Source: Paramacrobiotus metropolitanus (taxonomy: Eukaryota; Tardigrada; Eutardigrada; Parachela; Macrobiotidae). From it: DNA of 64,000 nt. The stretch covers positions 1,674,001 to 1,738,000 of the forward strand of contig NW_026570226.1 of NCBI RefSeq assembly GCF_019649055.1, read 5' to 3'. Under the pieces are notes generated by a model that ran no database searches, had not been told where the DNA came from, and saw only the letters and a program-made list of their open reading frames with translations. Both the position numbers and the translations under genes were made by a program. Shown one piece after another: positions 1 through 64,000 of the stretch; the first letter of the stretch is position 1; the number at the start of each line of letters is the position of its first letter.

Positions 1-3000
1 GCTGTTTTTGGAGGTAAGTTAATGCTGTTTTTTGTTATGATTACTCGATGATTTTAATAGGTATGCGTTTTTGCAGATAAATCTAAAAGAAAAAAGTGAA
101 CAACACGCGGCGATGATCGAATCTCTCATCCCTCGGGAATTTCTCAACATGTTCATTTTTCAAGAAGATGAAGATTTGGATCTGATGATGTCGGAAGTAG
201 TCACAAAGATGCGAGTGCGTGTGCCTTTGAAGCGTGTTCCGATGGGAACGCCAATGAAGCCAGCTGTTGATCCTAATCAGCTGCGACGGTATGCTAAACG
301 TGCCAAAATACTGTACAACCTCAGTTTATAGTTCACTAAATTTTGGTACGTACTCGTAGTCTGATTTTGTGATTATGAAATTCTGTTTATTCTGATTACA
401 GACAAGTCGATTGTCAGACTCTCGTGGCAGATCTTTTTGAAGCCCCGGAACCTGTCTTTGTTTTCCTCTGCAATCGTTTCCAGATGCTCAACATTCCGGT
501 TTACTCTAACTGGAACAATGATTTTTTGGCTAACTTTAAGCGCTCAATCACCGTTAACGGACGTTTGCTTACAAGAAAAATGTTTGCGGGAAAATACAGT
601 GTATGTGTTGTTGTCTGCTTCAGCTACAATTCGGCTTCGGTTAGGTATGCGTTTGGTGTATTATGGAAAGTTTTATTTGTAGTTTTCGTTCCGTACCACG
701 AGATTTAGTTCGAATATTGCCACAACCAACGTGGAAACCCGACCCTCACAACTTTTGGAACGTGTAATGCATCTGCGACGCGGCAGACCCGATGTGGCCC
801 CGTTTTATGCTGAACTAGAGCAGCTGCATACGCGACTTCTTGCGATTACTGAGAAAGAAAAGACAGTTCAGGAAATGGTTACTGCCAAACAGGAGGAGTA
901 CAGCACGGTCAATCGTGAGCTCGGGCAAGGTCGCACTGCTATCCAGGAAGCGGAAAGACTTGCGCGTCGTATTGCAGATACTGAAAAAGAGTAAGTGATA
1001 GTACGTGCTGGTGTAAAGATAGAATGGAATTGGCAAATAATAATAATATTCAGTTATTCTAGAAATCATCGCTTCTGCATTCGATGGGCAATTATTTCTG
1101 TTCATAACTTCATGTGCGTTATAGGGTCGATAAACTGCGAGCAGTCATTTTTGATTTTGCTGCTGAGCAGCGAAAAGTGGCTGAAACGGTGAAAGCACGC
1201 AACACTGCCGCGTTGAAAAAGCTTCTGGGAAATTTCGCCTTAAATGTAAGTATAGGTGTATCAAATGCTTGTGAAAGATTGCAGTTAGCATTGGGTAATG
1301 CTTGTTATTTTCCTTTGGTAGAATGTGCCTGGTGAACTACTGAAAGAGTCTATTACGATCACAGTGGATTATGCGAAAGCACGCGGGGAAATGCAGAAGC
1401 AAGGAAAGACGCTTCGAAAGCACCTGCAAACTATCGCAACCACTTGGGTAACAAAATTCATCACTTTCTATGGAACTAATAAATAATATGTGTGTCTGCT
1501 AATTCAGAATAAATATGGAAAAGAAATTAAACAGCATGACCGGCAACTTCGGACTTACAAAGATGGCCTAAACAATCATATTGAACGCATAAAAGATATC
1601 CCAGGCTCGGCGAACGGTCGTCTCTCTGCTGAAGCCCTACAGGTTAATCTGAACTAAATTTTCTGCAAACTAAAATGTGATGGAGAATCGGCTTTTATTT
1701 AGTTGATTAAATTATTTACTAATTATTTACCTTTCGTTGAAAAAGGAACATTTTTATTGTTGCAGCAATATGTGGCGCTGTCGGCAGATATGCAACAGTT
1801 GGAAAACCTCCAACGTGCGAAGCGTGCCCAACTAAATGCAGCTGGAGACATTAACATTAACGTAAGTCGGTTGTTGCAATCTTCATGGAGGAACTTGCTA
1901 GTGAATGCCATTGTCAGTATTTTACATATACATCGTACCAATACCTGTATTCGCAGGCATATTCTGTGAGAACATGTAGACAATATTCTGGCAGACGTTA
2001 GTACACGTTAATTTGATGCGTTCGTATAATATGATAACTTTGCATGCGTATTTCGTACTGATTATACGGTTTAAGAACGAGTTTTTTTCCTGCAATTTTT
2101 GGATCACAGTTAATGAACTTACTCGAAACAAAGGATCCTGTTTTAGGCTCGTCGCGATCTGGAGAAACACGTTGCCTCCATGCGAAACTTGGAAGAAAAG
2201 ATTGCCGAGAAGAATAGCAGTGTGGAGAAGGAGAAAGAGCGCATGGCTCGGCTGCGCTCCACTTGGATGAACACCATTGATGATTTGGTTACAAAAATTG
2301 GCAACAGCTTTTCTGACTTCTATAAATTGATGAATCTGGCTGGAGATGTCGTGCTTCTGCGCCCGAACAATCCGGATCACTTTGAAAATTACGGATTTGA
2401 GATTAAGGTGTCTTATCGTACCAATCGTCCTCTGGAAACACTGAGCGGCCAGGTGCACAGTGGTGGAGAGAAAAGCGTGGCCACGGCGCTGTATATGCTA
2501 GCCATCCAGGAACTGACCAAATGCCCTTTCCGTGTCGTGGATGAAATCAACCAGGTGGGTTGTTTTTCCTACAAAACATTATCTTCCGATTGGAAGCATA
2601 GAACTGCTAGTAATGCATATTGCTAATATCCCATCCATCGTTAAGACGTTAGTTTGAACTTTCCTTATCGTTTTTGCAGGGGATGGATGCTGACAATGAA
2701 CGACGCGTCTTTAAAATGATTGTGGAAACTGCGAGTCGGTGTGGAGGACAGTATTTCATTCTTAGTCCAAAGGTATTTTTAATTCTGTAATTAAATTTAA
2801 GCACAAACCACAAAGCCTGGATTCGTTTCTGTTAGAAAGTTGCAGTTGCGCCCTTTACGAAAAAAGTTTGCTGTTTGTTTCAGTGACACTTTCAGTTTAT
2901 GCAATTGGTTATTTTAATTGTTCATTAATGATTGTTTTATCTTTCATGTGAAGTGTTGATAATTGCGCATGTTTTGGACGCGATTTGAAGATTTTAAGTG

Positions 3001-4076
3001 AATTGGAATTGTTTTAGTTGCTGCCCGATCTCCACCTGACCAAAGATGTGACGGTCACCGTGATCTTTGCTGGGAGTGAAATGCATTCGGGATTGCGATT
3101 GGAACCGTGGTCGTTGGCGAGCATTATCAAAGCCATGGTCCGCTTGAACAACGTTAACGGTACACCGATGGTACTGGGACAATCAAGCGCCTCTCTGTCT
3201 CGTGGTCAAACTGACATCCGTAAGCGGGCACGAGAGCCGACCCTAGTCGAAGATGAAGTGGAGACCAGCCCTACTTCACTGAAGGAAAATCCTGTCATCA
3301 CTAATCGACGTAAGCGTTTGGCCACTAGGAATTGAAATAGCTGTTAGGAATATCTGTAGCCTTAGGTTTTGGTTTTGTTAGTTTCGATGGTTCTTTTTGA
3401 AAGTTTTGTTATTGTTGTTTTGATTCAAACGAAAGATTTTGCGCCGCAACTGGCGTCGAGAATTTTTCTAGTTTCATACGTGATTCGAATTCAGTGTCGA
3501 ATATGGAGTAAAGTGACGTACGGTGTGGGAATGGCTTGCCGCGAAATCGTCTTAAAAGATTTCATAACACTGTATAATGCGCTTTGCATAATCACGTGAC
3601 CTGGTGTGAATTCCACGCAAATGGCATTTAGTATTCGATTTCCACACTTGAAAATACACTCTTTAAAAAGTGGAGTACGTAATTTGATCACTGCTTTTTT
3701 TCCCGCATCAGGACGAAGCCGACAGCATGAACGGGAATCAAGTCCAGAAATCGCGGCACCGAACAGCAGCAGCAGTAGTAGCGGAGACAGTTCTATGGAA
3801 AATCGTCCGGATGAAACAATGCTGACCGTCACCAACGCACCGCAAGTCGCCAGCAAAGCATCGAAACGGGAGCGCTCCGCCGCCACCGCTGCTGCCGTTC
3901 CGTTTTCTAAACGTACTCTGCGCACTGCTGCAAACGGCGCAATGCCTGATCGCGCTGTGAGTACTCCGGTTGCCCAACGTAATCAACAGATGAATGTGAC
4001 ATTCGGCGCTGATATCAGTGCCATTGCCAGTCAGTCGCTTCTTCCTCCCACACAGAAATCTCAACGGCGAAAATAG
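1..4076 (+). CDS. SMC5: Structural maintenance of chromosomes protein 5, C-terminal part (5' end outside window)
   Basis: SMC5 is an ABC-type ATPase of the SMC5/6 complex, which acts in DNA repair and replication in the nucleus. Exons: 1-13, 77-288, 402-644, 709-990, 1125-1245, 1322-1447, 1508-1642, 1766-1861, 2147-2554, 2680-2772, 3018-3309, 3712-4076; phases match at every junction and give about 794 residues. The C-terminal ATPase lobe is plain: an ABC signature SGGEKS-like stretch (HSGGEKSVATALYMLAIQEL), then a Walker B-like CPFRVVDEINQGMD split across the 2555-2679 intron, then QYFILSPKLLPDL. Upstream is coiled coil rich in E, K, Q and R, and a hinge-proximal segment with PEPVFVFLC. The last junction (3309/3712) adds a 121-residue basic, Ser-rich tail absent from human SMC5; reading through instead stops at 3335. 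The 601-708 boundary is the least certain part of the model. Confidence 0.93.
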
Positions 4077-5029
4077 TTTTGAATGGTGAAGTAGATGATA
4101 TTGGTTGTTAAAGTTTTTCATTCGTTGACTCTGTGGTTGCTTTTTGCTGAGATGAATACGTTTTTGAGATTGAGGTTTTATGCTTTTTCATTCCATATTT
4201 TTGTGTATGCTTGTTTTAAGTGTTTTCGTTCGTTTTGGGTTGTTTTTGTAAGGATTTCATAGCATTGATCGCTTTTTAATTGCGCTAGCATGCCATAAAA
4301 ACTTCGCTACAAATTGTCCGCATCGTTCAACTGATCCACAGCGTTGAAATTCATTATTACGGAAAGCGAATTTATTGTACTACAGTAGTATATTAAGTTA
4401 ACCTAGAACTTCAGTAATTTAGTTACAGTACTAAATATGTATTGAATCATGTCCTACAAATATGAAAACAGGAAACACTGCTACGGAAAATGTTAGCGCA
4501 ATTCAGGAAATGATCGATGAGTGCTTTAAATATCTAAACAGTAATGGTAACTTTAAACTTAGTACCTATGTTAGCAATCTCAGTCTGCTGGCTGTTTCCA
4601 ACTTTTCACAGAGCATTTTTTTCGCTTGAATGGATAGTTTTCATTTACAGATATCAAGGAATGTGGTTAAACTTTTTATTAGGTATACAGTTAAAACACT
4701 CGCGACATCTCTGAAATCAACAAAAATGTTCTCGGTTTACGATTCACATTAGTAATTTTTAAAAATCTCACTATCAAGTATCAAAAAATCACATGTAGTC
4801 TAAAAATCCATGGCCTCAGCAAGCAGTGTCAAACACTGAATACCGTCTGTTTGAAGCCGTATAATGATTGGTTGTTTGACATATGCAAAAATTGCAACAA
4901 CAATAAATTTCGTATTTATAAAAAAGCCGATGTGCTACTAGTGTGTACTATGTACTAAAGGTTACAAGAAAAATACAGCAGGGAAATCTGAATAACTTTG
5001 CGGGCAGGCCTTCCTTGCCTCTTTTTCAA
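4077..5029. other. SMC5 3' UTR and intergenic spacer between convergent genes
   Basis: AT-rich spacer between the SMC5 stop and the stop of the receptor on the other strand. An AATAAA lies near 4905 on the plus strand. No convincing ORF, RNA gene or repeat was seen. Confidence 0.6.
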
Positions 5030-8000
5030 TCACAGTTGAACGATTTCTTTGCCATTTTCAGAGTAGCATTTCTGATTGACCGAGGACGTACGGCGTGCCA
5101 ATCCCAAGGTATGATAGTATGTGGGCTGTGGCGGTCGGCCGCACTGAAACACCTCGCTGGAGTTGCGGCGCATATAGCGTGCCGGTCGCAGTGCCATACA
5201 ACACCGGAAGATGCGATTAAATTCCCGGCGGAATTTCTCTGTAAACGGCCCCAAAAAGAGAGCGTGTGTTAATCTTGTTTTATGCATTCCTAACATCAAC
5301 AGGGAGCGGTCGCCAGATATACGCGTATGCGAGTGTAATATATTGTGCGAGTATATGAGGAGAAACGAAAGGGGAAACGGCATGCGTGGGGATGATATAA
5401 GCGTCATAGATTGATTAATTATCAGCATTCTCACTTACCACTCATGACGTAGTAGATGATTGGATTGGCGGTGTTTTGCATGTAGCAAATCCAATGGACC
5501 AACAAAGAAACGGTAACCCAAATCGGTGTATTTGGTAATCCCACGGTTGACCTGTCAAAGACAGTCGGGTGTAAAATGAACATCCCGGTTTATGTAGTGT
5601 AAAAACAACGTTAGCTTTAATGCGGCATAACAGTTTTAACTATCTGGTGTCCATCTGTTTGTGGCGTATCCTTTACCATGGTTAGCTAACCAGTGAGCTT
5701 GTAATGGCAACCTACAGCTGCTTTGTAATTTTTACGTGTGATGTAAATTAAAATTAATACTACTAGCTTATGATAATCTTTTGCTTCTAGTTGTTTTTGA
5801 TAACCATAAGTAATTAAAGTACGAGCATTTAGTCACTTACTATCACAGCGTCACTTAACAAAAAACAACTAGCACAGCAGCGATTTTTGTCGCTTTAACG
5901 ATTTCCACCACTTGGTATTTAGTACAGAAAATCTAAAGTCAATAATTATCCAGTCTAATAATAGCGATTTATGTACTGTACGTGAATAGCCAGCAGGTAA
6001 CTACTATTTTTATTTTGTAACCAGGTTTACAAGTTAGGTATTAACAAAGAACTATAAAGAAGAATCAATGTCCACTGTTGTGCGGCTTAATCGGTTCAAT
6101 GACAGTTCCATTTTCCAGAGTCGTATATCCGCTAATCATTTCTGTATATCGCTACAATTGTCAGCATTAACCCCCGCTTCCGCTACAGTTAATCATTATT
6201 TTCTCAAGATTGCGACTAATTGTCTTTTTTCACGAAATAAATGCGCCTGCACTGTTCGAGAAAATTGCTGTTATTGATCGTGAAGAAACTGTTTATGGGC
6301 ACATCCATATTCTACATGGCGTATTTAATTTGAGCAAATTGTTGTGGACGGCATTTCGGTCTGTCTAATATTTCAGCCTCTAGAGAATCCCTTCCCGTTA
6401 CCTACTCTTGTTTTGCACGCAAAGGCGTACAGATAGTTCTGGACTTGAAAAATATACTGTCTAGGTTTGTTGACTACTGTTTCGTGTCTAATTAGCCGTA
6501 AACGGCAAGGATATATGTATACACAATTCTTAATAAAATCATATTGACGAGCGTGTTTATCACGCTTCAACGAAGCGTAAATAATTAAGTACAGCCAGGT
6601 ACCTAGTACCTACCGTAAGATATTCAGCGTATGGACGGGAAGGTAGCAGAATGCGAATAAGGCCACAGAGATAATTAGCATCATTGCCACTTTACGTCGA
6701 CTGCGAATTTGATTGTCAATAAGGGCGGACTGGGAGTTTGCGACCGGATTGGATACCGTAGATGACAATGATCGTCCATTAAGACACGTACTTCCGGTTT
6801 GAACATGTACCGCACCGCGTGCCGCCGGTACACCGAGTACAGTTCCGGTTGGATTAGAGCCGGCAATGTTATTGTAATATTTCCCATTCAGTAAGATCAT
6901 GCTACCGCTACTACCGGCACCCGCCGACAGCTGCAGTGCCGATCCCTCGGGTGGCTTGGGCAGGGCGCGCCACCATAGAGCATAAACAATTTGACCATAT
7001 AAAACGGTCATAATGGATATGGGCAGGAGATATAGAGCCAACAGGATGAAAATCTGATAACCCGTTTCCTGGCTGTCACTCCAGTGTGCAACACACTGCG
7101 TGAAGTAGATACTGGGTATGGGGAGAAATGATGGCTTCACATCCAAGTAGACAAGTTCCGGAAGCGATACACCGATGGATAAAACCCTAGCAAAGAAAAA
7201 CGATGCGATTAATTTCCACTCTCACAAGAGGCAAATTTGTCGTTACTGTCCAATGCCATTTGGAGCCTGACAGTGGCAATATATATATCACATCAAGCCA
7301 TCTGACCCCATACTAGATGATTTCTTTAATTCCTTAATCCCTACTGCGAGCCGTTGTTCGACCGCAATGCTTTCCCAAAAACTTTTTGTTATATCAGTTA
7401 ATGGCAAGACTTTAACTGACGTTACATATAACTGATATAAGTACATCCATTAATCTAGGAATCGTCCTACAAAAATTTCTCTCTGATGCAACAATATTTG
7501 ATAAACGGAAATTTCAAATGATGAGACACTGAAGCAGGGAAATTTTGGAACAAAACCCACATAACAAATACAATAATTTAAAACGTGAAGTAGATACTGT
7601 ATTGTGATCATAAAGCAAAAACACCGAACAACATGATAATTTTATAATTATTTTCGAATTATGACGAAGGAGTGAACTGACCACGGGTCACGGGTGTAAT
7701 GTATACGAGTAAAGCTGCTCTATAATGCTTTAGGGTTTTTGCTTCTGATTGCGCTCTTGAATATAAGCACGTAGCGGATTTAAGTTTATTTTACAGCTCA
7801 TGTCATAAGCGATATCTCTCAAGTGTCTATCATAAGAATTACCATGTCATAACCACAGCAATTTTGGCTCGAAAGGCTGTGCTGGCAAACCGCAGGGGAA
7901 TAACAATGGCCGACCATCGATCCACGGCGATGCAGAAAAAGGTCAGGACGGATACCGAAACACAGACTCTCTGTAAAAAGTATTAAATCAATGGTTAATC

Positions 8001-11000
8001 CTTTAAGTACCTATTAAGGCACTGGAGTGTACAATTGTATCAAGTATAATGATTTTATTGTCATCAGTATCACTAAGCTGATGCAATGTTATACAGTACT
8101 CTGTAGTATTTGAAATACAAATTTTTCCTGAGGTTGTTGTGTCTAATTTTTACGTCAAATGTCAAAATTCGTACTTAATTTATACGAAGCACAACACTTC
8201 ATAATGCAAAGTAATTCAGATACCAAATTGATAGTATCCGCCTTTTTTTGTTTTGTGTAGCAGATACAAGGTTTCCACAACTATATAATATGCAGTAAAT
8301 GCGTAGGTGTGTAATACGCAGATCTAATGTGCGTAATTATGACACATATCAATCCTCATTTCATATACTGCGACACAGTATTCTCGAAATATCTGTTTTG
8401 ATGGAGACGCTTAAAGTGCATATTATTCCGCTTGAATCACTATGTGCATTTTCCAGCTCGTGTTTCCGCTTGCGGCTATGTTCGGCTTTATGGAAGTGTA
8501 CAGAGTGAGTCGGGTTGCTCTGTCCAAAAGCCGGAAAGTTTGTTCCCACTGTGCCCGTCATACAGTTGTGGTAACTGTTAATACTATGCAACAGGAAGGA
8601 GACCGGAAGAGAGATGGTGACTTACGGTAGCGATTAAATTAAACAAAGCGTTTACTTCTGATAAGGATAATTTTGAAGCGTGTACCCTACGAGTTACCTG
8701 AGTCCTGAACAACGTTCTAAATTTACGCAGTCAATCTATCTCAAGCACGTATACATGTCATACTACAATAGGTTTTGAAATAGTATTTCTGAAGTTACTG
8801 TAACAAAATAGGAAACCACTATGTTTACTGTGCTGCCACTAGTCCACCGGATCGCAGCGAAGGTCTTATTCAACAAAAACGGAAAAATGAACGTCAGTTT
8901 GTTGTTACGCCCAGTAACAAAGCCATTTTCAAAGAATAACTGGAAGCGGTTTTGTACATTTACAAATGTTACTGTTTTAATTATTAAAATTATTAAGTAA
9001 TATTTAAAGTATGGTTACTCAGTGCTTAATTAAGTGCGCAGATATAGTTTGTGAGTATTCGTAGGTGTTTAAAAAATGCAGCGCTCCGGTTTGCCAATGC
9101 AGGCAAATGTGCATTTTTCTAGTAATACAGAAAAAATGGAATTCGGTTCCTGTAGCCTCTTGCACAGGAACCATAAACGTATTTCTGTAGGCTGACTAGG
9201 CTCACGATGTATACGTACCAGAGCTGCCTGGTAATGGATTGTTGTGCATTAATTGGATAACTCGGAGTTAAAGCAGCCTCGAAGATCAGGTCTACGTCAA
9301 AACTATTTGCGTAGAAACTGTACCAACACATAATAATAAAATTTTTAAAAGGTTGGCGGATCTTATAGCAAGAGTCTAATCAATATTAGTCACGCAATTG
9401 CAGATTTAGCCGCCGTAAATGAAACTGCACGTGCAAGTCACGTTAGAATCGAAAATCGTGATTTTGTAGTAGTTTCTGCAAATCTGATTTTCTAAACTAA
9501 TAAATCTGCGAACTTTACGATGCAAATTATCTGCCGGTTTGGTGAATCTTATTACAAAAATGATGATCTCAAAGGTCCTCTCGATAATTGTTTTGCCTCT
9601 AGGCAGCTGTATAAGCACGGTCGCAGTAACGTTAATCGGATCGCTACTGACTTGTACATTATATTATATTAGGACTGGTACCTTCATAAACATGGCATGG
9701 AACGCAAACTGTAACTTGATCAAACGTGATTCTTATGAAAAGTAATCAAGCAAATTTTCGAGGAACTGAAAGCTTATAAATACGCTTGTATGTCGGCACC
9801 GAAACGCGAAGCCAACCTGTGACGCTGTAGAGATCGACCACAAGATGACCTGCCGGCAATGAGCACCACAAAATTCAGTAATTCGTAAATTAATCAGGTA
9901 AAGAGAATAACTATCGATAAGCAATACTGTCTTCATGGGAATTACAATACCCAACCCTATTTCCCACATGACCAACACCTTTGTAATGCCGCATCATCGC
10001 ATTTCGTTGATTCGCTCACTAGGGTAGATTATTTCCCTTAAAATTATGAGATATAATAATGTCATCTGCGCCTAGATGCAGTAAAGGTAGCGGTGTGCGC
10101 GTACTAGAGCTTTGCAACTTATTGTTTGAGAATAAAAATTTCCTATCACTGTAAAATACTAGACAACACGAAAATTATAATTTACCATGAAATACAGTAG
10201 TCACTAACGTCGTCTTGATGCCTAGCGTCTGCATTTAGATCCCTCATCACTGCAAGTTCAGATGGCACACTGGTCAAAGACTGCCAGTTTACTGAGTTTA
10301 GGCACAAGTTTTTTTATTTCGTTCTAATAAGCATGCCTGATTTATTAGTACTAATGTTGAGAAAAAAAGTGCGCAGCGGAAAACATTCTGAGCACATTAA
10401 ATCACTGCAGTAGCTGGCAACGCACGATGCCGGTGCACAGCCTCGCAAATCATATTACTGTGGCAACTTGGTAAGTAATCCAATAACACAGCAAAAGTTA
10501 AATAATTTACTTCCCGTCCTCGTTTATGTGCAATTATCGTAAATGTAATATCTCCCGGTCGTTTACATGATATTTTCACGGGGCTTTCGGCCGTACGTAA
10601 ACAGACCTGCAGTTGTATATCATGCACCGAGAAACCATACTGCAAATGCAAAGTTACAAACCCAAATCTTCTGCAACGGTTAAAAGTTGGGTTGACCTTT
10701 AGAAATTTGCTAGGAAGCCGGAGCCTGTGCCTAACACCACCAAAATAATTCCATATTTTATAAAAGATGATACTCATCTTAGTAGTTTAAATCCGTATTA
10801 AAGGATGCGCACTTTAATAAAATTAATAGTGTATTCAGTATTGCAGTATGATCATATTAGTTAAACTTACAGTTAGGTCGCACGTGTAATTTCTGAAATG
10901 TCAATTAAATGTGAAACCATAAATTTCGCTACAAACTGTAGCTATTTTAACGGTTTTGATGGTAACTTCGCTTTAGTACTAACAGAATTTCTAAAGGTGA

Positions 11001-11852
11001 TAGATATCATTAATTTTTGTACCTTTAATCTGATTTTAATAGATATCATTGTATCTTGTACCTTTAATCTGATTTTAATAGATATCATTGTATCTTGTAC
11101 CTTTAATCTGATTTTAAATTTACAAATTATCCTCCAGAACGCTTATATACTGCAATACTGTGACGATAGTCTGGTGAAGGGATAATTAACACAAAAATCG
11201 TTATTGTTACTGTACCAATTGGGCAGTGGTAGCTGGTTTTTTACTGTATATAAAATCCCATCATAACAGTGATTACCTGGCAAAATAAGACTGCTTGACA
11301 CATAAGGCTCCCTAAAAACCACGTTTCCGTTACATCCCACAACACAGTCGGCGGCAGGCATATCATCAGCACCAAGAAGTCCGCTACAGATAGATTGACG
11401 ATGAAGTGATTCGTCACGCTGCAAAAATCCGTCTTTAGCACATGCCGAATTAACTGCCCAACAATAATCATAATGCAACGCTAGTCACTTGCACGCCAGT
11501 AATATGGTCTTAATATTCACCAGATTTAAATCCCACACAATTTAATCAAAATTTTATCGAAGTGTAGTTACCTTCTCATGGATGGATTCCGAACGACGGA
11601 TATGATGACGAGGATATTACCGGCGGTGCCCACTAAGAAAATGATCGAGCTCAGAGCAATTAGGAACCATTCGAGGATCGTGGGGAAAACGTATGCTTCG
11701 ACAAATTCCATATAATCATCATCTGATAAGCAGTAGGTGTTACTGCTGTTAGTGCAATTGGCCGGGGATAAATAGCCGGCTGCTACCGCTGTCTGGTTGC
11801 CCGCAACGATAACCGTGGGGTCCAGTAACACATCGCCTGCATCTCCATCCAT
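5030..11852 (-). CDS. Allatotropin/orexin-type neuropeptide G protein-coupled receptor
   Basis: Class A GPCR of the plasma membrane, probably Gq-coupled as in its family. Exons (minus strand order): 11852-11572, 11418-11277, 7970-7843, 7186-6614, 5551-5439, 5238-5030; the total is 1446 nt, 481 residues. Three N-glycosylation sequons lie in the N-terminus (N19, N32, N35). TM1 contains the GN pair (about residues 62-87); TM2 has NLSVADFLVLMICLPPTV; then WDVTETWFLG and the TM3 cysteine. The end of TM3 reads DRW (158-160) instead of DRY, a hallmark of orexin and allatotropin receptors. TM6 has RSRRKVAMM and FCYLPVHTLNILR; TM7 ends NPIIYYVMS, followed by EKFRREFNRIFRCC, a helix 8 with palmitoylation cysteines. 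Intracellular loop 3 is long (roughly 95 residues) and Gly/Ser/Ala-rich. The sequence resembles insect allatotropin receptors (YVFPT-EW before TM1); the ligand is inferred, not shown. Confidence 0.9.
11000..11116. repeat. Three-copy 39-bp tandem repeat in receptor intron 2
   Basis: Three head-to-tail 39-bp units start at 11000, 11039 and 11078, each beginning ATAGATATCATT and containing GTACCTTTAATCTGATTTTA. Units 2 and 3 look identical; unit 1 differs by a few bases. The array lies in the 3.3 kb intron between the TM2-3 and TM3-4 exons of the GPCR. The unit length is divisible by three, which keeps a spurious ORF open across it. Confidence 0.9.
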
Positions 11853-12539
11853 ATGCGGATGTGCTGCTGGGAATTACAGTGTTATAGTGGGAAAAAAAGA
11901 TTTATGGAGTAAAACTTTATCAGCGCTCTCCTGCGCAGTATGCGGTGTATAATGTCGCTGTCGGGTATAATTTAGCCCCGGCAATCCGCTTGTTTCGTGC
12001 CGGAAACTTGACGGGGAAAACAATTTTCACATTAGAAGGGTATCAGTGTCAATTCTTGTTGGCTGTCAGCATTAGCGGCGTCGCAATGGATATTAGCACG
12101 TATCGCCAGGCCGACGTCGATGCAATAAGTCACAGATTACGTAGCCGGGCCCGTATGCGCGTCCGGCGTATTACTGCCGCGGTCTTCCTCTTAAAAGTCA
12201 GCTGAATAAATTGGAAATAGAAGAAAAAAATCCCAAATGGACAGGAACAGCTGCTTAATTTATAACACCGCAATCAACGCATCGATCGATAGGCAGTACA
12301 ACAACAGAACTCCGGATGTGACCAGCTGTGTTATTTTCAGTTATCGGTCCAATTCGGGATTGGTGTTGTGTATACAATACAGTAATAGTCATGTGTAGCC
12401 GAACGGGTCAGTGTGTATGCGTCCGCGCAGCAGACTCAAACCGAAAATCACCCAGTGTGTCAACATCATCACCCATCATGACCGCTTAAACAGTCGGGGG
12501 CCAGTGTGCGTTCCTTAGTTTTGTTTGTAAAGAAAATTA
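11853..12539 (-). other. Receptor 5' flank, probable 5' UTR
   Basis: This stretch upstream of the receptor ATG is more GC-rich than the flanking introns, but its ORFs have no recognisable content. It is most simply 5' UTR or promoter-proximal DNA of the minus-strand receptor gene. The transcript start cannot be placed from sequence. Confidence 0.35.
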
Positions 12540-12700
12540 AGGAGAGACGCGCGCGCTAGCTCTCTCTCATGTGCTAAGTAGTCGACGTTGAGCGCGCATG
12601 TAGTGTCGGTCCCAAGCGGCTTACTGGGAGCGCGCGCGGGCGGGCGTGCAATCCATACCGGGACTGGCCGCTCATAGTTGTGTCACGTTTTTCGAGAGGG
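12540..12700. promoter_or_regulatory. CpG-rich, promoter-like block upstream of the receptor
   Basis: An island of CG dinucleotides (several runs of alternating GC, plus a CTCTCTC tract near 12560) sits in otherwise AT-rich DNA about 0.7 kb upstream of the receptor start codon. It contains no gene. Promoter activity is inferred only from composition and position. Confidence 0.3.
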
Positions 12701-13058
12701 GGTGCAACTAGGGATTCGTAATTTCCGCCACTTTGCAGGCACGGTTACACTGCTATGCCCTGGCTGCCATGTCCGGGATACATAATCCGTACAGTATTAG
12801 GCGATATTATTGGGGGGTAAGTATAAGTGCATCATCATCCGCGCGCGCTCCGCGAATACCGTATCCATCAGCAATCCCGGCAAAATTAGAAACGATGTTC
12901 GGCATTCCTCGGCGTGATCATCGTCCTGTCGTCTTTTCCACACCATCAGATCTGTCAATCATATTTGTAAATTTGGCGACATGCTGCCTTCTAAAATGGT
13001 TATGTTAATCATTATCGATAGAGGCAATTCTAATAACACGATGATGGACATTCGCTCG

Positions 13059-13110
13059 ATACGATATGCTGCCGTCGTGGCTTGCAAGCCACGACGGCAG
13101 CATATCGTAT
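13059..13110. repeat. Perfect 52-bp palindrome, no spacer
   Basis: The left arm 13059-13084 and right arm 13085-13110 are exact reverse complements, 26 bp each with no loop; the core is GTGGCTTGCAAGCCAC. The symmetry breaks immediately outside (13058 against 13111). The arms are more GC-rich than the surroundings. No gene overlaps it. Confidence 0.95.
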
Positions 13111-14930
13111 ACGAGTCTTTGCAAATTCATTGCAAATTTGTACTTATGGTTAATTATCGTGCAGCATGTAATGAGTTTTTCCTTCTTTTAGAATTAATGT
13201 GAAGTAAATGTAGCCGTTGCTGTTGGTAAGCCTAGAGTGGCTAATCAATTGCAAAAGGCAAAAATTCGCATTAAAAATGGTCGTCTGCCCGACATTATAT
13301 ATTAGTATTATAAACTGCACTTCGGCCGACAGCCTGGTTCCAAAATCAGAATTAGGAGTGCGCAGAGTCTTCCGTTGTTGTTGTTCAGTACACATGTGTG
13401 CAATTCAAAGGAAATTGTTATCATGATCATTTCACGATCAGTTTTAAAAATAAGCAAATAAACATGCGCAGAAATGCGGTAAGTACTATTAATTGTAAGT
13501 AGATTCGTTGCCCATGGACCATATCTAATTTATACCTTCATTATAGTGAAAAGATAAATTTTCACTTTGGCAGATCGACGTACTCTGAAGATTTTAAAGG
13601 GCATGTGTTTTTATAATTAGGCTGCTGTATACGTATTAACCTGGAAATACTTTACCAAACATACAAAAAGTCCTAGGGTAGTAGAGTAAGCGCCAGATCT
13701 TGAGGTCGCATGGTCGTAATTAATTGAGTTATTTGAGAGATTGCCGGTACGTGATGTCAATATCAGCTGCCCGAATTCACGGGATCAGACACAATGCGTA
13801 TTCGATAGCAGTGACAAGAGAGTTCATGGGGATGACACAGTCGTGACAGTTTGATTAAAAGAATCATTGCATCATTTTGCATTTATTAGGCATGCAGTGA
13901 AAGTCTATAAAAGTTAATAATTACATAACACATATTACATACAGATGCGCGGCATGCGCCGTGTGGGATAATTCAGTTAGGGTGACTTACTGTTAACTGC
14001 AAGGCATTTGAGTCTTGGAGGCACTAGTTGAACACTAGCTAGAGTAATACGAGTACAATATGTAAAATTTAAACATTACGTAGCAATTTACTGCGCCTGC
14101 ACTGACAAGTTCTGAACGAAAACTCTGTTCCAGTTGACATGGGAAGGGACTTTGTTTAATTAACCATACATTCTCTGTGTAGAATTTCCACAAGAAAACC
14201 TTAAGAGTTTTAGAATTTCACTTTGCACAAGTCTGTCCATTAAATGAAATTGTAAAAAGAAATTTTAATCTCCTTATTTAATATGCACTATCAAAAATTT
14301 TGTGATATTATTTAATAACATTCAAGTTATCTCTCGCATAACATCTTCACATCCTTTAATTTGTTAGCGCATACGCGAATGGCCATTTCACTGGAAAATC
14401 CTTGCATGTTCCGTTTTAGCTCCTAAAACTTCATGATCAAGTGCCCTGTATGTATTTGTAATAATTATTGCAGCTAGTGTGCAGGTGCTGTTAATTACAG
14501 CGGAACTGCAAAAACGAGATATGTTCATCCATATTATCAGAATTTAATTGCGTATGAAAAGGAAAACGCATTTCCGTTGGCGTTGACGCGTACTTTTATT
14601 TCCTCTGACCTTTGAGTTTCATCATTCGTAAATTAAATACCGTCCAGCAATTTGCGATGGATGACGTTCATGACATTAATACTTTGTATATCAGGACAAC
14701 AACATATGTATGTGTGTGCACCTTTACCTGTACCAGCAGAATTACTGTACATAGGAAGTACCAATCGCTTTTCCAAGCTTACTTCGCATTGATACAAGAC
14801 CCTCTACAGTTTTCTGCAAATTTTTTAAACAGGAAACTTTTTTGTTAGGCAGTATAAGACGGCAATAATAGTTATAGGGGTACGTAGCATTGCACCGCTT
14901 TTTTGGTTGCACTGTTGGTGGCTTGGATTG

Positions 14931-15066
14931 GCACCCCGGTAAAACAACTTGCAAAAAAAACGTTAGTTAAACGTTAGGAGACGGCTAAAATTGACACACA
15001 TCCGTTCACCTACCGGTAGTTACACGTTAAACTAACGTTTTTCCTACAAGCTGTTTTACTCGGGGC
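14931..15066. repeat. Foldback (inverted-repeat) element
   Basis: Two arms of about 45-50 bp (14933-14980 and 15015-15065) pair imperfectly. The outer ends read CCCCGGTAAAACAACTTG on the left and, reverse-complemented, CCCCGAGTAAAACAGCTTG on the right; the inner parts both contain ACGTTAGTT. A spacer of a few dozen bases separates the arms and there is no coding capacity. This is the structure of a small non-autonomous foldback or MITE-like element. No clear target-site duplication was seen. Confidence 0.65.
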
Positions 15067-15250
15067 AGCGTTTGTAGGGTACTTACGAACGTAACGTAAT
15101 GTTAAATTTTATGCACATACTGGTACATTGTATACTCGTACAATAGCAAAATTTTTTATTTGCGAGTAACACACTAAATATAACTGTACAAAGACGAGGA
15201 ATTAAATTTTGTTTTTTACTTCTTTCAGTGACCTATACACTACACAATAT

Positions 15251-15282
15251 ACACATCGAGTAGAACGTTCTATACGATGTGT
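15251..15282. repeat. 32-bp near-perfect palindrome
   Basis: The sequence reads ACACATCG-ag-TAGAACG followed by its reverse complement with two mismatched pairs, centred on AACGTT. It lies between two larger foldback structures. Confidence 0.8.
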
Positions 15283-15310
15283 ACTGTATATGTCAATGAA
15301 ACTGTAAAAA

Positions 15311-15423
15311 AACGACAATTATAAAATTTACGTACAGGCGCAGAAACCAGAATATCTACATTCTGGTTTTTGCGCCTACTGTGTACTGTAAATGTAAATT
15401 TTTATAATTTAATAATTGCCGTT
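15311..15423. repeat. Foldback element with short loop
   Basis: The left arm 15311-15353 pairs with the right arm 15361-15421: AGGCGCAGAAACCAGAAT on the left against AGGCGCAAAAACCAGAAT (reverse complement) on the right, with further pairing through ATAAAATTTAC and CGACAATT. The right arm carries about 20 extra bases. It is directly followed by TTAACCGTTAACT (15422-15434), a 13-mer that also forms the outer end of the foldback at 35474. Confidence 0.7.
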
Positions 15424-16809
15424 AACCGTTAACTCGCAATTAATTAAGGCGGGTGCTCGGACTCATGACCATAGTTTCATTTTTCTAACTTACGCGAGTG
15501 CATGATTTATCAAAAACCGCTTAACATTGCATATATATTTCTCATCGTCGAGTGGTTTCTTTGCGCTTTGAGACCATGCATCGATTACCGGGATCTACAG
15601 ATGGTGACTACAAAATCTGAATCCAGTTGCGGAGAACTGGGAATTAGCACCAGCAATCCAATTTCATTTCCAAAACTAAAATTAAAATATATAATGTGTA
15701 TTTCGGGTCACTCCATCTTCAAATGCGTACCAATAAGACAGGTTGGACAGTCCACTGTGTCCAAGCAGATATGACCTCGCAGACGCAAAACCGTTGTCCA
15801 GGCCAATCCAGATACAGTATAACTTTATTTTATATGCGAGGTAGAAAACGTGTTTACGCTTACATTCAAGACTTCGCCTTAGCGGTCTATATGATTTATT
15901 ACCTACTTGAATTAAACTTAAATACTTACCAACGCGGGAATGCGGCATCTGTTTTGGGAACAGCACCAGCTAGAATCGGCTAATTTGGATGAAATGTTCT
16001 GTATGATTAGGATTTAGGCCACCTATTTCCGTAAACGGCTGAGGTTGTGTAATCAGTGCAAATATCTTCTACTTTCATAGTAAACTTGTGATTTTATTAT
16101 ATCGCTAATCTCAATAAAGTGAATACTTATTACAATTCATTTTCATAAATAAGTTAAAATAACTGATGTTATTTTATGGATTATTATGTTTTTTGACCTT
16201 TTTATGACGGCTTGTAAAATGGGCACCCGCCGCGGGAGACATTCACCCTACCGTGCTGCGCTTGTTAATTTGGAAAAAATTGAAGGCAGCGCCATCTCAG
16301 CAAGCAGATCCTTGGCCATGCAGATGGCGCTAAGTTCCTTTGCTTATGATCAACCGCCAATTTTGTGATTGGCATATTCCCCTAATCGCTATTGATTCGC
16401 AATTTTCATTCGCCAGTGTGAACAGGGCGTACATAATACCGCCCACAATATATGCGTAACGCTTGTGCTATGTGCTGGTGCACTTTTACGGCGTAAACCG
16501 TTACGTCACATCTAGTATGTATATTGTACTGTCTAATTTTGTCGTCTGGAATTTTCGTCTTTTTTGTCGGGTTTCTGGAGTATCTCCTCTTGTCTGCGTT
16601 CAGCTGTCAAGAACTACGCCAGTTTTATGGTTCTTCTCAACGTTCAATGATTTTTAAATGTAGTAACAGCGCCGTTTGATTATATTGGCTAATCAAAGTA
16701 CCGACGGTATTTGAAGAGTGGGGAGCTGGTTTTCCCCTTCGGTTTATCTGTGATCGTCTCAAGAGTCGATAAATTCCGTACAAGTTGAGTGGCCACATCT
16801 TCCGATCCA

Positions 16810-19800
16810 ATGGAAACAGACGATGTTGAGTTTCAACCTGTTGGGCAAACGGAAGAGGGCTATTATCTTGACGGGAGTCCGGCGTCCGTTCCCAGTGCGC
16901 TAGAACGACCAAGTATTGTACGTCCGTTTTTTTGTCGAGATTCTGCTACATCATCGGTTCTATTCTTACAACTGGTCGACACGATTCCCTATTCTTTTCA
17001 GGGTCAGAGTGTTGCTCAAGCGGCTAGTTTATTGAATCCGTTCAACTGGTTTAAGAAGGAGCCCTCGCGAAGACCCCCGCCATATTCGCGACCACCTCCG
17101 CGCCGAGCACCGCCACCCAATCGCCCTGCCATCCTCATCCCCCGCCATGCGCCTGCTGAGCCCCCCGAACAGCCCAATAAACGGCGGAAGGTCTATGAAA
17201 TCGAGTTTGGCAAGATCATTAAGCGGGAGGAGTACGGCGAAAATCCGCCGACGAATGGCGCGATGCCACCCAATGTGGACCTCATGGTGGATGAGCGACC
17301 CCCCAAGAGTCCCACTTCGAGTGTTGGTAGTTATTTAACAGAGGACGAAGATTCGGACCTAGAAGTGTTGTCTTCATCTTCGTCGTCGATCGTGAATCGT
17401 CGGAAGAAATTGTCTGAAGGATCAAGAACTTCAGGTAAGTTTTGGTTTTCGCGCCAGTATCTCCTGGGATTTTCTGGCACTATTTTTTAATATTTTATTA
17501 TGATTGTTATTGTATTAAGTATATGTTTTCGCGACACTAGAATTATGAACCTTCTGTTTTAAAGTAGAAGTCTAAAACTTGCAAAAGTTGCCAGTGAGAA
17601 TACTTTTATCGTATTTAGGTTCTTCCCGTGATATATTCGACTCGGACAGGAAACCCAGCTCATCGGGGCTGCCTCGCTTTCCGCTGAGCGAACGACGAGA
17701 TCTCTCTAGTCCATTATCATCTGCATCATCTCGCCAGACTACCGGATTGCCGTCTGTTCTAACGCCTTCGCGATCATCCCAAGTTAGCACTAACGTTCAG
17801 CATCATCCTTTAATGTCTGAGGTGCAATCACCCGTGAGCAGTGCCACATCTGCTACTCCGCCACAAGCCACACTCAACAAGAAGCGCAACTTTCAGGAAG
17901 TCGATAAGGACGAGGCACTGCCGAGTTTCTTTTCCACTTTCCCACGGTCGGCGGACCGAAGATCGTCGGGTGTGCTGCCCGTTTCGCGTTTCGGCTCGCG
18001 AGTATCGGAAGTTCAGGCGGGCAGCAGTGGGAATAGCGGTCCACTGGCGACGAATTTGAGTAAACGCTACCTGGGCAACAGTGGCGTGAAAATCCCGTTA
18101 AATACACAGTCGGACTCGGCCCGCTCCAGTCCCGCGAGCTCCGAGCTGGAGAAAATGTTTCCGCCGTTGAAACGCATGCCCATGCCTGGCCGATCCTCCT
18201 CCCCGCTTCAGTCAGCAGATAAATCGGCGAACCGCAATCGTTTGAAGTTGGAGAATTTGGATTACAAATACGTTGTCCGTTCCCCTGTTGTCCTGCCCAC
18301 AGATGGACAGGATTTTGTGTTTAATGCGTCTATCGTGGTGCCCAGCGGCGCTCTAGCTCAAACAATTGACATTAGTGGATTTTCAACCGAACCCTCCCCC
18401 CGCCATTCACCACCACCGAAAATACATCGTTGTCGTCTTTGTGGCATTTCCGTGAAGAGTGGCGAACAAGAATGTAGTGAATGCACCGGAGCGCGCGCCA
18501 CTCCACAAGATACCGTGCGCATTGAGCACATGGAAAGTAAGAAAAAAGAGACGACTGTTGTTGAGACAGGAGGTTGGACGTGCAAAAACTGCGGTAATCA
18601 TTACTCGGAACGTACTGAGCGCTGTGTGGAGTGCGGCGCGAAGAAACCAGCTGGTAAGGCCATAGAAAAGCCTTCGAGCACGGTTAAACCTTCCACATCA
18701 TCGGAAAGTGTAGAGTCCGTAAAAGTCCCTGCGTCTACTTCGAAGGAGACCGTTCCGCGGACAGGGCAGCCGGAGACTGCGTCTAGAGCTCCATTGGAGG
18801 TAGAAAAAACAACGGAATTCTCCAGTAAAGATGCCAGCGCAACCACTACCGGTAGGTTTTCTAAAATGGTAGTTTGACTAAAATACTCCTGATAATGAAT
18901 ATTGACTTGTTATAGCTGCTCCCTCAACGTTCGTTGATATTTGGTCGAAAAAGAAATCCGGATGGGACTGTCAAGAATGTTTCGTAAGCAATAAGGACGG
19001 CCAGAATGCGTGTGCGTCATGTGGAACACCCCGACCTGGAGCCGCCTCCACTTCTTCCGCTGCTTCATCAGCGGCTGCTGCTCCTGCGCCAAGTTTTTCA
19101 TTTGGATCGGGTGCCATGAATTTTCAGTTCGGCGCTCCGTTAGCAAAGCCAACTGAGCCTTCTGCGCCGGCTTCTACGGCTGCCCCAGTGACAACTGGTG
19201 GATTCTCCTTTGGATCAAAGCCATCGGCATCCACAAACGAGCCGGCAGTGTCCACGGGGATATTTGGCGCTCCGATTACGACATCACTACCTTCGTTCAA
19301 TTTTGGCCAGCCGCCAGTGTCTGGTACGAGTACGGCACCCCCCATTGCGGGTTTCGGGTTTGCTCCAGCTGCACCGATAGCAAACGGTATGTGTATTGTA
19401 GTTATCCTTATATTTGTTTGTTCTGTGGGCAGCAGTCATGGAATTTGGAATACTGAAGTAGTGCAGCAACAAACTATCGATTTTGATTCGATGGCTTCAG
19501 TTGTCTTTTTCCTCTGATCTTACAGTAATTTATAATAATATAATAATCTTACTACAACAATTGTTTCAGGATTACCGGTGTCTGCGCCAAGTAAAGTGGA
19601 CTTTACTCCGGTCATTACCAGTACAAGTTCGACTTTTGATGCTCCCAGGCCGTCATCAACGGGCTCTGTTTTTGGTGGATTCAGTCTTGGCACCGCAGCG
19701 GCGCCTAGCGAGCCTGCCAAGCCAGCATTTCAGTTTGGATTGAATGCGCCGTCTCAAAGCTCTGGTACGATTTGCAATGAAACTGTTACATTTTATTTTT

Positions 19801-20837
19801 CCTTTAACAGTTACAATACCTAAAACCAGCTACAGTATCTAGCCGTGGCGTACTGGTATGTTTTTATAGAATAATCGGATTCAGTTTTTTTTAAACAAAA
19901 TTTTCACGTTGTTAAGTTAGTGCTTTTTATGACCGCCTAGCTTAAGAGTAGAAATCCGCTTGAACGAGGATTTTTTCATAGGTTCTTCGCTTTTCGGCGG
20001 TCTGGCGAATGGTCTGAGCACATCGGCGTCCACTGCGCCCACATCTGGACTGCCCACGTTTGGCGCCGAAGGACAGGTCAAAGCAGCGGTTACTGCCGCA
20101 CCTGGTAAGCTATGCTGTACTTGCAGTCTTTCACTTAAAGTTAAGATTTAAGAGTAATTCCGGGATTAATTATTTAAACATGCTTATACTAGGTTCATAG
20201 CGACAAGGTTGCAGTTGTTATCAAAGTACGCTTTTTATCCAGTACTTTCAAAGACTTGTCTTCGTTTAGGTAATCCTGCGCCGTTCATGTTTGGCCAAAG
20301 CAATCCTGCCGCTGCCTCGACTTTTCCGGGATTTACTGCACAAATCCCATCCACTACCGGGTTTGGTGCTGCTCCCGGTGGATTCTCTTCTTCAGTTGCG
20401 ACTACAAGCGGCAATTCGGGTAACTTTGCTGCAATTTTGCGGTAACTTTGCATGTGAACGTTAGTTTTTCTGAGCAGGTGTCACTTTTGGAAGCAACTTG
20501 TTCGGTCAAAGTAAATCGGAAGCGCCACCGTCGGGATCACTGTTCAATTTCGGACAGCCGTTACAGAACGGGCAAACGTCTACTTTACCATCAAGCCAGT
20601 CGATTGCCGGTGGAATTTCTTCGCAGCCAAATGCTCAAGTGCTGAGTATATTGGGATCACAGCAGCCTGCCATGCCTGGTCAGCCCGGAACATTTGGAAG
20701 CATGGGGTAGGTCTTATTTGTATTTTGTTTATAAACGTTCGCAACTGGTAATTATAAGATGCTTTCGGTTGTGTTGCAGTGGACCTCCCAATGCCCGGCG
20801 AATTTTAAAAGCAAAACGGAATATCACACAAAGGTGA
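16810..20837 (+). CDS. NUP153: Nup153-like FG nucleoporin with RanBP2-type zinc fingers
   Basis: A nuclear-basket nucleoporin that binds Ran and transport receptors. Exons: 16810-16917, 17002-17434, 17619-18851, 18916-19386, 19570-19764, 19982-20104, 20270-20419, 20478-20706, 20780-20837; the total is 3000 nt, 999 residues. The N-terminal region has NPFNWF, a Pro-rich segment, a basic KRRKV nuclear signal and acidic/Ser runs. Three C-x2-C-x10-C-x2-C zinc modules follow: HRCRLCGI (near 18424), GWTCKNCG (18572) and GWDCQECF (18960); the first lacks the usual Trp. Beyond them are FxFG, GLFG-like and FG motifs (for example FSFGS, FNFGQP, FMFGQS) and a basic C-terminus, ARRILKAKR, as in Nup153. 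I chose the first in-frame ATG, since the open frame upstream begins without one. The first intron (84 nt) is in frame without stops, so its removal is probable, not certain. Confidence 0.88.
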
Positions 20838-21269
20838 ATCCATGGAGTCTGTAGACGGGGTGCGGCGATTGCTTGCCGTGATTGCTAAGTTGATAATTTA
20901 TGCAGTTTTCTTTCGGGTTACTTTCATACCTTTTTGTTCAAAGGTGACAATATGTGGTACTAGAAATTTTTGACGGCCAATTATTTTAAATATGGATTGT
21001 TAAAGAAGATGTTTTTAATGACGAGGGATATTCATACTGTGGCTTTGCTTTATTGTCTTAACTTGATGTCGTTTTCTTTTGGGATGGATGTTATTTTTTC
21101 GGGTTTGGCAATGATGCCCAGTTGCCCATCTAGTGCTGAATTTTGCAATGCGATAAACAACAAAAACATGTTGACATTTTCTCTGTCGAGCCACGTTCTG
21201 GCAAGAAGCAGCATGTCTTTCAAAGTCTGCGGAAACAACATTGATAGCAGTAACACAGATAAAAAATTG
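20838..21269. other. Convergent 3' UTRs of Nup153 and CANT1
   Basis: A short AT-rich interval between two stop codons facing each other. An AATAAA for the minus-strand gene lies near 21050. Nothing else was seen. Confidence 0.6.
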
Positions 21270-22754
21270 TCATATAAACTCTACGCCTTCAAATTTTATA
21301 TTTTTAACAATAAGAGTTTCTGGCAGTAAAATCTTGCCAGTTAGATCAAAGGCCATAATATAGGACGATATATTACCATCGTCCTCTTCCGATTTCAACG
21401 CTACAATAATATTATCACCGGAATCGGGAAGAAATTTAAACGACGAAAACCCGTGTGTCGGACTAACTTCGCCCACAAGAATATCATCAATCGCCGAAAA
21501 ATTCTCCTCCGCCACCAACATGTGATTCGCACCCATGTGCTCGTCCAGTTTTTCATCGTACTTGTCTTTACTGACTCTTCGTGGTAGGAACACCCATTTG
21601 CGGTGCTTCTCCGACCAACCACCGGTTTCATGGATAACATAACCTGGAAACTGGATGTTTAATTTTTCGCGGATGGCTAAAAAGTTCTTTTTCCAACTGA
21701 AATGTTGGACACGGCCATCGGTGGAGATACGCTTAATCCACAACGGATTATCGTTGATCAGTTCGCCCGTGGGCGATGTCCATTCCTTCCCGAAACCCCC
21801 CACGAATAAGTGCTGATCTTTAACAGTTGCCCACTCTGACTTAAAACCTACAAAAAAAACAAGAAAATCAATAGAATAAAACGTTAAAACAAATGTAAGC
21901 ATGTGCAAAAATCTGTCAAAAACAGTTCAATATTTTTCAAACAAGAAATTTCTGTCGCAGATTCCACAAACTTGCGACAAAATACCGTCGACGAGATGCT
22001 TAATGTTATTCTGCAAAGTGCAAACTATATCTAACGTGGCCATTCCAAACTTTTATCAGAAGCTCATTATAAATCGCTGATTTATTCCCAACCACGTCAT
22101 ATGTCGTGGCATCAACGTGGTTTCCTTACCCTTCGTGGCTCTGCCATTTCCATCCGTCAAGATCACCCAGGGAATCGCCAGATTCCCCTCAATCTCATAT
22201 ACTACACCGGTCCGATCATCCACACCGTACAGTCGCCCGTTGAACACCACCAACTCGCTCATTTCCATGCCGCGATTCCCGTAAGCCCATGAACTGACCA
22301 GCTTAATCAGTCCCGCTGGCTCGCGTTCCCATTCCACTTTGATCTCCTTAAACTCCGGATTCCATAGTATATCCCCGTATTTTAGATAGCTCATCCACTC
22401 TTCTTTTCCCTCCACTTTGGCTTTCAGGTCCATATCGGCCACCAGTGCAATGCGATACTTTATCCAGCCACCTTCTAATTTCACAGGATGTGTCAGTGGG
22501 TACGTGGCGTTATACGGAAGCTCGGGAAAAAAATACGGATCCAAGGGATCGCCCATGGGAAAGCGCGGATTCCTCCGGTAGAGGCCATCCGAAGGCATTA
22601 ATTTATAAAGAAAAATTATAAAGATGAGCGCTCCCGCGACGATCAGCGCGAATAAGGATTTGCCCTGCAGACGGATCGTGGAGTTGCCTAGTTTGATCAC
22701 TCTGGCTTTCTCGGCGGCTTCCATTAGGAATATGTTACTCCGGTACTGATTCAT
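21270..22754 (-). CDS. CANT1: Soluble calcium-activated nucleotidase (apyrase)
   Basis: A Ca2+-dependent nucleoside diphosphatase (UDP/GDP) of the secretory pathway, involved in proteoglycan synthesis in animals. Two exons, 22754-22130 and 21847-21270, join in phase to give 400 residues, almost the same as human CANT1 (401). A type II signal anchor is visible (SLFALIVAGALIFIIFLYKL, about residues 33-52) after a short basic cytoplasmic tail. The apyrase beta-propeller follows, with ELVVFNGRLYGVDDRTG, WVILTDGNG, the intron, and then KDQHLFVGGFGKEWT, ETGGWSEKHRKWVFLPRR, SSFKFLPDSGDNIIVALKSE and a C-terminus KFEGVEFI that match the family closely. Asp/Glu residues in the VDDRTG and KSEE strands are candidates for metal or nucleotide binding. 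Confidence 0.95.
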
Positions 22755-25700
22755 CGAAAAAGTGGGTACCTAGCGTTTATGAGGACTTCTCCGAAGAAGC
22801 GTCGAAGTGTCAGCATTATTCAGTGAAGCTCCGAGAAGCCAGCTGATCATGTGTTGAATGCAGTAATCAGAATGAAACAAGGCAAACAGGAAACCAAAAA
22901 AGGATTAGCTTTATATAGCTTTCCCTCAATCTAGCAAGTTGTTCAAAACATAACTGTAAGAGTTAAGACTAACCACAAAATAACCCAGAACTAAGGATGG
23001 CTTATCACAACTTGGCCATGGAAAAATTAAACATATTTATGATTTTATCCAGACTTATAAAAAATTTTGTGTAAGATGGACACACTGATACAGACAATAG
23101 TGATATGTACTATAGTATAGTCGCATTCGACGCATTGTCACTTTTGTTTGGACTTTGGGGCAACTTGAAGTTGAACAATGAACGCCCTGCTGATGCAGTA
23201 GTACTGGAGGGTATTAGGTTTGTTGCACTCTGTACAACCGTAAAAATTAAAAATAAGATTTACTGTAACATAAAAAAATAAAAAGTTAAAATAAGTACGA
23301 AAATAAAAAGACAATAAGAATAATAAAATTTTTCTGCTAAAAAATTTGACTAGAAGTATATTAATTACAAAATAATATAATACAATTATATACTCTATGT
23401 ATTATCTGTATCCCAGTATTGTGCGCATACCTATTAGGCTATTACAGTAATGTGTTGCCATAAAGAGGCTCTATTTCCAGCAAATTCATATTCTATACTA
23501 CAATCTGTACTTCGTATGCAGTAGAAAACATTTTAATTAATGGCCAAAAGCTAATTTATCGTTACGTGGTATTTTAAGACGGCCGTGAAGTACAGGTTAC
23601 AGCAGGAACACCAGCTTGTGCATGATAGCTTAGCGGCACTCGCTATACCTTACCCATAATTGGTAATCACAAAATTGCATGCCGCAAAAGAGTGATTCCA
23701 GATTAAAGACCCTATTTTACTTCTTGCGAACGTAAGTACCGTGTTTGCCATCTAAATAAAGCATCGTCGGCAGATCTAGAGGCGATACAATACAATATCT
23801 TAAGCTTACGGTCACATAGCCAAATTAAATAATCCGATCAGGTTAGAAACTAAAGGAAATCCTCGCACTTTATGCTTAAGAAATCGAGTTACCGATTATG
23901 TATTGTACGTTGGACATTAGGAAAGGGCGTGCGCTACACGGTGTTGAGCGCCATTTATCAAGAATTGTAACTGAAAAATGTTAGTGATAAAGAATGCCTT
24001 TAAGCCGCGCAAGCAAAACATCTGCAGTTGCAGATCGCTGTTGACTGTTCAGTAGTGTTTGGTGTTTACTTTCTATGATTTTTAGTCTGACGCACACGAA
24101 TAAAATTAATGGAAGTTATTGTCCTGGGCTACTGGCATTGTTATATACGATCAACGGAATTGCATGCATAGCTCTAGATGTGAAAGTTAAAAAAGGTTTT
24201 TTTCTAATAATAATTGATAACCTTAATGTTTCCGAAGCATTAGTACAGATAAGTACGAGTACTAATTCATCATACGCTGCATTGCTTCATTTTAGAATGC
24301 AGCTCACCGTCAAGGTCAGTACTGAGTACAATACGGCGTATTAAGTACTGCGCCTACAAAGACATAAGAAATCCCTTTCAACTTACTTGGTGAACTTACA
24401 CGGGCAGGGACAGCTCTCCCAACGCACTCTGAGCCTTTATTCAACGTTGAATCTCAAGACTTAAACGTTTGAAAAGAAAACAGGTGAAGCGGCTTTTTCC
24501 GTTCTCGTATAGAAGAAATTCTAACATCAACCAGCTATGGTTCTGGTAGAAATTGTGCGACTGCAGGTACATTATTATGCACTCGTATTGCATAAATTTG
24601 TACCGGCGGTATATAGTATTCTGTATAGATACTTACTACTCGTAGGGATTACATACGCACAAATCTCAATTAGCGTATGCATGAAATTAATGTGGCCTAA
24701 TTTAAAAAAAAACTAAAAATCCTATTTTTATCATAATATTTTAAATTAATAAGTACTGCGAGAGTACTTGTGCATTAATTTTACGCTTTTAATCGTAATA
24801 GTTTCGCAATAGTACTGAAACAAGTGCTTGTGCGATGCTGTTATCCATGCTTTGGCAAAAAGGCAAAGGCAAAAAAAAAACTGTAATACAAGATTGTATA
24901 CATGAATAATTATGGAATAAGATATTCGGTGCGCAAAGCAGTGACGAAGCAGTACTGTATTTTAAGTCGGCAGTTACACTGCAATAATTATGAAGACGCA
25001 ATTACACTGCAACTTTTGAATGCCGAATTAATTCACTTTGGCAAGCCGGTTGAAATTTGGCGGCCCAGACTAATTTTTCTACTCTAGAGTAGAGTTTCGA
25101 TTTCGTAAAAATCGATTTCGTAACCTATAGTGCATATTAATGCATATAGTTTTTACGGTATATTGGTGAAATTTACAAGAGTAATATCAAAAAAGTCTAC
25201 ATCGGGCAAATAAACATAAGACATGCCGATTAAGCTATAGCCTTTTGAACTTTTCCAATTTTAAAATTTTTTCGCGATGTCGGGACATGATACGCAGGCC
25301 ACTTTGCCATAATTCTGTTGTAGGTTCCAGACTTGCAGGAGTTGTTTAATCTACTTGGTAGTGGTTTTTCCACAAAATGAAACTACGGAAAATGTTGCAT
25401 GTATTATTACAGTAAATAGTTACATCAGAATTATTAGAACTGCAATACTGTCGTATACGATTATTTGTACATCTTCACATACCGTTAGTGCAAATTTTGG
25501 ACTTACGTGTAAGTCATAAATTTACAATCAAAAGCACAGTACCTCGATGTTTTCGCTTCGCTGAGCATTTCAAACGTGTTGCTCAAAAATGGAATACATA
25601 CGTATATATAGAACAAAGATTGCTTATAGGAATCTTGTTTGATGCACTTGAAGAACTGTTCTACAGCTTTAACACTCTTAATACTTATGGTTAGTGGTAC

Positions 25701-26148
25701 CTGTTAGTCTGTTACGTACGGACCGCCGGGACCGGTACGAGCAGAATTGTAGACAGAAAGTATTCCGTACTCACAATATTATATTTTGTACAACCCGTGT
25801 GATTATTTTCACAAGACGCACGGTCAAATCAATAATTTTGACATTGCGTATACCGTCGTAAAGGAATTAGTACCGAAGCGGCTACATAAAAGAAAGTTGT
25901 TGGTATTGCTGCTTTTTTGACTGATCCGGGCGATCGCGTTTCAGTCAACAGCTCAAAACGCGTTTCAGGTAAAAAGTGGACTACATACAGGTCAGCAGAC
26001 TGTTGCTTCGGCATTTATGAAATAAACCAATTGCATTCTTGATCTGCACGAAATTTTATTATTTCCCTTGCATCTATATAATTAATATACAACGTATCTT
26101 TCCGCAGACCATATTTCGTAACTGTAACCTTTTAACTGTTAACCGGAA
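22755..26148. other. 3.4 kb intergenic, AT-rich
   Basis: No convincing exon, RNA gene or large repeat was seen. Open frames such as 24075-24344 are AT-rich, lack splice context and resemble nothing known. Simple A-rich runs occur near 23270-23330, and the 8-mer TACGAGTA recurs here (24254, 24637). The last 60 bases contain an acceptor-like TTTCCGCAG just before the V-ATPase gene, possibly a 5' UTR intron end. Confidence 0.5.
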
Positions 26149-26550
26149 ATGGCGTCATCGTCGAAGTCAGCTGACGCTGCAGCAACCTCGGGCACTAAAG
26201 GCGGAAAACTGATTGCCGTTATTGCGGATGAAGATGCTGTGGTGGGATTTGTCCTGGGAGGAATCGGGGAGCTGAACAAGCAGCGCCAGCCGAATTATTT
26301 TATTGTGAATAATGAAACACTGACCAGCGACATTGAGGAGGCTTTTAAGACGTTCACTAAGCGGGATGATATTGGAATTATCCTCATCAGCCAGGGTATA
26401 GCCGAGAAAATTCGTTATGCCATTGACAGCTACCGGCAAACCATCCCAACAGTGCTAGAAATTCCCTCTAAAGACCATCCGTATGACCCTTCGAAAGATT
26501 CCATACTGCGTCGGGCGAAGGTATCCAGCAGCACCGATGAATGGAAATAA
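26149..26550 (+). CDS. ATP6V1F: V-type proton ATPase subunit F
   Basis: A subunit of the V1 central rotor stalk that couples ATP hydrolysis to proton pumping in endomembranes. Single-exon gene, 133 residues (human 119), with a Ser/Ala-rich N-terminal extension of about 15 residues. Diagnostic stretches are [20 protein letters not shown], the [25 protein letters not shown] segment, SQGIAEKIR and the conserved [20 protein letters not shown] near the C-terminus. The ATG at 26149 is the only in-frame start before the conserved core. It is intron-free in its coding part, unlike most neighbours. Confidence 0.97.
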
Positions 26551-29500
26551 AAAATCACACAAAGCGACCTAATGGTAAATGTCGCAGCTGAGGTTTTACA
26601 GGTTTTTGAGTTGAATTTACTACTTTTGCATCGACGATATATATACTGTATACATATAGAGATATACTATCTGGCAAGTGATTTAATTTGTTTACATTTA
26701 CTTAGTACCATTCGAATTAAAATTGTCAGAATTGCCTGAATTTGCCACCCAACGATCGTGGATCGAGTTCATAATTACGATGTGTTGTACCGTAAAAAGT
26801 TCCAGATATGCCATAAAAATTATCCGGGCGATTATAGCACTGTCGTCTGAATTCGGTGCGATTAAAATGACGGAGGAAAACATTAAATATTTTTTCAATG
26901 TGCAAATAAGACTATCTACTTTAGGTAGGTAATCGCTGTGACCTGTGTGCTGCCAACACTAACCTTTCACGTGCCCGCACACATATGTACAGATCCGTAG
27001 TTTGGTACTTATCCTACATCTACATGCAAATTCTACAATACCGAGTACCGACACGAGTAGTTTTCGTATAAAACGAAGTCAGTGAAATTGTTGTCGAAAC
27101 TAGTGGCAGCTTTCACATCAACGAAGCGACACCACTGCTAACGAGCGGGATAAGGTTAAGAAAAAATATTGCTACGTCACCTAAACATTTTGCCCCTGGG
27201 CTTCGACATTCTCGAGCCATTCGGACCAGAAGTTGTCCGCGTGATCACGGAATTGCACGAAGAGTCCGACAGAAAGCCGGCGAAAAGCGGGCCACGGGAT
27301 GTTCCCGTCCGCAAATCACCACTGCAAGCTAACGATGCAAATGCGGAATCTATCATGGAGGTGGCGCCTTTAATTTGAGGCAAACTAGATCAAAATTATA
27401 ATGTTCTCTGTGGTCAAACCGCCTCTCAGTGCTCTCACCATTGCTGGTCTGTAGTGTGCTATTAGCAGTGTTTCTGTAAGGTTGTAGTGAAAACTTGTAA
27501 TCGATAAGTAAAAGCATATGAATTATCCCACGGAGTTTCCAGGGATTTAATTGCTGCAGTTATTTGCATAGCAATTTTTACGACCATTGCGCGCTACCGT
27601 AATACAGTACGAGTAGTGTATTCGTCGTGCCAATGCGGTTTGTGAGACCGGAAATCAGCTTCCCGCTGGCGGGCCCAATGTGATCACTATGGTGACTGAT
27701 GAGTCATGCTCTGCTACCAGCTGCTCCGTTGCTCGCGAAATGCTTGCTCATTATTGTACCCAGTGCGATTTTCTTGGGCGGGATGAACATGCCAGTCGAA
27801 AATGAAAATGACGGCCGAAATTAAAATTCATGCCCACCCCGAGAATGCTGCCATTGGCTGGTAATTATCGTCGCGCTCGGAATTTCGTCGCGTTCGGAAT
27901 TTCCGCTCTGGCAGACCGATTCTGAAGATTCCAAAAACTTTGATTTTTGGCATTTTCGTTTGGGGGGCTTGGGGCAGTGTAGGGCGGAATGACTGGCATG
28001 ACCAAAATGCAGTCGCAATTGCCATCTACTTCTAACGTCCAGCTACGTATATACGTGTTTACTTATCCGCATTTAGTTTCGTTCTTGCTTGTGTACTAGA
28101 AGTGTACAGTAGAGCACGAATGATGAATCCTATCCCGATGGCATTATCTCCCAGAAAGTTTACCGTTCAGCTGTGCTAAAGAAAGTTTGTGTCATCCCAG
28201 GTTATAAGTAGTGCTATAGACTTTTAATCAGCAGAGAAATTCTGGAGGCAATTAGATGTTGCTTTTAGACTACATGTGCGTAAGTCTGGTGTTTCCGGCT
28301 CAATTGATGAATTTTCTATTTTCGTGTTACGAATAAAAGGGGAGTCCCCGAAGCGGTTATCCGCGAATGCGATGAAAAGATTTGAATATCAAACATCTAA
28401 ACAGCGCCTAGTATAAAAAAAGACGTTGTTGAAATGCAGTGGAAACACTGCCTGGTTTGATCTTTTATTACTTTATCAAGCTACCAAGTTACACCAGCTC
28501 CTGCTAAGCCTCTAAATCATGATTTCCTGCAGACCGAATTTTATGGCTCTTGCCTGTTTCGGTGGATTTTAAATTATGATCGGAAACATGCACTACATGC
28601 AGATGTACACAACTTGCTCTTTCAGTCTTTCACAGAACGGTCTGGAGTTTGACAATTCAACAAAATATATTAACACTAACTGTTTACAAAATCCTTTTAG
28701 GTTTAGTTATCAGTGATGTTCTAAAAGTATAGAGGCTACATATCTCTAGCGTAGGAGAGTCTGATCTGCCTCTTGTTCTGTGTAATAATGGACCGTATAA
28801 TAATGCATTTTTTTATAATAATCATGTAGATAAAACTAAAGCCAGAAAAGGCTAAATAAAAAGTTACAACAACGACAAACGGTATCTGTCGCCGACAGAT
28901 GTTTTCAAAAAACCACGAATAATACTGTTGTACTAGTACGAGTACTAGTACAATTCAGACAGCTGATAATTTTTTTAGTCAAATCATGCTCATTTGTGGC
29001 GTTGCAAATCGCACGGCTGTCTAAAGAAACTGACAAGGCAGACCAAAATGAATTGAAAATGCCAATCGAGCACGGGGCGGAATTTGAATTTTCGTATCCT
29101 TTTGAATTTTGCCACGAGCGGCACTTTGTCATCGCACGCGGTCTATTATTGTCTTCGCTACTGTGCATTACGAATTTTTTTCCTTTGAGTTTCTGTTTGA
29201 CGAGCTAATTTGACTGAAGTTACGGGTTACCTCACAACTGTTGATTTAGATATTTTGTTTTCTTGCAAAGATTTGTTTCGAATAACTCAGTTCTGCACTA
29301 CCAAACGGTGAGTACTGAGGCAATAACAGCATGATAACGAAAACAGTCTTGCAGAGATGCGGATCTCTTGCAGACTGTTTTCACGGATTACCTTAGGTCC
29401 TTTGTGGTTCTTGATCTCGCACTTGTTTTCTCTTTATGTAATACCAGGAAGTTGATTTACATTTTTGTTAGTGCTGCCGTAGTGATCGCATAATACTCAG

Positions 29501-29758
29501 CTGTAAACCTTGAAATTTATGTCTGCTCAGTCTGCTGTATACAACAGGAGCATCATTTTTAGGTTCAGCTTCCTAGTCTCTGTTTCTAGCAACAACAATT
29601 GTCGTGCATTTAGGTGGGATTCGTCGTTGCGTTTGTGTTGCACCTGGTGTCGATCGTCGTTGCTCGGATATATTTTGCTATCATCAACCATGCAAGTTGA
29701 CACTGTAACGTACGGCATACCGTAACATTGGCACCTTTGGACTATTCGGGCTACAAAT
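26551..29758. other. 3.2 kb intergenic
   Basis: Contains a moderately GC-rich open stretch at 27160-27378 (ends at a TGA but has no ATG until its last few codons and no acceptor), a GC-rich block at 27640-28020 (listed separately) and a 26-bp near-palindrome TTGTACTAGTAC-ga-... at 28928-28953. No gene could be supported. Confidence 0.45.
27640..28020. promoter_or_regulatory. GC-rich non-coding block with AP-1-like site and 17-bp duplication
   Basis: GC content rises sharply against the surroundings without a plausible ORF. It contains a perfect TGAGTCA (27700-27706) and two adjacent 17-bp copies of TCGTCGCG(C/T)TCGGAATT (27868-27884 and 27885-27901). It could be a promoter or enhancer for the orphan gene starting at 29759, or a distal element; this is inference only. 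Confidence 0.3.
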
Positions 29759-31627
29759 ATGGATTCTTTGCCACACTCGGTTAAACCATCCCCAATGGCC
29801 AGTAAACCTCCGAAACGCCAGAAACGGGCAAAACCTGCCGGTACAAAAACCGCGAAAGCTCTCTCGCCACTTCATCTGTTCTACAAAATGGCCGAATTCG
29901 TTAAGGAGTCCTCTCCCGATGCCGAAGGCCCCGTATGGAAGAAGGACGTTGATCGGGGAGAAGGTATCATTCTGTTCTACCAGCTGGACTTTTCTGGTCC
30001 ACAAGGACCTCAAGTGGCCCGCAGTGTCAGGATCCAGCGCGCGCCCGCTGATACTATTCACACTGGAGCACATCTCATTGCGTACGTGTTCCTTGGTCGA
30101 GAGGCCGTGTTTTCGGATGTCCTGCAGAGCATTCCCTTTGAGAATCCCATCCGCAATATGTTAGATCTGATCAAGATTTTGGATTTGCTCGGTGTTTTCA
30201 CCACGGATTCGTTGAAAATCAGCGATCCGTATGGGCTGGTGGACACTGCCGACGTCAAGACCGAAGCCGGTCCTGAACCGAAGGACAGAGCTGGTTATGC
30301 TCCGGAGCAGGTATTGCATCCGTTCGGGCTTCTGGACACTAACGGTGCAAAACACGAAGTCAAACATGAGCCGATGGATGAGACTTGTCGTATTCCAGAG
30401 CAGTTGTCGTATCCGTTCGGGTTTGTGGGCACTAATGCCTTCAACACTGAAGTCAAACGTGAGCCGATGGATGAAGTTTGTCGCACTCGGCAGCATATTT
30501 CGTGGATGGAGGGGTACGTTACCGTACTTAAGTACTAGAAATTTGAAGAACTATTTCTAAGGAGTGCGGTCGGAATACTTATCGCCCAGTGTTGACACGG
30601 GGTTTTTAATTCTAAATTAATTATTAATGGCTTTGTTCTTGCAGTTTTTTTAAAAAAACATTTGTAACCCCCAGGTTATAATCAATAAACGTTATATCTG
30701 TATGTCGCATTTCATTAAATTTAATTGCGTTTCCGAATTTATGTTAAGCGAAGCAAGCATAATAAACGGTTATTTGTTTAGTTGGTTGTAAGTGACTGTT
30801 ACCTTTTCTATAAGAATGTAGTAAAAGACTGCTTATGCTGTATTTTTCTTATGGATTGTGCATTTGTTTTTGCTTTGACTTGTACACTTATTTGATAAGT
30901 ATGTACTCAAAATCGGGCTTGTGGTATGAGTACTTAATTCAATCGTTTCCGATGTTTTAGGTTACCCATGCATATGAATAATTCTGTCCCAGCTGGCTTC
31001 GGCGATAACCCTGCATCACGAAGTGCTAGCACATTTTCAGAAAACAGTGCTCCAGCTCTGGAAAATGCGGTAGTGCCTGCTGGACCATCGAACGTTTCTA
31101 ATGTGGGTATGGAACTGAACTTGCCATTGAACGGAAAGAAGGGAAAAGGAATAGTCAAAAAGAAGAAACGCAAAATTAAGGCGGTGCATGGGTTGCTAAA
31201 TGGAAACTTAGTTGTTGCGCCGAATTTGTCGCGGAATTCTGGTGCTTCGTCTCCCGAACAAGAAACATCCCGATTTTCATATAACGGATTGATGATGTTT
31301 TGCCAGGGACCACTTAGAACGGCGGTCGAGGATTTTCTCAATTGTGTGCGTAGCCGGAAGGAGGAAGTTAAGCGAAAAGGACGAGCACGCCATGGACGAA
31401 AGATTCTATTCCGCAACAATCCTGAGTTGCGCCGAACGATGTGTCAACTGGAGTATGAAATGCGTAGAAGAGCAACCGACACCAAATACCAACAGGATCG
31501 GAATGAACTGCTGCGCCGCTTGAGTTTATATGCTGGAGTAAAATTTGCGACATTAAGACAGAACTTGAACAAGTCATGCCACCAGGCAGCCGATGATTCG
31601 ATTCGCTCAAGCCGAAATGTACAATAG
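29759..31627 (+). CDS. Unrecognised nuclear-looking protein with 31-residue triple repeat
   Basis: I do not recognise this protein. Two exons, 29759-30513 and 30961-31627, join in phase (GG|G) with a good acceptor (GATGTTTTAG) and sum to 1422 nt, 473 residues. The N-terminus is basic (KPPKRQKRAKPAG). A globular-looking region of about 110 residues follows. Then come three repeats of exactly 31 residues (156-186, 187-217, 218-248), each opening (D/H/Y)P(Y/F)G(L/F) and carrying VKxE, twice as VK(H/R)EPMDE. After the junction there is a Ser/Asn/Pro-rich linker, a strong nuclear-localisation-type run (KKGKGIVKKKKRK) and a basic helical C-terminal region. Without the intron removed, the first exon would stop at 30538. 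The VKxE motifs fit the SUMO-conjugation consensus, which would suit a nuclear protein, but no function is claimed. Confidence 0.72.
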
Positions 31628-33565
31628 TTGGAAATTTCCGTGATAATAGCATTCCTTTTTAATTAGCACAAGTCCCGCATCTGGGTAGCTAAGTTTTCCT
31701 AATAGAGCTTTTTTCTTTTTACAGATCCTGTGGTTCTTTGTTTAACGAAACGCAGCTGCGGCTGATGAATAAGTGATGATGCGGAAAAGGGACTTCTGAC
31801 TATAGGTTATAAGTTAAAGTCATGACATTCTTACCAAAAATTGTTATTGTTATCTGGCAGAAATGGTAGCCTTCTAATGGTTTTTGTTAGAATTTTTGGT
31901 TTTGTTTTATCTAAGTCTTACTGATCATAAACGGATACAGATAAAGCTTCTATAGTACAAGTAATTGCGGCACCTGTAAGCTATATGTAAGACATTGACG
32001 AATGCGTAATGTGATGCTGTACAATACTGGTACGCAGGTATTTTATAAAAGTACGGATGTTTACGATAAATCATAACAGTTTCATAATTACTCTATAATA
32101 TAAATTTACTTAAATATTCGGACTGCGTCTTGCGCGGTGCAGATTTATTGAATGTGTCCAAAACTGTGAGGGTTTGTGTTCCCAACTTTCTACACGAGTC
32201 ACCGACCATGAGTGTGGAAATATTAAATGAATATCTGTATTACGGGCACAGGATCGCCTGGTGCAAACCGAAAGTAGAAACATATTTGGTTTTGTTTTTC
32301 AAAACATTTATATCGGTATTCCAATTGCAGTTTAATTATACCGCCAGTAAAAATGTTTTTTACCATTCATTGGTCGTTGCAATGAACATCAAAATCATAA
32401 TTTCTGTACTCTAATTTTTACCAATGAGTATGATTTGCAACGAGTAATTGCACTGAGTTTTTTTGCAATTTTTCAACGGCATTTTGCAACGAGTATTGCT
32501 TTGGGTCTGCTTCAGCAAACAATTGCAACTTGTTCTTACCCATCTTGCTTCGTATGCAAAACTGATTCTCTTGCTGGCGACATGAAGCTGCTAACCCCTT
32601 GTTTTGTGCGCACTTGCTAATTAATTCGACGATGTTATGCTACTATGCATTGCTGCACTGGAATGATCCTGCATCCCAGCGATGTACTCGCACGTGTAAA
32701 CGCTTCCGGTCAGCATCGCTGCCGGTGATCCTGGACTGCCGGTCACTGCCGACCAGCCAGCTTTTTCTTGTAATACGACAGATTGCGGTTATTAGGCCAC
32801 TAGCTGTATTAAAATACATTATCTCGCTAAAAGCATCAGCTCAACCATGCTGGTATGGAAATATTTGTTTTCTTATATCTATATCTATAATTTCACTTCA
32901 TTCAAAATCAGTACTTCCAGTACTATGTTTACAAATGGCACGTTTGCTAAGATATTGTATAGTACGGTAATTGAAAATCAAAATCCTTTTTCAGTTAACA
33001 TTAATAACACGGGGAAGAACCATTTCTAAAGTTACTGTATTGTCGAGTCAACTTGGTCTAAAACTAGCGAAATATCTATAATTATGAGTGCTCGTACACA
33101 CGAAAGAAAATAAATACTCAAAATTAATTCGAACCCACTTTTGATAGAGATTGTTTCGAAAATTCTAATTGTAGTATATCAAAGATGCCGATAGCCGGCA
33201 ATAAACTCTCGTCATTTGCTTTTCATAATTACAGGACCAGATGGAAAAGTAAGTTCAAACTTGTAAAAGTGCCTGATGAAGTTCTACGAAATACCAATAG
33301 TTTTAGTTTAAGTAGTAAGTACAGTACTAGTTTTACTGTTACTTTCCGGATTACTTATTACAGTGCCGTCGTAATATTGGCAAGTACTTACTAATTAATT
33401 CTGACAGTCCAATAAAATCTAACCGCAACAGACAGGTTACACAGGTATTCAAAAACAACGAGATCCGCTAATGAAACCGTGCACAACAGAGCTCCAGCAC
33501 CTTTTAATACAGCAAAAATAAGACGCGATGACTAACAATTCAACAGCAACAATTCATCTAACAGA
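31628..33565. other. 1.9 kb intergenic between convergent genes
   Basis: AT-rich DNA downstream of both flanking genes. The 12-mer TTGCAACGAGTA occurs twice near 32432 and 32483. A GC-rich patch at about 32640-32760 has repeated GCCGGT but no gene. No RNA gene was seen. Confidence 0.5.
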
Positions 33566-34087
33566 CTAACTCACAAGACCTAAGTAATCATCCATCAGCG
33601 TTCCAATGGCGAAGATGTCTTTAGCATCCACTCGAGTTCCGACTATCTTCACCCGTATTTCATCATCCTGCTGAATCACAACCCCTTCCTCATCCTTGGA
33701 TCGGTAGCACGGAGGTGTAGCGGCAGGATCGAAGTCCATATCTTGCGGAATGGAGTGGCGCGAGATGAAGCATGACAATGGTCCCATTTCGCAGAAAATG
33801 CCCACTTTGTTCACCTGTGTCACCACAGCATCGCACACCTCTCCCTTGAAAGGCCGGAATACAATGGCGGTGTATTTGACAGGATAGACGACGAAGCCTT
33901 GACCAGGCTGAATAAATCCGGCACCGATTTCGTCCACCGTGGTGACAGCGATGACGAACCCATACTTGCCCGAACAGGTTCCTTCCACTTCAGAGAAAAG
34001 CTTAGCTTTAACACTGTCCAGTAGCTGCGGTCCGAAATAACGTGGATGGAGGATCACTTCGTGATCTAACGTAATATGGTAAAACAT
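33566..34087 (-). CDS. POLR2G: RNA polymerase II subunit RPB7
   Basis: With RPB4 this subunit forms the Pol II stalk, which helps initiation and binds emerging RNA. Single coding exon, 173 residues (human 172). It starts [20 protein letters not shown]; the RNP-fold half contains [18 protein letters not shown] and [20 protein letters not shown], and the OB/S1 half has [29 protein letters not shown] and the C-terminal [11 protein letters not shown]. Codons open in frame upstream of 34087 lack an ATG, so the start is clear. Its start codon lies 466 bp from that of eIF5A on the opposite strand. Confidence 0.97.
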
Positions 34088-34553
34088 TATGAGCAAAAGC
34101 AGAGCGATGTTGGCTGATTACAATCGAAGTGCTCACTGCTCGAAAGTCTCAAAATACTGTACGTGCCACTTTACCCCACAAACTGGAACGCGGAAAAAAA
34201 CAACGCAACTTCGTAAAACCAAATTTTTGTTCGTTTTCCCCCAAGACCACCCACCTAACCAAGAAAGGCCAATACAAGCGCACTTTCAAATTACGCCCAA
34301 ATATGATAAGCGCGTATCAAACTTTACAGATTTTGATTGGTTGGAGATTTGGTGATTCCGTTCAATTCACGATTTAGAATGACATGCAACGCAATCCATT
34401 CGCATGCCGATGCAGCCGCTTATAAGCGCTCAGCTTCAACTCATAGTTAATTTCGGACCATTTATTTCTGGTTCGCGGAGGGTCGCCATACTATTTCTGT
34501 CACCTTATACTGGGAAGTTGTTGTCATTGTCTGCGTATACGTACTCAAGGAAG
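34088..34553. promoter_or_regulatory. Shared 466-bp interval between RPB7 and eIF5A start codons
   Basis: The two genes point away from each other, so this interval must hold both 5' UTRs and both promoters. A TATAA-like TTATAAGC at about 34420 could serve eIF5A. No other element can be assigned. Confidence 0.5.
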
Positions 34554-36286
34554 ATGGCTGAGGAACATGATGTTGAGGAGCATTTCGAATCCGGTGATGC
34601 TGGTGCCTCGGCTACCTATCCGCAGCAGTGCTCATCTTTGCGCAAGAACGGCTTCGTTATGTTGAAGGGCCGTCCTTGCAAGATCGTGGAAATGTCGACT
34701 TCCAAGACTGGAAAACATGGTCACGCTAAGGTGAGAATATTCGGTGGTTTGTTGAACACTGCGCCGCTTAATCATGCTTCTCGCCATCTCGTCCAGGTGC
34801 ATTTGGTTGGTTTGGACATTTTCACCGGAAGGAAGTACGATGACTTATGTCCTTCAACTCATAACATGGATGTGCCAAACGTCAAGCGTGAAGACTTGCA
34901 GGTTAGCGATCGAAGCAACCAGTATATTTTTTAGCGTTTTGCAATGCGATTTGTGGAACCAGTAATATTTCAGTTGGTCAATATTGGTGATGATGGATTT
35001 TTGTCCTTGATGAACGATGGTGGAGATTTGCGTGAGGATTTGAAGCTTCCAGAGGCGGAATTGGGGCAAAAAATCCGCGAAGAGTATGAAGGGGGCCGTG
35101 AATTGTTGGTAAGATATACTGTGTATTTAGCGCTGGTGTGTTTTAGCGGAGAGATATATGCTTAAGAGTTAAGATATCCGTATGCGCATTTGATAAAAGT
35201 TATTCGAAGTAAATTTGATGCGCTGGTCCCTGATAATGCACGACCTTGAGTACCACCACGCCAAAATCTTTAAATGCAGTTCTGGTTAAAATTATGAAAG
35301 TTTGGCTCGATTATTAATTTTAAGTACGTATTTCAGTTTCATCCTGGATTTTGAAAACATTGATCATTGATTCTTTTGAGTGGAAGGATTACTAATACTG
35401 ACTGATGTACATTTTCTGTTTTCATAAGTTAGATCACGTTAAATCTATTTAATATTAAGCGACTTTAACCGTTTTAACCGTTAACTTGAGGTTAAGTGAA
35501 ATGTGAAATATACAATCAAAGTCTAAATGCTATAAAAAGTCGAATTTTAACGAATTTCAAGACAAAAAAACTTAAAACTTTTAAGTGTTTTTTGTCTTGA
35601 AATTCGTTAAAATTCGACTTTTTATAGCATTTAGACTCTGACTGTATATTTCACATTTCACTTAACCTCAAGTTGACGGTTAATCAGTCATTAGGATTAT
35701 GTGAGGAACAACTCTTGTATAACGTCATAACAATAATCAGTTATGACTATAAATCGGTTGTAATCAACGATTCAGAATTGTCTCCAGCTTTACAGTTCTG
35801 ACCAATTTTTTATCATTTCGACTGCTGTCACTTCATGATTCACCGTTTTAATTGCTTATCTTGTAGTCGTGTGCTTGTTTGCTGCACATTGTTCGGATTT
35901 CTCGGGAAGCTGCTTCTCATAATTAACTGCTAATAATTAGGACGAATAGGTTTACTTTACTCACTCTTGTACAATACTTCTGACCACCGTTGAGGTGACT
36001 TTTTGAGGTTCTGTTGTCATCGATATCGAGGTGATTACGATTCTGAAAGCTTGATGATAGTAAATACTCGAATCATTTAGAAGTGTGTACGTGTACTTAC
36101 CTTAATTGTGCATTTATACACTTAAATATTTTTAGTAGAAATAATATTGTATCTCTTCAGGTTATGTATAGGTAGCTATTATTTATCTGGTTAATGATTT
36201 CGTTATGTTTGCAGCTGACCGTTTTGAGAGCTTGCGGTGAAGAATGTGTTATCGCCTGGAAGCCGAATACAGCTGCCGAGAAATAA
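34554..36286 (+). CDS. EIF5A: Eukaryotic translation initiation factor 5A
   Basis: eIF5A relieves ribosome stalling and needs hypusine. Exons 34554-34730, 34797-34901, 34974-35108 and 36215-36286 sum to 489 nt, 162 residues. The hypusination loop [12 protein letters not shown] is intact, with the modified lysine at residue 54 (human K50) just before the first intron. Also clear are [42 protein letters not shown] and the OB-fold half ending [20 protein letters not shown]. Intron 1 (66 nt) is in frame without a stop, so an unspliced reading would insert 22 residues right after the hypusine loop; family length argues it is removed. Intron 3 (1.1 kb) is the longest and contains the foldback element at 35474. 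Confidence 0.97.
35474..35683. repeat. 210-bp foldback element in eIF5A intron 3
   Basis: Two arms of about 105 bp (35474-35578 and 35579-35683) are reverse complements with only about four differences, meeting with almost no loop at CTTAAAACTTTTAAG. The outer ends read TTAACCGTTAACTTGAGG on the left and, reverse-complemented, TTAACCGTCAACTTGAGG on the right. It has no coding capacity. Size, symmetry and intronic position fit a young MITE or foldback transposon insertion. RNA from the intron would form a very long hairpin. Confidence 0.92.
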
Positions 36287-37627
36287 ACAGAACGGAAGGA
36301 TCCATTGTCTGGTGTGAACCGCAGTAAAACTACAAGATGTACATCGCATTGTCCGCCTGGTACATTCTTCTGTGTCCGTCATTCGCGGCTTTCTCGTTTT
36401 CTGGTGATTTTAACAGTTGTAACTACCTTTTGAAAGTGTAACATGCCTGTGTGATGTAGACTTGGTGTTTTGTTGACGGTTGGCCAGAATTCCGTTTTGT
36501 TTGCTGTTTTCGGAGTTGAGATAAACTGTTAGCGTTTTCATGTAATTCGTGCAACACTTCTTGAAATAACCGCAGAATAATTCAACGAGTCGGCTGGCGA
36601 TTCAGGATTTTTTAGTACCAATGCGCAGCGCTATGTTTTTATTAAAAGAATGTTTCCATTTTTTTGTCTTTTGTGAAGAAGGTTTATAAAAATGGGTGAC
36701 AAATTTACGTTGGATTCTCGAGTACCGTATGTATAGTTTCACGTTTTGTATAATAACTCTTGCTCGTTTTGGTGCTTATTTTCAGGAAGTGTTCGGTACG
36801 AGAGTTTTAGCCTACTTCTCTTTTTATACATCGTTGTTGATGATACGGAAGCTCAAATAGCAGGTAAACTAGAGCACTATGTCGTAAAATAATTACTAGT
36901 ACACCTCTAACTTCTGACCGGTGAGCTCTGTTCATTTTTATCGACCGCATCCCTATGGCCAGAACTCTGAACAACCTGAAGAAATAGTTTTGCTAACAAT
37001 AAGAGTCTTCCAGACTTCCTCTTGATTCTTGCACATTTTTACTTCGCCAGCTGTAAACGTCTTGCTGTGTAACACCTTGTTGAGTGTCCTTGCGAATAAA
37101 CGCTTGCGATGACCTGCGCTACGTAGCTAGACTTGCATCGAGGAGATCGTGCATCCCAGTTGGTCGTTAAATGAATAAATGTTATTGTTAATGTTAGTCA
37201 GCTTCCGGTGAGCATCCTTGCGGACAACTGACAAGTGTTGCAGCTTTTCCAATGTAAACCAGTTGACAGATCGTAGTGAATGTGAAGGGAAAGTCATGGA
37301 ACTATAATGGAAGGGAAGCCTGGAAGTGGGCTGGAACGGGAACACAGACGTAGCAAGTCGTCAGTCGCTCATGGTGGACAGTTTGAGCCGAAACAACTAG
37401 CTGGTTCACCTGTCCTCCGTCAGCGCTCATTTTGAAAACTTGTCCTCGGAATTGAATCAGAATTTTTGGGCGCTTTGGGTTGTTCTTGTCTTTACTTGTA
37501 GTTCGTTAGTTATATTTGTACAAGTGCCTTTACCATCACTTGGAATTCAACAAACTATTGCCCTTGCCACATGATTTTGTAGAACGACTTTGGGTTGGTA
37601 CTCACTCCAAATAGGCTTGCTGCGGTC
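36287..37627. other. eIF5A 3' flank and CSN6 5' flank
   Basis: Holds a possible spliced mini-ORF at 36692-36810 (see findings) with a good donor GTATGT (36727) and acceptor TTTTCAG (36785). Otherwise there is no gene. It may include 5' UTR exons of CSN6. Confidence 0.4.
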
Positions 37628-39640
37628 ATGGAGACGTTATCATCTAGCAGTGCAGAGAATGTGCGTCTTGGCCGAGCAGAACAATCCAGTCCGTTTTTAA
37701 CCAGTTCCACGGCGAAAGCAAATTCGGTTGTTGATCTCCATCCTGTCGTTCTGCTCCACATTGCAGATCATCATCATCGTAACGTCGCACAGCATGGGAA
37801 CAAATTCCAGAGTACGCTTCTCCGAGAAATCTAATGGTCTACTGACTCTACTTAGTCACTCTATTGCAGTTTGGGTTCCTCTTACAAATCATTGCAACCT
37901 GCTTTCTTTTCAGTTTTTGGAGCTTTGCTGGGTCGTCAGGATGGGCCAAAAGTGGAAATATGTTTTGCTTTTGAAATTCGCGTCAATCGGGAGAATGGTC
38001 GCTACATCCTGGATAAGGAGTATTGGTTTCAGAAGGAAGAACAGTGTGAGTTTGACATTTTTCGAAATACACTAAGACTAAGTGACTAAATACAGTACCA
38101 ACATTATGAATTACTCTGAGTTGGCCGTTTTGGCACAGCCTGCTTTAGGCTTTCCTCGAATAGGCTTTGATAAAATTTTCCCATTTTCAGTCAAACAGAT
38201 CCTTCCAGGACTGGATTACATTGGATGGTACACGGTTGCAGATGATTATTTGACCGTCGAGGATGTTGATCTCCAAAATCAGGTACGGTAGTACATAGTA
38301 CAAGTAAGTGGATATTGGCAGTCAGCGTTGGCATAACAGAATTGTTTCAAAAAAACTATATCATTAATTCGTTTTTTCTGAAATGAGTGATTCGGTGGCT
38401 AAAGGCTCGAAGTGCGGCAAAAACTCGGATTTTCCGATATGAATCAACTATACGTCCGCTATTCAACTATCATACATACTTCTTTACTAACCGATGTTGT
38501 GTTGCTTGAAATTTGCATTTTGCAGTTATGGGAAGTGTGCCAGAATTTGTTTTTCCTTAAAGCCCATGCAAATAAGGCAGATTCCTTCCCCGTTGATCTG
38601 TTCGAATCGGTGGTGGAATTCACTGGAGGCTCAGTAAGTTGTCTTTTGCGCATCACGTTAGATGGAGTCTCAAACCCATTTTTTTTGCTGATATGCAGCC
38701 CGTGACGAAATTCAACCCCATTGCCTACAACATCGTCTTCGAGCAAGCCGAGCAGATTGGTGTGCACCATGTGGCCACTAAGACGGATGCAGATTCGGGT
38801 AGTGGATCCGCCGGCGCCGAGACCGAGTACCAGATCAGCATGCGTTCCATGTCCAGCGCTGTGCACATGCTCCAAGATCGTCTGTCTGTGTTATGTCAGT
38901 ACATGGTCACCGTGGAGCAGAAACAGTTGCCACCGGACAACGATATTCTCGTGGAACTGAAGCGCATTGTAGAGATGCTACAGAGCCTTGATTCGGAAGA
39001 GCAACAGGAGAAGTACAATGTGGTAAGTGGTTGGTTTATCCGTTATCGTAGCTGAAAATTCGAACTACTCTATTTTTTTGTCAGTTTTTTGTACTTTTCG
39101 TACTTCTGAACGAAGCACTATAATTTTCTGTTGTATGCCATTTATAATGTTGTGTAATATCTGCACTTTGTTGGTAGGCTTTGTTTCTTTTGCTTTCTTT
39201 TTTTGTCCATCTCGGCTAAGTGCAGCCGGTCTCACAATCAGGTTTTGTGCGGCAGTTTATTGGTGACGTTTTTGTTTCAGATGAAGCTGCAAGCTTTGAT
39301 GACCGCTTCCGTTGGCAACTATACGCAGAGTGTGGAGTTGTTAATCGAGTTTATTCGCAAAAATATTGTCATCGTGGAAAAGAAAGGACCATCTGCTGCT
39401 CGCGGTGGTCATCGCTTCGGACAGCCCCAACCGGGATTTTCTATGCGTGGAATGAGCAAAGGGCCAAAACCCCGACCCAGTATGGGACAGCGATTTCGAC
39501 CGGGCAATTTATTTGGTCGAAACCGCGGCGATGATAGTAGCGATGGACCTTCGGGGTCGATGTCTTTCTTCGGTCGCGGACGCAGTGACGATAGCGATGG
39601 AATACGAAGTGGTAACAGCGTGGGCGAATTGTCTCATTAA
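37628..39640 (+). CDS. COPS6: COP9 signalosome subunit 6, with RG-rich tail
   Basis: A non-catalytic MPN-domain subunit of the COP9 signalosome, which removes NEDD8 from cullins. Exons 37628-37811, 37914-38045, 38191-38282, 38526-38633, 38699-39022 and 39281-39640 total 1200 nt, 399 residues (human 327). The MPN domain begins VVDLHPVVLLHIADHHHR, then [48 protein letters not shown] and FFLKAH. The JAMM metal-binding residues are absent, as expected for CSN6. The C-terminal helices contain AEQIGVHHVATKTDADSGS, MSSAVHMLQDRLSVLCQYM and the final YTQSVELLIEFI. About 75 extra residues follow, rich in Gly, Arg, Ser and Asp (GRNRGDDSSDG, FFGRGRSDDSDG), which the human protein lacks. Confidence 0.94.
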
Positions 39641-40078
39641 GGCGGCACAGTAATTCTGGCACATTATTTTGCGTTCGGACGGGTTTTAGTTTGAAGCGGA
39701 CAGTGTTAAGTACGAACTTGGTGGTATTGCTTTCAAATGTTCTTTATTTGCTTTCTTCTGTTTTGATTAGGCGGAGTTATTACTTTAAACTTCATGTAAA
39801 TTTCAATGAGTAATGCATAGTGCACACTGTCATTAAAGCACGGCACCTTGTATTCTGTTGAGATCGACGCTGATTTTGTAGGTGCTGAACTATTTTAGGT
39901 AGCCGTTATGGAACCTTTATTGATCGCCAAAAAATATCGTAAACACATATCCCAGAAATGAATGCCATCGCAAGTACAATATTGAAGACTTACTCAGATG
40001 CCTTTTCCTAAACAGAAGCTCGTACGCACAGCTTATGGTTAGCTAGATATTTTAACAAAAAAGTAAAGAGAATGCTGA
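39641..40078. other. Convergent 3' UTRs of CSN6 and PSMB4
   Basis: A short interval between facing stop codons; an ATTAAA lies near 39832. Nothing else was seen. Confidence 0.6.
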
Positions 40079-41644
40079 CTATTCATAGCCGCGAATCATC
40101 AAGGCCGTGTTCCATTGGCCTTCAAATTCTTTTACTGGGTCAACGACAGCCCCATCCTTAGTGACAACTGCCAGCTGGTACTGCAAGAAAACGTAAGAAG
40201 ATGTACATATGGTACAGAATACTACAGAAGGACGCCTGTAAAGCTAAAACTGACGACTCACATCAAATAAAAACTCAGTTTTGTTGAAAAAAAATTATCT
40301 TTACAGTATCGATTCAATACGTTTCGTTCAGTAGATGCCATACGAAACAAAATCAAGCTCTTAACAGTAGATATGCACGGTATAATGAATACTGTGGCAC
40401 ACTATTAATGATGTTACCTTATTGCTGGATTCTCGATTACGATAATATAACAATCTGAGAGCATGTACAGCCACTTCTCGAGCAGTTTTCTCATCCAATG
40501 CGGGATTTTTTTCCAGTTGATCAGCCAGAAAGGGCTAAAAACATAACAGGGTAGTTTGTAATCATAATAGCTTATAATTTTATACTACAACAATGAATAT
40601 TCTCCAGCTATTTTATTCAAACCTGAGCGATAAATCGTCCAAATCCCGTAGCAATGTAAGGGGCGTTATAGCTGATTCCCAGCATTGTCAATCCACCAAC
40701 ATAACTAAAAATTTAAAAAAAGCAGTTACGCACTCGGAAGCTACAGAGCGCGAAAATCAATTTTTACCTTTCTCCTTCCTCCAAACCTCCGACGACATAA
40801 CTGTTCCACATCGGGTCCAGTTTCGAGCGACTAAAATGTGCCAAACTATGAACTTACAAGGATTGATAAAAAGTATTAAATACAACGTTCACTTTCCAGA
40901 AATAAATCCTATCTAGCAATATTTACGCAGACAATGGTTTCGTTTCAAAACTCAAACATAAAGCAACTGTCATGAAATGTCGCACGCATTACTTGAGAAA
41001 CAAAATATCCAAATCAACTGTTAATCCGAAGAGAAAATTACCTGTTGTATAAAACACGAGTCAACCAGCTGTGTAGAGATTTGGGAGACCACTCGTACCC
41101 GTCGTCCGAACAGAAATCAGCAATACTGAAAGATACATCATTTTAAAAGTTTTTGTGTTTTTGACAGCCCCAGTTATCATTATGTACCGAAGCAACTCAA
41201 CACGTAAAATAATTCAAAAAATTAACCATGACATCGACGCTTAATTAATAATTATTTTAACACGCTCTAACTTACGACTTTTTGGCGATATGTTGCTCGA
41301 TGAACTGATAATCTGCATAATCGCCAGTCACAGCAACGACCGTATTATTGTTGACCTTCAGTAAGCGCGGGACTGTCCGCAATTTGCAGAGACTACCGTA
41401 AGATGCCACGGAATCCGCAGCGAGAACTACACCACCTTGGAAAGCCAGTCCAATAACTGCTGTACCCGAAACGCTCGGCGACCTGCAACGAAACTTTTAA
41501 CCAGAAGGAAGCCGTAGTCATTCATGGTACATACGAAGTATGTTGCTTTGGCTGGGAGGAATGGTTTGAGGACACCGAGACTCGGCCTTTCGAAATACTC
41601 AGATCGCGCTGTAAAGCGGAATCAATGTTGTACTTCTGTGACAT
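40079..41644 (-). CDS. PSMB4: Proteasome subunit beta type-4 (beta-7)
   Basis: A non-catalytic beta subunit of the 20S core. Seven exons (41644-41535, 41482-41276, 41125-41042, 40830-40768, 40704-40623, 40534-40418, 40180-40079) total 765 nt, 254 residues (human 264). It reads SVSGTAVIGLAFQGGVVLAADSVASYGSLCKLRTVPRLLKVNNNTVVAVTGDYADYQF in short overlapping pieces that match PSMB4, then SWLTRVLYNRRSKLDPMWNSY, GGLTMLGISYNAPYIATGFG, HALRLLYYRNRESSNKYQLAV and a short C-terminus ending MIRGYE. No catalytic N-terminal threonine is expected in this subunit. It is head-to-head with PSMB2. Confidence 0.96.
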
Positions 41645-42318
41645 TTTCTGATCCGACAGCTAAATCACAGCAAACTACGATCCAATTTACGTAATTAAAG
41701 AAACGATATCTATGCACTAGATAAACCAAATATCTTTAAAAATCTACGAAGGTACTAAAATCCCGAAAAAAGGTGAAATAAAGGGAACTTTTCTGTTGAC
41801 AAGATTCACAAAAATCTTTACAATCGCAGGAAATAAAAGCGATTTCCATGCTCATGCGTACCACATAAAACATCAACTCACAATCCAAATGACCAAAAAC
41901 AAGTCAGCATATTTAGTACAGGGATTCAAATCGAATTAGCGCGAAAAATTTCAGCCAACATGATCACTTCCGGTGGCTGAATGGTTATCCGCGAAAGCCT
42001 TAAGCTAGGAAATAACAAAGCACAGTTCACAATTATTCGAAAAATTTTTCAGATAAACACTTGAAAATCTGAAATTATATGTGATATCTTGGTCCATATG
42101 CAACCTTCAGAAATCAAGATTTTGACGATTCTTCTGTCGGCAACCGGAAACAGTCTCCATCGCTTAGTTCCCTGTTGTGAGGTTTATTCTCGTATGCTCC
42201 GTTGTCAACAGAACTGCACCATCATGGATCAATGAAAAGACTGGTCTCGTTTGGGTTGAATTTCTCATCCATCAAAAATACATTTGTTTTGATAAGATTC
42301 TTTTGCCAAAACAAAAAA
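41645..42318. promoter_or_regulatory. Shared 674-bp interval between two proteasome beta genes
   Basis: PSMB4 and PSMB2 diverge from here, so both promoters lie inside. Two ETS-type cores in opposite orientation, CACTTCCGGT (41965-41974) and ACCGGAA (42143-42149), flank the middle. Co-regulation of the pair is inferred from the arrangement. Confidence 0.45.
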
Positions 42319-44018
42319 ATGGCGGAATGTCTGTTTGGAGTACAGTTTAATGATTTCGTCCTTGTGGCCGCGGACACCGTGACAGCGTTCAGCGTGATTG
42401 CTCTTCACCAAGGTGAGTTACTCCAAAGAGTGCCCACATATTTTGGCACTTATGACTTAAATGACCTAATGAACCGTGTTCCTTACATTCTCCGCTGGAT
42501 TTCACGACGAGTTTCTTCTTGTTTTGCCATTTTCGATGCGCAGCTTCTTTTCTCAGTGCGCAGTATTTTTCGAGTCTGCTCCACGATGGCGTGTTCCATG
42601 GTTTTGTTGTTTGCGTAGACTCCAGGAACTTGTTTGGTACTTAATAAACAGTGTGTTTGCACGAGTTTGCGCTGGACTTTCTGGTCGGTTTCTTCTTTAA
42701 CTTTTATAGCATGTTCGTATGCTTGCCTTTCATAGTTGGCTTGCACCTGTTCCCGCATGGAATCATTGATACGCTGAATTTCTTGCAGTTTCTTTTTCCG
42801 TTTGTAATAATCCAGGCTGGTTTTCCTGGCGTAATATCCGCGCCATGCAGACTGTATGATAGTTGCGGTACGGTCGAGAAATGCAGCCAGATTTCTCATT
42901 TGCTGTTCTAATCGCATTTCGGATACTTTGCGCTTAGCCAGGAAAATTCTCCAATTTGTTTGAATGGTCAGAGCAGCTCCCTGCCAAGCGGCAATGATGC
43001 GACGGGTTTTGTAGCGTTTCCAAGTCGCCTGAATCTTCACTGCCGCTTCGCGCTCTTTTCTTATGTACGGAAGCAGACGCTGGTGTGTTTCGAGCAGTTT
43101 GCGAACAAATTCGTCACCGCTGTTGAGAATTTTGTAATAAGCCAGAGCCATTTTTAATTTGTTCGAAAAAGAATGAAGGCTTTCGGGGTTGCTAAGGATG
43201 TTGCTCCAGCATACTTTAGTATGTTAAAAAGAACATGACTGTGTACTTTTCCTATAGTCATTTTCGAATTATTACTGCCTTTAAAATTTGATTTCATTAC
43301 TGATTCATTTTTTAGATACGGACAAGACATTCCGTCTCGGTGAGAAGTTGTTACTGCTGACCAATGGAGAATCCGGAGACACGGAGCAATTTGGTGAATA
43401 TATCGAAAAGAATTTGAAGTTGTACCGCATACGCAATGGCTATGATCTCGCACCATCGGCAGCGGCATATTTTGTGCGCAATCAGTTGGCGGAATTTCTA
43501 CGGAGCCGGGTGAGTTTCTGTTGCGCCATAATGTCTACGTATTTTTAATCTGATAAAATTGTCGCTTACTGTTGTTAATTTATGATATCTCGAAATGGTC
43601 ATTACGCTTCCAACGTTTTTAGACTCCTTATCAAGTGAACATGCTCTTGGCCGGACACGATCACATCGAAGGACCATCGCTTTTCTTCATCGACTATATG
43701 GGCACTTTGGCCAAAATGCCATTCGCCGTACATGGGTATGCTGCGTCATTTTCGTTTGGATTGTTGGATAAACACTATCGACCAGATATGAACGAAGCGG
43801 AAGGTGTTCAGTTGCTACAATATTGCATCAATGAGGTACGGCTTTTTAAATATGATTACTAATATCAGTAATATGTGATCATAGCGATCTAATTTTACGT
43901 TGTAATTTTTCAGCTGTATAAGCGCTTCATCCTTAATATCCCGAAGTTCAAAGTGCACAGGATTGACAAAGACGGCGTCAAGTTGTTGGGTGATCTTCAT
44001 CCAACAGTGAAGGCTTAG
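42319..44018 (+). CDS. PSMB2: Proteasome subunit beta type-2 (beta-4)
   Basis: A non-catalytic 20S core subunit. Exons 42319-42412, 43316-43509, 43623-43835 and 43914-44018 total 606 nt, 201 residues, the same as human PSMB2. It starts MAECLFGVQFNDFVLVAADT; exon 2 gives DKTFRLGEKLLLLTNGESGD, YIEKNLKLYRIRNGYDL and AEFLRSR; exon 3 YQVNMLLAGHDHIEGPSLFF and MPFAVHGYAASFSFGLLDKH; exon 4 LYKRFILNIPKFKVHRIDKD. Intron 1 (903 nt) is far longer than the others because it contains the antisense SPATA17-like gene. Confidence 0.97.
42483..43151 (-). CDS. SPATA17: SPATA17-like IQ-motif protein, nested antisense in PSMB2 intron 1
   Basis: An intact 222-codon ORF without introns lies wholly within PSMB2 intron 1 (42413-43315) on the opposite strand. 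Three IQ calmodulin-binding motifs are visible: AVKIQATWKRYKTRR (about residues 37-51), ALTIQTNWRIFLAKRK (60-75) and ATIIQSAWRGYYARK (96-110). Downstream the stretch HCLLSTKQVPGVYANN matches the SPATA17 signature HYLLSTKQIPGIYN. SPATA17 is a ciliary/flagellar, testis-enriched protein. The C-terminus is shorter than human SPATA17 (about 361 residues), ending after a Lys/Arg/Glu-rich helix. The lack of introns in an intron-rich genome hints at origin by retroposition or at a nested relocated copy. Confidence 0.88.
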   Translation of the reverse strand: MALAYYKILNSGDEFVRKLLETHQRLLPYIRKEREAAVKIQATWKRYKTRRIIAAWQGAALTIQTNWRIFLAKRKVSEMRLEQQMRNLAAFLDRTATIIQSAWRGYYARKTSLDYYKRKKKLQEIQRINDSMREQVQANYERQAYEHAIKVKEETDQKVQRKLVQTHCLLSTKQVPGVYANNKTMEHAIVEQTRKILRTEKRSCASKMAKQEETRREIQRRM

Positions 44019-44618
44019 ATTCTGTTGTTTGTTGTCAAACTGTATCTCTCCACTGTTTTAATTTAGTTTTTCGCCGTGTGTTCCCTCTTCACAACTTTTT
44101 TAAATGTTGGATTTTTCGCTTTCTGAATGTTAATGAACCACCTCCATACAAGAGCAGTAAATCGGCAATCTGTATTATCGCAGACAGTACTGCATTAACT
44201 TCCCAAGTACCGCATAGAATCTGTTTTAATATGGAGCTGCACGGCTAGGCGTAGTTCATATTTTTGTAGAGAACAGCATATGTATGGTGTTTACAATATT
44301 TTCGATAATTTAGTATAATACTTACTAACGAGTAACCATTACAGTACTATTACTTATTTTTCAACAGCTGCTGCCAGATATATCGTATTTCGTTGACTCA
44401 CGCGTTTGCAATAACATTATTATGTGTTCACGCGTTTCGGCTCTACATCCACGGTACGCGTTTATAATATCGGTACGACTAAGTCCACTCAAAGCGCTCC
44501 GCCCAGTGCAATATAAATTATACCAGGAATAATAACGAAACTACCAATCAAAATCAAGTGACCACTGAACATAAAATGTATTTAGGTTTTGCAGAAATGC
44601 ACTGAATTCCGCGCGCTT
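44019..44618. other. Convergent 3' ends of PSMB2 and CDC5L
   Basis: An AT-rich 600-bp spacer with 3' UTRs; no gene or repeat was seen. Confidence 0.55.
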
Positions 44619-48806
<4,188 letters not shown>

Positions 48807-51800
48807 CTAAGATACCGCTGTCTCTGCCGGCTCCGAATCAACAGTTTTAACAGCCCCAGCAGAAAAAAGAGTACCAAGAATAACAAGGTGATTTCGTCTA
48901 AGTTGTTCAAAAAATTCGGTCAGAATGTACTTCATGAACTCTCGATACTCTTCGATAAACCGACCATCGGATACCGAAAGCCTCCCATTATTGATCTCAT
49001 AAATAATGCGGAATAACTCCATTTGGAAAAATTGATCCGGCATCTTCAGATCCCACGCAATACGATGAAACATCTTTAGTACAGCATGATTGGCCAGGGA
49101 GGTGTTCGAGGAATAAGACTTCAGCAGGATCATGAAAGGTTCCAGATGACTCGCCACAGAAAAACTATGGCGAAACAAAATACGAGTAACAAATGCATTT
49201 TTCACCAACTGCTTTAACCGTATTTCCTCAATTCATCATAATTAATTAATTACGGGCATCCAAATAAAACGCCTGAAGTATCATTATAAAATTCAGTCTC
49301 AGTACCGTTTCACATAAGCATTCAAATGGAACGCCACTTCACGCGGCTCGCGACCTTTCGACTGGTCATTCTCAGTATCGTCTTCTTCGTCATCCATCAC
49401 TTCATCGTCATTCTCATTGTTATCATTGCCATGTTCCTCTCCGTCATGATCTAAAGCCGGTTGAAGATCTGAAAAAGAATCGCATTTACTATTGCTCGTT
49501 CGCAAATTTCTTTCCAGAACTTCCATTCATAAAATAACACAAAACCAGACTGACCACTGATTGCTTACTTACTTTTCTTGTTTGATTTAGTGGGATTTTT
49601 AGCCTTCCGCTTCCGCTGCTTGGCGCGCACAAACAACTGGGTTTTCGATGCCAAGCATGTCTCGATGAGTTTAACAAAGATATGTACCGTGATAACAAGG
49701 TCATTCAAATACTGCCTATAAAGAAGCACACGAGAAGCGTTTATGCGGTTGGTGTCAAAGAATTACAGTAAGTCTAATCAGTAATCATACATAAATTTTA
49801 ACATATTTACCGTGAAAACTTTCCTTCGTGGAATTCTTTCAATAAACTAAAAAACATATCGCGATGCTCTTCGCTGTAGAATACGTTACTTTCAAGCTGT
49901 TTGGCAGAGCGTCGCACAGTGGCATCTTCATGAGAAAGCATGGCGGACACCGTCCACAACATCTCTTGGTAACACTTCAGTGTAGCATGCACTCTGCATA
50001 AACACGTATATAGTTAGTTACACACAATACTTTTACGACACATACCTACAAATCAAAAATGCCTCAAGGTGCTAATATTAAACCAAAACTGCTCGCTGCG
50101 AAAAGCAAACAGATATAAAAGAACTACACAAACCGTGACACACGTAAAAGGAATCTACTTCTATAGAAAGGAAACTGTACTTCTATAGAAAGTTTACAGA
50201 GTACAAACTAGAAACAGATACCGTTTACATAAGTACTGTAACACAAATGAAATTTCGTTTCGTATGTTTTCATTTCCTACACTGTAAATATTTTAGTAAC
50301 ATTTAAACCACCAAAATCTAGAAGCAATTCAGCGATATCGTATTTTCAAAAATCATTAGCCCTTTCCAGGGGTTTTACTGGAAATACGAACTTGAAAAAT
50401 CTTCGAATTATTCACTTCTAACGGTCTAACCAACCTCTCGCTCCACTTCACGGTTTCCGTTTTATTCAGACGCATCATATCGAGATAATTCTCCATTTTC
50501 TCATAGATGAAACGAAAGGTGTCAACGGAAACCGTTTCACTGCGTAAGAAAACAATATTACGTAAGTACGTAATGACCGAATATAGAAAAATAAACTGAT
50601 GGCAGTTATCAGATATGTTAAAATCTTGAAAAACGCTACAGAAACCTAGACTGCCAGTTACAACGGTACAACAACTAACCTGACGAAGTCCACGCAAACC
50701 TTTTCACCGTTCTTTTCACCGTTGAACCGATTTAACGCCATGAAAAACCTCACAGCCCACAAATATCGTAAAATGTACTCTTCCGGTTCTGTCACTGACA
50801 TCAGATGAGGTATTTCATTCTAAAAAATAAAAAAACTGAGAAATGGAATAAAATCAAAATTTCAAAATATTTAGCTTTTTACCTTTAAATTAACCATAAA
50901 CAAATTATATGCATTCTCCAGAAACATCACACAAAAATTGCGTAATTCAGGCGAAATAATCGGAACATATGAATGCCGCTCCTCTTTGATTCGGAAGACC
51001 TTTCGACTGCGTGAATCAGGTGTTTTATCCGAAGTGAGTTCGAATTTGTTGTCCAAAATATTTGTGAGTGGCTTCACCAAAACCATGTCATTCTCTCGAT
51101 TCACGGCCTTAGCTCCTTTCAGAACGAAAGTACCGCCAAATGTAGAATGTCTATAAAATTTCATAATTTCTAATACGCAGCTGCAACGATTTCTCTTATT
51201 ATGTACGAGTATTTCAGTAGTTCAGTAACAAACTGTAATTGTATAACTGACGTATCGCTCACGACTCAAGTAAACTACACACATTTCAGCTATGCCGTGC
51301 GTACCGGGAAACAGATCGGAGCGGGTCAGGCATTTTTGCTGCCAAAGAACGCTGATATATCTGCTGCGAGTGCCTGTCGTCAGCTTCGCATGATTCCGTG
51401 GTTTTGACTTTAATTAAAGCTTCCGGGTCATGAAACCGAAGTAAATTATGAAGAATATCAAGGACACGAAAAGAGGAATACTTCTCTGCACATGCCATGT
51501 ACAGAATTATGCCGGTAAATCCGGAGCTGTTTATGGCCCTACAAAGAAGTATATTTTCAACTACGCCATCAGCAGCGAAAACAGCGTTCAACAAAGTTTT
51601 CGGCGCTACACCATAAAACAGAACAACGCTTTTTATTTGATAGATCACAGTCCCTGGCATACCACTTACCTGAAGACTTTATCATGAAGAGACGCAGGAG
51701 AATCGGTTTGTTTTCCATACACCTCACCACGCATTTCCAATATGTTACTGACAAAGTTCAAAGAATGCCGCAAGAAGCCAATATCAATTTTATCTCGCTC

Positions 51801-53295
51801 TTCAGATGGCTTTTTCAGAACTTCTGTAAGGCGAGCACGAAAATGCGCGAAAAACTCCGGATCAGTAAACATCTAAAAACTACAATATAAGGCGGGAACG
51901 TAACGCTCACTCAAAATGCTACAGAACCTTTTTACAGGGCTGCCGGCGATCGTCCATTTCTTTCAAACGAGCCCTGACATCCATATTATCTTCCAGGATA
52001 TCTCGCGGAATGCGCAATGAAATTTCACTGGGCGGCATTGTTAATTCGTCGATCAACCTGACATGCGAAGTTGGACCAGTTTTTACTCGTACTGTACAAC
52101 GGTACAACCTATTGTACATAGTACATACAGATACGACAGCCACTAATATAGATATATCGTAACGATCGGAATGGCATTTAAATACGCTCTTGTTAAATAT
52201 TTAATACTTTTTATCATATTATGGCAAAGTCTAGTCATCAGTTCGATGAATTATTACTGCCAATTTCACCAGAATAAAAAGACAAAATGCAAAACAGAGG
52301 ATATTAAGAGATTAAGGTTGTAAGCTTTCTGTAATCAAAACCAGAACTAATCGTAAGAAATCTTTATTAATCCACAAAAGCGTCTTAGCGTGCATAGTTG
52401 TACTCGTATTGGAATAATTGCCTATTTCCTACTGAATCGAATTACTTACATAGTACTGTATGTGTAGCATACGGCTGGAATTATTGCGTTAGTTTGCAAC
52501 CCGCACCGATAAATTAAGAAAAAATTAACAGTAAACATGTACAACACTGTACCAGATGGTGGCTCTCCATAATCCGTCATCTCGTGGATTGTTCATCAAA
52601 ACGGGATATAAATCCGTGCAGACGATGCCTGTGTTGATCAAATAACGTCGCACCGTCATCTTTGGACTGAGCTCTGTATGTCGAATTTGCAGGATCATAT
52701 TCTTAATGGCCACTATACGAAAAATGACAGAAAAAACTTCAGGTTCTACTGAGCGATTTGGTCGATCTGCATGTTTACAAAGAATTACGCGAAAGTTATT
52801 TACGTAAGCATTTTGGGTGTTTCTTGTAAATTTCTTTGTCTCCTTCCTTTTCCACGGTTCCCAAATGTTTGACGTAAAATGCCAAATTCAGTTCAACATC
52901 TTCGACAGTCTGAAAAATGAACGAAAAGTCAGCATGCGGAGAAAAGCAATGGTACTGATGTGCAGGTAAGTAAGAACTGCAGTAAGAAATGATGCATTTC
53001 ATAAGCTTAACAGTTTACGAAGTGACTGATAATTTCTCAAAATTCACATATAAGCACAGTGCAACAGTTTAAATTCTAAAGAACTAAATAACTTCGTTTA
53101 ATATGTAGTATGTACCTCATTTGGAACCAGCTCCTCTGCAGCCTCTTCTTCTTCAGGCTTCCCTGGTGCTACTGGCTTTGGTTTGTTCACTGTGTTGCTT
53201 CCATTTGGATTGATGGCACGCTGCAGCCGCTCTCCAAGCTTTTTCGCTTCTTTGACAGTAGAATTATAACCAAACATCGTGGCGGACAATAGCAT
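48807..53295 (-). CDS. TIMELESS: Timeless (fork-protection type, TIM-2/Timeout-like), short form
   Basis: Timeless forms the replication fork protection complex with Tipin. Thirteen exons (53295-53116, 52909-52804, 52712-52553, 52057-51928, 51872-51670, 51538-51305, 51150-50883, 50819-50680, 50539-50435, 49993-49811, 49715-49573, 49468-49306, 49164-48807) total 2373 nt, 790 residues. The family blocks appear in order: HPKCLLAIKNMILQIRH, VRRYLINTGIVCTDLYPVLM, WLIDELTMPP, the signature RHSTFGGTFVLKG, SETVSVDTFRFIYEKMENYL, NVFYSEEHRDMFFSLLKEFH, RQYLNDLVITVHIFVKLIET, an acidic stretch near 49400, and NHAVLKMFHRIAWDLKMPDQ. It ends soon after that, so the long C-terminal region of human Timeless (1208 residues), including the PARP1-binding part, is missing. 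The donor at 51927 (GTTCTG) is weak. The first exon (60 residues, acidic) has no clear counterpart. Confidence 0.9.
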
Positions 53296-54646
53296 CCAGG
53301 TTCCGCTGCGTCACAAGTTCAGAACCGAAATAAGCAAGCGCTCTTGGCAAAGCGAGTCCTCAATACTGGGCTAACTCTAACTGGTAAATTATGACAATGG
53401 TGATTTAGAACAGACCGTCATCGATATTTTCACAGCAGAGTTTTGCAATCTCAGAATTTGAATGGTCTAAAAAAAACTCTAAACAACGGAAGACGATCGT
53501 GTATTAAATTATCGTAAACAAATAAAAGCAATAATAAATAAATGGCAAACCAGAAAACACAGTAGTATCAAATTATCAATAATCAAACCTTGCTCGAATT
53601 GTACAGCTGTGAGTACTCCAAGCCTGTGTTTTGCGAAATTCCCGCTCACCGACTGCAGGAAGCAGGTATTAACGAGTAAATCAAAATCATCTCTTTTCTG
53701 TGTGTGGCGGCGCTGTGGCCGAACCATTTCCGCTTGGTCCGCTATGGGTGCCCGCCAAGTAAATCACTCCACGAACCACTGCCAATTCCAACAATAAATT
53801 TTGAATCCATTTTTGTTTACCTATTAAAATTAATTCTAAAAGCATGTCTTCTCAAGACACAGTATGCAATTGATCGAAACAACTTTTAATAATTTACCGA
53901 TACTGAAATTACGAAAAACAAAAACCTTTTGAAGTAAAAAGAAAAACGAAAAACGAGAAACGAAAAACAAAAACCTTTAGTCCGACTCACTGTCTCACTG
54001 AGTCGGACTGTCGGACTAACTCACTCTTTAATTATTTGCAATGCCTTGTGGGTCATTGGGCTTAAGACGGATTTGTGGTTTGGGCGAACGAATTATGGGC
54101 GAGTCGATAGTGGTTGCAGCCAGCATGGTTGTCTTTTGCCTGACAATTATGAATATAAATAAAAAATTAATAATTTACTATACTTTTATCTCACTTAATT
54201 TACATTTAATTTTATACCTTTGCGGCTCGCTTGTTTAGAATTTTATGTTTACTAAACTTAACGAGAAAATATTGCCTTGAAAAATACCTTTCATTGGTAA
54301 ATCACCGTAAATGTTGCATTTTTTCAACGTTTAACATACAGGGGCATATGCTTAATATGGTAAATCGTGCCTGGATAAAATTATATAATTCCTCGTTTCT
54401 TTCAGTCTTTTCTGGATTGTCTTGGCGAGCCGCGAACTCCATAAAAATTATACATATTTTTATTCATATTGACAGATGGATTATGAACTGGTGATTATCT
54501 GATAGTTTGATATGACTGGGATGTTCTCCGATTAATGGTGTCTCTTATCAGTAGTCTTCTCTGCCCGAAACTGACTGAAATTTCTTCGCTGGTTTTGTTG
54601 ATACGACCTGTTATTTTCTGTTTTGGATTTTGCGGCTCAAATCATC
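53296..54646. promoter_or_regulatory. 1.35 kb interval between divergent Timeless and SYCP2-like genes
   Basis: The two genes diverge from here. Inside are an A-rich stretch with repeated CGAAAAACAAAAACCTTT (about 53912 and 53960) and an 11-bp inverted repeat AGTCCGACTCA...TGAGTCGGACT (53979-53989 and 53999-54009), immediately followed by a further TCGGACTAACTCACT. No gene is supported. Confidence 0.4.
53979..54024. repeat. Inverted repeat with extra half-site
   Basis: Two 11-bp arms, AGTCCGACTCA and its exact reverse complement, are separated by 9 bp; the GTCGGACT half-site is repeated once more just downstream. It could be a paired regulator binding site between the divergent genes, or chance. 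Confidence 0.6.
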
Positions 54647-57364
54647 ATGTCACGAGCGCGCGCACAGGCTCAGCCAACGCGCATACAGCCAGCTCGTAAT
54701 GCGACTTCCAGTTTAAATGGACTGGAATCCCAGATCAGCGAAGTTACCCTTGTGGATCCGGAGGAGGAGAAGAAGCAGAAGCGCTTAACGAAGCAGGAAT
54801 CCACCCTTCAAAAATGCTTGGCCAATGTCAGTGAAACACAAGGTTTAACTCATGACATCTTGATGCGATGTGGACAGTTAAATAGTGTTCAACAACTGCT
54901 CAGCGTCGGAGCAGACTCCCTGGAAGACGCAGCGCTTAATCAAATCAAAGCAGAATGGAAGGCAACCAAACATGACGACATTGGTAAGCGAATGTGTTTC
55001 TTTGGACAACTAAAAATTTTGTGAAGTTTTATGGCTAGTTTTTAGGGGTAAAAATATTTTTGTTTCTTACTGCTGTAGCGGATTTACCTTTTACATTGCG
55101 ACTCTTACGCTGTTGCAATATTTATTTATTTCAATCCGTCCGTGTTGTGGCTGTAATTTCTTTTGTTATTTGGATGTCTTCGGCTTTTTAGGAAATTATA
55201 GAAATTTGATCACCTGCATTAAAAATTTTTTACATTTCAGTCGCTATTCTGAGGCGCGTTGTGCTCTGTAAAGAGAATTATCAGCCGAGGACCGCCAGCA
55301 ACATCGGAACCGATCCGTCTCTCATTTCTAGCCATAACACTCTCGCTGAAGCTTTGGTGTCGTTTCTCGAGGGCAGCTGGATGATTTTTCGGATATTCCG
55401 AAATATTTCTAGGCCTGCCCTGGATGATAGTAACTACTGCGCTACCGTGATAATGCCTTGTGTTGTGGATCTCCATAAGTTGGCCAAGTTTGTGCATTGT
55501 AGTGTCAAGCGAAATCTTTTGCGCCTGCTTGTTGGATTGTGGGCTCATTTGACTGCGATGTTTAATGGGCCTTTTTATAATGAGATCATGAGGGAAATAT
55601 ATAAACTTTTCTCGACATGCGAAGATTATGCCCAGCAACTACAACTTTGTGTCATGATGGGGTTTTTGTGCCAGAAATCTGTCACCATTGTTCGCGCGAT
55701 TGGATACAAAGTGGGTTTGCGCATGTGGTTAAAAGGTACGTTTTGTCTTCCACAATTTTTGTGTCGCCACTATTTATAAGTCACATTTAAGTTCATTTTA
55801 CGATAAGTACGAGTATAGGTTTTGAATATACGGTTGACTTGAAAAAGATTTTTCATTTTTTCTTGCGACTTCTGAGACATTTTACGGTGCTTTCTGCAAG
55901 CCTAAAAAAATGCACATTTAGGTATAACTCGATAAGTAGAGAAGTCGGAAATTAAAATATTGCTTCTTGTTGTTGTTATGCATCGTTATTCAGATAGGGA
56001 TAAGTTTCTCTTGGCTTACGTTAATTTGAACGCCGCGATACCTATCAATGTTTCTCGGGAGATCTTGATAATTGGTTTGATTTTTCTTGCTAGATTTCGT
56101 GTCTATTTTCCGCAATTGCTCACCGACGGATTCGCCGATTCCCAACTTTGCCTACGAGGCGGTTAATTTCACTAATGAGCGTCGCGGGATTCACCGCAAA
56201 GTTTTCTCCTTCCGCTTGAATACTCCTTGTTACGCATCTTCCGACCAAAGTGATTTTCCACCGGTTCCTGTTTATAACCCTTTTATTTCCAACGATGAAG
56301 CGCCGGATCAGTGGTGTTTGAGCTTTAGCTTAGGCTCACAAACGATGTGTTTTGAACTGGAAGGGACAGCCGGCCGATTTTTTGTTTGGATACCCTTTGA
56401 CGACATTGTCGTGGTGGACGTTTCATCGGAGCACGACAGCGTTATCCTTCAAATGATTTTTACCAAAGCCTTGTCGGAATATTACGACGGGAATTGTGCC
56501 AATGTCATTAATCCCGTTGGATTTTGTGATACCGTTAGCTTCCATTTGGGTGGTGCGCTTGCAAATTTAGGATTGCTGGAAAAAGCCCTTCAGCGTTGTT
56601 TTGGGCACCGTTGTGGAACGGCGACGTTTCATGGAGAATGGAATGTACCGGAGCTGGGAAAGACCAATAACCCGTTCTATCGAATAAAGAAATCCCTCGG
56701 AGTCGTTGCGGAAGCGTCAGATAAGATCGACGAAAACGATGCGTGTGTGCTTGTGAGAGAAACCATCGTCGAACGACGCTTTGCGGGTGAGAAAAAGGTA
56801 GAAGGAAAGAGAAGTCGCGCGCAATCGCAAGCTTCAACATCCGCTGATGTTTCCTGTGTTGAAATCTCATCCGACGATAAACCGACCGCACAACGAAACA
56901 GCAACCCAGAAATTACTACACCGACGATTTCACCCAGTAAGAGTGTTATCCTGGATGATTGCGAGTCAGCGGCGCTTAGTCCCATCCAACCGAACGATTT
57001 GGCTCCGTCCGATGACGATGATTGTATTTCTCCCGCTGGTGTCCTTCACTTGCCAGATACAGATCTCACATCGCAGGAATTTGAAGACATGTTACATAGC
57101 TCGCGTGGCGGCATGTCGATCAACGTTAATGGCCAGTCATTAGTTTGTACACCCATGAAAGGTGTCAATGCACCTATCACGGTAACTTCAGTTTGTCAAC
57201 CTGCTGCTGTCAGTACGAGCAACCGAGCTAATCGAGACCGTTTGCCTCTGGAGCAGATCTCCAACGAGGCCAATGCGATGGAAGCTGGGAAACGTCTTCG
57301 AAGTCGGACGACCGGAAATTCGTCTACACAGAGTATTTCAGCTGATGTTGTCACTCTGGATTGA
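54647..57364 (+). CDS. SYCP2-like meiotic chromosome axis protein, without C-terminal coiled coil
   Basis: Exons 54647-54983, 55241-55735 and 56094-57364 total 2103 nt, 700 residues. The first half is helical and matches the ARM-like domain of vertebrate SYCP2 (around 112-280: EIMREIYKLFSTCEDYAQQL, VMMGFLCQ). Then FTNERRGIHRKVFSF aligns with the NGMLGDKRRVFTF block, and QWCLSFSLGSQTMCFELEG with FWIDFNLGSQTLSFYIAG, which opens the Spt16M-like domain; the following strands (FVWIPFDDIVVVDVSSEHDS, LQMIFTKAL) fit as well. The rest is Ser/Asp/Pro-rich, low complexity, with SUMO-interaction-like VEISSDD and ends in SADVVTLD. SYCP2 links the chromosome axis to the synaptonemal complex. Human SYCP2 is about 1530 residues and ends in a coiled coil that pairs with SYCP3; none is seen here. 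Confidence 0.75.
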
Positions 57365-57950
57365 CGCAAAAATTTATGCGGTTGTTGTTTTTTTCAGTAA
57401 ATGCGCTGTCGTTTCATGGTACTGAATTGGATATAATCGTTTTTGTACAGATTTATGGGTGAAGTTTGCGGAACCTGATAAAGTTTTCTAAATTTGTATC
57501 CTAGCGGTTGTTTGTCTTGATCAAAAGTTGATGCGTCGAACCATTTCTGTGACACGGATGGCCAGTTTTTAAAATGTACGGAATTTTACGCTAGGAAGAA
57601 GAGTTGAACATCAACGCGTTATTAGCGGCTGTTAATAGGCTGTTTTCGTAAAATGGCATTGTTGCGTGGGAGGAAATGTCCGCAGACAATGTAGCGATGA
57701 TAGGGTGATCTTTTTCTCGCTCGAATGCTCTAGTTGGTAAAGCGGAAATAACACCAGTTCATAAACGCTATGTGCGTTATTACTTCGACGTACACAACGA
57801 AATGCTTGGATAATCACAGCGGCCAAACTTCACCCTGGCCACCCAAACGAAGCCACCGGTACAAGTTTAAAAACATCTACGCACGAAGAAAATTTGTTGT
57901 AGCTCACGTTAACTGCGCGCGGTACAACCGAAGCGACCTTTCGCATTCGA
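57365..57950. other. Intergenic between SYCP2-like and secreted-protein genes
   Basis: SYCP2-like 3' UTR and promoter of the next gene. A tRNA A-box-like TAGTTGGTAAAGCGG occurs near 57731 but no tRNA fold follows. Confidence 0.5.
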
Positions 57951-59582
57951 ATGCACGAGTATTTCACCATGATCAGTATTGTGTTTCTGCTCCTTCTGAC
58001 ACGATGGGCTACGGCTCAGTTACAAGGTCGTATGGACATTCCCATTGGAGTTCCGGATTTGGATGACAAATTTTCCAGAGGATTGGCTAACTACATCGGC
58101 ATACCGGCCCTCCCGGGTGCCAGCACCGGACAGTACGGCGATCCTATTTCGCTAACCGGAAGGAGTAATGTGGGTGCCGACTCTTCCAATAGTCTGACGT
58201 ACAATGATTTTCCTTCGCTACCGGGACTGCGAAACACCAACAGAGCAGGAATGACAAAATGGTATGGTCCCGACTTTGCACCGCCTGTACCAAACAGTGG
58301 CTCCATGATGATGCCTAATATGCAACCACCGCCACCACCCATGCAAACGCCCCAAAACCAAGTCAACGGGCCGGTAAATGACGGATGTAAGTGGCAAAAA
58401 AACTACAGGAATCTTGCTTACATTAGTCAGAAAACTAAATAAATATTTCGAACTTTATACTGTATATTATTTACTTACAATTAGGGATATATCGACAGCG
58501 GTAATCGATCAACAAGATGTTAACAGCGTAATTAAAATACCTCGTATTTTCAGTTATTGTTACATATGGTTCGTTTTGTTGCGATACGACCATTCCAGTT
58601 ATTAAAAGCGCTCGATAAGTTACTTAGCCTAGCGGTACAAGGAAACTTGATTAGAATTCAATTTTCAAATTTGCAACCGCAATAGCATCTAACATAATTC
58701 TTATAAAAGTATCATTCTGTGTTAAACGTGATTACAGAAAAAAAAAATTTGTATTCTGATAACAAAACCTTTTTTGACCTTTGTAGCTGTGCAAGTGACG
58801 GATCTCAGTTGCCAGAAGCCAAGGGCAGTTATCGGCATGTCCAACGATCGTAACCACTGGTTATCCACGGTTGAATGCGAATGCCGACCGATCAGTGATT
58901 CCACCGCCATGCCGCAGTTTTCGTGCTATTCGCTGTGTGATGGACCACCTCGGGATCAACGTTGTGAAGCCAGTTTTTCGATTTTGAGCTCGTGTCCTTT
59001 ATATAAAAACTGTCGTAAGCTCCGATGGTCGCTTCGTAGCATGCTGGGTGTACATTGCACTAAAACTGACGCAGACAATGTAGAATGCTAGCAAAGTATA
59101 AGTGATGCATAATAATAATTTTTCTAATTGTAGAAAACTGGACTCAGTCTAATGACACAGACAGCGGTGCTATTTCGTGCCGTGTGGGCAATCCGGTGCC
59201 GGAAGCCGTGTGCTGGATATTGGCCAGCAGTATGTTGCGCGATGATGATCGCCCTTTACGACCGGCATTCTATGCTAACGCGGCAACAGGTTGTTACATG
59301 GCCTGTTTGTGTGGAAACGATGGAACTGTGGCTGGAGAAATCCAGTGTCTAGATCGTCCTACCAGTCACTGGAGGTAAAGCCATTAAATTATACATATTG
59401 TACATACTGTCGAAATCGGTATTGTACAGCATAAATAAAGAGTACCTAATAATAGTAAAGATAGTAATAATGATGCAAGTTGGAGTTTTCCGTATTCGAT
59501 CCGACTAAATTTTAATGTTTGTCGTTGTAGGTTTCCCGTATATCCTCGCAACAGAAAATTTAATTTCCCTGCCCAATTCTAA
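57951..59582 (+). CDS. Secreted cysteine-rich protein of unknown function
   Basis: I do not recognise this family. Exons 57951-58386, 58787-59014, 59134-59374 and 59531-59582 join in phase and sum to 957 nt, 318 residues. A signal peptide is clear (MISIVFLLLLTRWATA, cleavage probably before QLQG). The mature N-terminal half is Gly/Pro/Asn-rich without cysteine, with a PPPPP run. The C-terminal half, encoded by exons 2 and 3, has 14 cysteines (8 + 6), an even number fitting disulfide pairing, including CEC, CYSLC and CYMACLC clusters. A short basic tail (FPVYPRNRKFNFPAQF) comes from exon 4; if the last intron is retained the protein ends after HWR at 59378. The protein is presumably extracellular. 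Confidence 0.7.
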
Positions 59583-60253
59583 GGCTTTTGTCATGTATCG
59601 CCATGCAAGTACACTTTTGAATTTGTTTTCTGTTATATTAAGCAAATGATGTTGAGATCTCTCAGTTCAGTTCTTGATGGTACGCTATACATCAGCAATT
59701 CGGTGCTGACGGAAATTGACAGGAGATTGTTTGCTGTCAGTCGTTAAGCTGCAATGAGTAAGTCTTGCTTGGTTTTGCATACGGACTTAGAAACCATAGT
59801 GCACTTTAATTCCTAGTTAAAGCGAAATTTTTAATGCCGGTTTGACACGTGTTTACCCACACAAAGTGCTCACGAAGCGTCGAAGCCTCACAATGATGGA
59901 ACAAGATAGAAGATTATATAACCCAAAACGATTAATACGTAAGTTGCAAGTGGTGCAAAAAACTTTTTTTTTGGTTGGATAACGTACTCTAACCTTTATG
60001 AATATCATCCTTTGTAATTTTTGGTACCCCAAAAGTTTTTACGTATGTAATCAGCACGGATGTTATTTGCCCTTTTCTGCTAAAAGACGTGTGATTCAGG
60101 CAGCCATATTCTACTGATCTACGTTTCCAACTTTCCGAAACTAAACAGAAACTTCGCCTTGTTATGCGGATCTGTATTCACTATGCAGCAGTGCCGGCTT
60201 ATTAATAAGTGTTTACATCACACCAAATGATAAAGCAGATAAGAAATACTGAT
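59583..60253. other. Convergent 3' flanks of secreted-protein gene and ACSF2
   Basis: AT-rich spacer; no coding exon, RNA gene or repeat could be supported. Confidence 0.5.
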
Positions 60254-63200
60254 TTACAATGCATATTCCATTTTATCATCATCCAGCTTCAATAGTTTCA
60301 GAGACTGCTCCCGCATTTTAAATTTTTGGACTTTCCCGGTCACCGTCAGTGGAAAGCTCTGCTTGGAGTCCACATAAACAAAATACTTCGGCACCTTGAA
60401 CCGAGCCAGCTGAAAATAATTAATGGTTGTTACTATCAATACGCACAAATTAAATTGATACACAGAAATGAATTATTAATGTATGTACAGAAATGAGTCA
60501 TTAACTGCTTAAAATTGATTGCGGATTAATTAAAATTGAGTCCAGATTCACTTATGGATACAGGATACAGATTCCAGTCCAGATTCGGATTATAGTCCAG
60601 ATTCACTTATATATTTACATATACTGTAAATGAATATTTCCCACACTTGTTTAGTACATACTACATACTGCAGTGTGGTTCATTTGGTCGCATTTAAAAG
60701 TAATATTAATTTGGTGATCAGACTTAAAACTGGCTTACGTTATCTCTACAAAATTTCTTCAGCTCTTCTTCGGAAACTTCTTTCTTCAGTCTGATCCAAC
60801 AACAGATCTCTTCGCCCAACCTCCGATCCGGCACGCCCACAATGTACACCTCCGCTACGGCCGGATGCTCGTGGAGACAATTCTCAATCTCTGCCGGGAA
60901 AACATTCTCTCCACCTCGGATTATTGTATCCTTCATGCGTCCAACAATTTTCCCATAGCCATTCTCTTGCATTATTCCAATATCTCTAAATAAAGTCAGT
61001 CTATCGGCCTAATGGTAAAAATACATTGTGCTGTTTGCTCATGGCAAACGGCAATATCTTGATTCACTGGCTTAATTTAAAACAAACACCCACTGTCACG
61101 CAGACCATGTACAGAATAATGCGTTTTCATACCCGGTGCGAGCCCAACCGGTAGGCGTAAAAAACTCGTTGGTTTTTGATTCGTCCTGCCAGTATCCCAA
61201 CATTACGGGAAAGCCTTTAACTTGCACTTCGCCTCTTGTTCCAACCGGCACCACTTGATCCGTTTCGTTGGCTATTCGCACCTGAAGAAACACTTACCAC
61301 ATTTTCTGCATGCAATGGTGAAATCCCTATTAACGGTAAAAGAGTTAGAAAACGAAGACGATACACTGTAGAGCCAATATGTCTGCTATATCGATATATC
61401 AGCAGTAGATATGAGGTTGTAATTGTCCTCGAAGTTCTTTGGCGAGTGCGAGCGCTCATCCTTTTCGCTGCAGTAATATAGGTAAACGATTTGCTGGATA
61501 GTTAAAACTGCAGCATAGGATAAAAAAACATGCGGAATATCTTTGTCAGAAGTGTAGTGAATACAAAAAATATCGTTACTTAATTTGCTATCGTTGCGCC
61601 TGTTCTCGATCAAAAATTGCTTACTTCGGTGTGGTGTAGCGCGGTACCAACTGTTTGAGTGCAGCATTCCTCAGGATCGCCAAGTTTGGATAACAGCACT
61701 AATGGGCTTGTTTCAGTCATTCCATAACCAACCTAGAGCACACAAAGGTTAACAAAATTAATTATAAGTAAGAATTCTTATCACTGCTGTAAGTCTGCAA
61801 AAATAATCTTTTAATGTTTGTTCGTGGTGCGTTAATGCATGACAAAGGTCACAATTAAAGCTTACGATGATATCCCTCATTCCCAACTTTTGCTTGACTG
61901 TTCTAACCAGCTCCACAGGACATGGCGCTCCAGACATAAAACCTCCGCGTAAAGTTTTCGTGTTATACTTTGCGAAATTTGGATGGTAAATCTGATCTGT
62001 GTACATTGTTGGCACGCCTGTATCGATCCAAAGTTTGTGAACACCGGTTTCTTAACTTTGCTTTTAAACAAGTGCAAAATATTATACAATGTCCGTTACG
62101 CTTTTGATTTACATTTACACTTACATTAACACATTTCTTTTTCACTCATACGTACATCACATTTGTACTGTAGTATCGTACTCCATGGTCTGCTATAGTA
62201 ATATTCCAAAAAATACTTAAATTACCGTAAAGGAATGTGCACTTTTCCCCGTCGATGGCTTTCAAGGTGGCTTCGGCGTCAAATCTCGGGGCAGGTATGA
62301 CCAACGTAGATCCATGCACGACTGTCATTAAGCTTCCGAGAACGCAACCAAAACAGTGATATAGCGGGACTGGCGAACAAAGGATGGTTTTCTATAATCA
62401 TAAAATTTTGCGTTTTTAAAAATGTGTACAAGTACTATTTGTACACTTGCAGTCCAGCAACTGTAACAATATCTATTTTATGCTCACCTCTTTGTCGAAT
62501 CCTAACGTTATCCCTCCGAAATAACCGTTGTTTAGTATGTTCTGGTGCTAAAATAGCATCCTAATTAGAATTAGTCAGACTGCTTCGATAATCGCTGTGA
62601 AATAATGCTCGTATATATGAACTGGTGACTCACCGAAAGTGTAGCGCCCTTCGGATTACCGGTTGTACCGGAAGTGAACTGGATGTTAACCGGGTCATTG
62701 GGCGTTACTTGCTTGGCATTGCGCTCCAACTTAGACAAATCTTCCCGTCCATAGTCCTGGAGGATTTCATGGAAAAACCGACTGTCTCCAGCTGGTGTCT
62801 GGTTTTTGTTATCAGAGATAAGGACAACAGTTTCCAGATCCGGTATTCTGCAGATGAACCAGTATTATTAATAGCCATCAATACAATTTTTCCTAAATTG
62901 AGCGATCAAAATTTTGTGAGAATAGATCAAATCTACTCGTAATTAGATCTAATCTACTCGTTCCCTTTGATATATGGTACTGACATATTGCGTGTAATTA
63001 TACTCACATCAACTTAATTGTCGGTACATTCGGCTGTCCGGTAAAACAATTACAATGTGCAAAGATCACATATACATATTGATATTATGCCATTTTAATA
63101 GCAATACATGTTCCTTGCTAATCGTAAATTAAATTTATAACATTAGTGTCGTGCTTGCCGCTGTGCGGCTGTGGTCATTGTCATTAAAAATAACTGACAA

Positions 63201-63890
63201 AAATACCATTCATTGAATTAGCGCTGTTTATTTCGATTTATGTATGCCATTAATTAGCCTATGGTTACACTGCAATTTCTTACGTAGGTTCTATACATCT
63301 GCTGAATACCGATAGAAGCTGAAGCTATTGTTATCTGACAACGATTCTGGTCGCTGAAGATTTGACCCACTTTGAGGATTTTTTCGGGATCACAAGATTA
63401 GGCACGACCTTGTCAAGCACATCCAGACATTCCTTTGTAGTAGCACCGATAAGAACTTTAATCTGAACCTTCTTCAGGCAATACTCCAGTTCATGGGCTT
63501 TGTACTGCGGATTAACATTGACCATGATCAGACCGGCTTTCGCTGTAGCGTACTGTGTCAGCAGCCATTCGTACGAGTTCGGTCCCCAGATGCCTACACG
63601 GTCACCTTTCTGCAGGCCCAGATGCAGCAGTCCAGCGGCAGTGGCATCCACATCCGCTTTAAACTGGGCGTACGTCTTACGGGTATTCTGGAAGGGTACA
63701 ACGAACACGATGTCATCCGGACGCCGTTCAGCCTGCTCGTCAACGATCTGGCCAATTGTTTTGGTCAATAATGGCGGAGTGGAAGGCCCGCGGACATGAC
63801 TTAAGGTACATGTAAGTGTTTCTGGTTTCTTTGTGCTCTGCTGCAGTAGAGTAGATGTGCTGGTGAAGAACCTAAAGACCTTTCTGGTAG
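60254..63890 (-). CDS. ACSF2: Acyl-CoA synthetase family member 2, mitochondrial (5' end outside window)
   Basis: Activates medium-chain fatty acids with ATP and CoA in mitochondria. Exons: 63890-about 63343, 63033-63008, 62847-62634, 62547-62488, 62391-62226, 62017-61866, 61732-61625, 61281-61133, 60985-60739, 60409-60254; about 607 residues in view (human 615). The ANL-superfamily motifs are all present: the phosphate-binding [94 protein letters not shown] and the catalytic-lysine region [17 protein letters not shown]. The exon at 63008-63033 is only 26 nt. The donor of the first listed exon is uncertain (several phase-0 GT sites). A splice acceptor (TTTACCTAG) and an in-frame stop upstream mean the start codon and targeting peptide lie in another exon, probably beyond 64000. 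Confidence 0.94.
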
Positions 63891-64000
63891 CTAGGTAAAC
63901 AACTGTACCAATACGATTTTATGCATGTCAGTAATATCTATATGTCACAAGTTTACAATACGACAGCTGGACTTACAAAATTATCTTCACATACTTCTGA
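63891..64000 (-). other. Probable ACSF2 intron reaching the window edge
   Basis: Sequence upstream of the ACSF2 acceptor at 63891; an in-frame stop rules out continuous coding. No exon was recognised. Confidence 0.5.

Follow-up and report, generated by a model that had tools for sequence, protein, structure and literature searches.

A candidate divergent SYCP2-type protein lacking a coiled coil in the eutardigrade Paramacrobiotus metropolitanus

The analysed window is a stretch of 64 kb from the genome of P. metropolitanus. At 54647-57364 on the forward strand it contains a three-exon gene with consensus splice sites, whose product comprises 700 residues. The reading frame was kept open by just one GT/AG combination among those tested, and the length given in a preliminary description of this DNA was thereby confirmed. 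The same description had placed the DNA in a probable protostome, which is correct, the host being a eutardigrade. The product of exon 1 has a basic, disordered N-terminus followed by a helix-prone stretch, and exon 3 by itself forms an open frame of 427 codons. The positions of the exons and of the features discussed below are collected in Table 1. Right behind this gene, at 57957-59600 on the same strand, lies the next gene, encoding a cysteine-rich secreted protein with a signal peptide. Elsewhere in the window we noticed a C-terminal fragment resembling SMC5 (SGGEKSVATALYMLAIQEL...FRVVDEINQ; 2147-2626, forward strand) and a multi-exon gene resembling NUP153, with zinc fingers of the RanBP2 type and with FG repeats (16789-19517, forward strand). 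A predicted protein at 29726-30538 (forward strand) contains a unit of about 35 residues (PYG/PFG...DT...VKxEPMDE) in three imperfect copies, with SUMO-consensus-like VKxEP motifs; the copies were not picked up as a DNA tandem repeat.

Table 1. Parts of the three-exon gene and of its product, with positions in the window.
Feature	Position	Strand	Basis
Exon 1, residues 1-112	54647..54983	+	Frame starts at its first ATG; donor GTAAGC
Exon 2, encoding residues 113-277 (helical; possible ARM-like region)	55241..55735	+	Acceptor TTTCAG, donor GTACGT
Residues 227-277, N-terminal part of the SYCP2/SYCP2L alignment (last ARM helices)	55582..55735	+	hhalign, Smith-Waterman, alignment; shared DY..Q, LC, W
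Exon 3, encoding residues 278-700 and ending with the TGA stop; putative PH-like domain (SLD) followed by the tail	56094..57364	+	Acceptor TTGCTAG
Residues 279-402, C-terminal part of the SYCP2/SYCP2L alignment	56096..56467	+	hhalign, Smith-Waterman, alignment
Block NERRGIHRKVFSF, residues 305-317, aligned with GDKRRVYTF of the mouse protein	56174..56212	+	BLAST and alignment
Block FSLGSQTMCFELEG, residues 355-368, aligned with FNLGSHTLSFYIAG of the mouse protein	56324..56365	+	Pairwise alignments
Residues 422-452, candidate strand TVSFH and helix ending RCFGH	56525..56617	+	By eye and AlphaFold2; weak
Residues 453-700, Ser/Asp/Thr/Pro-rich tail without coiled coil	56618..57361	+	Heptad filter and composition
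AGTAAA, variant polyadenylation signal, 32 bases past the stop	57396..57401	+	Weak

In vertebrate SYCP2 and SYCP2L the last ARM helices are followed by a PH-like (Spt16M-like) domain, and residues ~227-402 of the tardigrade protein are colinear with these two parts. The mouse SYCP2 reference sequence was taken from PDB entry 5IWZ. The human SYCP2L query was a sequence checked by its Pfam scores only; SYCP2_ARLD matched it with 276 bits and SYCP2_SLD with 175 bits, and therefore it is at least a genuine sequence of the family. The match to mouse SYCP2 had a Smith-Waterman score of 65 against a shuffle mean of ~38, and the match to human SYCP2L, over residues 227-402, a score of 83. The corresponding Gumbel p values, 5e-4 and 4e-6, go beyond pairwise chance and give moderate support; they fit a single comparison named in advance and not thousands of families, and SYCP2 was picked after the sequence had been seen. 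With hhalign, a two-sequence profile of SYCP2 and SYCP2L matched residues 227-382 in an unchanged register (P 2.2e-4, 132 columns, 24% identity). The two sequence blocks named in the preliminary description were indeed found to be colinear with mouse SYCP2, inside a longer match that begins in the helical region. Residues 422-452 were placed by eye, weakly, where the SLD of SYCP2 ends (LLFYFDES...KKVFGG).

The foremost competing explanation is that the gene has nothing to do with SYCP2 and encodes a rapidly evolving tardigrade protein made up of a helical region, a domain rich in beta structure and a disordered tail; its two blocks would then match SYCP2 by chance and owe their recognition to an implicit post hoc comparison with many families. 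We regard this as a serious possibility, although the probability we give it falls below even. It is favoured by the lack of a significant database-level match of any kind. The Pfam search of the protein returned nothing at E<=10, though Pfam includes both SYCP2_ARLD and SYCP2_SLD, the PDB sequence search nothing but one chance match, and the NCBIfam search nothing worth noting. At Z=20,000 phmmer gave E 41 for SYCP2 and E 2 for SYCP2L, and the two-sequence HMM gave E 1.9, none of which is significant at the scale of a proteome. Local hhalign in the other direction, with the protein as query, gave no meaningful match (P 0.71). Moreover, shuffled sequences reached the score obtained with mouse SYCP2: the maximum among 3000 shuffles was 65, a tie, and that among 1000 local ones was 66. 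Identities were enriched at columns conserved between SYCP2 and SYCP2L, with odds of 2.3-3.8, a range that realigned shuffles span in most settings. Against a chance match stands the score of 83 with SYCP2L, which exceeded every shuffle (maxima of 61, of 65 with local shuffling, and of 71 among another 1000 shuffles). In addition, the match to both paralogues kept one register as it passed from the last helices into and across the PH-like domain, and the reversed protein sequence scored only at the level of the shuffles. Profile comparison, called for in the preliminary description, gave a match to the two-sequence profile with hhalign and none in Pfam. The assignment to the SYCP2 family made there is the most suitable reading at present, supported by pairwise and hhalign matches that are weak but mutually consistent, while a significant database match did not emerge.

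Structure prediction had also been called for, and it did not yield a SYCP2 fold. Single-sequence AlphaFold2 modelled the helical part with six helices at pLDDT 45 and the beta part at pLDDT 34; in the latter model a strand at 147-151 and a helix at 155-173 (model numbering), corresponding to residues 422-452, reached a pLDDT of ~52 at best. The ARM-PH fold was not recovered in these single-sequence models, and the Foldseek matches were meaningless; we discarded them because the models were too poor for a comparison of folds. As to the ARM-like region of the preliminary description, it is helical and, in residues 227-277, aligned with the last ARM helices, and its identity as ARM repeats was left unconfirmed by the six-helix model.

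The genome (169.8 Mb in 533 contigs) was searched in six frames, exon by exon, with an insensitive first look. The SYCP2-like gene is single copy; CAHS, a tardigrade desiccation protein, gave at least 20 matches with a best E of 3e-69, which marks the host as a eutardigrade. Searches with SYCP2 or SYCP2L as query missed the gene at 54647-57364. The PF18584 profile found nothing in the genome, and the PF18581 profile gave no match over the cut-off. The best PF18581 candidate was rejected after its translation had been read by eye as a CLASP-like HEAT protein. The sole genome match to mouse SYCP2 was also rejected, since it lies inside a BTB-domain gene and runs across a stop. Apart from these two, the matches were chance frames, and no better SYCP2 candidate was obtained in the genome.

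SYCP2 pairs with SYCP3 through a C-terminal coiled coil. We looked for such a coil with a simple heptad and helix filter over 28-residue windows, using human SYCP3 for comparison. The filter was passed by 44 of 209 windows in SYCP3, by one of 221 in the tail and by none in the N-terminal 120 residues. For the genomic gene model this agrees with the preliminary description, according to which the protein has a disordered tail and no coiled coil: residues 453-700 hold no heptad stretch. Directly downstream, before the next gene, there is no open frame to supply a coil. The 600 bases past the gene hold repeated stops in all three forward frames, and therefore an assembly frameshift near the stop would not uncover one. 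An ordinary full-length SYCP2, in which far-off 3' exons or an alternative splice leaving exon 3 would provide the coil, is thus an improbable reading. Donors within exon 3 are possible on the genomic sequence alone, and the silkworm protein, 1800 residues long, carries a coil at its C-terminus (PMC10151401); against this stand the frames shut repeatedly within 600 bases, the secreted-protein gene that begins at ~57957 on the same strand, the polyA-like AGTAAA past the stop, and an exon 3 that runs for 1.27 kb to a natural stop.

Homologues of SYCP3 and HORMAD, for which the preliminary description had proposed a search, were not found in the six-frame searches, which are too insensitive to show absence; a short divergent coil could be missed. 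Cor1 and SYCP3 queries against the genome gave nothing convincing. The frame matched by Cor1 read as Caprin by eye and was rejected as SYCP3, a match to the SYCP3 query was rejected as a Polinton-like DNA polymerase B element, and the other matches were weak or due to chance. At G000:C7:2239000-2243000, frames were noted by eye that resemble a DNA polymerase of family B, from an element of the Polinton/Maverick type. The HORMA profile gave one match over the cut-off and two weaker, unconvincing fragments. The former (G000:C47:816500-823500) was rejected as a meiotic HORMAD, since it reads as MAD2 by eye, and the HORMAD1 query gave nothing in the genome. A SPO11-like gene is present at about 410560 of G000:C66, and therefore meiotic break formation is likely retained.

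Judging from the sequence comparisons, we lean slightly towards the product of 54647-57364 being a divergent SYCP2-type protein. The balance is shifted towards homology because the matched region, the last ARM repeats together with the PH domain, is the most diagnostic part of SYCP2-type proteins in a systematic survey (PMC8131943). Weak single-sequence scores are expected in a protostome, because silkworm SYCP2, which was located on pachytene axes by antibody staining, was likewise missed when mammalian queries were run in blastp and took PSI-BLAST to find (PMC10151401). The protein was not classed as a full member of the family because the defining coiled coil is missing from the combination of ARM, PH and coiled coil; the gene is probably a SYCP2-like variant short of full membership.

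Whether this variant is a eutardigrade meiotic axis protein, reduced to an N-terminal docking module and a disordered tail, we judge to be evenly balanced. The docking module would consist of the helical ARM-like region and the PH/Spt16M-like domain, with a fold deduced from the alignments. By analogy with SYCP2 and Red1, this ARM-PH module may dock on meiotic chromosomes via cohesin or chromatin, and a HORMAD may be recruited by a short motif, situated either just past the PH domain or within the tail. Having no coiled coil of its own, the protein would not build filaments of the SYCP2:SYCP3 type and would thus be an adaptor and not a filament subunit. Filament formation would then be absent or provided by another protein, so that, as the preliminary description suggested, the axis of this lineage may be assembled differently or receive its coil from a partner. 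In fungi, plants and mammals, building filaments through a coiled coil is considered one of the central tasks of axis proteins (PMC6349405). A SYCP2-derived ARM-PH protein acting outside the meiotic axis, at centromeres (as SYCP2L or KKT17/18), in chromatin or in DNA repair, would fit the loss of the filament-forming coil and the repurposing of relatives such as kinetoplastid KKT16-18 and centromeric SYCP2L (PMC8131943), but we consider it unlikely, as there is no positive evidence for it and the genome search gave no second, canonical SYCP2 that would free this copy.

If the axis-protein reading is true, a tardigrade SYCP2 cut down to its docking module separates docking from filament building in nature. 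To our knowledge, nematodes and Drosophila are without coiled-coil axis proteins of the fungal, plant or mammalian kind. It is conceivable, though we are doubtful, that tardigrades keep only the ARM-PH half of SYCP2, lost the coiled coil together with SYCP3 and build their axis in another way, being intermediate between arthropods, with full SYCP2 and SYCP3, and nematodes, in which HOP1 is present and SYCP2 and SYCP3 are absent (PMC8131943). The tardigrade protein could in that case mark a step towards the loss seen in nematodes. SYCP2 in protostomes is itself already known, from Crassostrea (PMC4132317), from Lepidoptera and Diptera (PMC8131943) and from the silkworm (PMC10151401), and an older survey did not find SC-like proteins in Tardigrada (PMC4132317). 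A member of the SYCP2 family without the coiled coil, in a tardigrade, could be new.

Mouse SYCP2 (PDB 5IWZ) consists of the ARLD and the SLD, a closure motif at 395-414 and a C-terminal coiled coil. The tardigrade protein resembles it in having a helical region ahead of a beta domain, in the position of the match within the protein (~300 residues precede the SLD, compared with ~275 in the mouse) and in the blocks KRRVYTF / RRGIHRKVFSF and F.LGS.T..F..G. It differs in having only ~22% identity over the aligned part and two insertions in the SLD, and in its length of 700 residues against 1500. It also differs in being without a coiled coil and in that a HORMAD-recruiting closure motif, which is highly degenerate, was not identified. 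The best pairwise match was obtained with human SYCP2L. SYCP2L is shorter than SYCP2, as is the tardigrade protein. In contrast to the latter, it is a vertebrate-specific paralogue with clear Pfam matches, and it is counted among full-length duplications (PMC8131943).

Among protostomes, Bombyx mori SYCP2 (1800 aa; PMC10151401) has the ARM-PH domain proposed for the tardigrade protein, compared by description, and is likewise invisible to blastp with mammalian SYCP2. Unlike the tardigrade protein it possesses both a closure motif and a coiled coil at the C-terminus, and it coexists with SYCP3 and HOP1 (PMC10151401). Red1 is similar in its N-terminal ARM-PH module followed by a disordered linker, whereas Red1/Rec10 and ASY3 all differ by their C-terminal coiled coils. 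In seed-plant ASY3 the ARM-PH part was lost and the coil kept, the opposite of what we propose here (PMC8131943); should orthologues confirm the present reading, the two proteins would mirror each other.
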